Shown here: positions 1-64,000 of the stretch, one piece after another
How positions within the stretch are numbered: the first letter of the stretch is position 1
Layout of the letters: every line of letters begins with the position of its first letter
Notes under the pieces: generated by a model
Seen by the model: the letters and a program-made list of their open reading frames with translations, nothing else
What the model was told of the DNA's origin: nothing
Databases searched by the model: none
Assembly (NCBI RefSeq): GCF_003260195.1
Contig: NZ_QEIH01000007.1
Coordinates: forward strand, 186,001 to 250,000
Reading direction: 5' to 3'
From: Lutibacter citreus
Lineage (GTDB): Bacteria > Bacteroidota > Bacteroidia > Flavobacteriales > Flavobacteriaceae
Length of the DNA stretch: 64,000 bases
Position numbers and translations under genes: made by a program

Positions 1-1482
1 CAGTGTAGATGCAACTCCATTTATAGTACTTGTCAAATTCCCTGAGACTACACTTAATGCGTTTGTATTAATTATTGGAGCTGATAAAGCTCCATTTGAA
101 TCTGTAACTGTTAATGTGTTTGCCGATGAAGTAAAACCTGTATTAATTTCGTTTGTTATGCTACCATCAACTTCAGTTCCTAATATCTCATAAGGACTAG
201 TTGAAGTACCTAAACCCAAAACTTGGTTAATTCCTCCTCCAGTAATTTTTGTTTCTGATCCATCTGCTGCCAATGATGATAAATTCACCATTTTAGGAGT
301 TCCTCCTGATTCTATACCTACTTGTAATTCATAGGTTGAACCATTAAAAGCAAAAAAGTCAATTTCTTGATCATCTGAAGATATAGTACTTATTTGATGC
401 CAATTACTACCATCACTTTGTATTTGTAATGAAGATTCATCAACTATTGTAGTAGACGCAGAATTTGTCATATCTAAATATGACGTTATTGTTCTTGTAC
501 TCCCTGAGTTATTTTTTAAAATATAAATTCTTCCTTCGCAAGTATTTGCGTTTGGTAAAGTTATATTGTGATTTCCAGCAATAATAACACTATAATGATC
601 TTCACCTAATGTTAAATTACTTGTTGTTGTAAAAATTGATTTTGAAATTGATCCCTTTACTTGAAAAGTACTATTTGCAACATTTCCTGTATCATTTCCA
701 TTATAAGTTCCATCTATAGGAACACCTGTAGGATTAATATTAATACCAAATCTAGGTTTTGCTCCTGATGAATTAACACTTCCTTGCACTCTAAATAACT
801 CTTTGTGAGTTTTATCGTAGTAATTGTAACGTTTAAATATAAAAGGCTCTGCTCCATCATCACCAATAATAAACTCTAATCGTCCATTATTGCTTGCCCC
901 TGCTGAACCAATTTCAAATAAATCTGAACCACCTGCACTTCCTTTTAATCTAAAACTCCCATTAGTAGTAGTATAAAACATTGGTTTATAAAACGAAGCT
1001 CCACTAGCTGCAAACTGTAATGCTGAAGTTGAACCATTTCCATTTACAAAAACCAAAGGCTGATCATTATCTGTATAATCAGGATAAGATTGAGTTAAAT
1101 TTAATATTTGCCTTCTTCCAAACTCTAACATTGGCAAATTATTTGATCTAATTTGCATTTTTACATCATCTGTAGTTCCTAAGAAATTAGTTCCTGATGT
1201 TAAACCTGAGTTTCCTGTTAAAGACCAAAAATCACTCGCAAATGATAACCAAGTAGTTCCATCCCAAACCTTAACTGCGGTTGGAGTAGCATTGGTATCA
1301 AACCATAAATCATCTATTTGAGGATTTATGGGAGCTGAATTTGAAGTTGTTACTTTATTATTAGTAACGTTAATTTTTGTCCCTTTTTGATTAATAACAG
1401 TAACCTGTTGCGCAAAACCTATTTGCACAAAAGCTACACATAGTGTAAATAATAAAAATCTTATGACTTTTTTATAAAACAT
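1..1482 (-). CDS. Large secreted fibre-like surface protein, C-terminus cut by window edge
   Basis: The frame is open from an ATG at 1482 to the window edge, giving 494 codons with no stop, so the protein is truncated here. Residues 1-24 are a clear signal peptide (MFYKKVIRFLLF then a hydrophobic stretch ending GFA-Q). The mature part is low-complexity, rich in Thr, Ser, Asn and Gly. It has a phage-fibre-like WDGTTW segment near residues 70-80, and a SYLDMTNSAS/DGSNWHQI region resembling repeats in flavobacterial cell-surface and tail-fibre-like proteins. No enzyme motif is visible. It lies 130 bases downstream of a related secreted protein on the same strand and shares its WDG/WNG-type segment with the protein at 2385-3332. 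A structural or adhesive surface role is inferred. Confidence 0.75.
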   Translation of the reverse strand, partial: MFYKKVIRFLLFTLCVAFVQIGFAQQVTVINQKGTKINVTNNKVTTSNSAPINPQIDDLWFDTNATPTAVKVWDGTTWLSFASDFWSLTGNSGLTSGTNFLGTTDDVKMQIRSNNLPMLEFGRRQILNLTQSYPDYTDNDQPLVFVNGNGSTSALQFAASGASFYKPMFYTTTNGSFRLKGSAGGSDLFEIGSAGASNNGRLEFIIGDDGAEPFIFKRYNYYDKTHKELFRVQGSVNSSGAKPRFGININPTGVPIDGTYNGNDTGNVANSTFQVKGSISKSIFTTTSNLTLGEDHYSVIIAGNHNITLPNANTCEGRIYILKNNSGSTRTITSYLDMTNSASTTIVDESSLQIQSDGSNWHQISTISSDDQEIDFFAFNGSTYELQVGIESGGTPKMVNLSSLAADGSETKITGGGINQVLGLGTSTSPYEILGTEVDGSITNEINTGFTSSANTLTVTDSNGALSAPIINTNALSVVSGNLTSTINGVASTL

Positions 1483-1537
1483 ATTTACTATTCTATTAAT
1501 CTAAATTTTAAAAATTAACTATTTATTATTTTTATTC

Positions 1538-1591
1538 CTTGTTTGAAGAGTTGATTACAAAGCAACCAACTCTTCATATATTTTAAACAAG
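1538..1591 (-). other. Intercistronic hairpin between two secreted-protein genes
   Basis: Arms at 1545-1556 and 1564-1575 (GAAGAGTTGATT against AACCAACTCTTC) pair over 12 positions with one wobble, around a 7-base loop. An outer pair, CTTGTTT at 1538-1544 and AAACAAG at 1585-1591, can close the structure with a bulge. There is no U-tract on the minus-strand side, so a full terminator is unlikely. A partial attenuator or an RNA-processing or stability element is possible. Confidence 0.4.
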
Positions 1592-1612
1592 AAATATAAT
1601 TTAGTGATTAAA

Positions 1613-2332
1613 TTATTTAATATATTGGATTTCAATTATGTCTCCAACATAAAATGGAACCTCTGCATTATCAAAAGTAACAGTCCCAGCTGCAGCAATT
1701 GAAAAATCTGTTCCAAAACGTAGTTTAGCCCCATTTCTATATACAAATAATTTAGCAGCTGTACTAGTTGCTGTTAAAGTTGGTAACCCAACAACTGCAA
1801 TATCAGTAGTTCCTGAAGTTACATTAGCAGTTTGAGGAGATTCTAATCTTATTCCACTAACTAAATCTGAAGCTAACATTTTTTTAGTTACTCCAGTTGC
1901 TTCATCTCTAACTAATAAAGTATAACCAGTTGTTGCTGTCTCATCTGCAGCTGGAACATCGGTAGCAGCTATATAATCTATTCCTTGAATTTTGAAAGTA
2001 CCTCCTGCAGCACCATCAACTGTAATTTCAAAATCTTTATCACCAGTGTTTATATTTGTATTTTCTGTTAATGAACCTCCTAATTGCCAAGTTGTAATTA
2101 CTCCTCCATCAGGAGCGGTATCAGTAAACATTGTTATACCGTTATTTGATTGTAAATACTTAATAGTACCTTTATTATCAATAACTTTAACTGATCCTCC
2201 ATTTGAACCTAACGCAGCCGCGGTAGCTTTTCCTATACTTCCTGAAGTTGTTTGCGCACTAACTGCACCTATAGACAACATAAATACCGCTACTAATGCT
2301 AATTTTAATCCATTTTGTAATCTTGTTTTCAT
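1613..2332 (-). CDS. Secreted hypothetical protein with C-terminal YRNG module
   Basis: This 239-residue protein has a good signal peptide (MKTRLQNGLKLALVAVFML, cleavage after VSA-Q). I recognise no named family. It reads as a shortened relative of its upstream neighbour. Both share an LGG(S/A)LT-type segment, a TGVxxKMxAS(D/N)L segment near residues 147-158, and a C-terminal module with LFVYRNGAKLRF and GDIIEIQYIK near residues 195-239. The YxNG...GDxIxIxY pattern resembles short beta-sandwich modules in phage tail-fibre and other bacterial fibre proteins. There is no promoter-like -7 box directly upstream, so co-transcription from the 3.3-kb promoter is likely. The function is unknown; a surface or extracellular structural role is inferred. 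Confidence 0.8.
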   Translation of the reverse strand: MKTRLQNGLKLALVAVFMLSIGAVSAQTTSGSIGKATAAALGSNGGSVKVIDNKGTIKYLQSNNGITMFTDTAPDGGVITTWQLGGSLTENTNINTGDKDFEITVDGAAGGTFKIQGIDYIAATDVPAADETATTGYTLLVRDEATGVTKKMLASDLVSGIRLESPQTANVTSGTTDIAVVGLPTLTATSTAAKLFVYRNGAKLRFGTDFSIAAAGTVTFDNAEVPFYVGDIIEIQYIK

Positions 2333-2384
2333 CTTTCTTTAATTTTAAATTTTGGGTTGTTTATTTATTTATAATTATTTTCTT

Positions 2385-3332
2385 TTAATAAAACTGTACT
2401 ATTCTAACTTTATCATTTTTATAACATATAGCTTCAGGTTCTAACTCTATGGTAGTATTATTTACAACTGTAAAATTAATCCTTACTCCATTTCTATACA
2501 CATCAATTTGTTTTGGGTTTGCAATTGGATATGGCGGAGAAAACTGACTTTGCCCTTCTTCTGCTATAACAACAATTTCTTCTTCTCTTAACAAATTAGA
2601 CGCTTGCATTTTTTGAAGAACTCCAGTGTTTTTATTTACAACTACAATTTCGTTAGCGTTAGCATCTATAGTTTTTTCTAGTCCTTTAATTGCTAATGTA
2701 TTTGTGGCGTTTGTTTCTAGTGTAGTTTCTTTAGTTAAAGCACCTCCAAGTTCAAAAGAATTTTCATCCGTTTTAACAATTCCATTGGCTGCAGTATATT
2801 TACTATGCTCACTATTGTTTAACCACGAAGTTCCATTAAATGAGAAAATATCTCCCGATGTTTCATCTACATAAATATCACCTGCCAAAGGATTTAAATT
2901 TGTTTGTGCTGTTGGTAATCCTTTACCTCTATTAGGGTTAGAATTTATAGGAACCCATTTACTACCATTCCAAATACTTATAAGTTCTTTTGGGTTAGAA
3001 TTATCAATCCAAATATCTCCTGAATTATTACCTAGAGGAGCTGTTGTTGATGTTGTAACTGCTACATTGTAACTATCACAAAGACTTTTCCATATTGTTC
3101 CTTGAAAAATAAATAAACAGTTCTCATCACTATTATAAACCAAAGCACCTTGTAAAGGTTTAATTGCATTCATTTCACTATTATTCATCTTATTCAATAC
3201 AAATACTTTATTAGAACTTTCTAATTCTAATAACGAGTTTATATCAATCTCGGAAGGATTATTTCCTACCTTAACTTGCGCAAAAGCAGTTAAGCCGATA
3301 ATGGATAAAAATAAAAATACTAAATACTTCAA
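2385..3332 (-). CDS. Secreted fibre-like protein, first gene of a three-gene set
   Basis: The sequence has a signal peptide ending LTAFA-Q, then PLQGALVYNSDENCLFIF, a SGDIWIDNSN...WNGSKWVPI unit, a second GDIYVDE...FNGTSW unit, an LGGALT segment, TGVLQKMQASNL, and a C-terminal IDVYRNGVRI module. I chose the TTG at 3330-3332, which gives (M)KYLVFLFLSIIG, a normal signal peptide, and sits about 15 bases after a good promoter. A longer frame begins at a GTG at 3383, but that start lies upstream of the promoter elements and adds 17 residues that spoil the signal peptide. Tandem W-G-x-x-W units and the YRNG end suggest an extended fibre or adhesin. No catalytic motif is visible and the family is not recognised. 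Confidence 0.7.
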   Translation of the reverse strand: MKYLVFLFLSIIGLTAFAQVKVGNNPSEIDINSLLELESSNKVFVLNKMNNSEMNAIKPLQGALVYNSDENCLFIFQGTIWKSLCDSYNVAVTTSTTAPLGNNSGDIWIDNSNPKELISIWNGSKWVPINSNPNRGKGLPTAQTNLNPLAGDIYVDETSGDIFSFNGTSWLNNSEHSKYTAANGIVKTDENSFELGGALTKETTLETNATNTLAIKGLEKTIDANANEIVVVNKNTGVLQKMQASNLLREEEIVVIAEEGQSQFSPPYPIANPKQIDVYRNGVRINFTVVNNTTIELEPEAICYKNDKVRIVQFY

Positions 3333-3346
3333 ATTATATTTTTTAA

Positions 3347-3380
3347 CAAATTTAAATACTACTGCAAAAGTAATCCAAAA
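3347..3380 (-). promoter_or_regulatory. Bacteroidota-type promoter for the secreted-protein set
   Basis: On the minus strand TTTTG at 3380-3376 is followed after 21 bases by TAAATTTG at 3354-3347. This matches the -33 TTG and -7 TAnnTTTG consensus known for Bacteroidota. It would start RNA a few bases before the TTG start codon at 3332. Confidence 0.6.
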
Positions 3381-3422
3381 CACAGTGAAACATAAGTGTT
3401 TTCGTCTGGCTCTAATTTTATG

Positions 3423-3453
3423 TCGGTGAATGGTATTTACCTATCGATGAATG
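3423..3453. promoter_or_regulatory. 21-bp-spaced direct repeat, possible LytTR-type operator
   Basis: TCGGTGAATG at 3423-3432 and TCGATGAATG at 3444-3453 match at 9 of 10 positions and are offset by exactly 21 bp, or two helical turns. Read on the minus strand they resemble AlgR/LytTR boxes (the second has the form ACCATTCACC). They lie about 80-110 bases upstream of the predicted start of transcription. The spacing is seen; the regulator family is inferred. Confidence 0.35.
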
Positions 3454-3507
3454 AATTTTAAACAGTCTACAATAATAGGACTCTACACTAATTAAAAAGT
3501 CACTTTT

Positions 3508-3999
3508 CTAAATTTTTATTTTTCTGGGAGTAGTAGGATTAAACCCAAAATCAGCATCTGGCAAATCAATTTCTAGTTGGCAAATTACATAACCAACACT
3601 CGCAAAATGATGAATTGCATGGCTATGAGCTTGTATCAAAATTCCTCCTAAAGTATAATCTGCAGATATAACACCTAAACCTAGGTTATCAGTAACTTTA
3701 ACTATTTTATTAAAGTCCTCTCCTTCCAAAGTTTTTAATTTATTTAATACTTCATTGAAATAAATAATTCCTTGTGCGGTATAATTTTCAGCTTCAACAT
3801 TTCTCTTTCTATTAATCAGATTTATTTGATTTGATGGCAAACCTTCAAAAATACAATCAAAAACGTCAAGAACATGTCTCATATGAACCCCAATACTCGA
3901 ATAATAAGGTGCTATTGAAGCATTTCTGTAATTTTCATCAGAAATATATTGTAAAAGTTGCACCCCTCTATTCAAATTCTTTTCAATGGATTTAATCAT
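3508..3999 (-). CDS. DinB family protein
   Basis: The 163-residue protein has the DinB/YfiT four-helix-bundle pattern. Candidate metal-binding histidines are in GVHMRHVLD (H39, H42) and in QAHSHAIHHFA (H127, H130, H131). The family includes metal-dependent thiol transferases and many uncharacterised proteins, so no substrate can be assigned. It is transcribed alone: a TATATTTG -7 box lies at 4026-4033 upstream, and the next gene on this strand is separated by a promoter region. The length is typical of the family and the start is the only reasonable ATG. Confidence 0.8.
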   Translation of the reverse strand: MIKSIEKNLNRGVQLLQYISDENYRNASIAPYYSSIGVHMRHVLDVFDCIFEGLPSNQINLINRKRNVEAENYTAQGIIYFNEVLNKLKTLEGEDFNKIVKVTDNLGLGVISADYTLGGILIQAHSHAIHHFASVGYVICQLEIDLPDADFGFNPTTPRKIKI

Positions 4000-4025
4000 A
4001 TTTCAACTAATTATTTTAAGTTTTG

Positions 4026-4033
4026 CAAATATA
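4026..4033 (-). promoter_or_regulatory. -7 promoter element of the DinB gene
   Basis: TATATTTG on the minus strand lies 27 bases before the ATG at 3999. It matches TAnnTTTG; no well-spaced TTG is visible upstream, so support is partial. Confidence 0.35.
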
Positions 4034-4484
4034 AAAATAAATTACTTCAAAATCTTAATTAACGTAAAAACTGCCTATACTATAAACAAGATCATTATTT
4101 CACTAATAAAATAATTATTTTAACCATTTGTTTCTCAGGCCTAACCCAATTATAAGTGAAAAATAAAAAATATAGACAACCCTATAAAAAATTCAAGTTT
4201 ATTTAACCAACTAATTACCAATATTTATTATTAAAATATTCTGTAAAACACAACACAATACCCACCTAAAAAACTACATAAATACAGAAACTATAGAACA
4301 TCTTAAACTTTTCGATTCTCTTATAATTAATCTTATTTTTAAACCCCACATATTAAGCATCCCTGAAAAAACCAGGCCTAAATACGGTATTAAAACGCTT
4401 TAAAAAAACATTAGTTAAACACTTCATATATTCAAAAATATTATTGTTAAATTATTTAAATATAACACTTTAACTATATATAAG

Positions 4485-4512
4485 TGCAACATTAATTACA
4501 ATTAATGTTGCA
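4485..4512. repeat. Perfect 13-bp inverted repeat with 2-bp gap
   Basis: TGCAACATTAATT and AATTAATGTTGCA flank the dinucleotide AC. The repeat lies 28 bases past the stop of the flippase gene. It lacks a T-tract in the direction of that gene, so it may be a weak terminator, an RNA 3' end protector or a protein-binding site. Confidence 0.5.
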
Positions 4513-4539
4513 AAAAAGACTCTAATAGAACTTTCTATT

Positions 4540-5988
4540 TTAAAATTTTGAAAATAAACTATTAATGTCTTCTGAAATTTGAAATTTCTTAATTAAAAAC
4601 ACATAGATTAAACAAATTAATAATCCTTTAAGAATTATATTAAGAATAGGGTTAAAATTAAATACCCAAAAATTAAAACCAATATAAACAAGTAAAATAA
4701 TTAGTAATATTTTGAGTGTATTTCTCCCAAAAGGTTGAATATTTAGTTTAAATTTAATGTATGCCAATTTAACTAAACTATACAAAAACACCACTATTAA
4801 TGTAGCTAAAGCGGCTCCATTAATTCCATACAAATTAATTAACCAATGGTTTAAAAAAATTACACTTATTGCCATTGCCAATGATAAATAAAAAAATATT
4901 TTATAATATTTAGAATTCACTAAAATAGCATTTGCGGTTCCCTGCGCTAATTCAATTAACTTAGCAATAGAGATTATTAAAACAATCCAGATTCCTTTTG
5001 TAAACTGAGGTTTATCAATAATTTCATACAGATCTGAAATATTTATATTTATCAATAAAAAAAATAACCCTCCTACAACTAATAAATTTATTGAAGTTTG
5101 TTTGTACAAATTTTCTACTTCAACAATATTATTTGCATTCATTTCTTTTGCTGTAATTGGACTTGTAATTTGCTGCATTGCTCTGGTAGGAATTGCTATT
5201 ACACTTGCTATATAAATTCCAACAGAATAATAGGCAACTTCTGCAATTTGCTTTATTTGAGGAATCATAAACTTATCTATCTCTAACAATATTCCTGAAG
5301 CCGAACCTGCAATTATAATATAAAAAGAAAATGATAAAATTTCTTTGATATTTTCAGGTATTTTAAACTTTAATACGGGTTTATATACAAAAAACGCATA
5401 TAGTTTCATTATTAATGTTCTCAATCCATATACTACTACAATAGCATAAATAAATTCTTCATTTGTTATATACTTAAAATAAACTGCAAGCAATAAAAAA
5501 GACGTGCATAAACGAGCAAATACTTCTTTTATAAAATTTCCAAATACTGAGTTAAATTGAACTTTGGTCCACGAATGAAACACTTCAAAATATCCCATAA
5601 AAATTGCAAGAATAAATATTAAATAGGTATAATCTTTAATAAGAATGTTCTGTGAAGATAACCAAGAAGCAATAATATTGTAAATAAAAACACCCACAAA
5701 AGCTAATGGTATTATAATTAGCAGTGGTAATATTAAGGTAGTCATTAAAAAACCATCCTGCTCTCTTTTAGTCTTGTAAGATGAATAAAACTTAATAATG
5801 GTATGTTGCATCCCAAAAACTAATAAAGGCATAATAATATTAGCCGTTGAAAGCAAAAAAGTTATCAATCCAAAATAGTCTTCATGTAAAAAATGAGTAT
5901 ATAAAAACAGTACATTTATTCCGCCAATAGCAAATCCTAAAAATAAGATTACCGTATTATTAAACGACTGTTTTAAAACAATTCCCAT
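4540..5988 (-). CDS. Polysaccharide flippase (Wzx/MATE-like)
   Basis: This 482-residue, strongly hydrophobic protein has about 12-14 predicted membrane spans and belongs by pattern to the MOP superfamily of lipid-linked oligosaccharide flippases. Charged loops such as YSSYKTKREQDG between spans fit that fold. It would move undecaprenyl-linked glycan units across the inner membrane. It is the last gene of an operon with two glycosyltransferases and a WecB-type epimerase. Its start codon shares one base with the epimerase stop, so translation is probably coupled. The glycan itself cannot be deduced. Confidence 0.85.
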   Translation of the reverse strand: MGIVLKQSFNNTVILFLGFAIGGINVLFLYTHFLHEDYFGLITFLLSTANIIMPLLVFGMQHTIIKFYSSYKTKREQDGFLMTTLILPLLIIIPLAFVGVFIYNIIASWLSSQNILIKDYTYLIFILAIFMGYFEVFHSWTKVQFNSVFGNFIKEVFARLCTSFLLLAVYFKYITNEEFIYAIVVVYGLRTLIMKLYAFFVYKPVLKFKIPENIKEILSFSFYIIIAGSASGILLEIDKFMIPQIKQIAEVAYYSVGIYIASVIAIPTRAMQQITSPITAKEMNANNIVEVENLYKQTSINLLVVGGLFFLLININISDLYEIIDKPQFTKGIWIVLIISIAKLIELAQGTANAILVNSKYYKIFFYLSLAMAISVIFLNHWLINLYGINGAALATLIVVFLYSLVKLAYIKFKLNIQPFGRNTLKILLIILLVYIGFNFWVFNFNPILNIILKGLLICLIYVFLIKKFQISEDINSLFSKF

Positions 5989-7067
5989 TACAATAAATTA
6001 AGAATTTCTTTGTGAATTTTCTCTCCAACATTATTACCAAATAAATTTATTGAAAAATCCATTTTTGAATTTTTAAATCCTTCAAACGCCAACCACATTT
6101 TAGTAGAATCACTACCAACAATTTTAGCAAAACCGTTTGAAACTAATTCTACCCATTCTGTTTCTTCACGCGCAATTATACAATGTTTTTTATTGAAAAA
6201 TGCTTCCTTTTGAAGTCCTCCACTATCTGTAACTACTAAACTACAATTTTTCAGCAATTCTAACATATCAAAATATCCTACTGGCTCTATAACAGTTAAA
6301 TTATAAGCCAATTTATTTTTCTTTAAAATAGCTTTAGTTCTTGGGTGTAATGGAATAATTACTTGTTTGGTATTATTTATTTTTTCAAGTCCTTCAAAAA
6401 TAGATTTTAAACTATTAATATCATCCGTATTTTCTTGACGGTGAATTGTAGCTAAAACAAACTCATTATACTGAAGGTTTAAATTAGAAATAATTGAAGA
6501 TTTCTCTTTTGAAGTTTCACTATAAAACTCAACCGCATCTTTCATAATATCACCACATTTTACAATTTTTGAAGGAATGTTCTGAAAACCTTCAAGTTGT
6601 AAATTATCAATAGCAGTATCTGTAGGGCATAATAATATATCTGAAATTCTATCTGTTAAAATTCTATTTATTTCTTCGGGCATTTTCATATTAAAAGAAC
6701 GCAAACCAGCCTCAACATGTGCCACTTTAATATGCATTTTTTTAGCCGCCAAAGCACCCGCTAATGTAGAATTTGTATCTCCATAAACCACCACTAATTC
6801 TGGTTTTTCAATCTCAAGAACTTTTTCTATTTCAGTTAACATTTGCCCTGTCATAGCACCATGACTTAATCTATTAATCGCTAAATTATATTTTGGTTTA
6901 GGAATATTCATTTCTTCAAAAAAAATAGCACTCATATTGGTGTCATAATGTTGCCCAGTATGTATTATAATCTCTTCTACATTATCATGCTTTTTAATTA
7001 CCCTACTTAATACAGCTGCCTTTACAAATTGTGGACGCGCTCCTAAAATGGTTACTATTTTTTTCAT
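5988..7067 (-). CDS. wecB: UDP-N-acetylglucosamine 2-epimerase (non-hydrolysing)
   Basis: The 359-residue protein has family landmarks GARPQFVKA near the N-terminus, HTGQHYD, GDTNSTLAG, HVEAGLRSF, EEINR, ATIHRQENTD and TDSGGLQKEAFF. It interconverts UDP-GlcNAc and UDP-ManNAc in the cytoplasm, supplying ManNAc-type sugars for surface polysaccharide. The length is normal for the family. It overlaps the upstream glycosyltransferase by 4 bases and touches the downstream flippase, which supports one transcript. A related 2-epimerase acting on another UDP-HexNAc is possible. Confidence 0.9.
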   Translation of the reverse strand: MKKIVTILGARPQFVKAAVLSRVIKKHDNVEEIIIHTGQHYDTNMSAIFFEEMNIPKPKYNLAINRLSHGAMTGQMLTEIEKVLEIEKPELVVVYGDTNSTLAGALAAKKMHIKVAHVEAGLRSFNMKMPEEINRILTDRISDILLCPTDTAIDNLQLEGFQNIPSKIVKCGDIMKDAVEFYSETSKEKSSIISNLNLQYNEFVLATIHRQENTDDINSLKSIFEGLEKINNTKQVIIPLHPRTKAILKKNKLAYNLTVIEPVGYFDMLELLKNCSLVVTDSGGLQKEAFFNKKHCIIAREETEWVELVSNGFAKIVGSDSTKMWLAFEGFKNSKMDFSINLFGNNVGEKIHKEILNLL

Positions 7068-8341
7068 TTTGTAATTCTATAAATAATTTCAGCAACTTTT
7101 TTTGTCAATTCTCTTCTATGGTATTGTTCAATGTTTTTTGAATCTACTGCTAATTCACCATTTTTAAATTGCTCATACAACTCTAAAATACTGTTTTTCA
7201 ATAAATTTCTATCTTTAAAACCAACTGTTTTCCCCGAATTTGTTTGTTTTAAAATAACAGCCAAATCACCATCTGTTGGAGCAATGGCTAAAATTGGTCG
7301 TTTTGCCATTAAATACTCAAATATTTTACCTGTAATTATTCCTTTGGCACTGGGAACATTATTTACCAACATTAGCAGTACTTGTGAACTTCTTTGATAA
7401 TCGAGCACTTCATTGTGCGAAACGTAACTGATAAGATTTACGTTCTTTTCTAATTTGTTTTTTGAAATTTGCTGAATTACAGACGGATCAACTTTACCAA
7501 TTAATTTTAATTCAAAATCTTTTGCAAAATCATTGTTTTCTGAAACAATCTCAGCTAGAACATCCCACAATATTTGTGGATTTCTATCTGCATTCATTAA
7601 TCCTATATGGGTTATTGTAAACTTTTTATCTAATTTACTGCTTAAAGAATTTATAGCACCATCAAAGCCGTTTGTTACGGTTTCAACAACGTTGCTAAAC
7701 TTAGCATAACTAACTTTCATTGTATTCCCAACAACTAATACACTATCGGCATTTTTAAGAACTTTTTGCTCTAAAAAATGATGCTTTTTTATAGCTTTTT
7801 TTGATAAAGGAAGTTTATGAAAATAATCTATCTCAGTCCAAGGGTCTCTAAAATCTGCAATCCATTTAACATTTAACTGCTTTTTTAATTCCAAACCAAT
7901 TAAATGCAAACTGTGTGGTGGACCTGTAGTAATAATAACATCAATATTATTTTTTGAAATATATTTTTTTAAATAATTTACTGATGGTTTCACCCAAAAC
8001 TTTCGTGCATCAGGTATAAAATAATTTGCTCTAATATATTGTAATACTTTTCCAAAAAAAGTTGGATTTGGATTTAAAAAACCTGCACTTTCTGCTTTCT
8101 TTTTTCCGAATAGTGATAATAAATTATTTGGCTCCCAAATTAGTTGTTTTAAAACCTCTATACCCTCTGGAATATCATTTTCTAAAGAACTGTCTATAAT
8201 TGGATACTTAGGATCTTGAACAGTATAAACTACTGGCTCTACTTTAAAATCACGAAAATACTTGACAAACTTTAACCAACGTTGCACTCCAGAACCTCCT
8301 GATGGCGGCCAATAATAAGTTATTATAAGAGCTTTTTTCAT
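7064..8341 (-). CDS. Glycosyltransferase family 4 protein
   Basis: The 425-residue cytoplasmic protein has a GT-B architecture. The N-terminal domain opens with YYWPPSGGSGVQRWLKF, typical of GT4 enzymes of polysaccharide clusters. The C-terminal donor-binding domain carries HIGLMNADRNP, LMLVNNVPSAKG and GKIFEYLMAKRPILAI. It would transfer a sugar to a lipid-linked acceptor; donor and linkage are unknown. It lies between a second GT4 gene (3 bases away) and the epimerase (4-base overlap). Confidence 0.85.
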   Translation of the reverse strand: MKKALIITYYWPPSGGSGVQRWLKFVKYFRDFKVEPVVYTVQDPKYPIIDSSLENDIPEGIEVLKQLIWEPNNLLSLFGKKKAESAGFLNPNPTFFGKVLQYIRANYFIPDARKFWVKPSVNYLKKYISKNNIDVIITTGPPHSLHLIGLELKKQLNVKWIADFRDPWTEIDYFHKLPLSKKAIKKHHFLEQKVLKNADSVLVVGNTMKVSYAKFSNVVETVTNGFDGAINSLSSKLDKKFTITHIGLMNADRNPQILWDVLAEIVSENNDFAKDFELKLIGKVDPSVIQQISKNKLEKNVNLISYVSHNEVLDYQRSSQVLLMLVNNVPSAKGIITGKIFEYLMAKRPILAIAPTDGDLAVILKQTNSGKTVGFKDRNLLKNSILELYEQFKNGELAVDSKNIEQYHRRELTKKVAEIIYRITK

Positions 8342-8344
8342 TCT

Positions 8345-9526
8345 TTAATTTGAATATAATTGTACTAAATCCTTTGAAGTTTTCTCCCAGAAAAATTCAT
8401 TTTCAATAAATTGTTTTCCGCTTTCACCCATTTTTTCTTGAAGTGTTTTTACTGTATAAAACTCCAAAACTTTTTCGGTAAAATCATCATGATTTTGTGC
8501 AATATGAACCAACCCAGCTCCTGCTTTTTCAACAATATTTTTCTGAGAAACAGCATCACTAACAAGCAATGCTTTTCCAAAACTCATATATTGAAAAATT
8601 TTATTTGCATAAGTTGTATCGTGATGTAAATTTCTGTGTAATGGAGAAATACAAATAGCACTCGCTTTTATATATGAAGGAAATAACGATTCATTTTTCC
8701 AACCTTCAAAATCAACATAATCTTCAATTTTTAACTCTTTTACTCGAGCCTTCAATACTGAATCTGAAGTATTACTTCCAACTATAACCAATTTAATTGA
8801 AGGGATTTTTTCTTTTAATTTTGCAATACTTTCAATTGCAGTCAACAACCCTCTACGCAATCCTGTATCACCAACATATAACAAAACAAATTTAGATTTA
8901 TATTTATTGGCTATTTCTGAATTAAATACAGCATTTTCATAATACGTTTTATGAACCGTATTTGGAACTACAATAATATCTTTTGAATCTTTTCCTACTC
9001 TTTTTACAATCTCTTCCTTAGCTTCTTGGGTAACTACAACAATAGTTGTCGCCTTTTGTATAAATTCCTCTTCTTTTAGTTTCCATTTTTTTGAAGAAAT
9101 TAAAAACTTTCCAGGAAATTTTTGCAAATGAGGATAAAACTTCATTATTTCAGGTCTGTTTTCATGTAAATCTAAAACCGTATTTAAATGAAGATTTTTA
9201 TTCGCATTAAAAACAGCTTCGGCAATTTGAATATCATGAATGTGAACAGTTTCAATTTTATTGGAAGTTAAAAAATGTGCTATTTTTTTAGACATTATTT
9301 TAGAATAAAAAGGAATTGTATAAACTAAAGCCGATAATTTATATTCTAATTTATTAGATAAATAACGTCTTACATTAATACCTTTTACAACTTCTTTTTC
9401 CTTTTCATTGTTATATTTTAAACAAAATAGAAAAACTTCATGACCTTTCTTAATTAATGATATTGCTTCATTTTCTACCCGAGGATCAGGAGGGTACACT
9501 TTATCTAATATCATTCCTATGCGCAT
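8345..9526 (-). CDS. Glycosyltransferase family 4 protein
   Basis: The 393-residue GT-B enzyme starts with MRIGMILDKVYPPDPRVENE, a common GT4 opening (the DPRVENEA loop). The donor domain has LLYVGDTGLRRG, KLVIVGSN, PLHRNLHHDTTYANKIFQY and MSFGKALLVSD. It is predicted to be a cytoplasmic sugar transferase in surface-glycan assembly. It sits 5 bases after the methyltransferase gene and 3 bases before the other glycosyltransferase. The specificity cannot be read from the sequence. Confidence 0.85.
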   Translation of the reverse strand: MRIGMILDKVYPPDPRVENEAISLIKKGHEVFLFCLKYNNEKEKEVVKGINVRRYLSNKLEYKLSALVYTIPFYSKIMSKKIAHFLTSNKIETVHIHDIQIAEAVFNANKNLHLNTVLDLHENRPEIMKFYPHLQKFPGKFLISSKKWKLKEEEFIQKATTIVVVTQEAKEEIVKRVGKDSKDIIVVPNTVHKTYYENAVFNSEIANKYKSKFVLLYVGDTGLRRGLLTAIESIAKLKEKIPSIKLVIVGSNTSDSVLKARVKELKIEDYVDFEGWKNESLFPSYIKASAICISPLHRNLHHDTTYANKIFQYMSFGKALLVSDAVSQKNIVEKAGAGLVHIAQNHDDFTEKVLEFYTVKTLQEKMGESGKQFIENEFFWEKTSKDLVQLYSN

Positions 9527-9531
9527 AATTT

Positions 9532-10047
9532 CTATTTTTCTGCGTACACAGCGTAATAACGAGGTGTAAATTTTCTTAAAATAGGTCTAATTCCAATTTT
9601 ATTAATTGGGCTAGTCCATTTTTGTTTCTTTTTTATATCCCAACCACCTTTTTCAAGCAACCAATCAAACTGCCAATCTTCAAATTCATGATAATGACGA
9701 TCTCTCATATCAACTGAACTTCTATAAGCTTTAGCAAACCATAATTTTAAAGGTATTGTAGTTATAATTTTATTAGCTTCAATAGCCTTTAAAACAGCCA
9801 AAGGAGATACCAAATGTTCAAATATCTCAAAAGATGTAACGGCATCAATTTTATGTTCTTTTACAATTTCAGGAACTTCATCTAAATCTTCACCTTTTGT
9901 ATTGTAAACTGTATAACCGTTTTGTTCCATAATTTCAGAAAACGGATTTCTTACACCTAAATCTAAAACTGTAGCAGGTGCTGGAAGTACACTTTGTAAA
10001 AATTCTAGTGTATGTCTGTAGCGTTTAGCTGGTAATTTATTGTACAT
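9532..10047 (-). CDS. Small class I SAM-dependent methyltransferase
   Basis: In this 171-residue protein TVLDLGVRNP (motif I) and AVTSFEIFEHLVSPLAVL (motif IV and following helix) match the class I methyltransferase core. At 171 residues it is a minimal domain with a short C-terminal extension. The gene overlaps the YfhO-type gene by 11 bases and precedes a GT4 gene, so a role in modifying a surface glycan or its lipid carrier is inferred. The substrate is unknown. Confidence 0.75.
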   Translation of the reverse strand: MYNKLPAKRYRHTLEFLQSVLPAPATVLDLGVRNPFSEIMEQNGYTVYNTKGEDLDEVPEIVKEHKIDAVTSFEIFEHLVSPLAVLKAIEANKIITTIPLKLWFAKAYRSSVDMRDRHYHEFEDWQFDWLLEKGGWDIKKKQKWTSPINKIGIRPILRKFTPRYYAVYAEK

Positions 10048-12472
10048 CTTTTTTCTTTTTTTCTATAAAAAACCAACCTATAGGAATTATTAACAACAAT
10101 AAATAGGATGCTAATGTTATTGTATTACCTTTTTTAATAACCGTTGGTTGAAACTTAAACGTAATTTTATGATTTCCTTTTGGAACTTCCATTCCTCTTA
10201 ACACATAATTTACATTATAATAAGGAACTTTATTACCATCAATATATGCATTCCAACCATTTTTATAATAAATGTCTGAAAACACAGCAAATTGATCGCT
10301 GTCTGAATTTGATTGATATTCTAATTCATTAGCTTTATAAGAAATTAAATCAATACTATTTAAAGGATTTAGCTGGTAATTCGTTTTAAAATTTTCATTA
10401 ATAAGCGCTTTATTAATAACCGCTTCAGTTTTGGTATTTAAACTATCTAATGCTAAAATTTCTTCATCTGCAGAATTTACTACTTTTAAACTTGAAACAA
10501 ACCAAACATTACCGTTTGCCCCTTTATTTAACTCATACCCTACTTTTCCATCTTTACCTGCACCAATAATATATTTGGTATTTAACATATTTATAACCTC
10601 TCCATTTCCAGATTCAATATAAAAATCATACAGTTCTTGGTAACGTCTTGGTTTAGCAGCGTGATAACCTCCAATAGATTTATGAAAATATGAAGTAGTA
10701 CCGTCAGCCATAATATTCTTAGTGAAATTTGCTACACGATAATAACTTCTATCTTTCATAATTTCCTTATCAATTGCAGTAGCTTGAAATGGTTTATCTA
10801 CTTTTCTTGCAGCTATAAAAAAGTCATCATTTACGTATCTTTTATCAACATTTACCAAATCAAATAGCATTAAAACTACAAATCCCAACAATGCTATATT
10901 TTTATTTATTTTTTGTTTAATAAACAACCAAAGTATTGCTGCTAAGGCAGAAACTAATATAAGAGAGCGTAAACTATCATTAAAAAATAATGTTTTTCTA
11001 TCAGCGGTAACAGCATCTAAATAACCTGCCAATTGCTCATCAATTTGAACATCTAAAGGTCTTTCAAACGAAAATAATCCTGTTCCTGCAACAGTAAAAA
11101 TTAATGCTAATCCTGCAACAATAATTGTAGTAGTTTTTAATGCTTTTAGTTTTTCTTCGTTTGTTTTTACTGAAGAAAATAATTCTTTCAACCCTAAAAT
11201 TCCTAATAGCGGAATACAAACTTCAGCAATTACTTGAATTGAAGATACTGCTCTAAACTTATTATATAAGGGAACATAATTTATAAAAAAATCGGTTAAA
11301 AACGATAAATTCTTACCCCAACTCATTAAAATTGAAAAAACAGTTGCAGCAACTAACCAATTTCTTAATTTTCTATCAACTAAAAATAACGCTAATACAA
11401 ACAAGAAAATAAATAATGCACCAATATATGCTGGTGCAGCAACAATTGGTTGTTCTCCCCAATACATGGAAGAAATTCTAAAAATGTAATTGGCATCTTC
11501 AGCTTTTAACCCTTTGCTTATTGATTTTTGTAAAAAACTTTGAAGTTCACTATTTTTAAGCTCTTCATGACTAGTACCTCCCATAAAACGAGGTATAAAT
11601 AAATTAAAAGTTTCGGCTTTTCCATAACTATATTCAGTAATATAATCATTACTTAATCCAGATGTTGACTCCTTTATAGATCCATCAGGGTTTATAGTTA
11701 ATTCACTTTTACTTCTAGTACTTTCTTTAGAATATTCACTTGTTGCTAATAAAGACGTGGCATTTGTTCCAATCCCTAATAATACCGCAACAATAAGTAT
11801 TGAAACACTTTTAACAAATTCAGGTATTTTATTATTCTTTACAGCTTCTATTAATTGTACAATTCCAAGAATAATTACCAAAAACATTAAGTAATATGTC
11901 ATTTGAATATGACTTGCACTCAGTTCTAAAGCCATTGCCAATGCTGTTAAAACAAAACCTAATATATATCTTTTCTGAAAAACTAATAATATTCCAGCCA
12001 AAACCAAAGGCATATAGGCTATAGCGTGCGCTTTTGCGTTGTGACCAACTCCTAAAATAATTATTAAATACGTAGAAAGTCCAAAACCTAATGCTCCTAC
12101 TAAAGCTAATTTCCAATCAACTTTTAGCACCATTAATAGTACAAAAAAGCTTAAAAAATAAAGAAATAAATAATCTGCTGGTCTTGGTAAAAACCTTATA
12201 ATACTATCCAACTTTTTAATAAAATTGTTTGGATAATAAGTACTTACCGCATATGAAGGCATTCCTCCAAAAGTGGCATTTGTCCAATAAGGTTCTTGAT
12301 TATTCTCTTTTCTGAAATCAACTATTTCTTTTGAAGAACCAATAAATTGTGTAATATCACTTTGTTGAATCTTTTTCCCTTCTAGAACTGGAGAAAAATA
12401 AGCTAGAGATACAACTATAAATGTGGCAATTGATATTAAATAAGGAGCGACTTTTTTTATAGAAAAATTCAT
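10037..12472 (-). CDS. YfhO family membrane protein
   Basis: The 811-residue protein has an N-terminal block of about a dozen membrane spans (residues about 10-540), a large extracytoplasmic C-terminal domain and a final span near residues 785-803. Motifs such as DITQFIGSSKEIV, WTNATFGGMPSYA and IGGYHAAKPRRYQELYDF are typical of the Bacteroidota YfhO group. YfhO-type proteins are GT-C-like and have been linked to glycosylation of cell-wall polymers in Firmicutes. A role in transferring sugars outside the membrane is inferred here from that and from the neighbouring glycosyltransferases. The gene is 5 bases after the DUF4834 gene. Confidence 0.85.
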   Translation of the reverse strand: MNFSIKKVAPYLISIATFIVVSLAYFSPVLEGKKIQQSDITQFIGSSKEIVDFRKENNQEPYWTNATFGGMPSYAVSTYYPNNFIKKLDSIIRFLPRPADYLFLYFLSFFVLLMVLKVDWKLALVGALGFGLSTYLIIILGVGHNAKAHAIAYMPLVLAGILLVFQKRYILGFVLTALAMALELSASHIQMTYYLMFLVIILGIVQLIEAVKNNKIPEFVKSVSILIVAVLLGIGTNATSLLATSEYSKESTRSKSELTINPDGSIKESTSGLSNDYITEYSYGKAETFNLFIPRFMGGTSHEELKNSELQSFLQKSISKGLKAEDANYIFRISSMYWGEQPIVAAPAYIGALFIFLFVLALFLVDRKLRNWLVAATVFSILMSWGKNLSFLTDFFINYVPLYNKFRAVSSIQVIAEVCIPLLGILGLKELFSSVKTNEEKLKALKTTTIIVAGLALIFTVAGTGLFSFERPLDVQIDEQLAGYLDAVTADRKTLFFNDSLRSLILVSALAAILWLFIKQKINKNIALLGFVVLMLFDLVNVDKRYVNDDFFIAARKVDKPFQATAIDKEIMKDRSYYRVANFTKNIMADGTTSYFHKSIGGYHAAKPRRYQELYDFYIESGNGEVINMLNTKYIIGAGKDGKVGYELNKGANGNVWFVSSLKVVNSADEEILALDSLNTKTEAVINKALINENFKTNYQLNPLNSIDLISYKANELEYQSNSDSDQFAVFSDIYYKNGWNAYIDGNKVPYYNVNYVLRGMEVPKGNHKITFKFQPTVIKKGNTITLASYLLLLIIPIGWFFIEKKKKDVQ

Positions 12473-12477
12473 TAAAA

Positions 12478-12735
12478 TTAATCTTTTATCTCTTCATAAT
12501 CCACATAATCACCAACATCCTTATTGCTTTCTTTAACCTGAGAAGGTTTTTTAGCTATTATAGTTTCACCAACTTCACCTTCTGGCTTTTGTTCGTATTG
12601 ATTTTGTTGTTCTTTATATTTCTTTTCAACATTATTTATTACCTTTTTCAAAAATATAGGCGCAATATATCGACTAAAAAATTTAAATGCATAATAAATA
12701 ATTATAAGAATCGCAATTGTTCTTAAAAATCCCAT
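12478..12735 (-). CDS. DUF4834 family small membrane protein
   Basis: The 85-residue protein has one N-terminal membrane span (residues 5-22), a basic amphipathic stretch and a charged tail. It matches DUF4834, a short Bacteroidota family usually found just upstream of the YfhO gene, as it is here. It is the first gene of the polysaccharide operon. No biochemical function is known; a scaffold or partner for the YfhO protein is only a guess. Confidence 0.75.
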   Translation of the reverse strand: MGFLRTIAILIIIYYAFKFFSRYIAPIFLKKVINNVEKKYKEQQNQYEQKPEGEVGETIIAKKPSQVKESNKDVGDYVDYEEIKD

Positions 12736-12807
12736 CTGATACTGTTTTATATAATTTTCAAAAATAACAATTTGAAAGTAACTAAAACGTTTAAATATAT
12801 AAAATCT

Positions 12808-12815
12808 TATATTTG
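12808..12815 (+). promoter_or_regulatory. -7 promoter element
   Basis: TATATTTG matches TAnnTTTG and lies 19 bases before the ATG at 12835. No convincing TTG is found at the usual distance upstream. Confidence 0.4.
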
Positions 12816-12834
12816 ACCCCTTAAATCAACACCT

Positions 12835-13779
12835 ATGAAAAGAGTTTTAACATTTCTTTTAGTTTTATTTTGTTTTCACCTAGCTTCAGCTCAGTATACT
12901 GAAATTATTAACTCTAAAAGACCTGGGTTTTCAGAAAGCCCATATAGTGTAGGTACAAACATTTATCAGCTTGAAACTGGACTATTCTATAGAAATAATG
13001 ACAATCCTTCTATTTTAACCCATCCAAATATTTTTGGTACTAATTTACAATTAAGATATGGTAAGTTTTCAGAAAAATTAGAATTCAATTTAAATTTGGC
13101 CTACCAAGTAGATGAAATTCGAAATCCTCTTGGAAAAAATGTAACCACACAAGGAATCAGCGATCTTACTATTGGAGCAAAGTACTTAATTAGACAACAA
13201 GAATTTACTGATAATTCTACAGAAATAAGAAGCTACAAAAAACGAATGGCTTTTGATTGGAAAAGATTAATTCCTTCAGTTGGAGTTTATGCTGGCGTTC
13301 ACACTCCTTTTATAAGTAAAGATTATAAAGATGATAACACTAAAATTAGTTACAAATTAGCTGTTTTATTACAAAATGACATTACAGACAGGTTTGTTTT
13401 ATTAACTAATTTAATTGCTGACAACTATTCTTCTGACGATGAATTTTACGCATATATAGTAACTATGACCTATGCAATTAATCAGCGATGGTCCTATTTT
13501 GTTGAAAATCAAGGAAGATATCAGGATCTATACGCTCCTCAATATCAATTTGGAACAGGCTTGGCTTATTTAGTAAATGAAAATTTACAAATTGACGCCT
13601 CTGCTAGAACAAATTTCTTTGACGATTATTCATATTACTATTTTTCAACTGGATTTTCTTGGAGACTTGACCGTCACTATGATACATTTAAATTTAAAGC
13701 CGCTCCAGATAAATCAAAGAAGAAAAAGAAAAAAAGAAAAGGATTTTTTGGAAGATTATTTGACAAATTATTTCATTAA
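12835..13779 (+). CDS. Outer-membrane beta-barrel protein (MetA-pathway/transporter-like)
   Basis: The 314-residue protein has a signal peptide ending LASA-Q, followed by alternating beta-strand sequence (TEIINSKRPGFSESPYSVG, YQLETGLFYR, FGTGLAYLVNENLQIDASA, YYFSTGFSWRL). This fits the family named after the putative MetA pathway of phenol degradation, usually annotated as an outer-membrane transporter. The barrel should end at the aromatic strand near residue 285. The protein then continues with a strongly basic tail, KSKKKKKKRKGFFGRLF, which is odd for a barrel and may face the periplasm. The ligand is unknown. Confidence 0.75.
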   Translation: MKRVLTFLLVLFCFHLASAQYTEIINSKRPGFSESPYSVGTNIYQLETGLFYRNNDNPSILTHPNIFGTNLQLRYGKFSEKLEFNLNLAYQVDEIRNPLGKNVTTQGISDLTIGAKYLIRQQEFTDNSTEIRSYKKRMAFDWKRLIPSVGVYAGVHTPFISKDYKDDNTKISYKLAVLLQNDITDRFVLLTNLIADNYSSDDEFYAYIVTMTYAINQRWSYFVENQGRYQDLYAPQYQFGTGLAYLVNENLQIDASARTNFFDDYSYYYFSTGFSWRLDRHYDTFKFKAAPDKSKKKKKKRKGFFGRLFDKLFH

Positions 13780-13806
13780 AAAAGAAAATAATTGCATCTT
13801 AGACCT

Positions 13807-14925
13807 ATGATTACAATTAAAGAAATGGTAACAAAAAAGGACCTTAAAACTTTTGTTAAGTTTCCTTTTAAATTATATAAAAATAACAATTACTGGGTTC
13901 CTCCAATAATTAAAGACGAGCTTGAAAGTTTTGATAAAAACATAAATCCTGTTTTTAAACATGCAGCAGCACGTTTTTTTATAGCTATAAAAAATAATGA
14001 AATAGTTGGCCGAATAGCTGCTATTATAAATTACACAGAACTACATGAGCAAAAATTAAAAAAAATGCGCTTTGGTTGGTTCGATTTTATAGATGATATT
14101 GAAGTTTCAAAAAAACTATTAGAAAAAGTTGAAGAAATTGGAAAGGAAAACCACCTTAAATTTATGGAAGGTCCGGTGGGATTTTCAAATTTAGATAAAG
14201 TTGGTGTTTTAACCGAAGGATTTGATCAAATTGGTACAATGGTTACTTGGTACAACCATCCTTATTTTCAATCACATTATGAAAAATTAGGCTTCACAGT
14301 TGAAAAGGAATATTTAGAAAATAAATTTCCATTTAAAAATGTTCTTCCAAAACCATTAAGAAGAATTAGTACTATTTTAGAAAAACGATACCAACTAACT
14401 CCACTAAACTTTACAAGAACTAAAGACATAATGCCTTATGTGGATAAAATGTTTGATTTATTCAATAAAAGTTATGCTACTTTACCTTCATTTGTTCCTA
14501 TTTCTGATACTGAAATAGACTATTTTAAGAAAAAGTATATTTCATTTATAAATCCGGAATATATAAAATTTGTAGTTGATGAAAATAAAGAAATGGTTGC
14601 TTTTGCTATAACAATGCCTTCCTTTTCTTCAGCTTTGCAAAAAGCCAAAGGTAAACTACTTCCTTTTGGTATTTTTCATTTATTAAAAGCTAAAAAGAAT
14701 AGTAAAGATGCAATTTTCTATTTAATAGGCGTACATCCTGAATACCAAGGAAAAGGAATTCATGCGTTAATTTTTAACGAGTATCAGAAATCTTTTGAAA
14801 AAATTGGAATTGTTAATTGCATAAGAACTCCGGAATTAGCTAGTAATAATGCTATTGCGGCTGTTTGGAAGAATTTTGATCCCGTTACATATAAAAAGCG
14901 TTGTACGTATAAAAAAAGTCTATAA
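13807..14925 (+). CDS. GNAT family N-acetyltransferase
   Basis: This 372-residue protein has an acyl-CoA-binding motif, IGVHPEYQGKGIHALIF, in the C-terminal third, matching GNAT motif A (Q/R-x-x-G-x-G/A). The N-terminal part (KFPFKLYKNNNYWVPP, GRIAAIIN) matches a long flavobacterial GNAT subgroup. I chose ATG 13807, giving MITIKEMV. A longer frame from a TTG at 13792 adds MHLRP and seems less likely. It ends directly next to rsmE (no gap), so the two are probably co-transcribed. The substrate is not known. Confidence 0.75.
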   Translation: MITIKEMVTKKDLKTFVKFPFKLYKNNNYWVPPIIKDELESFDKNINPVFKHAAARFFIAIKNNEIVGRIAAIINYTELHEQKLKKMRFGWFDFIDDIEVSKKLLEKVEEIGKENHLKFMEGPVGFSNLDKVGVLTEGFDQIGTMVTWYNHPYFQSHYEKLGFTVEKEYLENKFPFKNVLPKPLRRISTILEKRYQLTPLNFTRTKDIMPYVDKMFDLFNKSYATLPSFVPISDTEIDYFKKKYISFINPEYIKFVVDENKEMVAFAITMPSFSSALQKAKGKLLPFGIFHLLKAKKNSKDAIFYLIGVHPEYQGKGIHALIFNEYQKSFEKIGIVNCIRTPELASNNAIAAVWKNFDPVTYKKRCTYKKSL

Positions 14926-15633
14926 ATGCAGTTGTTCTATAATCCTGAAATTAAACAATCAACCAAAGAGTTTACTTTTGATAAAACTGAAAGCAGACAT
15001 ATTGTAAGAGTTTTACGCAAAAAAGAAGGTGATCATATTTATATTACAAATGGTTTAGGAGATTTATTTACTTCTGAAGTTGTAATTGCTAATGATAAAA
15101 GATGTTTGGTTAAAATTAACACTTTTGAAAACAAACCTAAAACTTGGAACTATTATTTACATATTGCCATAGCGCCAACAAAATTAAATGATCGCTTTGA
15201 ATGGTTTTTAGAAAAAGCTACAGAAATTGGAATTGATGAAATTACTCCTATAATTTGTGATCATTCAGAAAGAAAAGTTATAAAATTAGATAGAATGGAA
15301 AAAATAATTCATTCTGCAGCAAAACAATCTTTAAAATTTAATTTTCCTAAGTTAAATGAACCAATAACTTTTAATCAATTTATACAATCTCAATTAGATG
15401 GAGATTTGTTTATTGCTCATTGTGAAGAAACAAATAAAGCCAACCTAAAATCTAGCTTAAAACCTAATGCAAAATCAACAATTCTAATTGGTCCTGAAGG
15501 AGATTTTTCAACCAAAGAAATTAATCTAAGTTTGCAACATAAGTTTATTCCTGTATCTTTGGGAGAAAGCCGATTACGTACAGAAACAGCAGGTTTAGTT
15601 GCTGTTCACAGTGTCGCATTTATCAATCAATAA
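14926..15633 (+). CDS. rsmE: 16S rRNA (uracil(1498)-N(3))-methyltransferase
   Basis: This 235-residue SPOUT-class enzyme methylates U1498 of 16S rRNA with SAM. An N-terminal PUA-like domain (SRHIVRVLRKKEGD) is followed by the trefoil-knot domain with KATEIGIDEITPI, SAAKQSLKFNFP, LIGPEGDFSTKEI and SLGESRLRTETAGLVAV, all conserved RsmE motifs. The length is normal. The gene directly abuts the GNAT gene and is 5 bases before the DUF4159 gene, a neighbour it commonly has in Bacteroidota. Confidence 0.93.
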   Translation: MQLFYNPEIKQSTKEFTFDKTESRHIVRVLRKKEGDHIYITNGLGDLFTSEVVIANDKRCLVKINTFENKPKTWNYYLHIAIAPTKLNDRFEWFLEKATEIGIDEITPIICDHSERKVIKLDRMEKIIHSAAKQSLKFNFPKLNEPITFNQFIQSQLDGDLFIAHCEETNKANLKSSLKPNAKSTILIGPEGDFSTKEINLSLQHKFIPVSLGESRLRTETAGLVAVHSVAFINQ

Positions 15634-15638
15634 AATTC

Positions 15639-16316
15639 ATGAAATTTTTATATAAATTTTTTATTAAATCTAAAAGCTTCCTTTTTTCAGTAATTGCCGT
15701 ATTTTTTTTGTCATATTCTTCAAATTGTCAACAAATTGCAATACTAAAATATAATGGTGGTGGTGATTGGTATGCCAACCCCACAGCATTACCCAATTTA
15801 ATAAAATTTTGTAATGAAACTGTTCATACTTCAATAAAACCAAATATTGAAACCGTTGAAACCAATAATATTGATATTTTTAACTATCCAATAATTTTTA
15901 TGACTGGACATGGGAATGTTATTTTTAATGACGATTCTGTTGATAATTTAAGAAATTATTTAATTTCAGGAGGTTTTTTACATATTTCTGATAATTACGG
16001 TTTAGATAAATTTATTAGACGAGAAATTAAAAAAGTTTTTCCCAATATAGAATTTCAAGAAATCCCTTTTAATCATCCAATTTTTCATCAAACTTTTCAA
16101 TTTAATGAAGGTGTTCCAAAAATTCATGAACACAACAATAAACGTCCTCAAGGGTTTGGTTTATTTTATAAAGGTAGGTTAGTTTGTTTTTATGATTATG
16201 AAGCAGATTTAAGCGATGGTTGGGAAGATGAAGAAGTACATAATGATCCAAGAGAACTAAGAGAAAAAGCCCTAAAAATGGGAGCTAACATTATTGAATA
16301 TACCTTTAAGAACTAA
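15639..16316 (+). CDS. DUF4159 domain protein
   Basis: The 225-residue protein has an N-terminal signal or anchor segment (residues 10-30, ending SSNC), then QIAILKYNGGGDWYANP, FMTGHGNVIF, GGFLHISDNYG and NHPIFHQTF, which are characteristic of DUF4159. The fold is related to class I glutamine amidotransferase-like domains, but no catalytic triad has been established. The cysteine near residue 30 may be a lipobox (SNC-Q), although its context is not ideal. It lies between rsmE and a BASS transporter, with a 2-base gap to the next ATG. The function is unknown. Confidence 0.8.
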   Translation: MKFLYKFFIKSKSFLFSVIAVFFLSYSSNCQQIAILKYNGGGDWYANPTALPNLIKFCNETVHTSIKPNIETVETNNIDIFNYPIIFMTGHGNVIFNDDSVDNLRNYLISGGFLHISDNYGLDKFIRREIKKVFPNIEFQEIPFNHPIFHQTFQFNEGVPKIHEHNNKRPQGFGLFYKGRLVCFYDYEADLSDGWEDEEVHNDPRELREKALKMGANIIEYTFKN

Positions 16317-16317
16317 T

Positions 16318-17220
16318 ATGCTAGAAAACCTCGATGAATTAGAAATAAAATTTGGAACGGATGGTCTTTGGGTAATTAATATTATACTTGCGGTAATAAT
16401 GTTTGGAGTTGCATTAGGTATTACAATTACTGATTTTAAACGGTTATTTAAAAATCCAAAAATCCTTTTAACAGGAATAACATCTCAATTTATATTATTA
16501 CCATTAGTAACTTTTATTTTTATAAAATTAGTAAACCCAATGCCTAGTATTGCATTAGGAATGATGATGGTTGCTGCCTGTCCTGGAGGAAATATTTCAA
16601 ATTTCATGACTCAAATGGCTAAAGGAAATGCGGCACTATCCGTAAGCTTAACTGCTTTTGCAACTGTTGTTAGTTTAGTTATGACTCCTTTTAACCTTCA
16701 GTTTTATGGAAATTTATACGCTCCAACAGCTGAAATTTTACATAGAGTTGAACTAAATCCTTGGACACTTATTAAATTGGTTTCATTAATTTTAGGAGTT
16801 CCACTTCTTTTAGGTATGTGGGTTCGCCAAAGAAAACCCTTAATAGCTGATAAACTTTCAAAAGTATTAAAACCTATCTCTTTAATAATATTTATGCTAT
16901 TTATTGTTGTTGCCTTTTATGATAATTTCGATATTTTTATTAAATACATCCATTATGTTTTAGTTTTAGTAATTGCACACAATATTTTAGCTTTAGCAAC
17001 GGGTTATTATGCCGCAAAAATCATGAAATTATCTAAAGAAAATCAAAAAACACTATCTATTGAAACCGGAATTCAAAATTCAGGGTTGGGCTTATTATTA
17101 ATTTTTAGCTTTTTCAATGGTTTAGGTGGTATGGCTCTATTAGTTGCTTTTTGGGCTATTTGGGATATTTTTTCCGGCTTAGCTTTAGCTGCATATTGGT
17201 CTAAACAAAAAACATATTGA
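16318..17220 (+). CDS. Bile acid:sodium symporter (BASS) family protein
   Basis: This 300-residue inner-membrane protein has about ten spans and the BASS signature MMVAACPGGNISNFMTQMAK, followed by SVSLTAFATVVSLVMTPF and, late in the protein, ETGIQNSGLGLLLI. BASS proteins are Na+-coupled symporters for organic anions such as bile acids, pyruvate or pantothenate; the substrate here is unknown. I chose ATG 16318 (MLENLDEL), one base after the DUF4159 stop. An upstream in-frame ATG at 16294 overlaps that gene. Confidence 0.85.
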   Translation: MLENLDELEIKFGTDGLWVINIILAVIMFGVALGITITDFKRLFKNPKILLTGITSQFILLPLVTFIFIKLVNPMPSIALGMMMVAACPGGNISNFMTQMAKGNAALSVSLTAFATVVSLVMTPFNLQFYGNLYAPTAEILHRVELNPWTLIKLVSLILGVPLLLGMWVRQRKPLIADKLSKVLKPISLIIFMLFIVVAFYDNFDIFIKYIHYVLVLVIAHNILALATGYYAAKIMKLSKENQKTLSIETGIQNSGLGLLLIFSFFNGLGGMALLVAFWAIWDIFSGLALAAYWSKQKTY

Positions 17221-17226
17221 TCTAAA

Positions 17227-18270
17227 TTGGAAAATCTTTTGTATTACATAATGCGTACCTATATTAAAACTGGGCTATTTTTCCTTCACAAGAGGATTAA
17301 AGTTATAGGTAAAGAAAACATCCCTAAAAAAGGAGCAGTAATTTTTATTGGAAATCATCAAAATGCACTAATAGATGCAATACTTATCCCAACTACAAAT
17401 AATAGAAATATTCATTTTTTAGCAAGAGCTGCCGCTTTTAAAAACAAACCAATAAGTTCATTTTTAACTTCTTTAAATATGATCCCTGTTTATAGAATTA
17501 GAGATGGTTTTAAAAAAGTTGAAAAAAATATTGAAATTTTTGAAAAATGTGTAGAACTTTTAAAAAAAGGAAAAGCAATTGAGATTTTTGCCGAAGGACA
17601 ACATCATTTATTCAGAAGAATAATGCCCCTAAAAAAAGGTTTTGCGCGAATAATAACTTCAACATTAAAAAAACATCCAGATTTAGAAATACAAATTGTT
17701 CCTGTAGGTATAAATTATGATTCTAGATTAAAATTCCCGGCAAGTGTTTCAATTCATTATGGAAAACCAATTTTAGCAAACAATTTTATTAATATTGAAA
17801 AGCCCGATCCAAAGTTTTCGAAAATTATGTGTGAAGTCTCTAATGCGTTAAAAGGGTTAACTTTACATGTAGACGATTTAAAAAATTATAATACAATCAT
17901 TTCAAAAGCAAACTCTTTAAATGTTGATTTTACCAACCCGATTGAAGCTAATACTATTGTAAAAAACATAGAAAAAAGTAAGGTTAAACCTAGCACTAAA
18001 AAAATTAATTGGTTTTTACCCTTGCATATTATTACAAAAATAAACAGTGCCTTTCCTTTATTAATTTGGAATTATCTGAAACCAAAAATTACGGAAGTAA
18101 TTTTTATGAACACATATAGATTTGCTCTTATATTAACTATTTTCCCGCTTTTTTATTTAATCCAGACAGGAATATTAGGTTATATTTTTAATAGTACGGT
18201 AGCTCTCTGTTATCTAGTAATTACAATTTTACTTGCAATTATTACCTCTAAAACTTCACCCATTAATTAA
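17227..18270 (+). CDS. 1-acyl-glycerol-3-phosphate acyltransferase-like protein
   Basis: In this 347-residue protein the PlsC acyltransferase domain shows block I NHQNALID (NHx4D), an arginine-containing block (NMIPVYRIRDG), block III FAEGQHH and block IV IVPVGINYD. The C-terminal quarter carries two membrane spans. It should acylate lysophospholipid in the inner membrane. The start is probably TTG 17227, 6 bases after the BASS stop; ATG 17251 is the alternative. Its 3' end overlaps the convergent GH3/beta-lactamase gene by 8 bases. Confidence 0.85.
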   Translation: MENLLYYIMRTYIKTGLFFLHKRIKVIGKENIPKKGAVIFIGNHQNALIDAILIPTTNNRNIHFLARAAAFKNKPISSFLTSLNMIPVYRIRDGFKKVEKNIEIFEKCVELLKKGKAIEIFAEGQHHLFRRIMPLKKGFARIITSTLKKHPDLEIQIVPVGINYDSRLKFPASVSIHYGKPILANNFINIEKPDPKFSKIMCEVSNALKGLTLHVDDLKNYNTIISKANSLNVDFTNPIEANTIVKNIEKSKVKPSTKKINWFLPLHIITKINSAFPLLIWNYLKPKITEVIFMNTYRFALILTIFPLFYLIQTGILGYIFNSTVALCYLVITILLAIITSKTSPIN

Positions 18271-21181
18271 TAATAGCATCTTCAATAAACTGCTGAACAT
18301 CGGTTCTAATATTATATCTAACTAAACCCATATTACTAGCCGTTGGAAATACTCTATTGGATAAAAACACATATACAATATGCGTTTCTGGATCTGCCCA
18401 AGTATAAGTACCTGTAAAACCACTATGCCCAAAGCTTTCACCAGAAACACAACCGCAAGTAGCTTTTTCTACCTCTCTAATTTGAGGCTTGTCAAAACCT
18501 ATACCTTTCCTTACCTCTTTATCTGCATAATATCTATGGTTAAACATATCAATTGTTTCAGTTTTAAAATATCTTTTCCCTCCATAGTATCCTTTTTGCA
18601 AATACATTTGCATCATTTTTGCAACATCATTTGCATTGGAAAAAACACCAGCATGACCACCTATACCACCCTGCATTGCGGCTCCCATATCGTGTACATA
18701 TCCATGTACTAACTGATTTCGATAATAATCATCTTTTTCTGTAGGTACAATTTCATTTTTCGAAAATCTCTTTAACGGTAAATAACCTATTTTATTTGCT
18801 CCTAAAGGCTTATAAAAACGCTCTTGTGTTAATTTATTTAAGTTTTTATGATAATAATTTTCAAGATATTTTTTAAACAAAAAATAGGATAAATCACTGT
18901 ACTTGTACCCTACTCTTTCACGCTGATCTGCTTTTGCTATTCTATCAAAAATAGAATCTTTATAAGTTACTTTTAAATATAAATTCTTAGCTACTTGAAT
19001 TGGGAATTTTTTAGATTTTTTTTGTCGGTAATATTTTTCAGAAGGTTTTTTAGTAATACTATCTAATGTACTTACATAAAAAGGAATCCAAGCTTTTAAT
19101 CTACCATAATGTGATAAAACTTCTTTAACGGTTAAGGTATCTTTATTTGAGCCTTTTAATTCGGGAATTAAACTACCTAATGTACTTTCTAATCCCAATT
19201 CTCCCTTTTCCTCAAGCTCCATTATCAAAGGTAATGAGGCCAATATTTTTGTCATAGAAGCAATATCATATACATCATCATTTTTCACTTTTACTTTCTT
19301 CTCATCTGTATGATATCCAAAACTTTTATTATAAACAACTTTTCCCGACCGTGCTACTAAAACTTGTAATCCTGGAGTCATTTTTTTATCAATAGCTATT
19401 TTTGCTAATGAATCAATTCTTTTTAACTTCTCACTACTTAAACCAACATCTTCAGGAATAGAATACCCTAATCTTTTTAATGATGTAGACATTAAACCAT
19501 GTCCTTCAGAAAAAACATTTTTAATAGAAACAGGTAATTTTCCTTTTATCTCTATAGCTCCAAATAACATTTGCGCCGAAATTTCTTGTGAAATTTTACT
19601 GTTTTGATAAGAAACTAAAAGTCCATTTATATTTTCAAAAGTTTTTATTTGCAACAAACTGTATGGACTCGCAAAAACATCTAATATTATATTATTTGTT
19701 CTCGCAATTTCTTGAAGCCATACTAACTCTCTATTGGAAAATTTAAAAGACTTCCAAGGGTTACTATTTGATTTATGAAAACCAACAATAACTAAATTAT
19801 ACTTCTTTAATTTAAGTAATAAGTTATCCAAATTACCATCAGAAATTACATCTACATCCCCATAATTCTTTAACATATTTACAAAATAATTATTATTCGA
19901 ATCACCTAATTTTACATATGCAATTTTTCTTTTTTCCAGATTTTGAATAGGAAAAACCAATGACTCATTTTTTAATAATGTTATTGAACTTTCAACTAAT
20001 TTTCTATGAAGCAATTCATCTTCAATTGAATTTAAATCTTCATAAATATTATTAATTTCAACTGGTTTATAATTATTCAAACCAACTAAATATTTTGCCT
20101 GTAAAACTTTTTTCACTGAAATAGCTAAACGTTCTTCAGTAAGTTCTTTTGACTCTAAAGCCGTTTTAAATCGCTCTACAGTTTCTGGTATTTTTAATGG
20201 AACATCTAACAAATCATTTCCAGCTAAAATTGCTGCTAAATTTATTTCTTCCGAAGATGCAAAATCTGCTGAAGCTTTCATATTTAAAGCATCCGTTATA
20301 ATTAAGCCATTGTATCCTAATTCTTCCTTTAATAAATTAGTAACTACATTTTTAGACAGCGAGGATGGTAATGTTGTGCTCGATTCAAGGCTTGGGATAC
20401 TTAAATGGGCAACCATTACACTAGCAACTCCCTTTTCAAAAATTTTCTTGTATGGATACAATTCTACTGAATCCAATCTTTTTTTAGAAAAATTAATTGT
20501 TGGTAATTCATAATGAGAATCTTTAGAAGTATCTCCGTGACCAGGAAAGTGTTTTGCGCTTGCAATAATACCTTCACTTTGCATTCCTTGAGTGAATGCA
20601 ATTGCTTTTTCTGCAACATTAATATGGTTTTCACCAAAAGAACGGTTTCCAATAATAGGATTGTCCGGATTTGTATTTACATCAACCACAGGGCCAAAAT
20701 TCATATGAATCCCCAAACGTTTACAATGTTTTCCTACTTGTACCCCAAATGCTGTTATTAAAGAATTTTCTCTAATTGCACCTAAAGTCATATTCCAAGG
20801 ATATTTGTAAGTATCCTTTAAACGCATGTTCAATCCCCATTCTGCATCAATTCCAATTAGCAATGGAAGTTTAGATTTTGATTGGTATCGATTGGTTAAT
20901 TCAGCCTGCTTAACAGGATCATCTTGAAAAAAGATTAGTGAACCAATATGGTATTTTTCTATTAAATTAAGAATAAAACTCTCATGATTTTTATCTTTAT
21001 TTGAATATGCCGCAACCATAAACAACTGCCCTATTCTTTCTTCAACAGACATTCCATCATAAACAGAATCAACCCATTTTTGTTGAGCAATACTATCTTT
21101 TGTTTGTAAAGGGTAAATTGTTTGCGCTTTAAAAAAAGCACTATTCAGTACTAAAACTATGAATAGAATTTTTTTAATCAT
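18263..21181 (-). CDS. GH3 beta-N-acetylglucosaminidase (NagZ-like) fused to a serine beta-lactamase-like domain
   Basis: This is a 972-residue exported fusion. The signal peptide ends FFKA-Q. The GH3 domain (about 35-370) has the NagZ loop KHFPGHGDT (210-218) with DSH, and the nucleophile region GLIITDALN with D297. Residues about 390-560 look like a GH3 C-terminal domain. Residues about 580-965 are a class C beta-lactamase/penicillin-binding-like domain with SMTK (S642, K645), YSD (761-763) and GHSG (918-921). NagZ-type GH3 enzymes cut GlcNAc from muropeptides, so a periplasmic role in cell-wall turnover is inferred. This fusion architecture occurs in Bacteroidota. The activity of the C-terminal domain is unknown; esterase or amidase activity is possible. 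Confidence 0.9.
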   Translation of the reverse strand: MIKKILFIVLVLNSAFFKAQTIYPLQTKDSIAQQKWVDSVYDGMSVEERIGQLFMVAAYSNKDKNHESFILNLIEKYHIGSLIFFQDDPVKQAELTNRYQSKSKLPLLIGIDAEWGLNMRLKDTYKYPWNMTLGAIRENSLITAFGVQVGKHCKRLGIHMNFGPVVDVNTNPDNPIIGNRSFGENHINVAEKAIAFTQGMQSEGIIASAKHFPGHGDTSKDSHYELPTINFSKKRLDSVELYPYKKIFEKGVASVMVAHLSIPSLESSTTLPSSLSKNVVTNLLKEELGYNGLIITDALNMKASADFASSEEINLAAILAGNDLLDVPLKIPETVERFKTALESKELTEERLAISVKKVLQAKYLVGLNNYKPVEINNIYEDLNSIEDELLHRKLVESSITLLKNESLVFPIQNLEKRKIAYVKLGDSNNNYFVNMLKNYGDVDVISDGNLDNLLLKLKKYNLVIVGFHKSNSNPWKSFKFSNRELVWLQEIARTNNIILDVFASPYSLLQIKTFENINGLLVSYQNSKISQEISAQMLFGAIEIKGKLPVSIKNVFSEGHGLMSTSLKRLGYSIPEDVGLSSEKLKRIDSLAKIAIDKKMTPGLQVLVARSGKVVYNKSFGYHTDEKKVKVKNDDVYDIASMTKILASLPLIMELEEKGELGLESTLGSLIPELKGSNKDTLTVKEVLSHYGRLKAWIPFYVSTLDSITKKPSEKYYRQKKSKKFPIQVAKNLYLKVTYKDSIFDRIAKADQRERVGYKYSDLSYFLFKKYLENYYHKNLNKLTQERFYKPLGANKIGYLPLKRFSKNEIVPTEKDDYYRNQLVHGYVHDMGAAMQGGIGGHAGVFSNANDVAKMMQMYLQKGYYGGKRYFKTETIDMFNHRYYADKEVRKGIGFDKPQIREVEKATCGCVSGESFGHSGFTGTYTWADPETHIVYVFLSNRVFPTASNMGLVRYNIRTDVQQFIEDAIIN

Positions 21182-21219
21182 AAAGGAAAATTCTGAAATT
21201 TATAATTAATATGAAATTA

Positions 21220-21705
21220 TTATACCAAAAAGCGTTTGTGCCAACTTTTATCTGCAGTTACCTCCCAATTTTCTTCAAATTCTTTAATTGTAGTTACCAT
21301 ATTATTAAATACGATAGTATTTGAAGTAATTTTATCTTGTTTTACAAATTTTTGAAAATCAACCATTTTAACAACGTTAATATTGTTATTGTCTTTAAAT
21401 GAAATATTCATTTTATTAGTTAAATCAACTGAAAATTTAGTTTCTAAATTCTTTATTAAATTAACTGAAGAATCAATTGAACAACCAGAAACATCATTAA
21501 ATTTTTCATCTACAGCTAGCACAATAAACTGATTATATTTAACAATATATGAAGCTTTTAAATCATCTCCGTGACGTTGCCATGTTGAAATAAAATCTTC
21601 AACAATTGGCCCCAACATCTCCACTTCATTTTCTGTAAATTCTCTATTGGACTGGTATATCCAAATCCTAGAATCTTTATCTAAATCTTCAAATTTCACT
21701 AACAT
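21220..21705 (-). CDS. Conserved hypothetical protein (often mislabelled ABC transporter ATPase)
   Basis: The 161-residue soluble protein has DSRIWIYQSNREFTENE, FISTWQRHGDDLKA and a DVSGCSIDSSV segment. I associate it with a flavobacterial family that databases often call an ABC transporter ATPase, but it has no Walker A, Walker B or signature motif, so that name has no support in the sequence. It starts 2 bases after the stop of the exonuclease gene and is probably co-transcribed with it. The function is unknown. Confidence 0.7.
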   Translation of the reverse strand: MLVKFEDLDKDSRIWIYQSNREFTENEVEMLGPIVEDFISTWQRHGDDLKASYIVKYNQFIVLAVDEKFNDVSGCSIDSSVNLIKNLETKFSVDLTNKMNISFKDNNNINVVKMVDFQKFVKQDKITSNTIVFNNMVTTIKEFEENWEVTADKSWHKRFLV

Positions 21706-21707
21706 AA

Positions 21708-22526
21708 TTAAAACTTTTGATTGAATTTATTTTGTAAATCCTCTAAAGTACTTTCTTTTTTATTGTCAAACATTTTGTCTTTTATACTTGCCAATACTTT
21801 TTTTGTATATAAAGGAAAATCAGCATTTTGAATCCAAGAAAAATAACCTTTATCTTTCTTTAAAATATCAACAACTTTCTGACCTCTATATTTACCAAAA
21901 GTAAATATTTCTTCATTGTCTTCATCAAACATAATAAAACCGGCAAAATCTGCTCTTTTATTATGCGTAGAAAATTCACTTAAAAAATTAATATCATTTT
22001 CTAAATCTTCATATTTATCTAATTGCGCTTCAAGTATTTCAAAAGTTGCCATTGTATCGGCCTCAGCAGAATGTGCATTATCTAAATTTTTACCACAGTA
22101 AAATTTGTAACCGGCACTTAAAGTACGTTCTTCTTTTTTATGAAAAATAACTTGTACATCAACGGCTACTCTATCTTTCATATCAAAATTCACCTTTGCT
22201 CTCAGCATTTCTTCTGCCAACAAAGGAATATCAAATCTATTTGAATTAAAACCAGCTAAATCACAACCTTCTATTATTTTACTTACTTCCTTAGCAAGTT
22301 CATTAAATGTAGGCTCTGTAGCAACTTTCTCATTTGTAATACCGTGAATTGCTATAGATTCTTTTGATATTTCCATTTCTGGATTTACCAACCATGTTTT
22401 ACTTTCTTTATTTCCGTTTGGAAATATTTTTAATATAGATATTTCAACTATTCTATCTTTTGCAATGTTAATTCCTGTTGTTTCTAAATCGAAAAATATA
22501 ATAGGTTTTTTTAACTGTAATTCCAT
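21708..22526 (-). CDS. DEDDh 3'-5' exonuclease (DnaQ-like) with C-terminal extension
   Basis: The 272-residue protein has an exonuclease domain with motif I FFDLETTG (D13, E15), motif II AGFNSNRFDIPLL and motif III NAHSAEADTMATFEIL. The H-x4-D spacing marks the DEDDh group of Pol III epsilon-type exonucleases. After residue about 200 a short module FGKYRGQKVVDIL...GYFSWIQNADFP matches the DUF3820-like domain often fused to these enzymes. It probably acts in DNA repair or RNA/DNA trimming rather than as the replicative proofreader. It starts an operon with the 161-residue hypothetical gene. Confidence 0.88.
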   Translation of the reverse strand: MELQLKKPIIFFDLETTGINIAKDRIVEISILKIFPNGNKESKTWLVNPEMEISKESIAIHGITNEKVATEPTFNELAKEVSKIIEGCDLAGFNSNRFDIPLLAEEMLRAKVNFDMKDRVAVDVQVIFHKKEERTLSAGYKFYCGKNLDNAHSAEADTMATFEILEAQLDKYEDLENDINFLSEFSTHNKRADFAGFIMFDEDNEEIFTFGKYRGQKVVDILKKDKGYFSWIQNADFPLYTKKVLASIKDKMFDNKKESTLEDLQNKFNQKF

Positions 22527-22636
22527 TTGTAAGCTTTATTTTTTTTAAAACGTAAATATACAATATGCAATTTACTATTTTAGATTTACAAGCTTAGTTA
22601 TCAAGTTTTTTTTAACAAAGATTTAATTGAATATTT

Positions 22637-23485
22637 CTATTCATTTTCTAATTGATTTTTATAATTCTCAATTTCAACTTTATATTTTTGAGGTAATTCT
22701 GGTTCTTCAAAATTATATTTTTTTAAAGTGTTTAAAATAATTTTTGCAACCAACAAACGTGCAGTTGGTTTATCATCTGCAGGAATTACAAACCAAGGAG
22801 CCTGCTCTTTAGACGTTTTGTTTAACAACTCTTGATAACAATATTGGTATTTATCCCAAAGTTTACGTTCTTTTAAATCTCCAGGAGAAAATTTCCAGTT
22901 TTTCTCTTTTAATCTTAATCTTCTTAATAGCCTGTTCTTTTGTTCTTCTTTTGAAAGATTTAAAAAGAATTTTAATATTATGGTTCCGTTATTAGCAATC
23001 TGACTTTCAAAATTGTTGATTTCATTCATTCTACTATTATAGAAATCATCATTTAAATCTTCTAAACTTTTTACTGAAGGAATATTTTCACCAAAAACAT
23101 ATTCTGGGTGAACTCTAGTAACAAGAACGTTTTCATAATGAGTTCTATTAAAAACTCCTATTTTCCCTTTTGCAGGAAGTGCAATATAATGGCGCCATAA
23201 ATAATTATGATTTAATTCTAATTCTGTTGGCACTTTAAAACTATGTACCTCAACACCTCTTGCATTTACCTCTTTAAAAACTTCTCTAATTAAACTATCT
23301 TTTCCTGAAGTATCCATTCCTTGTAAGCAAATTAAAGCTGCATACTTGCCTTCAGCATACATTGTATCTTGAATTTTACTTATTTTTTTACGAATCTTTT
23401 TTAACTTTTTTTCGGCATTTATGTCAACTTCTTTGGTTGGGGAATCAGACAAATTTATTTGAGATGTAACTTTATACTTTTCCAT
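22637..23485 (-). CDS. ppk2: Polyphosphate kinase 2 family protein
   Basis: This 282-residue protein has the P-loop GMDTSGKDSLI (Walker A about 56-63), KVPTELELNHNYLWR, GVFNRTHYENVLVTRV, then KFFLNLSKEEQKNRLLRRL (lid) and WKFSPGDLKERKLWDKY. These are PPK2 motifs of the class that phosphorylates nucleotides using polyphosphate. It would convert AMP/ADP or GMP/GDP to the triphosphate in the cytoplasm. The subtype (I, II or III) cannot be settled by eye; the length fits one-domain forms. It appears to be monocistronic. Confidence 0.9.
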   Translation of the reverse strand: MEKYKVTSQINLSDSPTKEVDINAEKKLKKIRKKISKIQDTMYAEGKYAALICLQGMDTSGKDSLIREVFKEVNARGVEVHSFKVPTELELNHNYLWRHYIALPAKGKIGVFNRTHYENVLVTRVHPEYVFGENIPSVKSLEDLNDDFYNSRMNEINNFESQIANNGTIILKFFLNLSKEEQKNRLLRRLRLKEKNWKFSPGDLKERKLWDKYQYCYQELLNKTSKEQAPWFVIPADDKPTARLLVAKIILNTLKKYNFEEPELPQKYKVEIENYKNQLENE

Positions 23486-23587
23486 TTAAAATATTTTGTC
23501 TAAATATATTACAATTGAATATTTTATAAAACAAAAACTAATGTTTTAACTCTTTATTTCAATTTTCATACAACATAAAAGTTAACA

Positions 23588-23677
23588 ATGAAGAGTTCCA
23601 AATTTAGAAAACAGATAAACAAGCAACAGGCGGTAGCAAATATTAATAATGATGGAGAAAAAGAATCTAGGTCCTAA
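23588..23677 (+). CDS. Possible 29-residue peptide
   Basis: An ATG opens a frame for a polar peptide beginning MKSSKFRKQINKQQ and ending at TAA 23675-23677. There is no clear promoter or ribosome site, and the peptide is not recognised. The base composition is less AT-rich than the surrounding intergenic DNA. It may be a chance frame. Confidence 0.15.
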   Translation: MKSSKFRKQINKQQAVANINNDGEKESRS

Positions 23678-23736
23678 CTAGTTTGAATTCAATTGAAAAA
23701 AACATCTTGCACTCAAACTATATATTTATATAAAAT

Positions 23737-23768
23737 AAAAATCCCGAGCTATAAACTCGGGATTTTTA
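23737..23768 (-). terminator. Rho-independent terminator of the peroxiredoxin operon
   Basis: ATCCCGAG (23741-23748) pairs perfectly with CTCGGGAT (23756-23763) around a 7-base loop. A-rich and T-rich flanks make it work in both directions. It follows the stop of the DUF6952 gene at 23792. Confidence 0.85.
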
Positions 23769-23791
23769 TTTTTGATTTTTTTAGTAGTAAA

Positions 23792-24049
23792 TTAATTGTC
23801 AATAGAACCTAAAACACGTTTCATAAAAGTATTTAACGCTTCCTTTTTAGGCATTCCACCTTTCACCATTTTATCAACCTCAATTGCTCCATATAAATTA
23901 GAAATTATTTCTCCAATTACATCCAATTCTTCATCTTTTAATGAAGAAACTTCAGTTAAAGCTTCTAAAGTTTCAATAGTTTCTAAAACATAATCTTCAT
24001 CGTTTTCTTCGATAAAATTAGTTAAATGCTTAATTACTGGTAACTTCAT
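23792..24049 (-). CDS. DUF6952 family small protein
   Basis: This is an 85-residue acidic, probably all-helical protein (MKLPVIKHLTNFIEEN, ETLEALTEVSS, VDKMVKGGMPKKEALNTF). It fits a small Bacteroidota family, which I believe is DUF6952, found next to thioredoxin and peroxiredoxin genes. It overlaps the thioredoxin gene by 20 bases and is the last gene before a strong terminator. The conserved position suggests a function in the peroxide-reduction system, but none is known. It has no cysteine, so it is not itself a thiol redox protein. Confidence 0.7.
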   Translation of the reverse strand: MKLPVIKHLTNFIEENDEDYVLETIETLEALTEVSSLKDEELDVIGEIISNLYGAIEVDKMVKGGMPKKEALNTFMKRVLGSIDN

Positions 24050-24344
24050 TTACTAAATCTTTTAAAATTTCGAATTTATTTGTTTGCACTTGATTAACAA
24101 AACTTCCTCCAGTAAAAGTTGCAAATGTAGGCAGGTTATCAACTGTTGCTAGTTTACGAGTATTCGGGAATTTTTCTGCATCAGCCAATACAAAAGTAGC
24201 ATCTGGATTTTCCGATGCTAATTTTTTAAACTTAGGCTTCATGATTCTACAATTCCCACACCAAGTAGCAGCATATTGAACTACCACTGTTTTATTATCT
24301 GCAACAATTTGTTCTAAATTATCTTCTGTTAATTCTTGAAACAT
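24030..24344 (-). CDS. Thioredoxin family protein
   Basis: The 104-residue protein is a single thioredoxin fold with the active site TWCGNCRIMKP (WCGNC instead of WCGPC) and a cis-Pro region LPTFATF. There is no signal peptide, so it is cytoplasmic. It lies 11 bases after the peroxiredoxin gene and probably serves as its reductant. The Asn in place of Pro in the active-site loop should raise the redox potential relative to classical thioredoxin, judging from the family in general. Confidence 0.9.
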   Translation of the reverse strand: MFQELTEDNLEQIVADNKTVVVQYAATWCGNCRIMKPKFKKLASENPDATFVLADAEKFPNTRKLATVDNLPTFATFTGGSFVNQVQTNKFEILKDLVNEVTSN

Positions 24345-24355
24345 ATTATAAATTT

Positions 24356-24997
24356 TTAATGTGAAGCTAAATATTCAGCTGTTCCTTTTGCATTTGGTGC
24401 CATTGCATCTTTTCCTTCTTCCCAGTTTGCTGGACAAACTTCTCCTTTTTCTTGAACGTGTGTATAAGCATCAATTAAACGTAAATATTCATTTACATTT
24501 CTACCAACTGGCATATGATTAATTCCTTCATGGTAAACTAAACCATCTTCATCTATTAAATAAGTTGCTCTATAAGTAACGTTATCTCCTTCAACTTGAA
24601 CAGTTCCTGTTTCTTCGTCATAAGTTTCATTTGCAATATCTAAAATACCAAGAATACTTGATAAATTACGATTTGAATCTGCTAAAATTGGATACGTTAC
24701 ACCTTCAATTCCTCCGTTGTCTTTTGGTGTGTTTAACCACGCAAAATGTACTTCTGGAGTATCACATGAAGCACCTATTACAATAGTATTTCTTTTTTCA
24801 AACTCTCCTAAAGCAGCTTGAAAAGCGTGTAACTCTGTAGGACAAACAAATGTAAAATCTTTAGGGTACCAGAATAATAATACTTTCTTTTTATTATTAA
24901 CTGCCTCTTCTAATACATTAACTTTAAATGTATCCCCCATTTCGTTCATTGCGTCTACGTTTAAATCTGGAAATTTTTTCCCTACTGCTGTTGCCAT
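24356..24997 (-). CDS. Peroxiredoxin (AhpC/TSA family, 2-Cys)
   Basis: In this 213-residue protein the peroxidatic Cys is in DFTFVCPTELHAFQ and the resolving Cys in GEVCPANWEEG near residue 190. This is the typical 2-Cys AhpC/Prx1 arrangement. The protein reduces H2O2 and organic peroxides in the cytoplasm. It is the first gene of an operon with a thioredoxin and DUF6952, and no AhpF is nearby, so the WCGNC thioredoxin is the likely electron donor. A full Bacteroidota promoter lies at 25040-25071. Confidence 0.93.
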   Translation of the reverse strand: MATAVGKKFPDLNVDAMNEMGDTFKVNVLEEAVNNKKKVLLFWYPKDFTFVCPTELHAFQAALGEFEKRNTIVIGASCDTPEVHFAWLNTPKDNGGIEGVTYPILADSNRNLSSILGILDIANETYDEETGTVQVEGDNVTYRATYLIDEDGLVYHEGINHMPVGRNVNEYLRLIDAYTHVQEKGEVCPANWEEGKDAMAPNAKGTAEYLASH

Positions 24998-25039
24998 TCT
25001 TTTATTATTTTTAATTATTAATATTCTTTTTTTGCTCTA

Positions 25040-25071
25040 CAAATATAATCTCAAATTAAATTATAAAACAA
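25040..25071 (-). promoter_or_regulatory. Promoter of the peroxiredoxin operon
   Basis: On the minus strand TTG (25071-25069) is followed by 21 bases and TATATTTG (25047-25040). This is a complete match to the Bacteroidota -33/-7 pattern, about 42 bases before the ATG at 24997. Confidence 0.7.
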
Positions 25072-25076
25072 AAAAC

Positions 25077-25105
25077 CTTATGCTAATTATTTATATTAAC
25101 ATAAG
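25077..25105 (-). terminator. Terminator of the NtrC-type regulator gene
   Basis: CTTATGCTAA (25077-25086) and TTAACATAAG (25096-25105) form a 10-bp stem; the one mismatch becomes a U-G pair in minus-strand RNA. A T-rich tract follows in that direction. It separates the regulator gene from the peroxiredoxin promoter. Confidence 0.7.
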
Positions 25106-25143
25106 ATTTTTTTATACTAAAACTATTTCTAAATAAGGTTTAG

Positions 25144-26307
25144 CTATTTACTCGCAAACATTTTTACATCTGCCTTTGAAACTTCTTTTTCACCTAATAT
25201 AATTAGACGTTCTACAACATTTCTAAGTTCTCTAATATTTCCTGTCCAATCATATTCTTGCAACAATTTTATTGCTCCATCAGAAAATGATTTTACCGAG
25301 TTTCCTTGCTCCTTTGCTACTTGTTCAGAAAAGAAACTTATTAATAAAGGAATATCATCTCTTCTTTCATTTAGTGCTGGAACTTTAATTAAAATAACAG
25401 CCAACCTATGATAAAGATCTTCTCTAAACTTTCCTTCAGAAATTTCTTTTTTCAAATTTTTATTAGTTGCTGCAATTACCCTTACATTAACCTTTATATC
25501 TTTATCGCTACCAACCCTTGAAATTTTATTTTCTTGCAAAGCTCTTAAAACTTTGGCCTGTGCAGACAAACTCATATCTCCAATCTCATCCAAAAATATA
25601 GTTCCTCCATTTGCAGCTTCAAATTTCCCCGCTCTATCTTTATTTGCTCCTGTAAATGACCCTTTCACATGACCAAACAATTCACTTTCAATCAATTCTG
25701 AAGGTATAGCCGCACAATTCACTTCAACCATTGGAGCTTTTGTTCTATCACTTTTTTCGTGTAACCAATGCGCAACTAGTTCCTTCCCTGTCCCGTTTGG
25801 GCCCGTTATTAAAACTCTAGCATCAGTTGGAGCTACCTTTTCAATTATATTTTTAATTTGAGTGATGCCTTCGCTATTGCCAATCATCTCATACTTTTTA
25901 CTTACCTTTTTCTTTAAAAGTTTATTTTCTACAACAAGTTCTTTTCTATCTAAAGCATTTCGAACTGTATTTAATAAACGGTTTAAATCTGGTGGTTTTG
26001 ATATATAATCAAATGCTCCCAAACGCATAGTATTCACAGCTGTATCCAAATCTCCATGACCGGATATCATTACCATTGGAATTTCTGGTTTTATTTTTTT
26101 AGCTTTTTCTAACACTTCAACACCATCCATTTTTGGCATTTTAATATCACATAATACTAAATCGAAATCAGATTTAGCAATCATTTCAATCCCCATTAAA
26201 CCATCTTCGGCTTCTTCAACTTTGTAAGAATCATTTTCTTCAGAAATAATTTTCATTAAAACTCTGCGAATTGCAGCTTCATCTTCTATTATTAATATTT
26301 TTGGCAT
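25144..26307 (-). CDS. NtrC-type response regulator lacking a Fis DNA-binding domain
   Basis: The 387-residue protein has a receiver domain (1-120) with D8-E9-D equivalents, phosphoacceptor D54 and K104. The sigma-54 AAA+ domain (about 140-375) has Walker A GPNGTGKE (169-176), Walker B FLDEIGD (238-244) and the sigma-54 contact loop GSFTGA (216-221), where GAFTGA is usual. The protein ends at KADVKMFASK, directly after the AAA+ lid, with no C-terminal Fis-type helix-turn-helix. Such regulators must act from solution or through a partner. No histidine kinase is adjacent. It ends at a good terminator, and the MscS gene is upstream, 45 bases away. Confidence 0.9.
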   Translation of the reverse strand: MPKILIIEDEAAIRRVLMKIISEENDSYKVEEAEDGLMGIEMIAKSDFDLVLCDIKMPKMDGVEVLEKAKKIKPEIPMVMISGHGDLDTAVNTMRLGAFDYISKPPDLNRLLNTVRNALDRKELVVENKLLKKKVSKKYEMIGNSEGITQIKNIIEKVAPTDARVLITGPNGTGKELVAHWLHEKSDRTKAPMVEVNCAAIPSELIESELFGHVKGSFTGANKDRAGKFEAANGGTIFLDEIGDMSLSAQAKVLRALQENKISRVGSDKDIKVNVRVIAATNKNLKKEISEGKFREDLYHRLAVILIKVPALNERRDDIPLLISFFSEQVAKEQGNSVKSFSDGAIKLLQEYDWTGNIRELRNVVERLIILGEKEVSKADVKMFASK

Positions 26308-26352
26308 ATTTTTTTTATATTTATGATAGAATATTTATAAGATTATATTCTT

Positions 26353-27201
26353 TCAATCTTTCTTTTGAAACAAATGAACATCTCTCTGCGGGAATGGAAT
26401 TTGAATTTCATTTAGTCTAAACTTTTCATCAATTTTAAAACGCAAATCACTTTTTATAAAAAGATGAGAAAAGCTATCGTTTATTGTAAATAATAATCTA
26501 AAATTTAATGAGCTATCCCCAAAGTCCATAAACAAAACATTTGGTTTTTTACTTTTTAATATTTTTGGATGTTCATTTGCTACTTCTATAAGTAATTGTT
26601 TAACTTTTTCTACATCACTTCCATAGGCAACACCAATATCTATTGATTCTGTTGTTTGCTTTCCATTTTGAGTCCAATTAAAAAGAATATTAGTTAAAAA
26701 CTTGTGATTCGGAATTATTAGAACTCTATTATCTATAGTTACAACTCTTGTTGTCCTTAATTTTATTTCAAAAACTTTGCCAACTTTTCCGTCAATTTCA
26801 ATAATATCATTTATTAGTAGTGCTTTATCTAATAAAATAAAAATTCCTGAAATAATATCTTGAAATAAAGTTTGAAGTCCCAATCCTAAACCAACCAATA
26901 ATGCAGCAGAACCAGCTAAAATAACACTTACATTAGCTCCTGAAGACTCTAAAACTACTATTATCACAAAAACATAAAGAACATATTTTAAAAAAGAAAT
27001 TACTGTTCTAAACTTTCCTTTATCTTCTTCCTCTAATCTTTTGTTTATAAGTTTTCTTAATAATTTTAATGAAATATTTATTAAAATAAAAGCAATTATT
27101 AAAATTAACAGCGCTTTTACTGTAATAATAATTTGTTCACTATCAATTAAACGATAATTTAATATTTTGCTTAAATTTTCCAATTTTAATATTTTAACCA
27201 T
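26353..27201 (-). CDS. MscS-type mechanosensitive ion channel
   Basis: This 282-residue inner-membrane protein has three N-terminal spans. The pore-lining helix is SVILAGSAALLVGLGLGLQTLFQDIISGIFILLD in outline, with alternating Gly/Ala as in MscS TM3, followed by the beta domain (GDVIEIDGKVG-like IIEIDGKVGKVFEI, IPNHKFL). It would open under membrane tension to release solutes. The length is that of the small MscS class. Its 5' end overlaps the 3' end of the ABC permease gene by 16 bases. Confidence 0.9.
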   Translation of the reverse strand: MVKILKLENLSKILNYRLIDSEQIIITVKALLILIIAFILINISLKLLRKLINKRLEEEDKGKFRTVISFLKYVLYVFVIIVVLESSGANVSVILAGSAALLVGLGLGLQTLFQDIISGIFILLDKALLINDIIEIDGKVGKVFEIKLRTTRVVTIDNRVLIIPNHKFLTNILFNWTQNGKQTTESIDIGVAYGSDVEKVKQLLIEVANEHPKILKSKKPNVLFMDFGDSSLNFRLLFTINDSFSHLFIKSDLRFKIDEKFRLNEIQIPFPQRDVHLFQKKD

Positions 27202-28499
27202 CTATACAATTCTTTATAAGTAGGTTTTTTACCATACATTAAAATCCCTATACGGTAAATTTTTGATGCAAACCAAACTATTGCAATAAAGGTAATAATT
27301 AAAAGTACCATTGAAATGACAATTTGCCACCAAGGTACTCCAAAAGGAATTCTCATTAACATTACAATTGGAGATGTTAAAGGAAATAATGAAAATGCCA
27401 AAGCAATAGGCCCATGTGGATTCTCAATTACAAAAAAGCCAATATAAATAGCGATCATTAGCGGCATTAAAACAGGTATCATAAATTGTTGAGTATCTGT
27501 TTCACTATCAACAGCAGCACCAATTGCGGCATAAATAGAACTGTAAATTAAATATCCTCCAATAAAATATATAATGAATGAGAAAAATAATGTAATAATT
27601 GGTAAATTCTTAATTTCAGCTAAGACTAATTGAATATTGTTAGAAGAAGAATGCTGAATCTGCTCCATCATTTCTGGAGGAATATTAACTCCTCCCGAAT
27701 TTAAACTAGTTGCTCCTGGACCAAAAATAAAAGTTACTATAATAAGTAACAGTCCTGCAGAAACCATCCAAATAACAAATTGTAAAATTCCGGCCAAAGC
27801 ATTTCCTATAATCTTTCCTAACATTAGTTGAAAAGGTTTAACAGAAGAAATAATTACTTCAATAATTCTGCTTGTTTTCTCTTCAATAACACTTCGCATT
27901 ACTGAAGTACCATATATAATAATGAACATAAAAATAAGGTAACCAAAAGCTCCTCCGGTAAACATTTTTAATACGCTTCCAATTTTAGAAGATTTTTCTC
28001 CTTCAAAGTTTTCAGTGATAAAATCTACATCAGTATCAGTAGATCTTAATTTTTCCAAATCAAAATCCATTGCTTCCAAACGTAAATTTTGAATGCGTCT
28101 TTCAAATTTACTTTCAATAGCACTTACCAAACTTAAACTTGGTGTTTCATTGGAATAAAAGGATATTTTATTTGCTAATTTTTTAAGACTATCTACCTTT
28201 GGTATGTATATTAAACCATAATAAAATTTATTTGTTTTATTTTTAGCTTCTTCAATCCCTAAGGCTTTTAAATCTATATATTTTATATGCTCTGTATCTT
28301 TAAGAATAGTAGCTATTTGTCCACTTTCATCTATGTAGCCAATAGTTCTAACATCTTCACTGTTTTTCTGATTTAAAAATACAATTAACATTACAAGTCC
28401 AACCATTAAAACAGGACTTAAAAGTGTTAATATAATAAATGATTTATTTTTAACTTTTGCAAAAAACTCTCTTTTTATAATTAGTTTTAACTTATCCAT
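27186..28499 (-). CDS. ABC exporter permease (NatB/ABC-2 type)
   Basis: The 437-residue membrane protein has one N-terminal span (residues about 20-40), a large extracytoplasmic loop, then about five spans from residue 185. Motifs GTSVMRSVIEEKTSRIIEV and SVKPFQLMLGKIIGNA mark the ABC-2 family of the NatB kind. The start is ATG 28499 (MDKLKLIIKREF), overlapping the ATPase gene stop by 8 bases; an in-frame start 9 bases upstream adds three residues. It works with the ATPase at 28492-29418. The exported substrate is unknown (Na+ or drugs in characterised homologues). Confidence 0.88.
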   Translation of the reverse strand: MDKLKLIIKREFFAKVKNKSFIILTLLSPVLMVGLVMLIVFLNQKNSEDVRTIGYIDESGQIATILKDTEHIKYIDLKALGIEEAKNKTNKFYYGLIYIPKVDSLKKLANKISFYSNETPSLSLVSAIESKFERRIQNLRLEAMDFDLEKLRSTDTDVDFITENFEGEKSSKIGSVLKMFTGGAFGYLIFMFIIIYGTSVMRSVIEEKTSRIIEVIISSVKPFQLMLGKIIGNALAGILQFVIWMVSAGLLLIIVTFIFGPGATSLNSGGVNIPPEMMEQIQHSSSNNIQLVLAEIKNLPIITLFFSFIIYFIGGYLIYSSIYAAIGAAVDSETDTQQFMIPVLMPLMIAIYIGFFVIENPHGPIALAFSLFPLTSPIVMLMRIPFGVPWWQIVISMVLLIITFIAIVWFASKIYRIGILMYGKKPTYKELYRWLKY

Positions 28500-29418
28500 T
28501 ATTTGCAACTGCTTTTAAAAATATATCATTAGCACTAGGAATAACTTCGGTAAAATGAGTTATATGGGCCTTATTATTTAAAAATTTAATTAAACCTGTT
28601 GAATCTTCATTTTTTGGAAGTTGTATTCTTAAACCCAAATTAGCACCATTATAGTTTTTTGATTTTTCAGTTTTAAATTTTTCTGTAATTGTATTATATA
28701 ATAAATCTGGAGTATCTGATTTTAAACCAATTTCAAATTGATTTTCTTTAAATTGATTTTTTATATCACTTAACTTACCATCTAAAATTTTATTGGATTT
28801 ATTTATTAATGCAATATGCTCACACATTTCTTCAACAGATTCCATTCTATGGGTTGAGAAAATAATACTTGCTCCTTCATCCCTTAATTTTAAAATTTCG
28901 TCTTTAATTAAATTTGCATTTATTGGATCAAAGCCACTAAACGGTTCATCAAAAATTAACAATTTAGGTTTATGCAATACAGTAACTATAAACTGCACTT
29001 TTTGAGCCATTCCTTTAGAAAGTTCTTGAATTTTTTTATCCCACCAATCTGAAATATCAAATTTTTCAAACCAGTATTTAAGTCTAGTTTTCGCTTCAGA
29101 TTTAGAAAGCCCCTTTAATTGTGCTAAGTATAAAACCTGTTCTCCAACTTTCATGCTTTTATACAATCCTCTTTCTTCTGGTAAATATCCTATTTGATGC
29201 ACGTGTTCTGGAATTAATCTTTCTCCATCTAAAAATATTTCACCAGAATCCGGTAATGTAATTTGATTGATAATTCTAATTAATGAAGTTTTACCAGCTC
29301 CATTTGGACCTAACAATCCAAATATGCTTCCTTCAGGAACTGATATGGAAACATTATTTAGCGCTGTAAAACTTCCATAATTTTTACATACGTTTTCAAC
29401 TTTTAAAACATTTTTCAT
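28492..29418 (-). CDS. ABC exporter ATP-binding protein (NatA-like)
   Basis: In this 308-residue protein Walker A is GPNGAGKTS, the signature region LSKGMAQKVQF, Walker B LLIFDEPFSG, and the H-loop STHRME. A C-terminal domain after residue about 215 matches the DUF4162-like tail of NatA-type ATPases. It energises the permease encoded directly downstream with an 8-base overlap. The signature LSKGMAQ differs from LSGGQ, which is usual for this subfamily. Confidence 0.9.
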   Translation of the reverse strand: MKNVLKVENVCKNYGSFTALNNVSISVPEGSIFGLLGPNGAGKTSLIRIINQITLPDSGEIFLDGERLIPEHVHQIGYLPEERGLYKSMKVGEQVLYLAQLKGLSKSEAKTRLKYWFEKFDISDWWDKKIQELSKGMAQKVQFIVTVLHKPKLLIFDEPFSGFDPINANLIKDEILKLRDEGASIIFSTHRMESVEEMCEHIALINKSNKILDGKLSDIKNQFKENQFEIGLKSDTPDLLYNTITEKFKTEKSKNYNGANLGLRIQLPKNEDSTGLIKFLNNKAHITHFTEVIPSANDIFLKAVANNG

Positions 29419-29485
29419 TACGCATTATTAAATAATAAAACGAAAATACTTTTATTTTATTAGAAACTGACCACTTCCTGAAAAA

Positions 29486-30178
29486 TTAATGTAGTTTTTG
29501 TTCGAATCTATCCTTTATTAACTGAATACTTTCTAAAGAAAATTTAGGTTTAACAATTCTTAAAAATTCTTTTATCCCCCCATCTATGTATACAATCCCT
29601 TTTGCAACATCATAACTTTTATCTGAACTGTTGTTCTTAATTTCAAAAGTAATTTTTCTAAACTCCTCCCAAGTTATATATTTTGAAATAGTTACATAAT
29701 AAACATCTTGTTCCATATTCGATTTAAATACCCCTTCAGCTAACTTTTCAATATCGAAAAAACGATTTATTCTAATTAAAGAATCTGTGTCTTTAAATTT
29801 TTCACTTTTGGCAAAATCATAACCAGCATCTTTATAATATTGTTGAATTTGTTCAATTTCAGTATATCTATTAATTCCTTTTACACGAATTCCATTTAAT
29901 TTTCGTGAACCTATTGTTACCTCGCACTTTGCACTATCTAAACTTAAATTATACTTTTCATTAATAGCTGCTGTAACCCTTAAAATTTTCTCAAAAGAAT
30001 TTGGGGTTTTAGTTACAAAAATAATTGAATCGGGTTTTTTAATATCCGTAAACCTACTATAATATGAATTAAATGGGTTTGGAACATTTATCACAAATGT
30101 TCTAGGGATTTTATTTTCATCAACCGTATCTATATTTTCTTGTTTAATAATTTTCCCAACATATTCTAATGATGCCAT
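29486..30178 (-). CDS. Hypothetical protein, divergent from the marR-fad operon
   Basis: This is a 230-residue soluble protein without a signal peptide or membrane segment and with no family I recognise. It is rich in charged residues and beta-type sequence (RTFVINVPNPFNSYYSRF, SIIFVTKTPNSFEKIL). Two long helices are likely near its C-terminus (KFSLESIQLIKDRFEQKLH). It is divergently transcribed from the MarR gene, 127 bases away, and shares the palindrome at 30271-30282. Shared regulation with the beta-oxidation operon is therefore possible, but the function is unknown. Confidence 0.65.
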   Translation of the reverse strand: MASLEYVGKIIKQENIDTVDENKIPRTFVINVPNPFNSYYSRFTDIKKPDSIIFVTKTPNSFEKILRVTAAINEKYNLSLDSAKCEVTIGSRKLNGIRVKGINRYTEIEQIQQYYKDAGYDFAKSEKFKDTDSLIRINRFFDIEKLAEGVFKSNMEQDVYYVTISKYITWEEFRKITFEIKNNSSDKSYDVAKGIVYIDGGIKEFLRIVKPKFSLESIQLIKDRFEQKLH

Positions 30179-30270
30179 AAATTCTGTTTTAAGTTAGTTG
30201 GTTAAACTTATCCTTTTTTTTTATAAAAACCAAACAAAAAACGATTGTAAAACATTTTTTTTAATTTTAT

Positions 30271-30282
30271 TATGCGTGCATA
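30271..30282. promoter_or_regulatory. Palindrome TATGCgtGCATA, candidate MarR operator
   Basis: A perfect 5-bp inverted repeat with a 2-bp centre sits about 12 bases upstream of the -7 element of the marR gene, that is, in the -33 region. A repressor bound here would block the promoter. The binding protein is inferred to be the MarR product. Confidence 0.4.
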
Positions 30283-30293
30283 GTATTTTTTTA

Positions 30294-30301
30294 TATATTT
30301 G
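30294..30301 (+). promoter_or_regulatory. -7 promoter element of the marR-fad operon
   Basis: TATATTTG matches TAnnTTTG. It ends only 4 bases before the ATG at 30306, so the transcript would be nearly or fully leaderless if this element is used. Confidence 0.4.
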
Positions 30302-30305
30302 GGAA

Positions 30306-30761
30306 ATGCAGAAAGAACTAACTATTGATCACGTACTTAGAGCAACTTGGCAAACAGTTGCTAAAATGTACAATGAACAAGCAGTAAAATACAACAGTAC
30401 AATGGCCATGGCTTTTGTACTTTTAAATATAGATTCTAAAAATGGAACTCCATCAACTTCGTTAGGACCACAAATGGGAATGGAACCTACAAGCCTATCA
30501 CGCATATTAAAAAGTATGGAAGAAAAGGGAGCCATTTACAGAGAAAAAAACCCAGTAGATGGACGCAGTGTTTTAATAAAATTAACACCTTTTGGAAGAG
30601 AAAAAAGAGAAATTTCTCGCGAACATGTAATTAAATTTAATGAGACTGTTAGAAAGTCTATCTCTGAAGAAAAAATAAATCATTTCTTTGAAGTTACTGA
30701 AACTATAAACAATTTAATCTCAAATAAATCTATATTTTCAGAATCAAAAACAACAATATAA
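30306..30761 (+). CDS. MarR family transcriptional regulator
   Basis: The 151-residue protein has a winged helix-turn-helix core SLGPQMGMEPTSLSRILKSM followed by the wing EKNPVDGRSVLIKLTPFG, both typical of MarR (DxRxxxxxLT). I chose ATG 30306 (MQKELTIDH); a longer frame from a TTG at 30198 adds a hydrophobic leader that does not belong. It is the first gene of the beta-oxidation operon, 12 bases before the next gene. It probably represses the operon and senses an acyl-CoA or fatty acid; this ligand is inferred from context. Confidence 0.88.
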   Translation: MQKELTIDHVLRATWQTVAKMYNEQAVKYNSTMAMAFVLLNIDSKNGTPSTSLGPQMGMEPTSLSRILKSMEEKGAIYREKNPVDGRSVLIKLTPFGREKREISREHVIKFNETVRKSISEEKINHFFEVTETINNLISNKSIFSESKTTI

Positions 30762-30773
30762 AAAATCAAAACA

Positions 30774-33173
30774 ATGAAAAGACCAATAAAAAAAGTAGCA
30801 ATAATTGGGTCAGGAATTATGGGCTCTGGTATTGCTTGTCATTTTGCAAACATTGGTGTTGAAGTTTTACTTCTTGATATAATTCCTCGTGAATTAAATC
30901 CAATAGAACAATCTAAAGGACTTACTCTTGAAAGTAAAATTGTTAGAAATAGGCTTGTTAATAATAGTTTAAAAGCAGCCTTAAAATCTAAACCATCACC
31001 TATTTACAATCAAAAATTTGCATCTCGAATTTCTACAGGAAATTTAGATGATGATTTACACAAGATTAAAAATGTTGATTGGATAATTGAGGTTGTTATT
31101 GAACGTTTAGACATTAAAAAATCTGTATTCGAAAAAATAGAAAAATATCGCAAACCTGGAACTTTAATAACTTCAAATACTTCTGGAATTCCTATTAGTC
31201 ATATGAATGAAGGAAGAAGTGAAGATTTTCAAAAACATTTTGCTGTTACTCATTTTTTCAATCCACCACGTTACTTAAAACTATTTGAAGTTGTTCCTGG
31301 TCCAAATTGTTCTCAGGAAGTTATCGACTTTTTAATGATGTATGGAGAGAAATTCCTTGGAAAAACTTCTGTTTTAGCAAAAGACACTCCTGCTTTTATA
31401 GGTAACAGAGTTGGTATTTTTGGTATTATGAGTCTTTTTCATCAAGTTAAAGAATTAGGTTTAACAGTTGAAGAAGTAGATAAATTAACTGGTCCGGTTA
31501 TAGGACGCCCTAAATCGGCAACTTTTAGAACTGTTGATGTTGTTGGTTTAGATACTTTAGTGCACGTTGCAAATGGAATATTTGCAAACTGCCCTAACGA
31601 TGAATCACATGAATTGTTTAAACTTCCTGCTTTCATTAATACAATGATGGAAAATAAATGGCTTGGAAGTAAAACCAAACAAGGTTTTTACAAGAAAGTT
31701 GTTGAGGGAGGTAAAAAATCAATATTTGCACTAGACCTAGACACATTAGAATATCGCCCAAGTAAAAGAGCAAAATTTGCAACTTTAGAGCTAACTAAAA
31801 CTGTTGATAAAGTTATTGACCGTTTTAAAATTCTAGTAAAAGGAAAAGACAAAGCTGGAGAGTTTTACAGAAAGAATTTTGCAGCTATGTTTGGCTATGT
31901 TCAAAATAGAATTCCTGAAATATCAGATGAATTATATAGACTAGACGATGCTATGAAAGCTGGTTTTGGTTGGGAACACGGTCCTTTTCAAATTTGGGAT
32001 GCTATAGGTCTTGAAAAAGGAATTGAGTTAATGCAGGCTGAAAATATTCCTGTTGCAACCTGGATAACTGAAATGGTTGCCAGTGGAAATAAATCCTTCT
32101 ACACTGTTTGTGATGGAGCTAAATATTATTATGATATTCCTTCAAAAAATCAAGTTAAAATTCCTGGTCAAGATAGTTTTATAATTCTTGATAATATTAG
32201 AGAAGCAAAAACAATCTGGTCAAATTCCGGAGCTTCCATACAACATTTAGGCAATGGAATTTTAAATGTAGAATTCCAATCTAAAATGAATACACTAGGT
32301 GGCGAAGTTTTACAAGCTATTAATAAAGGTATTGATTTAGCTGAAACTGAATATGATGCCGTAATTCTTGGAAACCAAGCAGCTAATTTTACTGTTGGCG
32401 CTAATTTAGGAATGGTTTTTATGATGGCTGTTGAACAGGAATATGATGAGTTAAACTTCTCAGTTAAATATTTCCAAGATACGGTTATGAGACTTCGCTA
32501 CTCCTCTTGCCCAACTATTATTACGCCACATGGATACACCTTTGGTGGTGGTTGTGAATTAAGTATGCACGCTGATAAGGTTATTGCAGCTGCCGAAACT
32601 TATATTGGTTTAGTTGAATTTGGAGTTGGAATAATTCCTGGTGGAGCCGGTTCAAAAGAAATGGCTTTAAGAGCTTCAGAAGGTTTATTAAAAGATGATG
32701 TAAAACTAAATAAATTACGTGATTACTTTATTAATGTAGCAATGGCCAAAGTTGCAACTTCTGCACACGAAGGGTATGATTTAGGTTTCTTTAAAGAGCA
32801 TAAAGATATTGTTGTAGTAAATAAAGACCGTCAAATTGCAACAGCCAAACGCCATGCAATTCAAATGCTTGAAGATGGTTACACACAACCAGTTCCTAAA
32901 AAAGTACAAGTTTACGGACAACAAGCATTAGGTATGTTTTTAGTTGGAACTGATAGTTTAGAAAAAGGACATTATGCCTCTGAACACGATAAAAAAATAG
33001 CCAATAAACTAGGTTATGTTATGGCTGGTGGAGATTTATCTGAGACAACAATGGTTTCAGAACAATATCTATTAGATCTTGAACGTGAAGCTTTTATGAG
33101 TTTAATGACAGAACGTAAAACTTTAGAGCGTATTGAGCACATGTTAAAAACAGGTAAACCTTTAAGAAACTAA
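30774..33173 (+). CDS. 3-hydroxyacyl-CoA dehydrogenase / enoyl-CoA hydratase
   Basis: The 799-residue multifunctional beta-oxidation enzyme has the dehydrogenase first: a Rossmann motif VAIIGSGIMGSGIACHFA (8-25), SNTSGIPISHM, AVTHFFNPPRYLKLFEVV and the C-terminal dimerisation parts (DTPAFIGNRVG). The enoyl-CoA hydratase part (about 490-720) has GNQAANFTVGANLG and GYTFGGGCELSMHAD plus GLVEFGVGIIPGGAG with a catalytic-position glutamate. This order is the reverse of E. coli FadB and usual in Bacteroidota. It carries out the hydration and NAD-dependent oxidation steps. The next gene starts 4 bases later. Confidence 0.93.
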   Translation: MKRPIKKVAIIGSGIMGSGIACHFANIGVEVLLLDIIPRELNPIEQSKGLTLESKIVRNRLVNNSLKAALKSKPSPIYNQKFASRISTGNLDDDLHKIKNVDWIIEVVIERLDIKKSVFEKIEKYRKPGTLITSNTSGIPISHMNEGRSEDFQKHFAVTHFFNPPRYLKLFEVVPGPNCSQEVIDFLMMYGEKFLGKTSVLAKDTPAFIGNRVGIFGIMSLFHQVKELGLTVEEVDKLTGPVIGRPKSATFRTVDVVGLDTLVHVANGIFANCPNDESHELFKLPAFINTMMENKWLGSKTKQGFYKKVVEGGKKSIFALDLDTLEYRPSKRAKFATLELTKTVDKVIDRFKILVKGKDKAGEFYRKNFAAMFGYVQNRIPEISDELYRLDDAMKAGFGWEHGPFQIWDAIGLEKGIELMQAENIPVATWITEMVASGNKSFYTVCDGAKYYYDIPSKNQVKIPGQDSFIILDNIREAKTIWSNSGASIQHLGNGILNVEFQSKMNTLGGEVLQAINKGIDLAETEYDAVILGNQAANFTVGANLGMVFMMAVEQEYDELNFSVKYFQDTVMRLRYSSCPTIITPHGYTFGGGCELSMHADKVIAAAETYIGLVEFGVGIIPGGAGSKEMALRASEGLLKDDVKLNKLRDYFINVAMAKVATSAHEGYDLGFFKEHKDIVVVNKDRQIATAKRHAIQMLEDGYTQPVPKKVQVYGQQALGMFLVGTDSLEKGHYASEHDKKIANKLGYVMAGGDLSETTMVSEQYLLDLEREAFMSLMTERKTLERIEHMLKTGKPLRN

Positions 33174-33177
33174 AAAA

Positions 33178-34362
33178 ATGAAAACAGCATATATAGTACA
33201 AGGATATAGAACCGCAGTTGGAAAAGCTCCAAAAGGAGTTTTCAGATTCAAAAGACCTGATGAATTAGCTGCAGAAACTATTGAACATTTATTAAAAGAT
33301 TTTCCACAATTAGACAAACATAGAATTGACGATGTAATTGTTGGTAATGCAATGCCCGAAGCTGAACAAGGTTTAAATATTGGACGTTTAATTTCATTAA
33401 TGGGATTAAAAATAGAAGACGTTCCTGGAATGACAGTAAACAGATATTGTGCATCAGGACTAGAGACTGTAAGTATTGCAGTAGCTAAAATTCAATCTGG
33501 AATGGCAGATTGTATTGTTGCCGGTGGTGTTGAGAGTATGAGTTATATTCCAATGGGTGGTTATAGGCCAGTACCTAATTATAAATCTGCTAAAGAAGGA
33601 AATGAGGATTATTACTGGGGAATGGGTTTAACAGCTGAAGCTGTTGCTGAACAATTTAAAGTTTCTCGTGAAGATCAAGATGAATTTTCTTTTAAATCCC
33701 ATATGAAAGCTTTAGAAGCCCAAGCTAACGGAACTTTTAATGATGATATTGTTCCTATTACAGTTGAAAATATATTTTTAGATGAAAATGGTAAAAAACA
33801 AACTAAAAATTATACAGTTTCTGCAGATGAAGGGCCACGTAAAGGAACTTCAATGGAAGCATTGGCTAAATTAAGACCTGTATTTGCTCAAGGTGGAAGC
33901 GTTACTGCTGGTAACTCTAGTCAAATGAGTGATGGAGCCGCATTTTTATTAGTTATGAGTGAAGAGATGGTAAAAGAATTAAATATTGAACCTATTGCTC
34001 GTATGGTCTCTTTTGCCGCAGTAGGTATTGAACCTAGAATAATGGGAATGGGACCCGTTAAAGCAATTCCAAAAGCTTTAAAACAAGCTAGCTTAACACT
34101 TAATGATATTGATTTAATTGAGCTAAATGAAGCATTTGCTTCACAATCATTAGCTGTTATGAGAGAACTTGATATAAACCAAGATATAGTAAATGTAAAT
34201 GGAGGAGCTATTGCTTTAGGTCACCCACTTGGTTGTACTGGAGCAAAATTATCAGTCCAGTTATTTAACGAAATGCGCAGACGTAAAAACAAATATGGTA
34301 TTGTAACTATGTGTGTTGGTACTGGTCAAGGTGCAGCAAGTGTTTATGAATTATTAAAATAA
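33178..34362 (+). CDS. fadA: Acetyl-CoA acyltransferase (3-ketoacyl-CoA thiolase)
   Basis: The 394-residue thiolase has the nucleophilic cysteine in NRYCASGLETVSIA, then GGVESMSYIPMGG, AGNSSQMSDGAA, NVNGGAIALGHPLGCTGAK and the second active cysteine in TMCVGTGQGAAS. It cleaves 3-ketoacyl-CoA with CoA, giving acetyl-CoA, the last step of beta-oxidation. It is placed 4 bases after the multifunctional enzyme and 15 bases before an acyl-CoA dehydrogenase, giving a near-complete cycle in one operon. Confidence 0.93.
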   Translation: MKTAYIVQGYRTAVGKAPKGVFRFKRPDELAAETIEHLLKDFPQLDKHRIDDVIVGNAMPEAEQGLNIGRLISLMGLKIEDVPGMTVNRYCASGLETVSIAVAKIQSGMADCIVAGGVESMSYIPMGGYRPVPNYKSAKEGNEDYYWGMGLTAEAVAEQFKVSREDQDEFSFKSHMKALEAQANGTFNDDIVPITVENIFLDENGKKQTKNYTVSADEGPRKGTSMEALAKLRPVFAQGGSVTAGNSSQMSDGAAFLLVMSEEMVKELNIEPIARMVSFAAVGIEPRIMGMGPVKAIPKALKQASLTLNDIDLIELNEAFASQSLAVMRELDINQDIVNVNGGAIALGHPLGCTGAKLSVQLFNEMRRRKNKYGIVTMCVGTGQGAASVYELLK

Positions 34363-34377
34363 AACCTATCTAAAAAA

Positions 34378-36171
34378 ATGGCAACAATAAAAGGAGGAGA
34401 ATTCCTAATAAAAGAAATTAAAGCAGAAGATATTTTTATATCCGAAGAGTTTAATGAAGAACAAAATATGATGAAAGATGCGGTTATAGATTTTATAGAC
34501 CGTGAAGTTTGGCCTCATAAAGAACGTTTTGAAAATAAAGATTATGCACTTACTGAAGAAGTAATGCGTAAAGCCGGTGAAATGGGTTTTTTAGGTGTTT
34601 CAATTCCTGAACAATATGGCGGAATTGGAATGGGATTTGTTTCAACAATGTTGGTTACAGATTATATTTCATCTGCAACAGGATCTCTAGGTACTGCTTT
34701 TGGAGCACACACAGGTATTGGAACAATGCCAATTTTCTTATATGGAACAGAGGCTCAAAAAAATAAATATTTACCTCTTTTAACTTCTGGTGAAAAATTT
34801 GGAGCATATTGTTTAACTGAACCAGGTGCTGGTAGTGATGCAAATTCAGGTAAAACAACTGCAGAATTAACTAAAGATGGTAAGCATTATAAAATTAACG
34901 GTCAAAAAATGTGGATTTCAAACGCAGGTTTTGCCGAAATATTTATTGTGTTTGCACGTATTGAAGACGATAAAAAAATTACAGCTTTTATTTTAGAATA
35001 TGATAAAGAAAATCCGAATGGAGTTACTTTAGGAGCTGAAGAACATAAACTTGGAATTCACTCCTCCTCTACTAGACAAGTATTTTTTAGTGATACTCTG
35101 ATTCCTGTTGAAAATATGCTTTCTGAAAGAGCTAAAGGGTTTAAAATTGCAATGAACTCTTTAAACGTAGGGCGAATTAAATTAGGTGCCGCTTGTTTAG
35201 ATGCAAGTAGAAGAATTATAACTAATGCCGTTCAATATGGAAATGAACGTAAACAGTTTAATACAGTAATTTCCAATTTTGGTGCAATTCAGAAAAAATA
35301 TGGTGAAATGTGTGCTAAAACTTTTACTATAGATGCTGCTTGTTATAGAGCTGCAAAAGACATTCAAAATATGATTGATGCAGGTTTAGCTGAAGGTAAA
35401 TCTCACCAAGATGCTGAATTAGCTTCTTTCCAAGAATATGCTATTGAATGTGCAATTATAAAAGTGTACGCTTCAGAAGTTTCTCAATTTGTTTCTGATG
35501 AAGGAATTCAAATTTTTGGTGGAATGGGATTCTCAAAAGACACGCCAATGGAAAGTGCTTGGAGAGATGCTCGTATTACCAGAATTTATGAAGGAACTAA
35601 TGAAATTAACCGTTTATTAACCGTTGGAATGTTGCTTAAAAAAGCAATGAAAGGAGAAATTGATGTATTAACACCTGCAATGGAAGTTGGTAATAGCTTA
35701 ATGGGAATACCTTCATTTGACACACCTGATTATTCTGAAGTACTTTCAGAAGAAAAAGCAATGATAGCTAAACTAAAAAAAGCCTTTTTAATGGTTGCTG
35801 GTAAAGCAGTTCAAACTTTTGGAATGGATTTAGAGCAACATCAACAATTAATTTTAGCGGCAGCCGAAATTATGATTGAAGTTTATATGGCTGAATCTGC
35901 AATTTTAAAAGCTGAAAAATTAGCTAAATCTACTTCAGAAAAAGAAGCTGAAATTCAAATTGCTATGGCTAAATTAAATTTATTTAATGCTGTTGAAACT
36001 GCTAACAGTTTTGGAAAAGAGGCTATTTTATATTTCGCTGAAGGAGATGAACAAAGAATGATGCTAATGGGTTTAAAACGATTTACAAAATACACAAACA
36101 ACCCAAATCCTATAAAATTAAGAAAAGCAATTGCTGAAAAGTTAATTGCTGAAAACAAATATTGTTTCTAA
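34378..36171 (+). CDS. Acyl-CoA dehydrogenase with C-terminal extension
   Basis: The 597-residue protein has the FAD-binding core (about 25-440), with CLTEPGAGSDANSGKTTA, KMWISNAGFAEIFIVF and the catalytic-base region RITRIYEGTNEINRLL. A further helical region to residue 597 matches very-long-chain-type and Bacteroidota acyl-CoA dehydrogenases. It oxidises acyl-CoA to enoyl-CoA, passing electrons to ETF. It is the last gene of the operon and ends before a good terminator. No ETF genes are in the window. Confidence 0.92.
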   Translation: MATIKGGEFLIKEIKAEDIFISEEFNEEQNMMKDAVIDFIDREVWPHKERFENKDYALTEEVMRKAGEMGFLGVSIPEQYGGIGMGFVSTMLVTDYISSATGSLGTAFGAHTGIGTMPIFLYGTEAQKNKYLPLLTSGEKFGAYCLTEPGAGSDANSGKTTAELTKDGKHYKINGQKMWISNAGFAEIFIVFARIEDDKKITAFILEYDKENPNGVTLGAEEHKLGIHSSSTRQVFFSDTLIPVENMLSERAKGFKIAMNSLNVGRIKLGAACLDASRRIITNAVQYGNERKQFNTVISNFGAIQKKYGEMCAKTFTIDAACYRAAKDIQNMIDAGLAEGKSHQDAELASFQEYAIECAIIKVYASEVSQFVSDEGIQIFGGMGFSKDTPMESAWRDARITRIYEGTNEINRLLTVGMLLKKAMKGEIDVLTPAMEVGNSLMGIPSFDTPDYSEVLSEEKAMIAKLKKAFLMVAGKAVQTFGMDLEQHQQLILAAAEIMIEVYMAESAILKAEKLAKSTSEKEAEIQIAMAKLNLFNAVETANSFGKEAILYFAEGDEQRMMLMGLKRFTKYTNNPNPIKLRKAIAEKLIAENKYCF

Positions 36172-36201
36172 GAGACAATTAATTCGATCAATCAATAATT
36201 C

Positions 36202-36236
36202 AAATGCCATAACTTAATTGTTATGGCATTTTTTAT
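36202..36236 (+). terminator. Terminator of the beta-oxidation operon
   Basis: AAATGCCATAAC (36202-36213) pairs perfectly with GTTATGGCATTT (36220-36231) around a 6-base loop, followed by a T-run. It lies 30 bases after the acyl-CoA dehydrogenase stop. Confidence 0.88.
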
Positions 36237-36373
36237 TTAATTCAAAAGAGCTTATCTAAAAAGTAAATTTTCTGATAACTTAAACTACGTTCAGGTTTTT
36301 ATAATTAATAGTTAAAATTAGAATAATAATTTCTATCACTATTTAGTTAACTTCTTTTTTTAAGTAGATTATT

Positions 36374-37489
36374 TTAATTCACAATGGTTGCTAATGAATT
36401 TATAAAAGCTTCGTGTACTTCATTTACACTAAGAATTTTTCCTTTAGGAAATGTGTTTTTAGCTAATAAATAACCTTGGTTTGCAGCTTCAGCTCTTTGT
36501 AATGGTGTTCCGTGATGTCCATCACTTGTAAATCCACAATCACCTATATTGAAAAACAATTCATTAAAATCTTGAACTCTTTTCAAGTTATATGTTGCTC
36601 CTCTTTTATGAGTTAAATAATACGCAGCAATAAAATCAGCTTCTAACTCTGTAGTTCTAGTTGCTTCAGGAACATTATCTGCTGCCCCATTAGGATACCA
36701 TTCACTTCTATTATTAGTTTGTATTTGGTGTGCCCATTCATGAGCTAAAATACCATTCCATACAACCTTAGCGTCAACTCCTGCTTCCGAAGCTAATTCA
36801 ACTAAACCATCTCCAATAACAATAAGATCTCCTTGCCCCAAATACCCATCTAATGATATTGCAAAACCATCAAACGAAATTAATGGAGTTTCTATTAGGA
36901 ATGTGCTTTCTAGATTTACATAATTTATAAAAAAATCAGCATATTGTTCCGCAACTTCTTGAGGATAACCGTACCAAAATGTTAAAATTTCAATTATTTT
37001 TTCTGGATCATTTAAAGTATTATTATGTTGACCTCTTACTTCAATTTCATTTGGCATATTCCAAAACTTTTCTAAGTTTCTGGTTATCTTTTTAACTAAG
37101 TTGGTATATTGCCCTTTATCTCCAAAATACTGTTTACTTTCATCTGTAATTGTATAATAAAAATTAAAATCAACATAATCATAATAATAATCAAATCCTA
37201 ATTGATCTAAATTACTACTTACTGATTGATCAATTACCTCATTAAATAAGGTTGGACCACATTCACTTTCTGATATCGCATCTTCAATATTGAAAGAAAA
37301 ATCTTTACTAAAGGTTAAATTTAAATTACGTGTAGCTATTAATCCAGGTTCTGGATTAGAAACACCTTTAGCACTTAATTCTTTTTCGACCGATTGAGGC
37401 ATAACATCTTCTCCTGAATCTGAACAAGAAATAGAAATTAAACTTGAAACTAAACCTACAACAATTAACTTTTTTAAATTTTTTCTCAT
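36374..37489 (-). CDS. Lipoprotein zinc metallopeptidase (HExxH)
   Basis: The 371-residue exported protein has a lipobox LISISC-S with C22 as the likely lipidated residue. The C-terminal half has H250-E-W-A-H254, a zinc-binding HExxH, followed by ELEADFIAAYY (281-291), the expected third-ligand glutamate region, and HHGTPLQRAEAA near residue 325. This spacing resembles the YpfJ-like neutral zinc metallopeptidase family, although that assignment is tentative. The N-terminal 200 residues match nothing I know. It should be anchored in the outer or inner membrane and face the periplasm or outside. It is transcribed alone. Confidence 0.8.
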   Translation of the reverse strand: MRKNLKKLIVVGLVSSLISISCSDSGEDVMPQSVEKELSAKGVSNPEPGLIATRNLNLTFSKDFSFNIEDAISESECGPTLFNEVIDQSVSSNLDQLGFDYYYDYVDFNFYYTITDESKQYFGDKGQYTNLVKKITRNLEKFWNMPNEIEVRGQHNNTLNDPEKIIEILTFWYGYPQEVAEQYADFFINYVNLESTFLIETPLISFDGFAISLDGYLGQGDLIVIGDGLVELASEAGVDAKVVWNGILAHEWAHQIQTNNRSEWYPNGAADNVPEATRTTELEADFIAAYYLTHKRGATYNLKRVQDFNELFFNIGDCGFTSDGHHGTPLQRAEAANQGYLLAKNTFPKGKILSVNEVHEAFINSLATIVN

Positions 37490-37612
37490 ATTTATTTGTT
37501 TTTTTAATTAATAAGGTCTCAATATAAAATAATTATTTGACAATAAACAACACCAAATCAAATATTTGCATCTATTCACCTGGGAATTAAACATGTTTTT
37601 TATAATTACATT

Positions 37613-37648
37613 AAAAAATGTAATAACAATTAAGTTATTGTATTTTTT
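37613..37648. repeat. Imperfect inverted repeat in a divergent intergenic region
   Basis: 15-base arms (37613-37627 and 37634-37648) match at 13 positions around AATTAA. The arms include A6 and T6 tracts, so it looks like a bidirectional terminator, yet both flanking genes start here. A leader attenuator for one of them or a protein site is possible. Confidence 0.35.
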
Positions 37649-37744
37649 GTGTTTATTTTCTTTTCAGTAATTTTTTTTTGTAACTTTATAGTAGTAAAAA
37701 ATACTTTTTCTACACCAATTGTATAATCACTTAAATTAAAGATT

Positions 37745-38164
37745 ATGAAAAAAAACATTGGAATTTGGATAGACACAAAACAAGCTATTATTATTAATTA
37801 TCCTTACAACAGTAAAAATTCTGTAAAAAAAATTGAATCTAATATTGAAACTCGTGAGCGAGTTAAAGGAGAATCAAAAAAATTTGGAAGATTTGGGGGG
37901 CAGTATTTAACCTATGAAAAAAATAGGCTGAATAGAAAAAATCTCCAAACAAATTACTTCATTAAAGATTTAATTAAAGAAATAGACAATTGTGATGGAT
38001 TGGTAATCTTTGGACCTTCAAAAATGAAAAATTTACTTGAAAAAGAAATCTCATCTAATATGCGTTTGTCAAAAAAACTTTTAGGCGTACAAAGCTGTGA
38101 CTTAATCACTGAAAATCAAATGGTTGCTTGGGTGAAAAATTATTTTGAAAGCAGAAAATCTTAA
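37745..38164 (+). CDS. Small protein resembling the eRF1/Pelota C-terminal fold
   Basis: The 139-residue protein starts KKNIGIWIDTKQAIIIN, continues with SNIETRERVKGE, and ends with CDGLVIFGPSKMKNLLEKEI and GVQSCDLITENQMVAWVKNYF. This strand-then-GPxxxKxxL-then-TENQ pattern is familiar from small bacterial proteins related to the baeRF/eRF1 domain 3 group that binds ribosomal or release-factor partners. The fold is an inference from pattern. There is no signal peptide, and no clear operon partner is nearby. Confidence 0.6.
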   Translation: MKKNIGIWIDTKQAIIINYPYNSKNSVKKIESNIETRERVKGESKKFGRFGGQYLTYEKNRLNRKNLQTNYFIKDLIKEIDNCDGLVIFGPSKMKNLLEKEISSNMRLSKKLLGVQSCDLITENQMVAWVKNYFESRKS

Positions 38165-38261
38165 GAACTAAAAAGGTTAGATTTCTTTTTAATCTATTTG
38201 GCATAGAATTGGCTTTAGTAATTAATGTATATTTATTATTAAAGCTAATTAAAATTATAAA

Positions 38262-39020
38262 ATGAAACTTAAAATACTCCTATTTTCTCTGCTATTATTA
38301 ATTATAGAAAGTAATTTTGCTCAGAACAATTATGATGAAATTAAAACGACTAATGGTGTTTTAAAAATTTATCCAATTCAACATGCAAGTTTAGTTTTAT
38401 CACATAATAATAAAATTATAATTGTTGATCCTAATGAAAATTCTGAATTTTATAAAAATTTTAAATCTCCAGATATTATTTTAATTACGGATATACATGG
38501 AGACCATTTAAACTTAGAAACATTAGATAAAATTGATACTTCAAAAAGTATTTTTATTGTTCCAAATGCTGTAGCTGAAAAACTTCCTTCAAAATACAAT
38601 TCAAAAATTATAGTTCTTAAAAATAAACAAGGAATACATAGATTCAATTATTTTATACAAGCTGTTCCAATGTACAATTTACCTGAAGAATCAAATTCTA
38701 AACATCCAAAAGGTAGAGGAAATGGCTACATATTAAATATTGATAATAAACGGATTTATATTTCAGGAGATACAGAAGATACAACTGAAATGAGATCTCT
38801 TCAAAATATTGATATTGCTTTTGTTTGTATGAATTTACCTTATACAATGGATATCTATCAGGCTTCTTCAGCTGTTTTAGAATTTCAACCAAAAATAGTT
38901 TACCCTTACCACTATAGAGGAAAAGATGGTTTAAGCGACGTAAAAAAATTCAAAGAAATGGTAAACTCTAAAAACTCAAACATAAAAGTGAATTTAAGAG
39001 ATTGGTATGGTACAAATTAG
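38262..39020 (+). CDS. Exported MBL-fold metallo-hydrolase
   Basis: The 252-residue protein has a signal peptide ending SNFA-Q. The metallo-beta-lactamase fold shows LITDIHGDHLN, in which the first histidine of HxHxDH is replaced by Asp, ISGDTED as the later metal ligand region, and YPYHYRG as the last histidine. The group resembles UlaG-like lactonases, and the TDIHGDH variant recurs in such proteins. The substrate is unknown. The gene ends with a 4-base overlap against the convergent DUF2851 gene. Confidence 0.82.
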   Translation: MKLKILLFSLLLLIIESNFAQNNYDEIKTTNGVLKIYPIQHASLVLSHNNKIIIVDPNENSEFYKNFKSPDIILITDIHGDHLNLETLDKIDTSKSIFIVPNAVAEKLPSKYNSKIIVLKNKQGIHRFNYFIQAVPMYNLPEESNSKHPKGRGNGYILNIDNKRIYISGDTEDTTEMRSLQNIDIAFVCMNLPYTMDIYQASSAVLEFQPKIVYPYHYRGKDGLSDVKKFKEMVNSKNSNIKVNLRDWYGTN

Positions 39021-40288
39021 TTTTTCAATAAATTAGTACCTATTGCACAATTTAAACATAGGTTTTTATTACAATATTCCTTTTTTAAATGTAATAATGC
39101 TTGAGTAGTAAACGCATTCTCACTTTTTATTTTTAACATTTCAAAATTTGAAATTATTGTGTTTTTTTCTGGCTTTATTTGCTCCATTAATTCTAATAAT
39201 GAATTAAAATCACTTTTACCCATGCTTTTTAAATAGACAAATTTTAAAGGAATTATTGTGTTTATAATTAATAAATCTATAAAAGATTTGGTGAGTTTTT
39301 TTGTACTCTTCTTAGATTCAGTTTCAAAAGTATAGTGCGTTTCCCAAAATGGTAATGTTTTTACTTCAAACAAATCATAAAACTCATTTAAAGTCTCGGC
39401 TGCAATAATTTTTGAGAATAAATTTTGATGCACACTATACAAACTAACCAATTGGGAAAGCCTTATACTTGGAAAATTGCTTGGACGTAATCTAAAAAAT
39501 TGAATTTGAGTTATAGCTATTGGATTTAAATTAAATTTAGTCTTTAAATAATCATATTCATTTTTAAGTTTTGAATAATAATGAGACTCGCATTCTTTTG
39601 AAAGTAGAGCCGCCTGCCCAAAGAATAATGCTTCTAGTTGTTCTTGGTTACCAAATAATTTTCTAATAATATTAAAATCAAAGGAATTAGCAAAATTTAA
39701 AAATGATTCTCCATTTACTTTCAAACCAAAACCTTTAGCTAACAATTTAAATAAGGTAGCTTCCCAATGATTATTATTGCTTTTTAACAACTCTAAAACT
39801 AACTTCGATTTTAATTCTAATCTATCAATAAAAAGACGCTCTGTCCAATTTTTTAAAACAAACGAATCAATACTTCCTATTTCATTTTCACAATTTATCC
39901 ATTTCTTTTTATCATTCATTAATTTATAATACTTGTTTAGTAACTCACTAGATATTAAATTCTTTAATTCTAAGGTTGGTATTTTTTCATTAGATTTTCT
40001 AAAAATTTCAACATCATGCTCCCAAACAACATGTAGAATTACAGAATCATAGTTAGAATCTAACTCATGATTGTGCTGATACCAATCTGATGAATGAATA
40101 TGAATTTCAACATTCCCTGCCCAAACTTGATTATTAATTTCAATTTTCGAATTAAAAAAATCTGGCCCAGAATTTAAATTATGAATTCCATTAGAAATAA
40201 TTCTAATTCTTTCTCCTTTAGTTGTAAATATATTTTCATTAGGAAACAACCTAAGTTTCCAAATAAAATGCAGTAAGTTTTCGTTCAT
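39017..40288 (-). CDS. DUF2851 family protein
   Basis: The 423-residue cytoplasmic protein matches DUF2851, a Bacteroidota family, through FTTKGERIRIISNGIHN, GPDFFNSKIEI, WAGNVEIHIHSSDWYQH and VILHVVWEHD near the N-terminus. The conserved NVEIH and HxSDW residues suggest a nuclease-like core, but no activity is known. It carries a cysteine pair pattern at its C-terminus (CNKNLCLNCAIG), which may bind a metal. It is monocistronic. Confidence 0.8.
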   Translation of the reverse strand: MNENLLHFIWKLRLFPNENIFTTKGERIRIISNGIHNLNSGPDFFNSKIEINNQVWAGNVEIHIHSSDWYQHNHELDSNYDSVILHVVWEHDVEIFRKSNEKIPTLELKNLISSELLNKYYKLMNDKKKWINCENEIGSIDSFVLKNWTERLFIDRLELKSKLVLELLKSNNNHWEATLFKLLAKGFGLKVNGESFLNFANSFDFNIIRKLFGNQEQLEALFFGQAALLSKECESHYYSKLKNEYDYLKTKFNLNPIAITQIQFFRLRPSNFPSIRLSQLVSLYSVHQNLFSKIIAAETLNEFYDLFEVKTLPFWETHYTFETESKKSTKKLTKSFIDLLIINTIIPLKFVYLKSMGKSDFNSLLELMEQIKPEKNTIISNFEMLKIKSENAFTTQALLHLKKEYCNKNLCLNCAIGTNLLKN

Positions 40289-40377
40289 AGCAATTGAATA
40301 ACTTTATAAAGTTAAAAATTAACTTTTACTTATGAAAATTGAAAGTAGCTATTACTTTATTTTTAATTAATTTGAAG

Positions 40378-40385
40378 TAAATTTG
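40378..40385 (+). promoter_or_regulatory. -7 promoter element of the nitroreductase gene
   Basis: TAAATTTG lies 20 bases before the ATG at 40406 and matches TAnnTTTG. The upstream TTG is not at the usual distance. Confidence 0.4.
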
Positions 40386-40405
40386 TATTTAAAACTTTAT
40401 AAAAT

Positions 40406-41038
40406 ATGGATATAATTAATAGTTTAAAATGGAGATACGCCGTAAAAAAGTTCGATTCTTCAAAAAAACTATCTAATGATAAAATTGAGACTTTAAAAAA
40501 AGCCTTTAATTTAACTGCTACTTCATTTGGTTTACAACCTGTTAAAATGATTGTAATAAGCAATAAAGAACTTCAAGAAAAATTTGTTGAACATTCTTAT
40601 TACCAACGCCAAGTTGCAGATTCATCTCATTTAATTGTTTTATGTATTAATAATGATACAACTTCAGAAGATATTAACACCTATTTTGATTTAGAAAAAG
40701 AAACAAGAGGAACTTCAGAAGATGTAATTGGAACTTTTAGAAAACAATTAATAGATATGTATAAAAATATGTCTATTAATGACCGTCAATTATCAGCAAA
40801 TAAACAAGCCTATATTGTTTTAGGAAATTTATTAACCGTTTGCGCAGTTGAAAAAATTGATAGCTGCCCTATGGAAGGTTTTGTTTCTACTAAAGTTGAT
40901 GAACTTTTAAATTTAAAAGAGTTGAATTTAAAATCTGTATTAATGTTACCTGTTGGATATCGTGCTGATGATGATGTTATGAATGGTACAAAAAAAGTTA
41001 GAAAACCATTAAACCAAACAATAATAGAAATAAATTAA
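40406..41038 (+). CDS. NAD(P)H-dependent nitroreductase family protein
   Basis: The 210-residue protein has the NfsB/FRase I-type pattern: SLKWRYAVKKFD at the N-terminus (FMN-phosphate contacts), TSFGLQPVKMIVI, ANKQAYIVLGNLLT, CPMEGF and SVLMLPVGYRADDD near the end. It is an FMN enzyme that reduces quinones or nitro compounds in the cytoplasm; the natural substrate is unknown. It is separated by 25 bases from the peptidase gene and may share its transcript. Confidence 0.88.
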   Translation: MDIINSLKWRYAVKKFDSSKKLSNDKIETLKKAFNLTATSFGLQPVKMIVISNKELQEKFVEHSYYQRQVADSSHLIVLCINNDTTSEDINTYFDLEKETRGTSEDVIGTFRKQLIDMYKNMSINDRQLSANKQAYIVLGNLLTVCAVEKIDSCPMEGFVSTKVDELLNLKELNLKSVLMLPVGYRADDDVMNGTKKVRKPLNQTIIEIN

Positions 41039-41063
41039 CAAATCAAAAATATAAATTTTAGTT

Positions 41064-42521
41064 ATGAGCAATGATATAAGATCTATAGAGCCTAAATCAC
41101 TTTGGAATAATTTTGCAGATTTAAATGCAGTTCCTAGAGGTTCTAAAAAAGAAGAAAAAGTAATTCAATTTATGGTTGATTTTGGAAATAAATTAAACCT
41201 AAAAACTGTAGTTGACCCAGTTGGAAATGTAATTATAAAAAAGCCTGCTTCTGCAGGAATGGAAAATAGAAAAACTGTGGTTATGCAATCACATTTAGAT
41301 ATGGTTCATCAAAAAAATTCTGACACTATTTTCGATTTTGATAATGAAGGTATTAAAATGAAAATTGAAGGTGAATGGGTTAAAGCAGAAGGAACAACTT
41401 TAGGAGCTGACAACGGTTTAGGTGTTGCAGCAATTATGAGTGTTTTAGCTTCTTCTGATATAAAACATCCTGCAATTGAAGCTTTATTTACTATTGATGA
41501 AGAAACAGGTATGACTGGAGCTATGGGATTACAAGCCGGATATCTAGATGGTGAAATACTGCTTAATTTAGATACAGAAGAAGATGATGAAATAGATATA
41601 GGTTGTGCTGGTGGAATTGACATTTCTGCTGAAAACGTTTACAATGAAGTACATACACCATTAAACAGTTTAGGATATTCAATATCTGTTATTGGTTTAA
41701 ACGGTGGGCATTCAGGAATGGATATTGACAAAGGCTTAGGAAATGCGAACAAAATAATGAACCGTATTTTATATGAAACTCAAGATTCCATAAGAATTTC
41801 TGAAATTAATGGAGGAAGTTTAAGAAATGCAATTCCTAGAGAAAGTTTTGCTATTATTTCTGTGTATAAATCACAAAAAGATATCTTTTTAAGAACTATT
41901 AAAAAAGTTACTAAACACATAAAAAAAGAATTTAAAACAGTTGACCCAAACTTAGAAATTGTATGTGAAGAGCGCGAAACACCAAAAAGGGTTATGACAG
42001 CCATTAGTCAATCTACCTTACTTAAAACAATATACTCTGCTCATAATGGGGTTTATAAGATGAGTAATGAAATGGAAGATTTGGTTGAAACTTCAAACAA
42101 TATTGCTAGAGTTATTGTAAAAAATGAATTAATTAAAATATTATGTCTAACAAGGTCTTCAGTTGAATCTTCTAAACAAGATTTAGCAAATTCATTAACA
42201 TCAACTTTTGAAATGGCGGGTTATACCGTTATTCTTTCTGGCTCATATCCTGGTTGGAAACCAAATGTTGATTCTCCAATTTTAAAGGTTTTATCTAGTC
42301 ATTACCAAAAATTATTTAATAGTAAGGCTAATGTTGTTGCTTGCCATGCTGGTTTAGAATGTGGAATACTTGGAACAAACTATCCTGAAATGGATATGAT
42401 TTCATTTGGACCTACTATTCAGGGAGCACATTCACCTGATGAACGAGCTAATATAAAATCTAGTCAAAAATTTTGGAAATTTTTACTAACAATTTTAGAA
42501 AATATTCCTGTTAGAAAGTAA
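41064..42521 (+). CDS. pepD: Aminoacyl-histidine dipeptidase (M20C)
   Basis: The 485-residue protein has metal-binding residues typical of M20 peptidases: MQSHLDMVHQ (H, D), TTLGADNGLGVA (bridging Asp), DEETGMTGA (catalytic and bridging Glu), NLDTEEDDE and a late GAHSPDERAN histidine. The length and PRGSKKEEKV opening fit PepD, which hydrolyses Xaa-His dipeptides such as carnosine. It is cytoplasmic. A strong terminator follows 6 bases after the stop. Confidence 0.93.
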   Translation: MSNDIRSIEPKSLWNNFADLNAVPRGSKKEEKVIQFMVDFGNKLNLKTVVDPVGNVIIKKPASAGMENRKTVVMQSHLDMVHQKNSDTIFDFDNEGIKMKIEGEWVKAEGTTLGADNGLGVAAIMSVLASSDIKHPAIEALFTIDEETGMTGAMGLQAGYLDGEILLNLDTEEDDEIDIGCAGGIDISAENVYNEVHTPLNSLGYSISVIGLNGGHSGMDIDKGLGNANKIMNRILYETQDSIRISEINGGSLRNAIPRESFAIISVYKSQKDIFLRTIKKVTKHIKKEFKTVDPNLEIVCEERETPKRVMTAISQSTLLKTIYSAHNGVYKMSNEMEDLVETSNNIARVIVKNELIKILCLTRSSVESSKQDLANSLTSTFEMAGYTVILSGSYPGWKPNVDSPILKVLSSHYQKLFNSKANVVACHAGLECGILGTNYPEMDMISFGPTIQGAHSPDERANIKSSQKFWKFLLTILENIPVRK

Positions 42522-42526
42522 AAAAC

Positions 42527-42563
42527 AAAAGCGATTGAATTTTCAATCGCTTTTATTTTTTTT
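42527..42563 (+). terminator. Terminator of pepD
   Basis: AAAAGCGATTGA (42527-42538) pairs perfectly with TCAATCGCTTTT (42543-42554), followed by ATTTTTTTTT. The pepD stop is directly upstream. Confidence 0.9.
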
Positions 42564-42644
42564 TAATTCTTTGTTAACAATATTACCTTTCAAAAACCAT
42601 AAATAATTGTATTTTTACATCTTAAATAAATTCTAAATTCTTTT

Positions 42645-43412
42645 ATGGGAAAAATTATTGCAATAGCCAATCAAAAAGGAGGAGTTGGAAAAACTACTAC
42701 TACAGTTAATTTAGCTGCAGCACTTGGTGTGCTAGAAAAAAAAGTCTTATTAATTGATGCTGACCCACAAGCAAATGCTTCTTCTGGTTTAGGTGTAAAT
42801 GTTGAAGATGTTGAGTTTGGTACTTATCAGTTACTAGAACATAACATTTCAGCAAAAGAAGCAATTGTTCCTACAAATTCTCCAAATGTTTCTCTAATTC
42901 CTGCACATATAGATTTAGTTGCTATTGAAATTGAACTAGTTGATAAAGACAACCGTGAGTATATGCTTAAACAATCTTTAAATGAAGTTAAGGATGATTA
43001 TGATTATATTCTTATAGATTGTGCACCTTCTTTAGGGTTAATAACATTAAATGCCTTGGTTGCAGCAGATTCTGTAATCATTCCTATTCAATGTGAATAT
43101 TTTGCTTTAGAAGGTTTAGGTAAACTATTAAATACTATTAAGAGTATTCAAAATATTCATAATGCAGAATTAGATATAGAAGGCTTATTACTAACTATGT
43201 ATGATTCTAGATTAAGATTATCAAATCAAGTAGTTGAAGAAGTAAAAAAACATTTTCAGGATATGGTTTTCGATACCATTATTCAACGTAATGTAAGATT
43301 AAGTGAAGCACCTAGTTTTGGTGAAAGCATAATTGCATATGATGCAACAAGTAGAGGTGCCGTAAATTATATTAATTTAGCACACGAAATATTAAAACAA
43401 CACAACAAATAA
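42645..43412 (+). CDS. parA: Chromosome-partitioning ATPase ParA
   Basis: The 255-residue deviant-Walker ATPase has ANQKGGVGKTTTTVNLA (P-loop), LLIDADPQANASSGLG, LIDCAPSLGLITLNAL and PIQCEYFALEGL. It is the chromosomal Soj/ParA form without an N-terminal DNA-binding domain. It acts with ParB, whose gene starts 1 base after its stop. It heads a run of genes (parA, parB, DUF5683, dapB, lepB) that is conserved in Bacteroidota. Confidence 0.95.
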   Translation: MGKIIAIANQKGGVGKTTTTVNLAAALGVLEKKVLLIDADPQANASSGLGVNVEDVEFGTYQLLEHNISAKEAIVPTNSPNVSLIPAHIDLVAIEIELVDKDNREYMLKQSLNEVKDDYDYILIDCAPSLGLITLNALVAADSVIIPIQCEYFALEGLGKLLNTIKSIQNIHNAELDIEGLLLTMYDSRLRLSNQVVEEVKKHFQDMVFDTIIQRNVRLSEAPSFGESIIAYDATSRGAVNYINLAHEILKQHNK

Positions 43413-43413
43413 A

Positions 43414-44313
43414 ATGGCAAAAGCAACAAAAAAACAAGCTCTTGGAAGAGGCCTATCTGCCCTATTAAAAGAAAACAGTTCAAATGTTACTTCAGCTAAT
43501 GATAAAAATGCAGACAAAGTTGTTGGAAGTATTATTGAAATAGAATTAGGTAAAATTGAAATAAACCCTTTTCAACCAAGAAGTTATTTTAATGAAGAAG
43601 CTTTACAAGAATTAGCTAATTCAATTAAAACATTAGGTGTAATTCAACCAATAACGGTTCGAAAATTAGATGTAGATACATTTCAATTAGTTTCTGGAGA
43701 AAGAAGGTTTAGAGCTTCTAAATTAATTGGAAATGAAACAATTCCGGCATACATAAGATTGGCAAACGACCAAGAAATGTTGGAAATGGCTTTGGTTGAA
43801 AATATTCAACGTAAAGATCTAGACCCTATTGAAGTTGCATTATCTTATCAAAGATTAATTGATGAAATTGATCTTACTCAAGAAGAAATGAGCCAACGTG
43901 TTGGAAAAAAAAGATCTACAATTACAAACTATTTGCGTTTATTAAAATTAGATCCTATTATTCAAACAGGAATGCGTGATACATTTATTTCAATGGGACA
44001 CGGAAGAGCTCTAATTAATATTGATGATACTGAAGACCAAATAAAGATTTACGAAAAAATCTTAGAGCAAAAATTATCTGTTAGACAAACAGAACAACTA
44101 GTTAAAGAATTTAAAAGCGAATCTGAAACAAAACCTGCAGCTAAATCTAAAAAAGTAGATACTCCTAAATTTATAAATAGTGGTATAAAAACTTTTAGTG
44201 AATACTTTGGTCATAAAATAGACGTTAAATTATCTGGAAAGGATAAAGGAAAAATAGTTATTCCTTTTCATTCTGAAGAAGATTTTAACCGTATAAAAAA
44301 ATTATTAGAGTAG
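43414..44313 (+). CDS. parB: Chromosome-partitioning protein ParB
   Basis: In this 299-residue protein the N-terminal part has ALGRGLSALL and INPFQPRSYF, then the CTP-binding region GERRFRASKL (with ENIQRKDLDPIEVA), a helix-turn-helix (TQEEMSQRVGKKRSTITNYLRLL) and a C-terminal dimerisation domain with basic KFGHKIDVKL-like sequence. It binds parS sites and spreads by CTP switching. No perfect parS (TGTTTCACGTGAAACA) was found in this window. The stop codon overlaps the next gene by one base. Confidence 0.95.
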   Translation: MAKATKKQALGRGLSALLKENSSNVTSANDKNADKVVGSIIEIELGKIEINPFQPRSYFNEEALQELANSIKTLGVIQPITVRKLDVDTFQLVSGERRFRASKLIGNETIPAYIRLANDQEMLEMALVENIQRKDLDPIEVALSYQRLIDEIDLTQEEMSQRVGKKRSTITNYLRLLKLDPIIQTGMRDTFISMGHGRALINIDDTEDQIKIYEKILEQKLSVRQTEQLVKEFKSESETKPAAKSKKVDTPKFINSGIKTFSEYFGHKIDVKLSGKDKGKIVIPFHSEEDFNRIKKLLE

Positions 44314-44891
44314 TGTTTACTAAAAAACTTTATTTTTTAATTGTAATAATTTCATTTGCAACTTTTAAGAGTTTTGCTCAAGACAATCTTATTATTACAG
44401 CTCAAGATTCAATTCCTATAAGCCCTATTGAATTTGATATGCTAGCGCCTTCAAGAGCTGCATTTTATTCAGCAATATTACCTGGATTGGGACAAGCTTA
44501 TAATAATAAATACTGGAAAATTCCAGTTATTTATGGAGCCTTAGGTACAAGTGTTTATTTTTATGACTTTAACAACACACGCTATAAAAGAGCACGAACT
44601 GCATTTAAACTTATGCAAGCAGGAAAACCTCATGAATTTGATGGTGTTGGTGATAATATTACCTTATCTGAAACAGCATTAATAAGTGCTCAAAAATCTT
44701 ATAAAAAAGATCGAGATTTAACAATTTTAGTAACTCTGGGGTTGTATGTGCTGCAAATATTAGAAGCAAGTACCAACGCTCACTTATTACAACATAATGT
44801 AGATAATAATTTATCATTATCTCCGCAAATAATTAAAGATGCTGCAAATAATAAATCTACTTTGGTTGCATCTCTTAACTTTAAATTTTAA
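44313..44891 (+). CDS. DUF5683 domain protein, exported
   Basis: The 192-residue protein has a signal peptide ending SFA-Q and then MLAPSRAAFYSAILPGLGQAYNNKYWKIPVIYG, the hallmark of DUF5683. Two membrane or barrel-like segments follow. The first base of this gene is the last base of the ParB stop; the start codon is GTG. The family lies next to parB and dapB across Bacteroidota. Its function is unknown. Confidence 0.82.
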   Translation: MFTKKLYFLIVIISFATFKSFAQDNLIITAQDSIPISPIEFDMLAPSRAAFYSAILPGLGQAYNNKYWKIPVIYGALGTSVYFYDFNNTRYKRARTAFKLMQAGKPHEFDGVGDNITLSETALISAQKSYKKDRDLTILVTLGLYVLQILEASTNAHLLQHNVDNNLSLSPQIIKDAANNKSTLVASLNFKF

Positions 44892-44893
44892 AA

Positions 44894-45598
44894 ATGAAAA
44901 TAGCTTTATTAGGTTATGGAAGAATGGGTAAAACAATTGAAAAAATTGCTTTACAGAGAGGACATGAAATTGTATTAAAAGTAGATGAAAATACAAAAGA
45001 TTATGATATTTCAACTGCTGATGTTGCTATAGATTTTAGTATCCCTTCAGTTGCTTTTAACAATATTACCAACTGCTTTAAAAATAATGTTCCTGTTGTT
45101 TGTGGTACTACAGGTTGGTTAGATAAATATAACGAAGCAATAGAAATATGTAATTCAAATAAAGGTGCATTTATTTACGCTTCAAATTTTAGCTTAGGAG
45201 TAAATATCTTTTTTGAATTGAATGAACAACTTGCTAAAATGATGAAAAATTTAGGTCAGTATAATATTTCAATGGAAGAAATTCATCACACAAAAAAATT
45301 AGATGCACCAAGCGGAACAGCAATCACATTAGCTGAAGGCATTATTAATAATACTTCAAAAAAAGATTGGGCTTTAAATGTAACAAATGACAAAGATGTT
45401 ATACCAATAATAGCGAAAAGAATTCCTGATGTTCCAGGAACTCATTCTGTTGAATATACTTCAGAAGTTGATACAATTGATATTAAACATACCGCTCATA
45501 ACAGACAAGGTTTTGCTTTAGGAGCTGTAATTGCTTCTGAATGGTTATGTGACAAACAAGGTGTTTTTTCAATGAAAGACGTTTTAGGTTTAAAATAA
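44894..45598 (+). CDS. dapB: 4-hydroxy-tetrahydrodipicolinate reductase
   Basis: The 234-residue protein has an N-terminal Rossmann motif GYGRMGKTIE, then VCGTTGW, SNFSLGVNIFFELN, and the active-site EIHHTKKLDAPSGTA with the catalytic His/Lys pair. It reduces the dihydrodipicolinate precursor with NAD(P)H in lysine and meso-diaminopimelate synthesis. It is about 234 residues instead of 270, as is common in Bacteroidota. It starts 2 bases after the DUF5683 stop. Confidence 0.94.
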   Translation: MKIALLGYGRMGKTIEKIALQRGHEIVLKVDENTKDYDISTADVAIDFSIPSVAFNNITNCFKNNVPVVCGTTGWLDKYNEAIEICNSNKGAFIYASNFSLGVNIFFELNEQLAKMMKNLGQYNISMEEIHHTKKLDAPSGTAITLAEGIINNTSKKDWALNVTNDKDVIPIIAKRIPDVPGTHSVEYTSEVDTIDIKHTAHNRQGFALGAVIASEWLCDKQGVFSMKDVLGLK

Positions 45599-45616
45599 AA
45601 TTAAAATATATTTATT

Positions 45617-47158
45617 ATGACAATGATTGAATGGTTTATCTTTTTTTTAATTATTCAAGTTATCCATTTTTTAGGAACTTGGAAATTATATGTTAAAGCA
45701 GGTAGAAAACCTTGGGAAGCAATAGTGCCAATTTACAATGCAATTGTCTTAATGAAAATAATTAAAAGACCTTCTTGGTGGGTTATTTTGTTATTTATCC
45801 CTATTATTAATTTATTAATGTTTCCTGTTATTTGGATTGAAACTGTAAGAAGTTTTGGAAAATACTCAACTTTAGATTCATTTTTAGCAGTACTATCATT
45901 AGGATTATACAACTTTTACTTAAATTATTTTGAAGATGTAAAATATGTTGAAGATAGAAGTTTAAAATCTAGAACCGAGTTAGGAGAATGGGTAAGTTCA
46001 ATTGTATTTGCTGTTGTTGCAGCAACATTGGTTCATACTTATATAATGCAACCTTATACAATTCCAACTTCATCATTAGAAAAATCATTATTAATTGGGG
46101 ATTTCCTATTTGTAAGTAAATTTCATTATGGAGCAAGAACTCCAATGACAACTATTGCCGCTCCAATGGTTCATGATTCATTACCTTTTTTTGGTACTAA
46201 ATCTTATTTAAATAAACCACAACTTCCTTATTTTAGACTTCCTGGATTTCAAGATATAAAAAGAAATGAAATTGTTGTATTTAGTTGGCCAGTTGATACG
46301 GTACAAAGATTCTTTGATACATCAAAAATACATATAGATAAACCTATTGATAAAAAATCTAACTATGTAAAACGTTGTGTTGGTATTGCTGGTGACTCAT
46401 TAGAAATTAAAGATGGATACATTTATATTAACGGTAAAAGAACTGTTTTACCAGACAGAGCTAAACCACAGTACATGCATAAAGTTGAAACCAACGGTCA
46501 ACAATTAAGCAGTGCTACTTTAAAGAGATATAACGTAACTGAAGGAAGAAACCTTGGTGATTATTACATCCTAAATTTAACAGATGAAAATGCCGCTAAG
46601 CTAAAAAACAACCCTTTAATCAAAAAAATAACCAAACAAATTAATCCTGCAGGAAAATACAATTCTCGTGTATTCCCTCACGATGAACGCTATCCATGGT
46701 CTGAAGATAATTATGGTCCAATCTATATTCCTGAAGAAGGAAAAACAGTTGAGTTAAACTCTGAGTCCCTTCCTTTTTATAAAAGAATTATTGAAGTATA
46801 TGAACACAATGATTTAACTGTAAATGGAAATGAAATTTTTATTAATGGAAAATTAGCTACAACCTATACATTTAAGCAAAACTATTACTGGATGATGGGA
46901 GATAACCGTCATAATTCTGAAGATGCTCGTTATTGGGGTTATGTACCTTTTGATCACGTAGTAGGAAAACCCGTATTTATTTGGTTTAGTTGGGACACCA
47001 ACGGAGAAGGAATTGCCAATAAAATTAGATGGGAAAGAGTTTTCACTACCGTTCATGGAGATGGTAAACCAGTGTCCTATTTATACTATTTCTTAGGTGC
47101 TTTAGTTCTTTGGTTTGGTTATAGTTCATATAGAAAACGTAAAACTAAAGAAGAATAA
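45617..47158 (+). CDS. lepB: Signal peptidase I with N-terminal DUF5684-like membrane domain
   Basis: The 513-residue protein is an S26 serine protease with catalytic Ser153 in PTSSLEKSL (canonical xSSM replaced by SSL), Lys252 in NYVKRCVG and box E GDNRHNSEDARYWG. Residues 1-110 form several membrane spans (VKAGRKPWEAIVPIYN, DUF5684-like), followed by the anchor span at 125-143. A long insertion between the lysine and box E doubles the usual length. It removes signal peptides at the inner membrane. ATG 45623 is an alternative start two codons later. Confidence 0.93.
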   Translation: MTMIEWFIFFLIIQVIHFLGTWKLYVKAGRKPWEAIVPIYNAIVLMKIIKRPSWWVILLFIPIINLLMFPVIWIETVRSFGKYSTLDSFLAVLSLGLYNFYLNYFEDVKYVEDRSLKSRTELGEWVSSIVFAVVAATLVHTYIMQPYTIPTSSLEKSLLIGDFLFVSKFHYGARTPMTTIAAPMVHDSLPFFGTKSYLNKPQLPYFRLPGFQDIKRNEIVVFSWPVDTVQRFFDTSKIHIDKPIDKKSNYVKRCVGIAGDSLEIKDGYIYINGKRTVLPDRAKPQYMHKVETNGQQLSSATLKRYNVTEGRNLGDYYILNLTDENAAKLKNNPLIKKITKQINPAGKYNSRVFPHDERYPWSEDNYGPIYIPEEGKTVELNSESLPFYKRIIEVYEHNDLTVNGNEIFINGKLATTYTFKQNYYWMMGDNRHNSEDARYWGYVPFDHVVGKPVFIWFSWDTNGEGIANKIRWERVFTTVHGDGKPVSYLYYFLGALVLWFGYSSYRKRKTKEE

Positions 47159-47198
47159 AATATTAATATTCTTAATATTTAAAAGCTAATTAATTGAT

Positions 47199-47813
47199 AT
47201 GATATTGCTCCAGCCTACTTATTTTTCACCAATTAGTCAGTATGTAGCAATATCAAATTCTGGTAAGGTAATTTTTGAAGTTGAAGATAATTTTCAAAAA
47301 CAAACTTACCGCAATCGTTGTTATATTTATACTGCAAATGGTAAACATTTACTCAATGTTCCTGTACAACATAATAAAGGTATAAAACAACAAACAAAAG
47401 ACGTTAAAATTGATTATAAAGATGATTGGAATAAATTACATCTAAAAACCTTAAAAACCGCCTATAGTTCTTCTCCTTTTTTTGAATTTTATATTGATGA
47501 CTTATTACCTATTTTTAATAAACAACATAGTTTTTTATTAGATTTAAACCTATTATCTCATTCAATAATTATGGATGCTTTACAGCTTCATATTCCTTAT
47601 TTAAAAACAAAAGAGTATCAAATAGAAACTGAAATTACAGATTTAAGAAAATTGGCTATTGCCAAAGGTGAAAAGAGTTACAATTTTCAACGTTATATTC
47701 AAGTATTTGAACAAAAAAAAGGCTTTATATCTAATTTAAGTATTTTAGATTTACTTTTTATGGAAGGCCCTAATGCTCTAAATTATTTAGAATCTCAAAA
47801 AATCACATTTTAG
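47199..47813 (+). CDS. WbqC-like family protein
   Basis: The 204-residue protein has QPTYFSPISQYVAIS at the N-terminus, FQKQTYRNRCYI, LLNVPVQHNKGIKQ, and SPFFEFYIDDL, the pattern of the WbqC-like family. WbqC has been tied to O-antigen cluster enzymes, but its activity is unproven. It lies 40 bases after lepB and 2 bases before the DUF6122 gene. The cytoplasmic location is inferred from the absence of a signal peptide. Confidence 0.82.
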   Translation: MILLQPTYFSPISQYVAISNSGKVIFEVEDNFQKQTYRNRCYIYTANGKHLLNVPVQHNKGIKQQTKDVKIDYKDDWNKLHLKTLKTAYSSSPFFEFYIDDLLPIFNKQHSFLLDLNLLSHSIIMDALQLHIPYLKTKEYQIETEITDLRKLAIAKGEKSYNFQRYIQVFEQKKGFISNLSILDLLFMEGPNALNYLESQKITF

Positions 47814-47815
47814 AG

Positions 47816-48130
47816 TTGGAATTCATTCGGTTTATTACACATTACGGAATGCATTTTTTAGTTCCGGGAATTATTGCTTATTTATTTTTTAAACAAAACT
47901 GGAAAAAAGTTTGGGTAATATTTATTCTAACAATGTTTGTTGATTTGGACCATTTAATTGCAACTCCTATTTTTGATCCTGAAAGGTGTAGCATAAATTA
48001 TCATCCACTCCACTCTTATACCGCTATTGGAGTCTATTTTATTCTTCTTATCCCTAGCAAAACAAGAATAATAGCTATTGGCTTATTATTTCATATGCTA
48101 ACTGATTATTTAGATTGTTATTGGATATAA
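47816..48130 (+). CDS. DUF6122 family membrane protein
   Basis: The 104-residue protein has three or four short membrane spans and the DUF6122 signature FVDLDHLIATPIFDP, RCSINYHPLHSY and FHMLTDYLDCYW, with conserved Asp and His residues that could bind metal. The start is TTG 47816, two bases after the WbqC stop. The first ATG (codon 12) would cut the conserved first span. The function is unknown. Confidence 0.8.
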   Translation: MEFIRFITHYGMHFLVPGIIAYLFFKQNWKKVWVIFILTMFVDLDHLIATPIFDPERCSINYHPLHSYTAIGVYFILLIPSKTRIIAIGLLFHMLTDYLDCYWI

Positions 48131-48155
48131 AAAAACTCCCAGAAAAACTGAGAGT
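48128..48155 (-). terminator. Terminator of the EttA gene
   Basis: ACTCCCAG (48135-48142) and CTGAGAGT (48148-48155) form an 8-bp stem. The single mismatch is a G-U pair only in minus-strand RNA, where the stem is followed by seven Ts. It therefore serves the gene ending at 48184. Confidence 0.75.
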
Positions 48156-48183
48156 TTATAGTATAAAATAAGAAACAACTAAT

Positions 48184-49875
48184 TTATCTAATCAATTTCT
48201 TATATTTAATTCTTTTTGGAATCAAGTCACCTCCTAATCGTTTTTTCTTATTCTCCTCATAATCAGAGAATGAACCTTCAAAGAAATAAATTTGAGAATC
48301 TCCTTCAAAAGCTAAAATATGAGTACAAATTCTATCTAAAAACCAACGGTCGTGACTAATTACCACGGCACAACCTGCAAAGTTTTCTAAACCTTCCTCT
48401 AAAGCTCTTAAAGTATTAACATCTAAATCATTGGTTGGCTCATCAAGTAATAAAACATTTCCCTCTTCACGTAAAGTCATAGCTAAATGCAATCTATTAC
48501 GTTCACCTCCAGATAAAGTACTTACTTTTTTATTTTGCTCACTACCAGAGAAATTAAAACGACTTAAATAAGCTCTTGAATTTACTTGCTTACCTCCCAT
48601 AGTAATCAATTCTTGTTCATCTGAAAAGTTTTGCCAAATTGTTTTTTCAGGATCAATATTTGAATGACTTTGATCTACATAGGCAATTTTGGCTGTATCC
48701 CCAACTTTAAATTCTCCTTTGTCTGGAGTTTCTTCGCCCATTATCATTTTAAAAATTGTGGTTTTACCAGCTCCATTTGGACCAATAATCCCTACAATTC
48801 CTGCTTGTGGTAAATCAAAATTTAAATTTTCATATAATAATTTATCACCAAATGCCTTTGATACGCCAGAAGCTTCAATTACATTAGTTCCTAAACGTGG
48901 TCCGTTTGGAATGTATATTTCTAATTTTTCATCTAATTGCTTTTGATCTTGGCTCATTAATTTATCATAATTCTTCAAACGAGCTTTTTGTTTAGTTTGA
49001 CGTCCTTTAGCTCCTTGACGAACCCATTCTAACTCACGTTCTAATGTTTTTTGACGTTTTGATGCCGTTTTAGATTCTTGCGCTAAACGTTGTGATTTTT
49101 GATCTAACCAAGATGAATAATTTCCTTTCCAAGGAATTCCTTCTCCTCTATCTAATTCTAAAATCCAACCCGCAACATTATCTAAGAAATATCTATCGTG
49201 CGTTACTGCAATTACAGTTCCTTTATATTGTTGTAAATGGTGTTCTAACCAATGTACAGATTCAGCATCTAAATGGTTAGTTGGCTCATCTAATAATAAT
49301 ACATCTGGCTCTTGTAATAGCAACCTACATAAAGCAACTCTTCTACGTTCCCCTCCTGATAAATTTTTAATTGGTGTATCACCTTCTGGAGTTCGCAAGG
49401 CATCCATTGCAATTTCCAATTTGGTATCAATTTCCCAAGCGTTAGAAGCATCAATCTTATCTTGAAGTTCTGCTTGTTGTGCCATTAACTTTTCCATTTT
49501 ATCAGCATCCGAATACACCTCTTCTAAACCGAACATGTCGTTTATTTTATTGTATTCATCTAAAATAGCTATAGTTTCAGAAACACCTTCTTTAACAATA
49601 TCCAATACTGTTTTATCATCGTCTAATTTAGGTTCTTGTGATAAAAAACCTACTGAATAACCTGGCGCAAAAACTACATCTCCTTGATAATTTTTTTCTA
49701 AACCTGCTATAATTTTTAATAAAGTAGATTTACCTGATCCATTCAAACCTAGAATACCAATTTTTGCTCCATAAAAAAAGCTTAAATAGATATCTTTTAA
49801 TACTTGTTTATTTGCCCCTTGATAAGATTTACTTAACCCGGACATCGAAAAAATTATTTTCTTATCGTCTGCCAT
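48184..49875 (-). CDS. ettA: Energy-dependent translational throttle protein EttA (ABC-F)
   Basis: The 563-residue protein has two ABC ATPase domains in tandem without membrane segments. Domain 1 has GLNGSGKSTLLK and LSGGERRRVAL, domain 2 GPNGAGKTTIFK and LSGGERNRLHLAM. Between them is the charged linker (ASKRQKTLERELEWVRQ). The opening IIFSMSGLSKSYQG matches EttA, which binds the ribosomal E site and gates the first peptide bond in response to ADP/ATP. The gene is monocistronic with its own terminator. Confidence 0.93.
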   Translation of the reverse strand: MADDKKIIFSMSGLSKSYQGANKQVLKDIYLSFFYGAKIGILGLNGSGKSTLLKIIAGLEKNYQGDVVFAPGYSVGFLSQEPKLDDDKTVLDIVKEGVSETIAILDEYNKINDMFGLEEVYSDADKMEKLMAQQAELQDKIDASNAWEIDTKLEIAMDALRTPEGDTPIKNLSGGERRRVALCRLLLQEPDVLLLDEPTNHLDAESVHWLEHHLQQYKGTVIAVTHDRYFLDNVAGWILELDRGEGIPWKGNYSSWLDQKSQRLAQESKTASKRQKTLERELEWVRQGAKGRQTKQKARLKNYDKLMSQDQKQLDEKLEIYIPNGPRLGTNVIEASGVSKAFGDKLLYENLNFDLPQAGIVGIIGPNGAGKTTIFKMIMGEETPDKGEFKVGDTAKIAYVDQSHSNIDPEKTIWQNFSDEQELITMGGKQVNSRAYLSRFNFSGSEQNKKVSTLSGGERNRLHLAMTLREEGNVLLLDEPTNDLDVNTLRALEEGLENFAGCAVVISHDRWFLDRICTHILAFEGDSQIYFFEGSFSDYEENKKKRLGGDLIPKRIKYKKLIR

Positions 49876-49929
49876 TTTCTATATAATATTTCTGAATATA
49901 CTTCAAATTTTGAAGTTTACTTAATTATT

Positions 49930-50106
49930 TTAAACTCTACCTTTTAACGCATTAAATACCCACGCAATTGCAAAAAAACCAATTCCAACGGAAGCAAATC
50001 CCCATCCAGCAACATCATCATATCTAAAAGCGCCAAGTGCAATTAATGCCAATCCAACTATTATCATAATTGCAGTTGCCCAAGCTAATACTGTATTTTT
50101 ATTCAT
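49930..50106 (-). CDS. CAL67264 family small membrane protein
   Basis: The 58-residue protein has two membrane spans separated by the loop GAFRYDDVAGWGFAS. This is the CAL67264 family of flavobacteria. I chose ATG 50106 (MNKNTVLAWAT), which gives the family's usual length; a longer frame from 50160 adds 18 residues not expected for the family. The function is unknown. Confidence 0.8.
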   Translation of the reverse strand: MNKNTVLAWATAIMIIVGLALIALGAFRYDDVAGWGFASVGIGFFAIAWVFNALKGRV

Positions 50107-50493
50107 ATTCTTTAAATTTGTTACGGTTAGTTTTCTATAAAAGAAATTTGTAGAACGCAAATATCGTAAATTTTAATTTAGAACCATAAAAAACGCACTT
50201 TTAATAAAGAGCGTATTAAATATAACAATAATTCCTTTTATTTAACTAACACTTTATTGACTAAAATATTATAAATAAAGAAAATTCTAACCCGAAAACG
50301 CTAAACTTTAAGTAAGTATATAGTAATCAAGAATTAACTATACAATTAATATTAATGCAGTAATTAAATCTTTAAAAGCATTACTAAATTCTATATATCA
50401 AACCTTTAGATTCATTTATAATTACCGTTTCTCTAAAAAAAACCAAGATCTTATTCTCCATATTATTTTTATTAAATTTGCCAAAAATGATTT
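50107..50493. other. 387-bp divergent intergenic region
   Basis: It separates the small membrane protein from the histidine kinase. It holds a -7 box for the kinase (50473-50480) and a weak imperfect inverted repeat around 50185-50213. No gene is visible. Confidence 0.5.
50473..50480 (+). promoter_or_regulatory. -7 promoter element of the histidine kinase gene
   Basis: TAAATTTG lies 13 bases before the ATG at 50494. No TTG stands at the usual upstream distance. Confidence 0.4.
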
Positions 50494-52437
50494 ATGTCAT
50501 CACCCCAAAAATTGGTTTTAAATAAACGATTACCTATAATTTACGCCTTTATTGTTTTTACAGTTTTATTTATAGCTGCTTTAAACTATAATAGGTTTAC
50601 CAAAGGTCAATGGGAAAAAGACGAGCGTTCCAATTTATTGGACATGATGACTAGTAAAAAATCCAATTTAGAAAAAGCTTTATACTCTCGAATTTATTAT
50701 ACTCGTGGTGTTGCTGCTTATGTTGGATTAAACCCTAAAATAACAAATGAAGAATTTTACCAATTAGCAAAAGAATATGTTAAAAATGACACCGTAATCA
50801 GTTCAATGGCTTTGTCTAAAAATTGTATTATTAATGCCATTTACCCATTAGAAGAACATGAATCAGCAATTGGATTAAATTTATTGGAGCATGCAGAACG
50901 AAAAGACATTGTTGAGAAAACCATAAAAACAACACTTACTTTTGTAGCCGGTCCTTTAGAATTAGTAGAAGGTGGAAATGCTTTTATTAGCTACACTCCT
51001 ATTTTTAATAAAAAAGAAATAAACCCAAATCAATTTTGGGGAATAACTGATATTGTTATTAAAGTAAATAGTTTATTTAAAGAAGCTAAACTTTCTGAAC
51101 ATGAAAACGGTTTTAAATTTGCATTAAAAGGTTATAACGGAACTGGTGATAATAGTGAAACATTTTGGGGAGACCCTAAAATTTTTGATAAAAACCCTGT
51201 TTTAATTGATGTAAACTTACCTATTGGGAATTGGGTTATGGCGGCGATCCCTAACCATGGATGGGGTTCCTATTTAGATCAAGATAAAACTCTGCTTATA
51301 ATTTTATTATTTAGCTCATTTATTATTAGTTTATTAATTTGGGTTATTGTTCGATCTTTTTTAAGAATTAAACAAAATGAAAAAGAATTAAAAGCCATAT
51401 TTAATTCTTTAGATAGTTTAATAGTTGAATTTAATTCAAAAGGAGACTATTTAAAAATAAATTACAATAACATAAATTTATTATATAAACCAGAAAAAGA
51501 TTTAATTGGTAAAAACATAAAAGATATTTTTCAACCTGAAAAAGCAACAATGTTACTTAATGCTATTCAGCAATGCTTAAGTACTAAAAAACTAGTTATT
51601 ATTGAATATCCACTAACTATAAACGATAAAATAAAATGGTTTTCTGCTAGAATAACGTTTAAATCTAATGAAACCGTAATATTAAATGCTTTTGATATTA
51701 CTGAAGAAAAAAGAAAGGAAGATGAACTGAAAAAATTAAATGCAATGAAAGATCAATTTTTCAGTATAATTGCACACGATTTAAAAAATCCTGCAGGTAC
51801 CCAAAAAGCATTTATAGACCTTTTACTTGAACGTTTTGATACATTTAATGTTGAAAAACAAAAAACATTACTTCAAACTATTCAAAAATCATCAAATCAA
51901 CTATTTAACCTTCTCGAAAATTTATTAAAATGGTCATTGTCACAAACAGGTATTATTACAGCTAAAAAAGTTTCTTTCAGCATATATGACAAAAATCAAG
52001 AACTTTTTTCACTATTAAAAATTCAAGCAGATTTAAAGGATATTAATTTTTCAAATATAATTGACCCTAAAATTAAAGTAAATGCAGATCCCGATTTAAC
52101 AGCAATTATTATCCGTAATTTAATTTCTAATGCTATTAAATTTACAAACCGAAATGGTTCTGTAACTATTTCTTCTGAAACAACATTTGAGAATGGTGAG
52201 AAATATTTAAAAATTAATATTTCTGATACTGGAATAGGAGTCCCAGATGAAAAATTTAAAAAACTATTTAATATCAGTAAAACTCAATCTACACCAGGTA
52301 CTGAAAATGAAAGGGGGTCTGGATTAGGGCTTTTATTATGTAAAGATTTTTCTGAAAAACAAGGAGGTAAATTTTATATTAAAAGCCAAATTGGAAAAGG
52401 TAGTATTTTCTCATTTACACTACCTATTTCAAATTAA
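50494..52437 (+). CDS. CHASE- and PAS-domain sensor histidine kinase
   Basis: The 647-residue protein has a first span at 13-31, an extracytoplasmic CHASE domain (about 75-245) and a second span at 265-288. A PAS domain (about 298-405) follows, then HisKA with FFSIIAHDLKNP (H428) and HATPase with NLISNAIKFTN, DTGIGVPDEKF and GSGLGLLL. CHASE domains bind small extracellular ligands. The protein would phosphorylate a response regulator that is not encoded nearby, so it is an orphan kinase here. It is convergent with the pirin gene, 5 bases apart. Confidence 0.92.
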   Translation: MSSPQKLVLNKRLPIIYAFIVFTVLFIAALNYNRFTKGQWEKDERSNLLDMMTSKKSNLEKALYSRIYYTRGVAAYVGLNPKITNEEFYQLAKEYVKNDTVISSMALSKNCIINAIYPLEEHESAIGLNLLEHAERKDIVEKTIKTTLTFVAGPLELVEGGNAFISYTPIFNKKEINPNQFWGITDIVIKVNSLFKEAKLSEHENGFKFALKGYNGTGDNSETFWGDPKIFDKNPVLIDVNLPIGNWVMAAIPNHGWGSYLDQDKTLLIILLFSSFIISLLIWVIVRSFLRIKQNEKELKAIFNSLDSLIVEFNSKGDYLKINYNNINLLYKPEKDLIGKNIKDIFQPEKATMLLNAIQQCLSTKKLVIIEYPLTINDKIKWFSARITFKSNETVILNAFDITEEKRKEDELKKLNAMKDQFFSIIAHDLKNPAGTQKAFIDLLLERFDTFNVEKQKTLLQTIQKSSNQLFNLLENLLKWSLSQTGIITAKKVSFSIYDKNQELFSLLKIQADLKDINFSNIIDPKIKVNADPDLTAIIIRNLISNAIKFTNRNGSVTISSETTFENGEKYLKINISDTGIGVPDEKFKKLFNISKTQSTPGTENERGSGLGLLLCKDFSEKQGGKFYIKSQIGKGSIFSFTLPISN

Positions 52438-52442
52438 TTACT

Positions 52443-53165
52443 TTATAAATTCATTGGGATTTCAATAAATAACAATTGAGACTTTGCTTTTGAAATTACT
52501 TCAAAATCTTTAGTTTGGTCAATACCAAAAGCATCTCTTTTAGTTAATTTTTCATTTTGAATACTAATCTCGCCTTCAATTAACATTACATAAACTCCAT
52601 TAATTTCAGAATTTAAATGATATATAAATTTAGTATTTTCATCTAAATCTATTCTAGAAATTATTGCATCTTGATGAATAGTTAATGAGCCTTCTACTTT
52701 ATTATTTATTGATGAAACTAAAGTTTGCAACTTATTTTTTCTTTCTGAAACTTTAAATACCTTTTGTTCATATCTTGGTTCTACATTTGTTTTATTAGGT
52801 ACAATCCAAATTTGAAATAAATTTACCTCTTCATTCGGATGATTATTCATTTCCGAATGTTGAATCCCCTTACCTGCAGACATAACTTGAACTTCCCCTG
52901 TGTTTAATGGAATCCATTTATTAGACATAGAATCTCTATGTTTCATTGTTCCTTTTAATGGAATTGTTATAATTTCCATGTTATCGTGCGGGTGCGTTCC
53001 AAACCCCATTCCTCCATCAATAAAATCATCATTTAAAACCCGTAGAACACCATAATTTAATTGTTCAGGATTGTAATAATTTGCAAAACTAAATGAGTAA
53101 TTTGCTTTTAGCCAACCGTGGTTAGCTGTTCCTCTATTACTTGCTCTAAATATTTTTGTTCTCAT
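52443..53165 (-). CDS. Pirin family protein
   Basis: The 240-residue bicupin protein has the pirin metal-binding residues in GFGTHPHDNMEIITIPL and GKGIQHSEMN, preceded by RGTANHGWLKANYSF. Some pirins are quercetin dioxygenases (YhhW), others redox-sensing cofactors. It is the last gene of a DoxX-FMN reductase-MarR-pirin operon, overlapping the MarR gene by 20 bases. A role in quinone or flavonoid detoxification is inferred. Confidence 0.9.
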   Translation of the reverse strand: MRTKIFRASNRGTANHGWLKANYSFSFANYYNPEQLNYGVLRVLNDDFIDGGMGFGTHPHDNMEIITIPLKGTMKHRDSMSNKWIPLNTGEVQVMSAGKGIQHSEMNNHPNEEVNLFQIWIVPNKTNVEPRYEQKVFKVSERKNKLQTLVSSINNKVEGSLTIHQDAIISRIDLDENTKFIYHLNSEINGVYVMLIEGEISIQNEKLTKRDAFGIDQTKDFEVISKAKSQLLFIEIPMNL

Positions 53166-53604
53166 TATTCCTAAATTTATCTAATAAATTATTTAATAGT
53201 TTAGCTTCCTCATCTGATAAATTACTGAAATTACCATTAAAATTATCTACCTTAATTTTATTAAGTAATTCCAAGCCTTTTTCATTAATTTGTACATAAA
53301 CAACCCGCCTATCATTTTCACATCTAGTACGTACTATTAATCCCTTATCACATAACTTATCCATTAAACGTGTGGCATTAGGAGATTTTTGAACCATTCT
53401 CTCTTTAACAGTTTTTACTGTAATGGCTTTTTTAGCGCCTCTTAAAATTCGCAAAATATTATATTGCTGCGATGATATTTTAAAAGGCTTAAACATCATA
53501 TTTTCTATATTCTCAAAATAATTTGCAGTAAATTTTAAATTTAAAAATGCTTTAATATGCTCATTTTTAAATTCAGAATTTATTTCTTTAGAGAATTCTG
53601 CCAT
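53146..53604 (-). CDS. MarR family transcriptional regulator
   Basis: In this 152-residue protein a winged helix-turn-helix has QQYNILRILRG, KSPNATRLMDKLCDKGLIVRT and the wing RCENDRRVVYVQINEKG. It contains no obvious redox cysteine pattern beyond C85- and C96-region residues, which could still sense oxidants. It sits inside the operon it probably controls; a GC palindrome at the operon's -33 region is the likely operator. It is 2 bases from the FMN reductase gene. Confidence 0.88.
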   Translation of the reverse strand: MAEFSKEINSEFKNEHIKAFLNLKFTANYFENIENMMFKPFKISSQQYNILRILRGAKKAITVKTVKERMVQKSPNATRLMDKLCDKGLIVRTRCENDRRVVYVQINEKGLELLNKIKVDNFNGNFSNLSDEEAKLLNNLLDKFRNNENKNI

Positions 53605-53606
53605 AA

Positions 53607-54137
53607 CTATAACGCTTTATCAAAATCTTCAACTAATTTTAAAAGATTTTCTTTTAAATCAACATCTACTAATTCTCCTTCTTTAAAATTATCAAAAAAC
53701 GAAGGAACGGATAAGCTACCTATAATATTCCCACCCATATAAGGAAACCTTCCTAACGCTATTTCTAAAACCGTTTGTCCTCCTCGTGCACCAGGAGAAG
53801 TTGCCATTAACAACATAGGTTTATCTCTCCACACTTTTCCGTTTATTCTAGATAACCAATCATAAGCATTTTTAAAAGCTGCTGAATATGCTCCATTATG
53901 TTCTGCTAAAGAAATTATAAAACCATCAGCCCCTTCAATAAGATTATTTAATTCTTGCGCTTTTTTTGGAAATCCATTTTCGGCTTCAACATCAACAGAA
54001 AATAAAGGCATTTCATAATCGTTCAAATCTATTTTAGTTAATTCAACATTAGAAAGTAATTCACCAGAATATTCAGCTAAAACTTTATTAATAGATTTTT
54101 TACTTGTACTACCACCAATTGTAATTATATTTTTCAT
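53607..54137 (-). CDS. NAD(P)H-dependent FMN reductase
   Basis: The 176-residue flavodoxin-like protein has IGGSTSKKSINKVLAEY as the N-terminal phosphate-binding loop, AEHNGAYSAAFKNAYDWLSR and SPGARGGQTVLE, typical of the NADPH-dependent FMN reductase family (quinone and azo reduction). It acts in the cytoplasm. It lies in an operon between DoxX and MarR, which suggests response to quinone-type or oxidative stress. Confidence 0.9.
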   Translation of the reverse strand: MKNIITIGGSTSKKSINKVLAEYSGELLSNVELTKIDLNDYEMPLFSVDVEAENGFPKKAQELNNLIEGADGFIISLAEHNGAYSAAFKNAYDWLSRINGKVWRDKPMLLMATSPGARGGQTVLEIALGRFPYMGGNIIGSLSVPSFFDNFKEGELVDVDLKENLLKLVEDFDKAL

Positions 54138-54148
54138 TTTATAAAGAA

Positions 54149-54508
54149 TTAAGAATTGAATACTTTTTTCCCGAAGAAATAAGAAGTTAATAAAAGAACC
54201 ATTGCAATTATTGCCGCAGTTTGCTCACCATCACCAATCATAACATGTGCAAAAAATGCCAAAATAAATTCAAAAAATAATGCTGAATATGCCCATTCTT
54301 TAATATTTGATCTTTTTAGTGTTAACAACACAATTACGGCTGCAATTTTAAGAGCTGCCAATGGATAAATAATATATGTTGGATAACCAAAGTTAGTAAA
54401 CATTCCTGCTACTTGTTCATTATTAAAAACATACATTCCTGCAGACATTAGTAACAATGCACTTAATAAACCTGTACTTACCCAATAAATAATTTTTTTA
54501 GTTTTCAT
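54149..54508 (-). CDS. DoxX family membrane protein
   Basis: The 119-residue protein has four predicted spans (KKIIYWVSTGLLSALLLMSA, YIIYPLAALKIAAVIVLL, WAYSALFFEFILAFFAHVM, IIAMVLLLTSYFF), which is the DoxX topology. DoxX proteins relate to quinol oxidation or membrane redox processes, though most are uncharacterised. It is the first gene of the operon, with a TATGTTTG -7 element at 54531-54538. Confidence 0.88.
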   Translation of the reverse strand: MKTKKIIYWVSTGLLSALLLMSAGMYVFNNEQVAGMFTNFGYPTYIIYPLAALKIAAVIVLLTLKRSNIKEWAYSALFFEFILAFFAHVMIGDGEQTAAIIAMVLLLTSYFFGKKVFNS

Positions 54509-54530
54509 TTTTTATAATTTAAATTCACTG

Positions 54531-54538
54531 CAAACATA
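54531..54538 (-). promoter_or_regulatory. -7 promoter element of the DoxX-pirin operon
   Basis: TATGTTTG on the minus strand lies 22 bases before the ATG at 54508 and matches TAnnTTTG. Its -33 position falls within the palindrome at 54556-54565. Confidence 0.55.
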
Positions 54539-54555
54539 CAATAATTAATTTTAAT

Positions 54556-54565
54556 TACCCGGGTA
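54556..54565. promoter_or_regulatory. Palindrome TACCCGGGTA, candidate MarR operator
   Basis: This perfect 10-bp GC-rich palindrome stands in an otherwise AT-rich promoter region. Its centre is about 35 bases upstream of the predicted start of the DoxX operon transcript, where a repressor would compete with RNA polymerase. The MarR protein of the operon is the obvious candidate. Confidence 0.45.
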
Positions 54566-54640
54566 TTTATTGTTGTGGTATATTTTTAACAATATTTAAC
54601 ATTCATTTTGTACTTTAGCACTATAAATAGCTATTACGGT

Positions 54641-56269
54641 ATGGATATCAACTTCAATAAAAACGAAGACTATAACAAACTTCAACTCAAAGAATTAAAA
54701 AAGAAACTTCTAAAAGTTTACAAAGGTGGTGGAGATGTTAGAATTGAAAAACACAAGGCAAAAGGTAAATTAACTGCGAGAGAACGTATTGATTATCTTT
54801 TTGATAAAGACAGTGATTCTATTGAAATTGGAGCCTTGGTTGGTGATGAAATGTATAAAGAGCATGGTGGTTGTCCTTCTGGTGGTGTTGTTGTAAAAAT
54901 TGGGTATATTAAAAGTAAACAATGCATAGTTGTTGCAAATGATGCAACAGTAAAAGCTGGTGCTTGGTTTCCAATTACAGGAAAAAAGAATTTAAGAGCA
55001 CAAGAAATTTCTATAGAGAATAAATTACCTATAATATATTTGGTAGATAGTGCTGGTGTTTACCTGCCTATGCAAGATGAAATTTTCCCAGATAAAGAGC
55101 ATTTTGGAAGAATTTTTAGAAATAATGCAGTTATGAGTAGTATGGGAATTACACAAATTTCTGCGGTTATGGGAAGTTGTGTTGCCGGTGGAGCTTATTT
55201 ACCTATAATGAGCGATGAAGCAATGATTGTTGACAAAACTGCTAGTATTTTTTTAGCAGGAAGTTATCTTGTAAAAGCCGCCATTGGTGAAAGTATTGAT
55301 AATGAAACTCTTGGTGGAGCTACTACTCATTGCGAAATTAGTGGTGTTACTGATTATAAAGCTAGTGACGATAAAGATGCATTAGACAAAATTAGAAACA
55401 TAGTAGATAAAATAGGTGATTTTGATAAAGCTGGTTATAACCGTATTAAATCTAAAAAACCGACAGAAGATCCAAATGAAATATTTGGAATTTTACCAAA
55501 AACAAGAACAGATCAATATGAAACAAGAGAAATAATTAAACGTATTGTTGACAATTCTGAAATTGAAGAATACAAAAAAGACTACGGTAAAACTATAATT
55601 TGTGGGTATGCTCGTATTAATGGTTGGGCTGTTGGTATAGTTGCAAACCAACGTAAAGTTGTAAAAAACGGTAAAAAAGAAATGCAATTTGGAGGGGTAA
55701 TATATTCTGATTCTGCTGATAAAGCAACACGTTTTATAGCTAATTGTAATCAGAAAAAAATTCCTTTAGTGTTTTTACAAGATGTTACTGGTTTTATGGT
55801 TGGAAGCAAAAGTGAACACGGTGGAATTATAAAAGATGGAGCCAAAATGGTAAATGCAGTGAGTAATTCTGTGGTTCCTAAATTTACTATTATTATGGGG
55901 AACTCATATGGAGCAGGAAATTATGCCATGTGTGGAAAAGCTTATGATCCTAGATTAATTGTTGCCTGGCCATCCGCTAGACTTGCTGTTATGGGTGGTG
56001 CACAAGCTGCAAAGGTTTTATTACAAATTGAAAAAGCTTCATTAAAAAAGAAAGGTGAAGAAATTACTGAAGAAAAGGAACAAGAGATTTTAGCTTCTAT
56101 TCAGAAAAAATATGATGATCAAACCTCTCCTTATTACGCAGCTGCTCGTTTATGGACAGATGGAGTAATTGATCCTTTAGATACTAGAAAATGGATTAGT
56201 ATGGGTATTAAGGCTGCAAACCACGCTCCTATTGAAAAACAATTTAATCTTGGAATAATACAAGTTTAA
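54641..56269 (+). CDS. Acyl-CoA carboxylase beta subunit (carboxyltransferase)
   Basis: The 542-residue protein has the fused carboxyltransferase domains: GKLTARERIDYLFD, GGCPSGGVVVKIG, VDSAGVYLPMQDEIF, MGSCVAGGAYLP, GGATTHCEISGVTD and, in the second half, FLQDVTGFMVGSKSE, GNSYGAGNYAMCG and WPSARLAVMGG. This matches propionyl- or methylcrotonyl-CoA carboxylase beta chains; the substrate cannot be chosen by eye. I took ATG 54641; a frame from TTG 54608 adds 11 residues and overlaps the predicted promoter. The biotin-carrying subunit is not in the window. Confidence 0.9.
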   Translation: MDINFNKNEDYNKLQLKELKKKLLKVYKGGGDVRIEKHKAKGKLTARERIDYLFDKDSDSIEIGALVGDEMYKEHGGCPSGGVVVKIGYIKSKQCIVVANDATVKAGAWFPITGKKNLRAQEISIENKLPIIYLVDSAGVYLPMQDEIFPDKEHFGRIFRNNAVMSSMGITQISAVMGSCVAGGAYLPIMSDEAMIVDKTASIFLAGSYLVKAAIGESIDNETLGGATTHCEISGVTDYKASDDKDALDKIRNIVDKIGDFDKAGYNRIKSKKPTEDPNEIFGILPKTRTDQYETREIIKRIVDNSEIEEYKKDYGKTIICGYARINGWAVGIVANQRKVVKNGKKEMQFGGVIYSDSADKATRFIANCNQKKIPLVFLQDVTGFMVGSKSEHGGIIKDGAKMVNAVSNSVVPKFTIIMGNSYGAGNYAMCGKAYDPRLIVAWPSARLAVMGGAQAAKVLLQIEKASLKKKGEEITEEKEQEILASIQKKYDDQTSPYYAAARLWTDGVIDPLDTRKWISMGIKAANHAPIEKQFNLGIIQV

Positions 56270-56284
56270 ATAACTTACAAAATA

Positions 56285-56318
56285 AAAAACTCCCAACTTT
56301 TCAGTTGGGAGTTTTTTT
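56285..56318. terminator. Bidirectional terminator between the carboxylase and GH3 genes
   Basis: ACTCCCAACT (56289-56298) pairs perfectly with AGTTGGGAGT (56303-56312) around a 4-base loop, with A and T tracts on both sides. It can stop the carboxylase transcript and the converging agar operon. Confidence 0.88.
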
Positions 56319-56368
56319 ATAAGAAAATTCTTAATAATATCTAATTTATCTTAAAAGAGAGGAAAACC

Positions 56369-56446
56369 GTCATCCTAAATTTATATCAGAATCTCCTCCA
56401 GTTGACTGCTGGTTGTTATGAGAACCCGAAACAGGTTCAGGTTGAC
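56369..56446. repeat. REP-like inverted-repeat element
   Basis: The left arm starts GTCATCCTAAATTT at 56369 and the right arm ends CAGGTTGAC at 56446. The two 27-base arms pair imperfectly around about 24 bases. The GTCATyCTGAA...TCAGAATCT pattern resembles short repeats that I have seen scattered between flavobacterial genes. There is no coding potential. Only one copy is visible in the window. Confidence 0.5.
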
Positions 56447-56487
56447 ATAAATTATACTTTTAAGACAAACTCTTTTTATATTTTAAC

Positions 56488-58689
56488 TTATCTCAATCTA
56501 AAATTTTCTGATTGAGGAGTCGCAGCACCTAATCTTTCACTCAATGCTGAAGGTGAAGAATTACCTACAATAACTTTGTAATCACCTTTTCTCCAAACTT
56601 TTTCTCCTTCTGAATTAATAACTTTTAACTCATTAGCTAAAACCTTAAATTCAACAGTTTTTGTTTCACCTTTTTTAAGTGAAATACGTTTAAAACCTTT
56701 TAAACTAGTTAAAGGTAAATTATCAGTATTTACTAAAGGACTGATATATAATTGGGCTACTTCATCAATATCAAAATTACCTGTATTTGTTACCTCAACT
56801 TGAACATTTAATTCATCTTTACTTTTTAGTTTTTCTTTATTTAAAGTAATGTTTTTAAATTCAGTTGTTGAATATGTTAAACCAAACCCAAATGGAAACA
56901 TTGGCTCTTCTTTCATATACTTATACGTTCTTCCTTGCATAGAATAATCGTCATAGGCAGGAAGTTGAGCTATACTTTTTGGAAATGTAATTGGTAAATG
57001 TCCTGATGGAGAAACATTTCCAAATAAAACATTTGCAACAGCTGCACCACCTTGCTCTCCAGGGTACCAAATTTGTAAAATTGCATCGCAATCATCTTCA
57101 ACATCTACTAAAGAAATTGGGCTTCCACTTGCCACTACTAAAACTATTGGTCCTTTTTTATTTTTTGCTAATTCTTTTATATAATGAATTTGATTTTCAG
57201 GTAATTTTAAATCTACCTTATCCCCTATATCTTGAGAGGCAATTGCATCAACTTCTTCACCTTCTCTATCGGCAGTTAAACCAACCACACAAATAGTTAC
57301 ATCAGAATCTCCAGCAACAATTGGTGCATAATTTTTCGGGTTTATATTTTTATGAAATGGTAATGCTCCACTTCTATAATTTAATGACGTTCCTAATGAA
57401 ACAACATCAGCCACACCTTCTAAAATAGTAACCATATTTGAGCTCACACCATAATAACTTCCCATTAACATATCTGCTGAATTTGCAAAAGGACCTGTTA
57501 AATAAGGAATTTTAATATCTTTAGGTAAAGGCAATAAGTTATTCTTGTTTTTTAATAATACTATAGATTTTTCAGCAGTTTCTAATGCTAATTGAATATG
57601 CTCATCACTATGAATTTCTTCAACACCTAATTTTAAATAAGGATTCTTATTGTCTTTATCAAACATTCCTAATCTAAAGCGTGTTTTAAATAATTGCTTT
57701 GTTCTATTATTTATAAGTTCTTCTGTAATTAAACCTTTTTCTAAAGCCTCCGTTACGTGTTTATATGTATTACCACAATTTAAGTTTGTTCCTGCTTTTA
57801 AAGCAATTGCTGCTGCCTCAACCGGAGTCTTCACGTATTTCATTTTATATGTAATACCACCTATTGCACCACAATCTGAAGTTATATAACCATCAAACCC
57901 CCAAGTATCTCTTAAAACTTCTTTTAACAAATATGGACTTGCAGCTGCTGGTTTTCCGTAAACTGCATTATATGCAGCCATTACACCTTCAACTTTACCT
58001 TCTTTTACTAACGCTTCAAATGCAGGGAAATAAGTTTCATATAAATCTTGTTTATTAGGCTCAGCATTAAACGTGTGTCTAATACTTTCAGGTCCTGAAT
58101 GAACAGCAAAATGCTTTGCGCAAGCCGCTGTTTTTAAATAATTAGGATTATCACCTTGTAAACCACTTACAAAAGCCACACCCATTTTAGACATTAAAAA
58201 AGGATCTTCACCATACGTTTCTTGACCTCTTCCCCAACGTGGATCTCTAAAGATATTTACGTTTGGAGTCCAAAAAGTTAAACCTGCATATTTACTATGG
58301 TTTCCCATACTTTGTGAAACTGCATATTTAGCTCTTGCCTCATCAGAAATTGCTGATGCTACACGTTTTGCCAATTCAGGATCAAAGGTTGCACCTAATC
58401 CAATACCTTGAGGAAAAATTGTTGCTTTTCCATTACGAGCAATACCGTGTAAAGCTTCGTTCCACCAATCGTAATCTGGAACATTTAAACGGTCTATTGC
58501 TGGTGCAGAATTTACTAACTGACCCACTTTTTCTTCTAATGTCATTTGAGACACTAAAATATCTACTCGTTTTTCTATTGAAAGTGAAGAATCTTGAAAA
58601 GAAAAATCTACTTCTTGCGCATTCATTTTTAGTTGACTTACTCCACAAACAATTAGAAATACTAAAATTTTGTAACTTATTTTATTCAT
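56488..58689 (-). CDS. GH3 beta-xylosidase/beta-glucosidase-type enzyme, exported
   Basis: The 733-residue protein has a signal peptide ending MNA-Q. The GH3 domain has YDWWNEALHGIARNG, FWTPNVNIFRDPRWGRGQET, KHFAVHSGPE and the nucleophile region YITSDCGAIG (D272). A C-terminal GH3 domain and an Fn3-like domain (about 630-715, with VTNTGNFDIDEVAQLYIS) follow. The WWNEALHG opening is typical of the xylosidase-type GH3 group. It is the last gene of the agar operon, so beta-galactosidase-like or mixed exo activity on agar or co-occurring glycans is possible. Confidence 0.9.
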   Translation of the reverse strand: MNKISYKILVFLIVCGVSQLKMNAQEVDFSFQDSSLSIEKRVDILVSQMTLEEKVGQLVNSAPAIDRLNVPDYDWWNEALHGIARNGKATIFPQGIGLGATFDPELAKRVASAISDEARAKYAVSQSMGNHSKYAGLTFWTPNVNIFRDPRWGRGQETYGEDPFLMSKMGVAFVSGLQGDNPNYLKTAACAKHFAVHSGPESIRHTFNAEPNKQDLYETYFPAFEALVKEGKVEGVMAAYNAVYGKPAAASPYLLKEVLRDTWGFDGYITSDCGAIGGITYKMKYVKTPVEAAAIALKAGTNLNCGNTYKHVTEALEKGLITEELINNRTKQLFKTRFRLGMFDKDNKNPYLKLGVEEIHSDEHIQLALETAEKSIVLLKNKNNLLPLPKDIKIPYLTGPFANSADMLMGSYYGVSSNMVTILEGVADVVSLGTSLNYRSGALPFHKNINPKNYAPIVAGDSDVTICVVGLTADREGEEVDAIASQDIGDKVDLKLPENQIHYIKELAKNKKGPIVLVVASGSPISLVDVEDDCDAILQIWYPGEQGGAAVANVLFGNVSPSGHLPITFPKSIAQLPAYDDYSMQGRTYKYMKEEPMFPFGFGLTYSTTEFKNITLNKEKLKSKDELNVQVEVTNTGNFDIDEVAQLYISPLVNTDNLPLTSLKGFKRISLKKGETKTVEFKVLANELKVINSEGEKVWRKGDYKVIVGNSSPSALSERLGAATPQSENFRLR

Positions 58690-58712
58690 TTTATTCTATT
58701 TATCCTTAATAT

Positions 58713-59951
58713 TTAATTCTTGTAAACAAATTTAAATTCATCTGTTACAATCGCTTTTTTCTCGTTTGGTTGTCTAACATAAATTCGAACAACATAAGTT
58801 TCGTTATTTTTTAATTTGTTATTCAACTTTAATTGAAAATCTTTATTTCCAAACCCAGCATAAGCAGTATGTTTTGCTTGAAGCACTGACTTTTTATTTT
58901 TAAACACCTTAATTGAAACTTCTCTATCTACATTAGACATATATGAGTAGCTTAAATCTATATTTTTTTCTGAAGTAATTTCAGCTGGTTTATTATTGAA
59001 ATTAATTTTATCATTGAAAATTTTTAAATCTTCTGTTCCGTTTTTTGAAACTTTCTCGTCAATATCAATTAAATTGTAAACTCTCACCCAATCGTAATAA
59101 CATGTATTTTTTGTTGGATCAGCCAATTCTTCATCATTTGGTAATTTAATCCAAGGAAAAGGATACGTTTCAGAAACCATATTTAATCCCATTGTTTTAT
59201 TAAATGGTTTTTTAGTAATGGCATCGTAAAAATTAACAGTTTTAACCTTTCTATCATCTAAATAATAGCTCACCTTACTTTCATTGTGCCACCAACCACC
59301 ATAAGTATAAAAATCTTCTGAAGGCATTGTTTCAGTTTCAATTTTAGATTGTGGCGCACGATAATCATGTCCTTCACCTTCACAGTCTGTATACCAATAA
59401 TGAGAATTAGAGTTCATTCCTTTGGCAAAATATTTACCCTCAAAATCTCCTTCTCTCCCAATACATTCTTGAAAATCTAATTCTAACCCATATTTATCAT
59501 TATCACAATCTGCTGGTCCTTCTGAACTTCCTCTTGTTGACATCCAAAAGGTTGTAGACATCGTGGTTTTAGCAGCCTTGAATTTACACTCGTAATACCC
59601 AAAATAAGCATCTGTAGTTTTAGAAACTACTGCGCCACCAGCAATGTTATAAATTCTTTTTGTTCCATCCTTTTTTAATTGAATAGAATCTTTCTCCAAT
59701 TTTTTTCCAGTAATAGACATGTACCCATTCCCTACTTTTACTTGAGAAGGTAAAAATACTCCCGGTTCTCTACCACTCCAGTTTGGGTGGTAATCATACC
59801 ATTTTGTAGCATCTAATTTGTTTCCATTAAATTCATCAGAAAATTTTGCATTTAACACCCATCTTTTACCTACTGGTGGATCTGGTGGATCTGCTCTCAA
59901 AACTGAAGTCATTAAAGAAACAACTAAAAGTGTTATTAGCTTTTTATACAT
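58713..59951 (-). CDS. GH16 agarase/porphyranase-type endo-hydrolase
   Basis: The 412-residue protein has a signal peptide (residues 1-20). The GH16 domain (about 30-290) shows the active-site motif E157-L-D159-F-Q-E162 (ExDxxE), preceded by STTFWMSTR and followed by WYTDCEGEGHDYR and YDWVRVYNL. It should cut beta-1,4 bonds with retention in agar or porphyran; the choice is inferred from the GH117 neighbour. Residues about 310-410 form an extra beta-rich domain, perhaps carbohydrate-binding, without a clear type 9 sorting signal. It is one base from the GH117 gene. Confidence 0.87.
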   Translation of the reverse strand: MYKKLITLLVVSLMTSVLRADPPDPPVGKRWVLNAKFSDEFNGNKLDATKWYDYHPNWSGREPGVFLPSQVKVGNGYMSITGKKLEKDSIQLKKDGTKRIYNIAGGAVVSKTTDAYFGYYECKFKAAKTTMSTTFWMSTRGSSEGPADCDNDKYGLELDFQECIGREGDFEGKYFAKGMNSNSHYWYTDCEGEGHDYRAPQSKIETETMPSEDFYTYGGWWHNESKVSYYLDDRKVKTVNFYDAITKKPFNKTMGLNMVSETYPFPWIKLPNDEELADPTKNTCYYDWVRVYNLIDIDEKVSKNGTEDLKIFNDKINFNNKPAEITSEKNIDLSYSYMSNVDREVSIKVFKNKKSVLQAKHTAYAGFGNKDFQLKLNNKLKNNETYVVRIYVRQPNEKKAIVTDEFKFVYKN

Positions 59952-59952
59952 T

Positions 59953-61230
59953 TTACTTGTTTTTTAACGCTTTATTTTCTTCACCAATTCTTTTTTTCTG
60001 TTTACCATTTAATCCCAATTTATAGTAATATTCTGGTCTATGGTATACATGTGTTTTTTTCATATCAGGATCATTAACATCTAAACTTAAATCACAGTCA
60101 AAACGTGCTAAAACTGCGTGATTCGTAGTCCATCCATTTACTGCCGTAAAATGTGAAATCCCCCAAGTAATACCTTTTCCATATTTAGTATCTGTAAATG
60201 CATCTGGAATAAAAGGTCCTCCTGCATTTGGCATATCTGCTGTAATTGAAGCGATGTTAAAGTTTACACCATCTTTTGAATATTGAACTGTATTATGTTC
60301 GTTACCATCTCTAATAACCAATGCTGCAATTCCTTCTTTAAAAGGAAATAATGTAGTCTCATGACCTGAACTAATAACTGGATTTTGAGGATGTTTTGTA
60401 AACGGTCCTAATGGGTTATCAGCAGTTGCTAATCCTTGCATTCTAATTAAATTAGGCTGTCCATTAGAATCTGACTTATAATACAAGTAAATTTTCCCCT
60501 TATAAACCATTGGATATGGATCGTGAATTGAAAATTGATCCCACTCTCCTTCTGCTCCATTTGGAATTACAATTTTATTATAAGGTGTCCAAGGTCCATC
60601 AGGTGAATCAGCATAAGAAACAGCAACAGGGCAATCATCACCACGTTTTCCGCTAGCTTCCATAAACCCTTGGTAATACAAATAGTATTTCCCTTTCCAC
60701 TTTAAAATATCTGTAGTAGCAACTGATCTCCAACCTACATTTGGTTTTTCTGGTCTTGGTACAGCAACTCCTTGTTCTTCCCAAGTAAAACCATCTTCAC
60801 TGGTTGCATAAAAAATATCACATAAATCCCAATCGCTTGAAGGAATTACGTCTGTACATTTTTCTGCACCTTGAGGTGGTGTTGGAGTTTCTCTATGCGT
60901 GTACCAAACATAATATTTACCATTTTCAAAAATTACTTTTGAAGGATCTCTACGTGTAATTGTACCATCATGATTGTTATAATCTAACCCTTTTAATTCA
61001 GTATATTTAAATTGAGAATACAACTCATTATCTTGCGGACGAGGAGCCATATATTGCGTATAATTACGTTCCATAGCCGCACTTGTTTTAATGTTCGGCT
61101 TTTCATTTGGAAACTCATAAGGAAAAGTTCCTTCTTGCAATTCTTGTGTTTGTGCTTGTTGTGCTTCTTCTTGTTGCTTTGGTGAACAAGAAACTATTAG
61201 TAATGTTACTAAAATTAATAAATACTTCAT
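59953..61230 (-). CDS. ahgA: GH117 alpha-1,3-(3,6-anhydro-L-galactosidase), neoagarobiose hydrolase
   Basis: The 425-residue protein has an N-terminal lipobox LLIVSC-S (C15), so it is probably a lipoprotein. The five-bladed beta-propeller sequence closely resembles characterised GH117 enzymes: RRDPSKVIFENGKYYVWY (D95), SVATTDILKWKGKYYLYY, FSIHDPYPMVYKGKIYLYY (D237) and VISSGHETTLFPFKEG (H290, E291). It removes 3,6-anhydro-L-galactose from the non-reducing end of neoagarobiose and longer neoagaro-oligosaccharides. It lies in an operon with GH16, the likely producer of those oligosaccharides. Confidence 0.93.
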   Translation of the reverse strand: MKYLLILVTLLIVSCSPKQQEEAQQAQTQELQEGTFPYEFPNEKPNIKTSAAMERNYTQYMAPRPQDNELYSQFKYTELKGLDYNNHDGTITRRDPSKVIFENGKYYVWYTHRETPTPPQGAEKCTDVIPSSDWDLCDIFYATSEDGFTWEEQGVAVPRPEKPNVGWRSVATTDILKWKGKYYLYYQGFMEASGKRGDDCPVAVSYADSPDGPWTPYNKIVIPNGAEGEWDQFSIHDPYPMVYKGKIYLYYKSDSNGQPNLIRMQGLATADNPLGPFTKHPQNPVISSGHETTLFPFKEGIAALVIRDGNEHNTVQYSKDGVNFNIASITADMPNAGGPFIPDAFTDTKYGKGITWGISHFTAVNGWTTNHAVLARFDCDLSLDVNDPDMKKTHVYHRPEYYYKLGLNGKQKKRIGEENKALKNK

Positions 61231-61233
61231 ATG

Positions 61234-62793
61234 TTATAATTTTGCTTGTTTTTTATATTTTCTAGGAAATTTATTTATTGGTTTAATTTGAATGTTTTTA
61301 TAATAACTTTCAGCAGCTTCAGATTGAATTTGAATTTTTCCACTTTCAATTGGAGTTGTTTTTCCTCCAATATCATATCTAGCATTTTTAATAACATTTA
61401 CAACATGTCCGTTTACAACATGCATACTAGTTCTTCCAACACAAATAATTTCAATAGTATTCCACTCTCCATTTGGATTTTCATATAACTTACTTTTTGA
61501 AGCTTGCCCATCCTCAAATCCTTCTGCCCATTTTAATGGTGTTAACTTCCCTTTTGGATTGTAAACAAAATAAGGCTTTCCATTTTCTCTTAATAATTTA
61601 TCAACTGTAACATCTCCATAAACATCGTTTAACGCAATAAAATCCCCACAATCTCCTTCTTGAATTTGACATTCTAAACTACTCATCCAAACATTCCAAA
61701 ATGCACCATGAGGTCCATTACAATGGTATAGAATCCCGTTATCTCGTTTACTGCTTAAACGTGGAGCCCATTTTTTTTCGCCCCATTTAAACTGTGCTTT
61801 AAAATGATAATTACTATATTCTTCTTTTGATGTTAAACCTCCATAAATTTCACCAGTTATATGAAGTACTGTTTCTCCATTTTCTTTAATTGTTGAAAAT
61901 ACATTTTTAGGATCGTTATTAACTCCAAGTGGAGTGCCAGTTTTACCATCTTTACTTTTTTCAATCCCATCTAAATCAACTGAAATATGAGGAACTCCCA
62001 TAAATTTATCCCATTTAGAAAGACTTGTATCTAAAAGATCTTCCCAATCTTTATTCATTTCAACGTTAGTTCTACTTGCTGCCCAATTTACTCCTGCAAC
62101 TACATGTTTTATATAAACAGGGTTGAAAAAAATTTCTTTAGTATGCCCCATTCCTGTATAAAAGATTCTTCCTCCTTCATAGTATTGATACCAAGCAATA
62201 GGATGATTTTTCTCCATTTGCTTTCCTTCGTATGAACTTTCATCTAAAGTTAACAACACATTTACTCTTGGTAAAACTTCATCTTTAAAATTGTACCATT
62301 CATCTTTTACCGTAAAAGTATCTTCAAAATGTTTTATTGAAGGATGATTACAAGTATGGTTAACATCCATAGTTGCTGTTTGCGTTTTTGGATGATTTAT
62401 AAACTGAGCGCCTATCATTTGGTGGTACCAAGGCCAATTATATTCTGTATCTGTTGCAGAATGAATTCCCACAAAACCTCCACCATTATTTATGTATTTT
62501 TTTAATGCCTCTCTTGAATCTTTATCTAAAACTTCAAGAGTTGTATTTAAAAAGATTAAAACTTCAACATCTTTTAAATTTGCATTTGAAATATCAGCTG
62601 TTTTTTCAGTTAATCTAACTTTCCAATTTTCTTTGGCGCCCCATTTTTTTATCTGTTCCTGACCTGTTTCAATAGATTTATGTCGCCAACCACTTGTTTT
62701 AGAAAATACTAAAACATCAATTGCTTTCTGAGCATTAACTTCAGAAATAAGCAACACAAAAACTAGTATTGTTATAAGTTTTGAATAATTCAT
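61234..62793 (-). CDS. ThuA domain fused to DUF1080 domain, exported
   Basis: The 519-residue protein has a signal peptide ending VNA-Q. The ThuA domain (about 25-245) has VLVFSKTSGWRHKSIETG, NNGGGFVGIHSATDTEYNWPWY and GHTKEIFFNPVYIKHV. The DUF1080 domain (about 260-505) has HFKAQFKWGEKKWAPR, DNGILYHCNGP and GEWNTIEIICVG; DUF1080 is a concanavalin-like fold linked to 3-keto-glycoside hydrolysis. It is the first gene of the agar operon, 3 bases before GH117. Its activity here is unknown; cleavage of oxidised or anhydro sugars is an attractive guess. Confidence 0.87.
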   Translation of the reverse strand: MNYSKLITILVFVLLISEVNAQKAIDVLVFSKTSGWRHKSIETGQEQIKKWGAKENWKVRLTEKTADISNANLKDVEVLIFLNTTLEVLDKDSREALKKYINNGGGFVGIHSATDTEYNWPWYHQMIGAQFINHPKTQTATMDVNHTCNHPSIKHFEDTFTVKDEWYNFKDEVLPRVNVLLTLDESSYEGKQMEKNHPIAWYQYYEGGRIFYTGMGHTKEIFFNPVYIKHVVAGVNWAASRTNVEMNKDWEDLLDTSLSKWDKFMGVPHISVDLDGIEKSKDGKTGTPLGVNNDPKNVFSTIKENGETVLHITGEIYGGLTSKEEYSNYHFKAQFKWGEKKWAPRLSSKRDNGILYHCNGPHGAFWNVWMSSLECQIQEGDCGDFIALNDVYGDVTVDKLLRENGKPYFVYNPKGKLTPLKWAEGFEDGQASKSKLYENPNGEWNTIEIICVGRTSMHVVNGHVVNVIKNARYDIGGKTTPIESGKIQIQSEAAESYYKNIQIKPINKFPRKYKKQAKL

Positions 62794-62825
62794 TTAATTC
62801 TTTTTAATTATCATTAATACCTTTC

Positions 62826-62833
62826 CAAATATA
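62826..62833 (-). promoter_or_regulatory. -7 promoter element of the agar operon
   Basis: TATATTTG on the minus strand lies 32 bases before the ATG at 62793. It is the only good -7 match upstream of the operon; the TTG element is not convincing. Confidence 0.5.
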
Positions 62834-62958
62834 CAGCTAACATATTGTTTTCTTAATTTTATTTAAAGTACTTATAGTTAAAAATAGCACACAAATGTTT
62901 TTTTCTTATTCAAATTGTCTAGTTACTCCTAGACTTAAATATTTTAACTGTAATCTAA

Positions 62959-62989
62959 TTGTAAAAACACTTTGTTATTTCTACATTTG
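62959..62989 (+). promoter_or_regulatory. Promoter of the YebC gene
   Basis: TTG (62959-62961), a 20-base spacer and TACATTTG (62982-62989) form a complete Bacteroidota promoter, 23 bases before the ATG at 63013. Confidence 0.7.
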
Positions 62990-63012
62990 CATCACTTAAA
63001 TAAAACATAAAC

Positions 63013-63729
63013 ATGGGAAGAGCATTTGAATTTAGAAAAGCTAGAAAAATGAAACGTTGGTCTGCAATGGCAAAAACCTTTACACGTATTGGTAAGGATA
63101 TTGTAATGGCTGTTAAAGAAGGTGGTCCTAGCCCTGAAACTAACGCACGTTTAAGAGCTGTTATTCAAAATGCAAAAGCGGCGAATATGCCGAAAGAAAA
63201 TGTAGAACGTGCAATTAAAAAAGCAAGTGATAAAGATACTGCCGATTATAAAGAAGTTTTATTTGAAGGTTACGCACCACACGGAATTGCTGTAGTTGTT
63301 GAAACTGCAACAGATAACAACAATAGAACTGTTGCAAATGTAAGAGCGGCTTTTAGTAAATGTGATGGTAATATGGGAACATCTGGATCGGTTGTTTTTA
63401 TGTTTGACCATACTTGTAATTTTAGAATTAAAACCGAAGATTTAAAAATGGATCTTGAAGAGTTTGAATTAGAATTGATAGATTTTGAAGTTGAAGAAGT
63501 TTTTGAAGATGAAGATGGTATATTAATTTACGCTCCGTTTGAACAATTTGGTGCAATTCAAAAATATTTAGAAGAAAATAACTTAGAAATTCTTTCTTCT
63601 GGTTTTGAACGTATTCCTACAACTACAACTACTTTAAATGAAGAAGAGCAAGCTGATGTAGATAAATTATTGGAGCGGCTTGAAGAAGAAGATGATGTGC
63701 AAAACGTATATCATTCAATGGAAGCATAA
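63013..63729 (+). CDS. YebC/PmpR family protein
   Basis: The 238-residue protein has MGRAFEFRKARKMKRW and MAKTFTRIGKDIVMAVKEGG, then NMPKENVERAIKKA and YAPHGIAVVVETATDN, the conserved core of YebC/TACO1. The family was named as transcriptional regulators, and recent work on family members points to a translation role at proline-rich stalls. The MGRAFE opening (instead of MAGHSKW) is the Bacteroidota variant. It is followed 2 bases later by a zinc-ribbon protein, cut by the window edge. Confidence 0.92.
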   Translation: MGRAFEFRKARKMKRWSAMAKTFTRIGKDIVMAVKEGGPSPETNARLRAVIQNAKAANMPKENVERAIKKASDKDTADYKEVLFEGYAPHGIAVVVETATDNNNRTVANVRAAFSKCDGNMGTSGSVVFMFDHTCNFRIKTEDLKMDLEEFELELIDFEVEEVFEDEDGILIYAPFEQFGAIQKYLEENNLEILSSGFERIPTTTTTLNEEEQADVDKLLERLEEEDDVQNVYHSMEA

Positions 63730-63731
63730 TT

Positions 63732-64000
63732 ATGTTTTTAGCAGGAAAAAAATCAACAATTTTAAAGAGTGAGACTTCAAAAAATATCACTTGCCCAGAA
63801 TGTAATACCCAAAAATCAACAAAAGTTTCAATTCTTGGGTTTTACAAGCATTTATTTCATGTTCCTTTTATATCTGGAGGAAAATCAGGAATTTCAGAAT
63901 GTAATAAATGTAAACATAAATACAATTTAAAAGATATGCCTGTAGCTATTAAGTTAGCTTATTTTGAATTGAAAGAAACCACAAAAACTCCTATTTGGTT
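63732..64000 (+). CDS. Zinc-ribbon domain protein, C-terminus cut by window edge
   Basis: An open frame from ATG 63732 runs through the window end (89 codons and 2 bases). Two cysteine pairs, CPEC and CNKCKHKY, about 42 residues apart, form a zinc ribbon. The segment HVPFISGGKSGISE lies between them. There is no signal peptide. The sequence resembles small zinc-ribbon proteins found in flavobacteria; the function is unknown. It starts 2 bases after the YebC stop and is probably co-transcribed. Confidence 0.7.
   Translation, partial: MFLAGKKSTILKSETSKNITCPECNTQKSTKVSILGFYKHLFHVPFISGGKSGISECNKCKHKYNLKDMPVAIKLAYFELKETTKTPIW

Follow-up and report, generated by a model that had tools for sequence, protein, structure and literature searches.

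A small operon headed by a ThuA-DUF1080 fusion in Lutibacter citreus looks like a side-operon completing red-seaweed gel breakdown

Results

Can four tightly packed galactan genes form an agar system of their own, and what would a ThuA-DUF1080 fusion be doing at their head? The locus lies in a 64,000-nucleotide stretch of the Lutibacter citreus contig NZ_QEIH01000007.1 (the window), where four open reading frames follow one another head to tail on the minus strand: the ThuA-DUF1080 fusion (61234..62793, 519 aa; PF06283 at 236 bits, PF06439 at 90 bits), a GH117 protein with a lipobox-like LIVSC N-terminus (59953..61230, 425 aa), a porphyranase-like GH16 protein (58713..59951, 412 aa) and a predicted GH3 exo-beta-glycosidase (56488..58689, 733 aa). 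The gaps between them measure 3, 1 and 23 bases, in agreement with the spacing of 1-24 bases given by an earlier, sequence-only reading of this DNA. The single -7 element which that reading placed ahead of the operon is also found: the TAnnTTTG-type octamer TATATTTG, resembling the Bacteroidota -7 element (62826..62833, minus strand), stands 40 bases upstream of the ThuA-DUF1080 start. At the density seen in the window, about 0.18 occurrences of TAnnTTTG are expected on the 219-bp strand 5' of this gene, and one is observed. The same octamer precedes the ThuA-DUF1080 orthologue in two other loci (L042 and L174). At the far end, a terminator-like hairpin (56284..56317; -21.5 kcal/mol, z -7.3) carries T-runs on both strands. 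A bidirectional terminator at the end of the operon, as that reading suggested, fits the stability and T-runs of the hairpin better than its position: the GH3 stop is about 170 bases away, while the carboxylase gene, which runs convergently, ends 15 bases before the hairpin. The four genes presumably share a single transcript, and their products, from N-termini judged by eye, would be periplasmic. The islet is bordered by two core genes on the plus strand, a carboxyl transferase of the PCC/ACC type (54608..56269; PF01039) and a member of the yebC/TACO1 family (63013..63729; PF01709). Scans of the window with Rfam at the gathering threshold and for tRNAs gave no matches.

In a survey of ORFs and Pfam domains the operon showed neither SusC/SusD nor a sulfatase or GH2; the locus thus lacks the SusC/SusD pair by which a polysaccharide utilization locus (PUL) is recognised. 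A compact galactanase operon led by ThuA-DUF1080 and without SusCD is accordingly a fair description of the locus; it does not extend to the genome, where the idea of a minimal agar-degradation operon fails. The genome has 21 SusD genes, all elsewhere than the operon, and nine GH117 genes, including the operon copy (identity 57-100%). Large red-galactan clusters are found in the C30 stretches, chosen because they surround known matches, which cover 215 kb and 134 ORFs with 30 sulfatase-like, 11 GH2-like, 10 GH29-like and 2 GH86-like genes, one of the last two confirmed by Pfam. The search for other agar genes proposed by the sequence-only reading thus recovers GH86, GH2, eight further GH117 genes and an anhydrogalactose-like locus. 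The latter (C1) encodes IclR, ADH, SDR, aldehyde dehydrogenase, MR_MLE, aldose epimerase, GH2 and GH117. Since the aldehyde dehydrogenase passes a single, general NCBIfam model, PRK10090 (among the best 25 of 44 matches listed), and the MR_MLE protein passes none, we name the locus by likeness only: it looks more like anhydrogalactose catabolism. An operon on contig C12 encodes GMC, Gluconate_2-dh3, Gfo/Idh/MocA and DUF1080 proteins; its GMC, Gfo/Idh/MocA and DUF1080 members pass no NCBIfam cut-off. The whole-genome and fetched-stretch searches rule out a minimal stand-alone agar system. Given the large red-galactan clusters and the SusD genes elsewhere, the operon is therefore a satellite.

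The place of the ThuA-DUF1080 gene in this satellite was examined in other genomes. Members of its DUF1080 clade lie near GH117, GH86 or related GH16 genes in 8 of 15 rows, against 3 of 47 outside the clade. On the DUF1080 tree this proximity label changes 6 times, compared with a mean of 10.2 in shuffled labels, and none of 500 shuffles is as low. Three further genomes have a clade member next to a related GH3. In a Reichenbachiella agariperforans locus (L029), genes for sulfatase, GH29, GH2, GH86, GH117, ThuA-DUF1080, DUF5060, SusC and SusD stand together (labels from Pfam; GH117 from 69% identity). As in L. citreus, GH117 and the ThuA-DUF1080 fusion are direct neighbours there, GH117 coming first; unlike the operon, this is a full PUL with sulfatase, GH29, GH2, GH86, SusC and SusD. 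ThuA-DUF1080 or a close DUF1080 also occurs near galactan genes in L030, Maribacter/Cellulophaga L047-L049 and L057. A clade member lies near GH117, GH86, GH16 or GH3 in genome G237, and genome G248 has the order GH3, ThuA-DUF1080, GH117-like gene (39%), with a Pfam-confirmed GH86. Across 397 genomes of the family, a ThuA-DUF1080/DUF1080 relative is present in 21 (E<=1e-75) and GH117 in 25 (E<=1e-100); 11 have both, where about 1.3 are expected, although these association counts come from related genomes and part of the excess could be produced by genomes rich in varied degradation genes. The remaining 10 of the 21 have no GH117 at 1e-100, and 10 of 20 carrier genomes, hand-picked from 79 loci, have none at E<=1e-40. 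In the neighbourhood tables, the sulfatase, SusC, SusD, GH29, GH2, HTCS and DUF5060 labels were spread by blastp from representatives judged by eye and later confirmed by Pfam; the ASPIC label is putative.

The carboxyl transferase and yebC genes are adjacent in 17 of the 22 genus genomes examined (of 38). The other five differ in what lies between them: all four genes in two, ThuA-DUF1080 only in one, the ThuA half alone in one (G402) and another gene in one. In L. oricola the GH117-GH16-GH3 trio lies within a galactan island and ThuA-DUF1080 is kept at yebC. The trio is likewise found without ThuA-DUF1080 in genomes G447 and G002; a YchF gene is no more than about 4 kb away in each, and in G002 a DUF5060 gene lies in between. 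ThuA-DUF1080 adjoins yebC with no galactan genes near in the L. oricola locus (L042) and in L027 and L028. The GH117-GH16-GH3 trio is a module separable from ThuA-DUF1080, and the two being found apart in relatives argues against the minimal operon as a unit. In the DUF1080 tree the trio-less L. oricola copy groups with that of the four-gene locus L026 (99/92) and the window copy falls outside, so the four-gene state may be older than the separated one. We also considered that the trio was inserted just once, behind an older ThuA-DUF1080 gene; because the window copy is sister to one copy with the trio (L026) and one without (L042), the tree fits gain and loss alike.

Separability raises the alternative that the neighbours are accidental, a movable trio having landed behind a resident ThuA-DUF1080 gene whose promoter it uses, with no common pathway. 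The isolated ThuA-DUF1080 of L. oricola at the yebC-PCC site, the lone ThuA half in G402, two Polaribacter loci in which ThuA-DUF1080 adjoins yebC, and the trio's other addresses (the L. oricola island and the vicinity of YchF) all fit such an origin. Against it speak the recurrence of the same DUF1080 clade near GH117, GH86, GH16 or GH3 in Reichenbachiella, Maribacter/Cellulophaga, L030, G237 and G248, the co-occurrence of ThuA-DUF1080 and GH117 at the genome level, and the tree position of the L. oricola copy beside a four-gene locus. We regard accidental neighbourhood as somewhat unlikely, and ThuA-DUF1080 is hardly a random passenger of the operon.

The ThuA-DUF1080 protein has a signal-peptide-like N-terminus, a ThuA half at residues ~27-238 and a DUF1080 half at ~273-504, where PF06439 scores 89.8 bits (cut-off 26.8). 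Its AlphaFold model, which supplies a predicted fold for both halves, has a pLDDT of 87.1 and a pTM of 0.85. In this predicted model the DUF1080 half is closest to 9fbe, a 3-keto-glycoside eliminase/hydratase with 2-hydroxy-3-keto-glucal (Z 17.5), followed by 8v31, 8tda, 8rr2 and BT2157 (3osd) at Z 16.3-16.4. The margin is small: a galectin-like Bacillus subtilis protein reaches Z 15.5 and CBM66 modules 14.4-14.8. The predicted half thus shares the fold of the characterised 3-keto-glycoside enzymes, with other jelly-roll proteins close below. Unlike the fusion, the characterised 3-keto hydratase chains are 243-264 residues long and have no ThuA part; their identity to the DUF1080 half is 16-17%. 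A phmmer search of the PDB with the DUF1080 half found no relatives, and with the DUF1080 profile the sole match was 3imm, spanning 38 positions (E 0.0024). Invariant residues among 22 aligned DUF1080 sequences include H269, D294, H330, R345, D351, E374, Q376, Q378, D381, D384 and E492.

From the predicted fold, ThuA-DUF1080 is probably a 3-keto-sugar enzyme. The sequence-only reading had it act on 3-keto or anhydro-sugars; the fold favours the former, and nothing specific was found for the latter, the C1 locus being the likelier place for anhydrogalactose. The operon itself contains no C3 dehydrogenase of the GMC/LacA or Gfo/Idh/MocA type detectable by Pfam. A search of the available literature turned up no report joining DUF1080 with ThuA or GH117 with DUF1080, and thus no role for ThuA-DUF1080 in agar use, in line with the sequence-only reading. 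The DUF1080 half might instead bind galactan or act as an endo-hydrolase, ThuA serving as an accessory domain. Its CBM66-like fold matches suit this alternative, as do the DUF1080 protein THTE_1561, cited as an endo-xanthanase/lichenase in the available part of PMC9007349, and the DUF1080 glycosidases proposed in the accessible text of PMC5673643. We consider it distinctly improbable, given that the closest function-annotated folds are 3-keto-glycoside hydratases/eliminases (Z 16.3-17.5 versus 14.4-14.8 for CBM66) and that many polar residues are invariant across the 22 sequences.

The assignment of the ORF at 59953..61230 to GH117 is firm at the sequence level. Its closest structure is the Zobellia galactanivorans GH117 4u6d (E 5e-216, over residues 27-418), followed by the paralogue 4u6b (1.5e-163), 3p2n (1.4e-63) and 4ak5 (6.8e-60); we take 4u6d and 4u6b to be Zg3615 and Zg3597. 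Pfam alone would call the protein GH43-like. Aligned with 4ak5, it has SAAMER for the SxAxxR motif at residue 50, RRDPS at 93, HDP at 236 and GHE at 289. This check, based on the BpGH117 residue list in the available text of PMC8152962, covered the motif with the Asp, His-Asp and His-Glu positions of that list, which also names Trp-128, Thr-165 and Gln-180. GH117 enzymes are exo alpha-1,3-(3,6-anhydro)-L-galactosidases, and release of anhydro-L-galactose is predicted for this member.

The GH16 protein passes no Pfam model, and among GH16 structures it is nearest to porphyranases: 4awd (beta-porphyranase, 1.6e-49), 3juu (3.1e-37), 4ate (7.2e-33) and 3ilf (2.6e-31) lead, other GH16 entries start at 1.1e-14, about 17 orders of magnitude weaker, and the first entry named agarase is 3wz1 (6.5e-12). 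This ranking led us to reject the agarase assignment and speaks against the agar label of the operon. The top match, BpGH16B, is termed an agarase in the available text of PMC5849685; the PDB name of 4awd is porphyranase. The sequence ELDFQE at residue 157 fits the ExDxxE motif, and about 110 aa extend C-terminally past the part matching GH16 structures. The GH3 protein exceeds the cut-offs for its N- and C-terminal domains (PF00933 and PF01915) and for PF14310. Its best PDB entries are xylosidases (2.1e-110), as is its best NCBIfam model, Xyl3A (789 bits, below the cut-off of 1250); we call it a predicted exo-beta-glycosidase. That carrageenan or some other galactan, rather than agar/porphyran, is the target of the operon is highly improbable: kappa-carrageenase is the only NCBIfam model to match the GH16, with 37.8 bits where 350 are required, but porphyranase outranks kappa-carrageenase by some 43 orders of magnitude (1.6e-49 versus 3.3e-6) and the nearest relatives of the operon GH117 are GH117 structures.

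Discussion

A galactan role of the operon is likely, and we infer its substrates, the 3-keto step and the partner enzyme of that step. Galactan oligosaccharides would enter via SusCD transporters encoded elsewhere, the porphyranase-like GH16 would shorten them, GH117 would remove alpha-linked (anhydro)-L-galactose from the non-reducing end and GH3 a beta-linked sugar. A dehydrogenase encoded elsewhere, for which the C12 operon is a candidate, would oxidise the terminal sugar at C3, and ThuA-DUF1080, made from the same transcript, would cleave or hydrate the 3-keto sugar. We give about even chances to this reading of an accessory periplasmic satellite operon whose ThuA-DUF1080 acts on C3-oxidised galactan oligosaccharides. 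A more specific version, in which GH117 exposes a terminal beta-galactose (or methylated galactose) on agaro- or porphyro-oligosaccharides and ThuA-DUF1080 takes this sugar off after its oxidation at C3, instead of or beside a GH2 beta-galactosidase, is speculative and unlikely.

Parts of this scheme have counterparts. The agarose PUL of Bacteroides uniformis NP1, as far as the accessible text of PMC5849685 describes it, likewise combines an endo-acting GH16 with an exo-acting GH117 working from the non-reducing end, and its exo-hydrolysis is periplasmic, as proposed here. It includes SusC/SusD, GH86 and GH2, which in L. citreus are encoded elsewhere in the genome; the operon differs from it in having GH3 and a leading ThuA-DUF1080. 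For Caulobacter, fitness data led the authors of PMC9007349, in the portion available, to propose a DUF1080 protein as the hydrolase of the beta-galactoside 3'-ketolactose. There, in a lactose route with LacABC, DUF1080 would act on a C3-oxidised terminal beta-galactose, as we propose here; its dehydrogenase gene is nearby, whereas the GMC/Gluconate_2-dh3 pair of L. citreus is on another contig.

The islet shows that within one genus a galactanase module can be present or absent at a fixed site of the core genome, and that one species keeps it within its main galactan island. The recurrence of the ThuA-DUF1080 clade in galactan loci suggests a step not yet characterised, for whose test a single enzyme and known oligosaccharides would suffice. 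To our knowledge, accounts of agar and porphyran breakdown comprise hydrolytic steps (GH16/GH86, GH117, GH2/GH50) together with the anhydrogalactose pathway. If the proposal is true, red-galactan degraders would also possess an oxidative 3-keto route.

Operon structure and encoded hydrolases

The operon (62793-56488, minus strand) consists of four open reading frames in the order ThuA-DUF1080, GH117, GH16 and GH3, as the sequence-only reading had described; the close packing stands, with intergenic gaps of 3, 1 and 23 bases in place of the claimed range of 1-24. The -7 element proposed ahead of the operon was located as TATATTTG, 40 bases upstream of the ThuA-DUF1080 start, and likewise precedes the orthologues in L. 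oricola (L042) and in locus L174. A strong hairpin (56284-56317) is present where a bidirectional terminator was proposed for the operon, but it is positioned immediately behind the convergent carboxylase gene. The intergenic region behind GH3 contains a REP-like element with inverted halves (56369-56447), found in L174/L026 too; L158 has one similar stretch.

The GH117 assignment follows from PDB matches (4u6d, 5e-216; 4u6b, 1.5e-163), the SxAxxR motif and aligned catalytic residues. The GH16 protein matched no Pfam model; among structures, four porphyranase entries rank first (1.6e-49 to 2.6e-31), ahead of other GH16s including agarases and kappa-carrageenases (1.1e-14 to 1.4e-5). The GH3 protein contains GH3 domains, has xylosidases as its nearest structures and passed no NCBIfam cut-off.

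Galactan genes elsewhere in the genome

The window (G000:C33:186001-250000) belongs to a genome of 5.11 Mb in 35 contigs. This genome carries nine GH117 paralogues at 57-100% identity (contigs C30 and C31, loci L002-L008, plus the window copy), with more at 41% and less, as well as ten GH16-related places, 21 SusD genes (22 match rows, two within one frame) and a single ThuA-DUF1080 fusion. The C30 stretches (215 kb fetched around hits; 134 ORFs labelled by blastp at E<=1e-15 against labelled references) hold 30 sulfatase-, 11 GH2-, 10 GH29-, 7 GH117-, 4 GH3-, 3 GH16- and 2 GH86-like ORFs. One GH86 has both porphyranase domains, and some 10 kb separate it from the SusD match located at C30:261 kb. 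A locus on C1, encoding IclR, alcohol and short-chain dehydrogenases, aldehyde dehydrogenase, MR_MLE, aldose epimerase, GH2 and GH117, resembles the ahgA cluster of PMC5613140. The operon is therefore a satellite of a big galactan system. The minimal agar-degradation operon of the sequence-only reading does not hold as a stand-alone system, and the genome search it proposed did find other agar genes: GH86- and GH2-like ORFs on C30, and GH2 again on C1.

A second locus, on C32 (stretch 228000-247999; L145 6885-16063), carries DUF1080 and ThuA as separate genes; adjoining them are two SASA esterases, a GLAA-B-like protein and a GH42-like gene, with sulfatase-like genes nearby.

ThuA-DUF1080 and its neighbours

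The best 80 of 89 ThuA-DUF1080 matches gave 79 loci with flanks up to 10 kb; among them, the closest named relatives are two Lutibacter, 82% each, in keeping with Lutibacter as the probable genus of the window. A DUF1080 tree was built from the 62 of 90 rows that reach 45% identity; in it, the window protein sits in a 15-row clade (support 99/83). GH117, GH86 or a related GH16 occurs in the fetched flank of 8/15 clade rows vs 3/47 outside; a Fisher value on these counts gives no clean probability, the rows being related and several loci incomplete. One of the three outside rows is the second DUF1080 of L030, whose first is inside the clade. The galactan-neighbour label changes 6 times on the tree vs a shuffled mean of 10.2, with 0/500 shuffles as low. 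Three genomes found later, outside the tree, have ThuA-DUF1080 with a sulfatase, GH3 (57%), GH117-like gene (39%), DUF1080, GH29 and GH86 (G248), with GH29 and GH3 (55%) (G237), and near DUF5060 and HTCS (G180); in R. versicolor (L050) a related GH3 (54%) stands ahead of a DUF1080. Across 397 family genomes, GH117 is present in 11/21 with a ThuA-DUF1080 or DUF1080 relative vs 14/376 others, and in 5/11 carriers when only fusion-type matches count. At 1e-40, GH117 is absent from 10/20 carrier genomes picked from the 79 loci of the best 80 of 89 matches. ThuA-DUF1080 is a frequent, non-exclusive partner of galactan genes.

In L. oricola, the GH117 (93%), GH16 (86%) and GH3 (86%) orthologues stand together in its galactan island, where a TPR protein precedes them; the segment is missing from the matching island of G432, the genome of L026. 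Within about 4 kb of YchF lie GH117-GH16-GH3 in G447 and GH117-DUF5060-GH16-GH3 in G002, the latter with a TPR protein and Gfo/Idh/MocA oxidoreductase upstream, and two Polaribacter loci have ThuA-DUF1080 beside yebC without GH117. From these separate placements, ThuA-DUF1080 and GH117-GH16-GH3 are distinct modules, brought together in certain lineages. In three genomes, TPR_12 proteins (L207 16984-18609, L118 13027-14622, L215 10507-12111) lie beside one module or the other, with C-termini that look HTH-like by eye; this protein is perhaps a regulator of the module, missing at the window site.

The carboxylase-yebC site was covered in 22 of 38 genus genomes: 20 through their yebC flank, plus L. 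oricola and the window. In 17 of the 22 the two genes directly adjoin, some 55-70 bases apart. All four operon genes occupy the site in G000 and G431, and ThuA-DUF1080 only in L. oricola (G403). G402 has the ThuA half only, a 242-aa ORF (L159 8901-9626) that stops where the DUF1080 half would start, and G401 a different gene of 298 aa (L161 8004-8897) with no Pfam match. Genes may have landed at this site more than once.

Possible chemistry of ThuA-DUF1080

A literature search covering few subscription papers returned nothing joining DUF1080 with ThuA, or GH117 with DUF1080, and, in line with the sequence-only reading, no established role for ThuA-DUF1080 in agar use. The predicted model (pLDDT 87.1) has two halves. 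The ThuA half matches 4jqs (Z 22.5) and 4e5v (Z 21.0); the DUF1080 half matches 9fbe, 8rr2, 8v31, 8tda and BT2157 at Z 16.3-17.5. The majority of these five entries bear the title 3-keto-glycoside eliminase/hydratase or 3-keto-2-hydroxy-glucal hydratase. According to PMC9007349, a Caulobacter DUF1080 gene is important for lactose use and is proposed to hydrolyse 3'-ketolactose, a beta-1,4-galactoside. Agaro-oligosaccharides likewise carry a terminal beta-1,4-galactose once GH117 has acted (PMC5849685). The four-gene operon itself has no dehydrogenase; C3 oxidation of a galactan sugar could be supplied by an operon at C12:15259-20708 (L175 7260-12709), which encodes AP_endonuc_2, GFO_IDH_MocA, DUF1080, Gluconate_2-dh3 and GMC oxidoreductase and looks like a 3-keto-glycoside pathway; the four of its five proteins scanned against NCBIfam passed no functional cut-off.

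The predicted DUF1080 half may instead be a lectin, because a galectin-like protein (Z 15.5) and CBM66 (14.4-14.8) follow closely among its fold matches. By analogy, DUF1080 genes may also be dispensable, since in PMC11501099 growth on raffinose-family sugars was not impaired by deletion of BT2157. In our judgement a 3-keto step within a galactan role falls slightly short of an even chance, and the galactan role of the operon is itself very probable.
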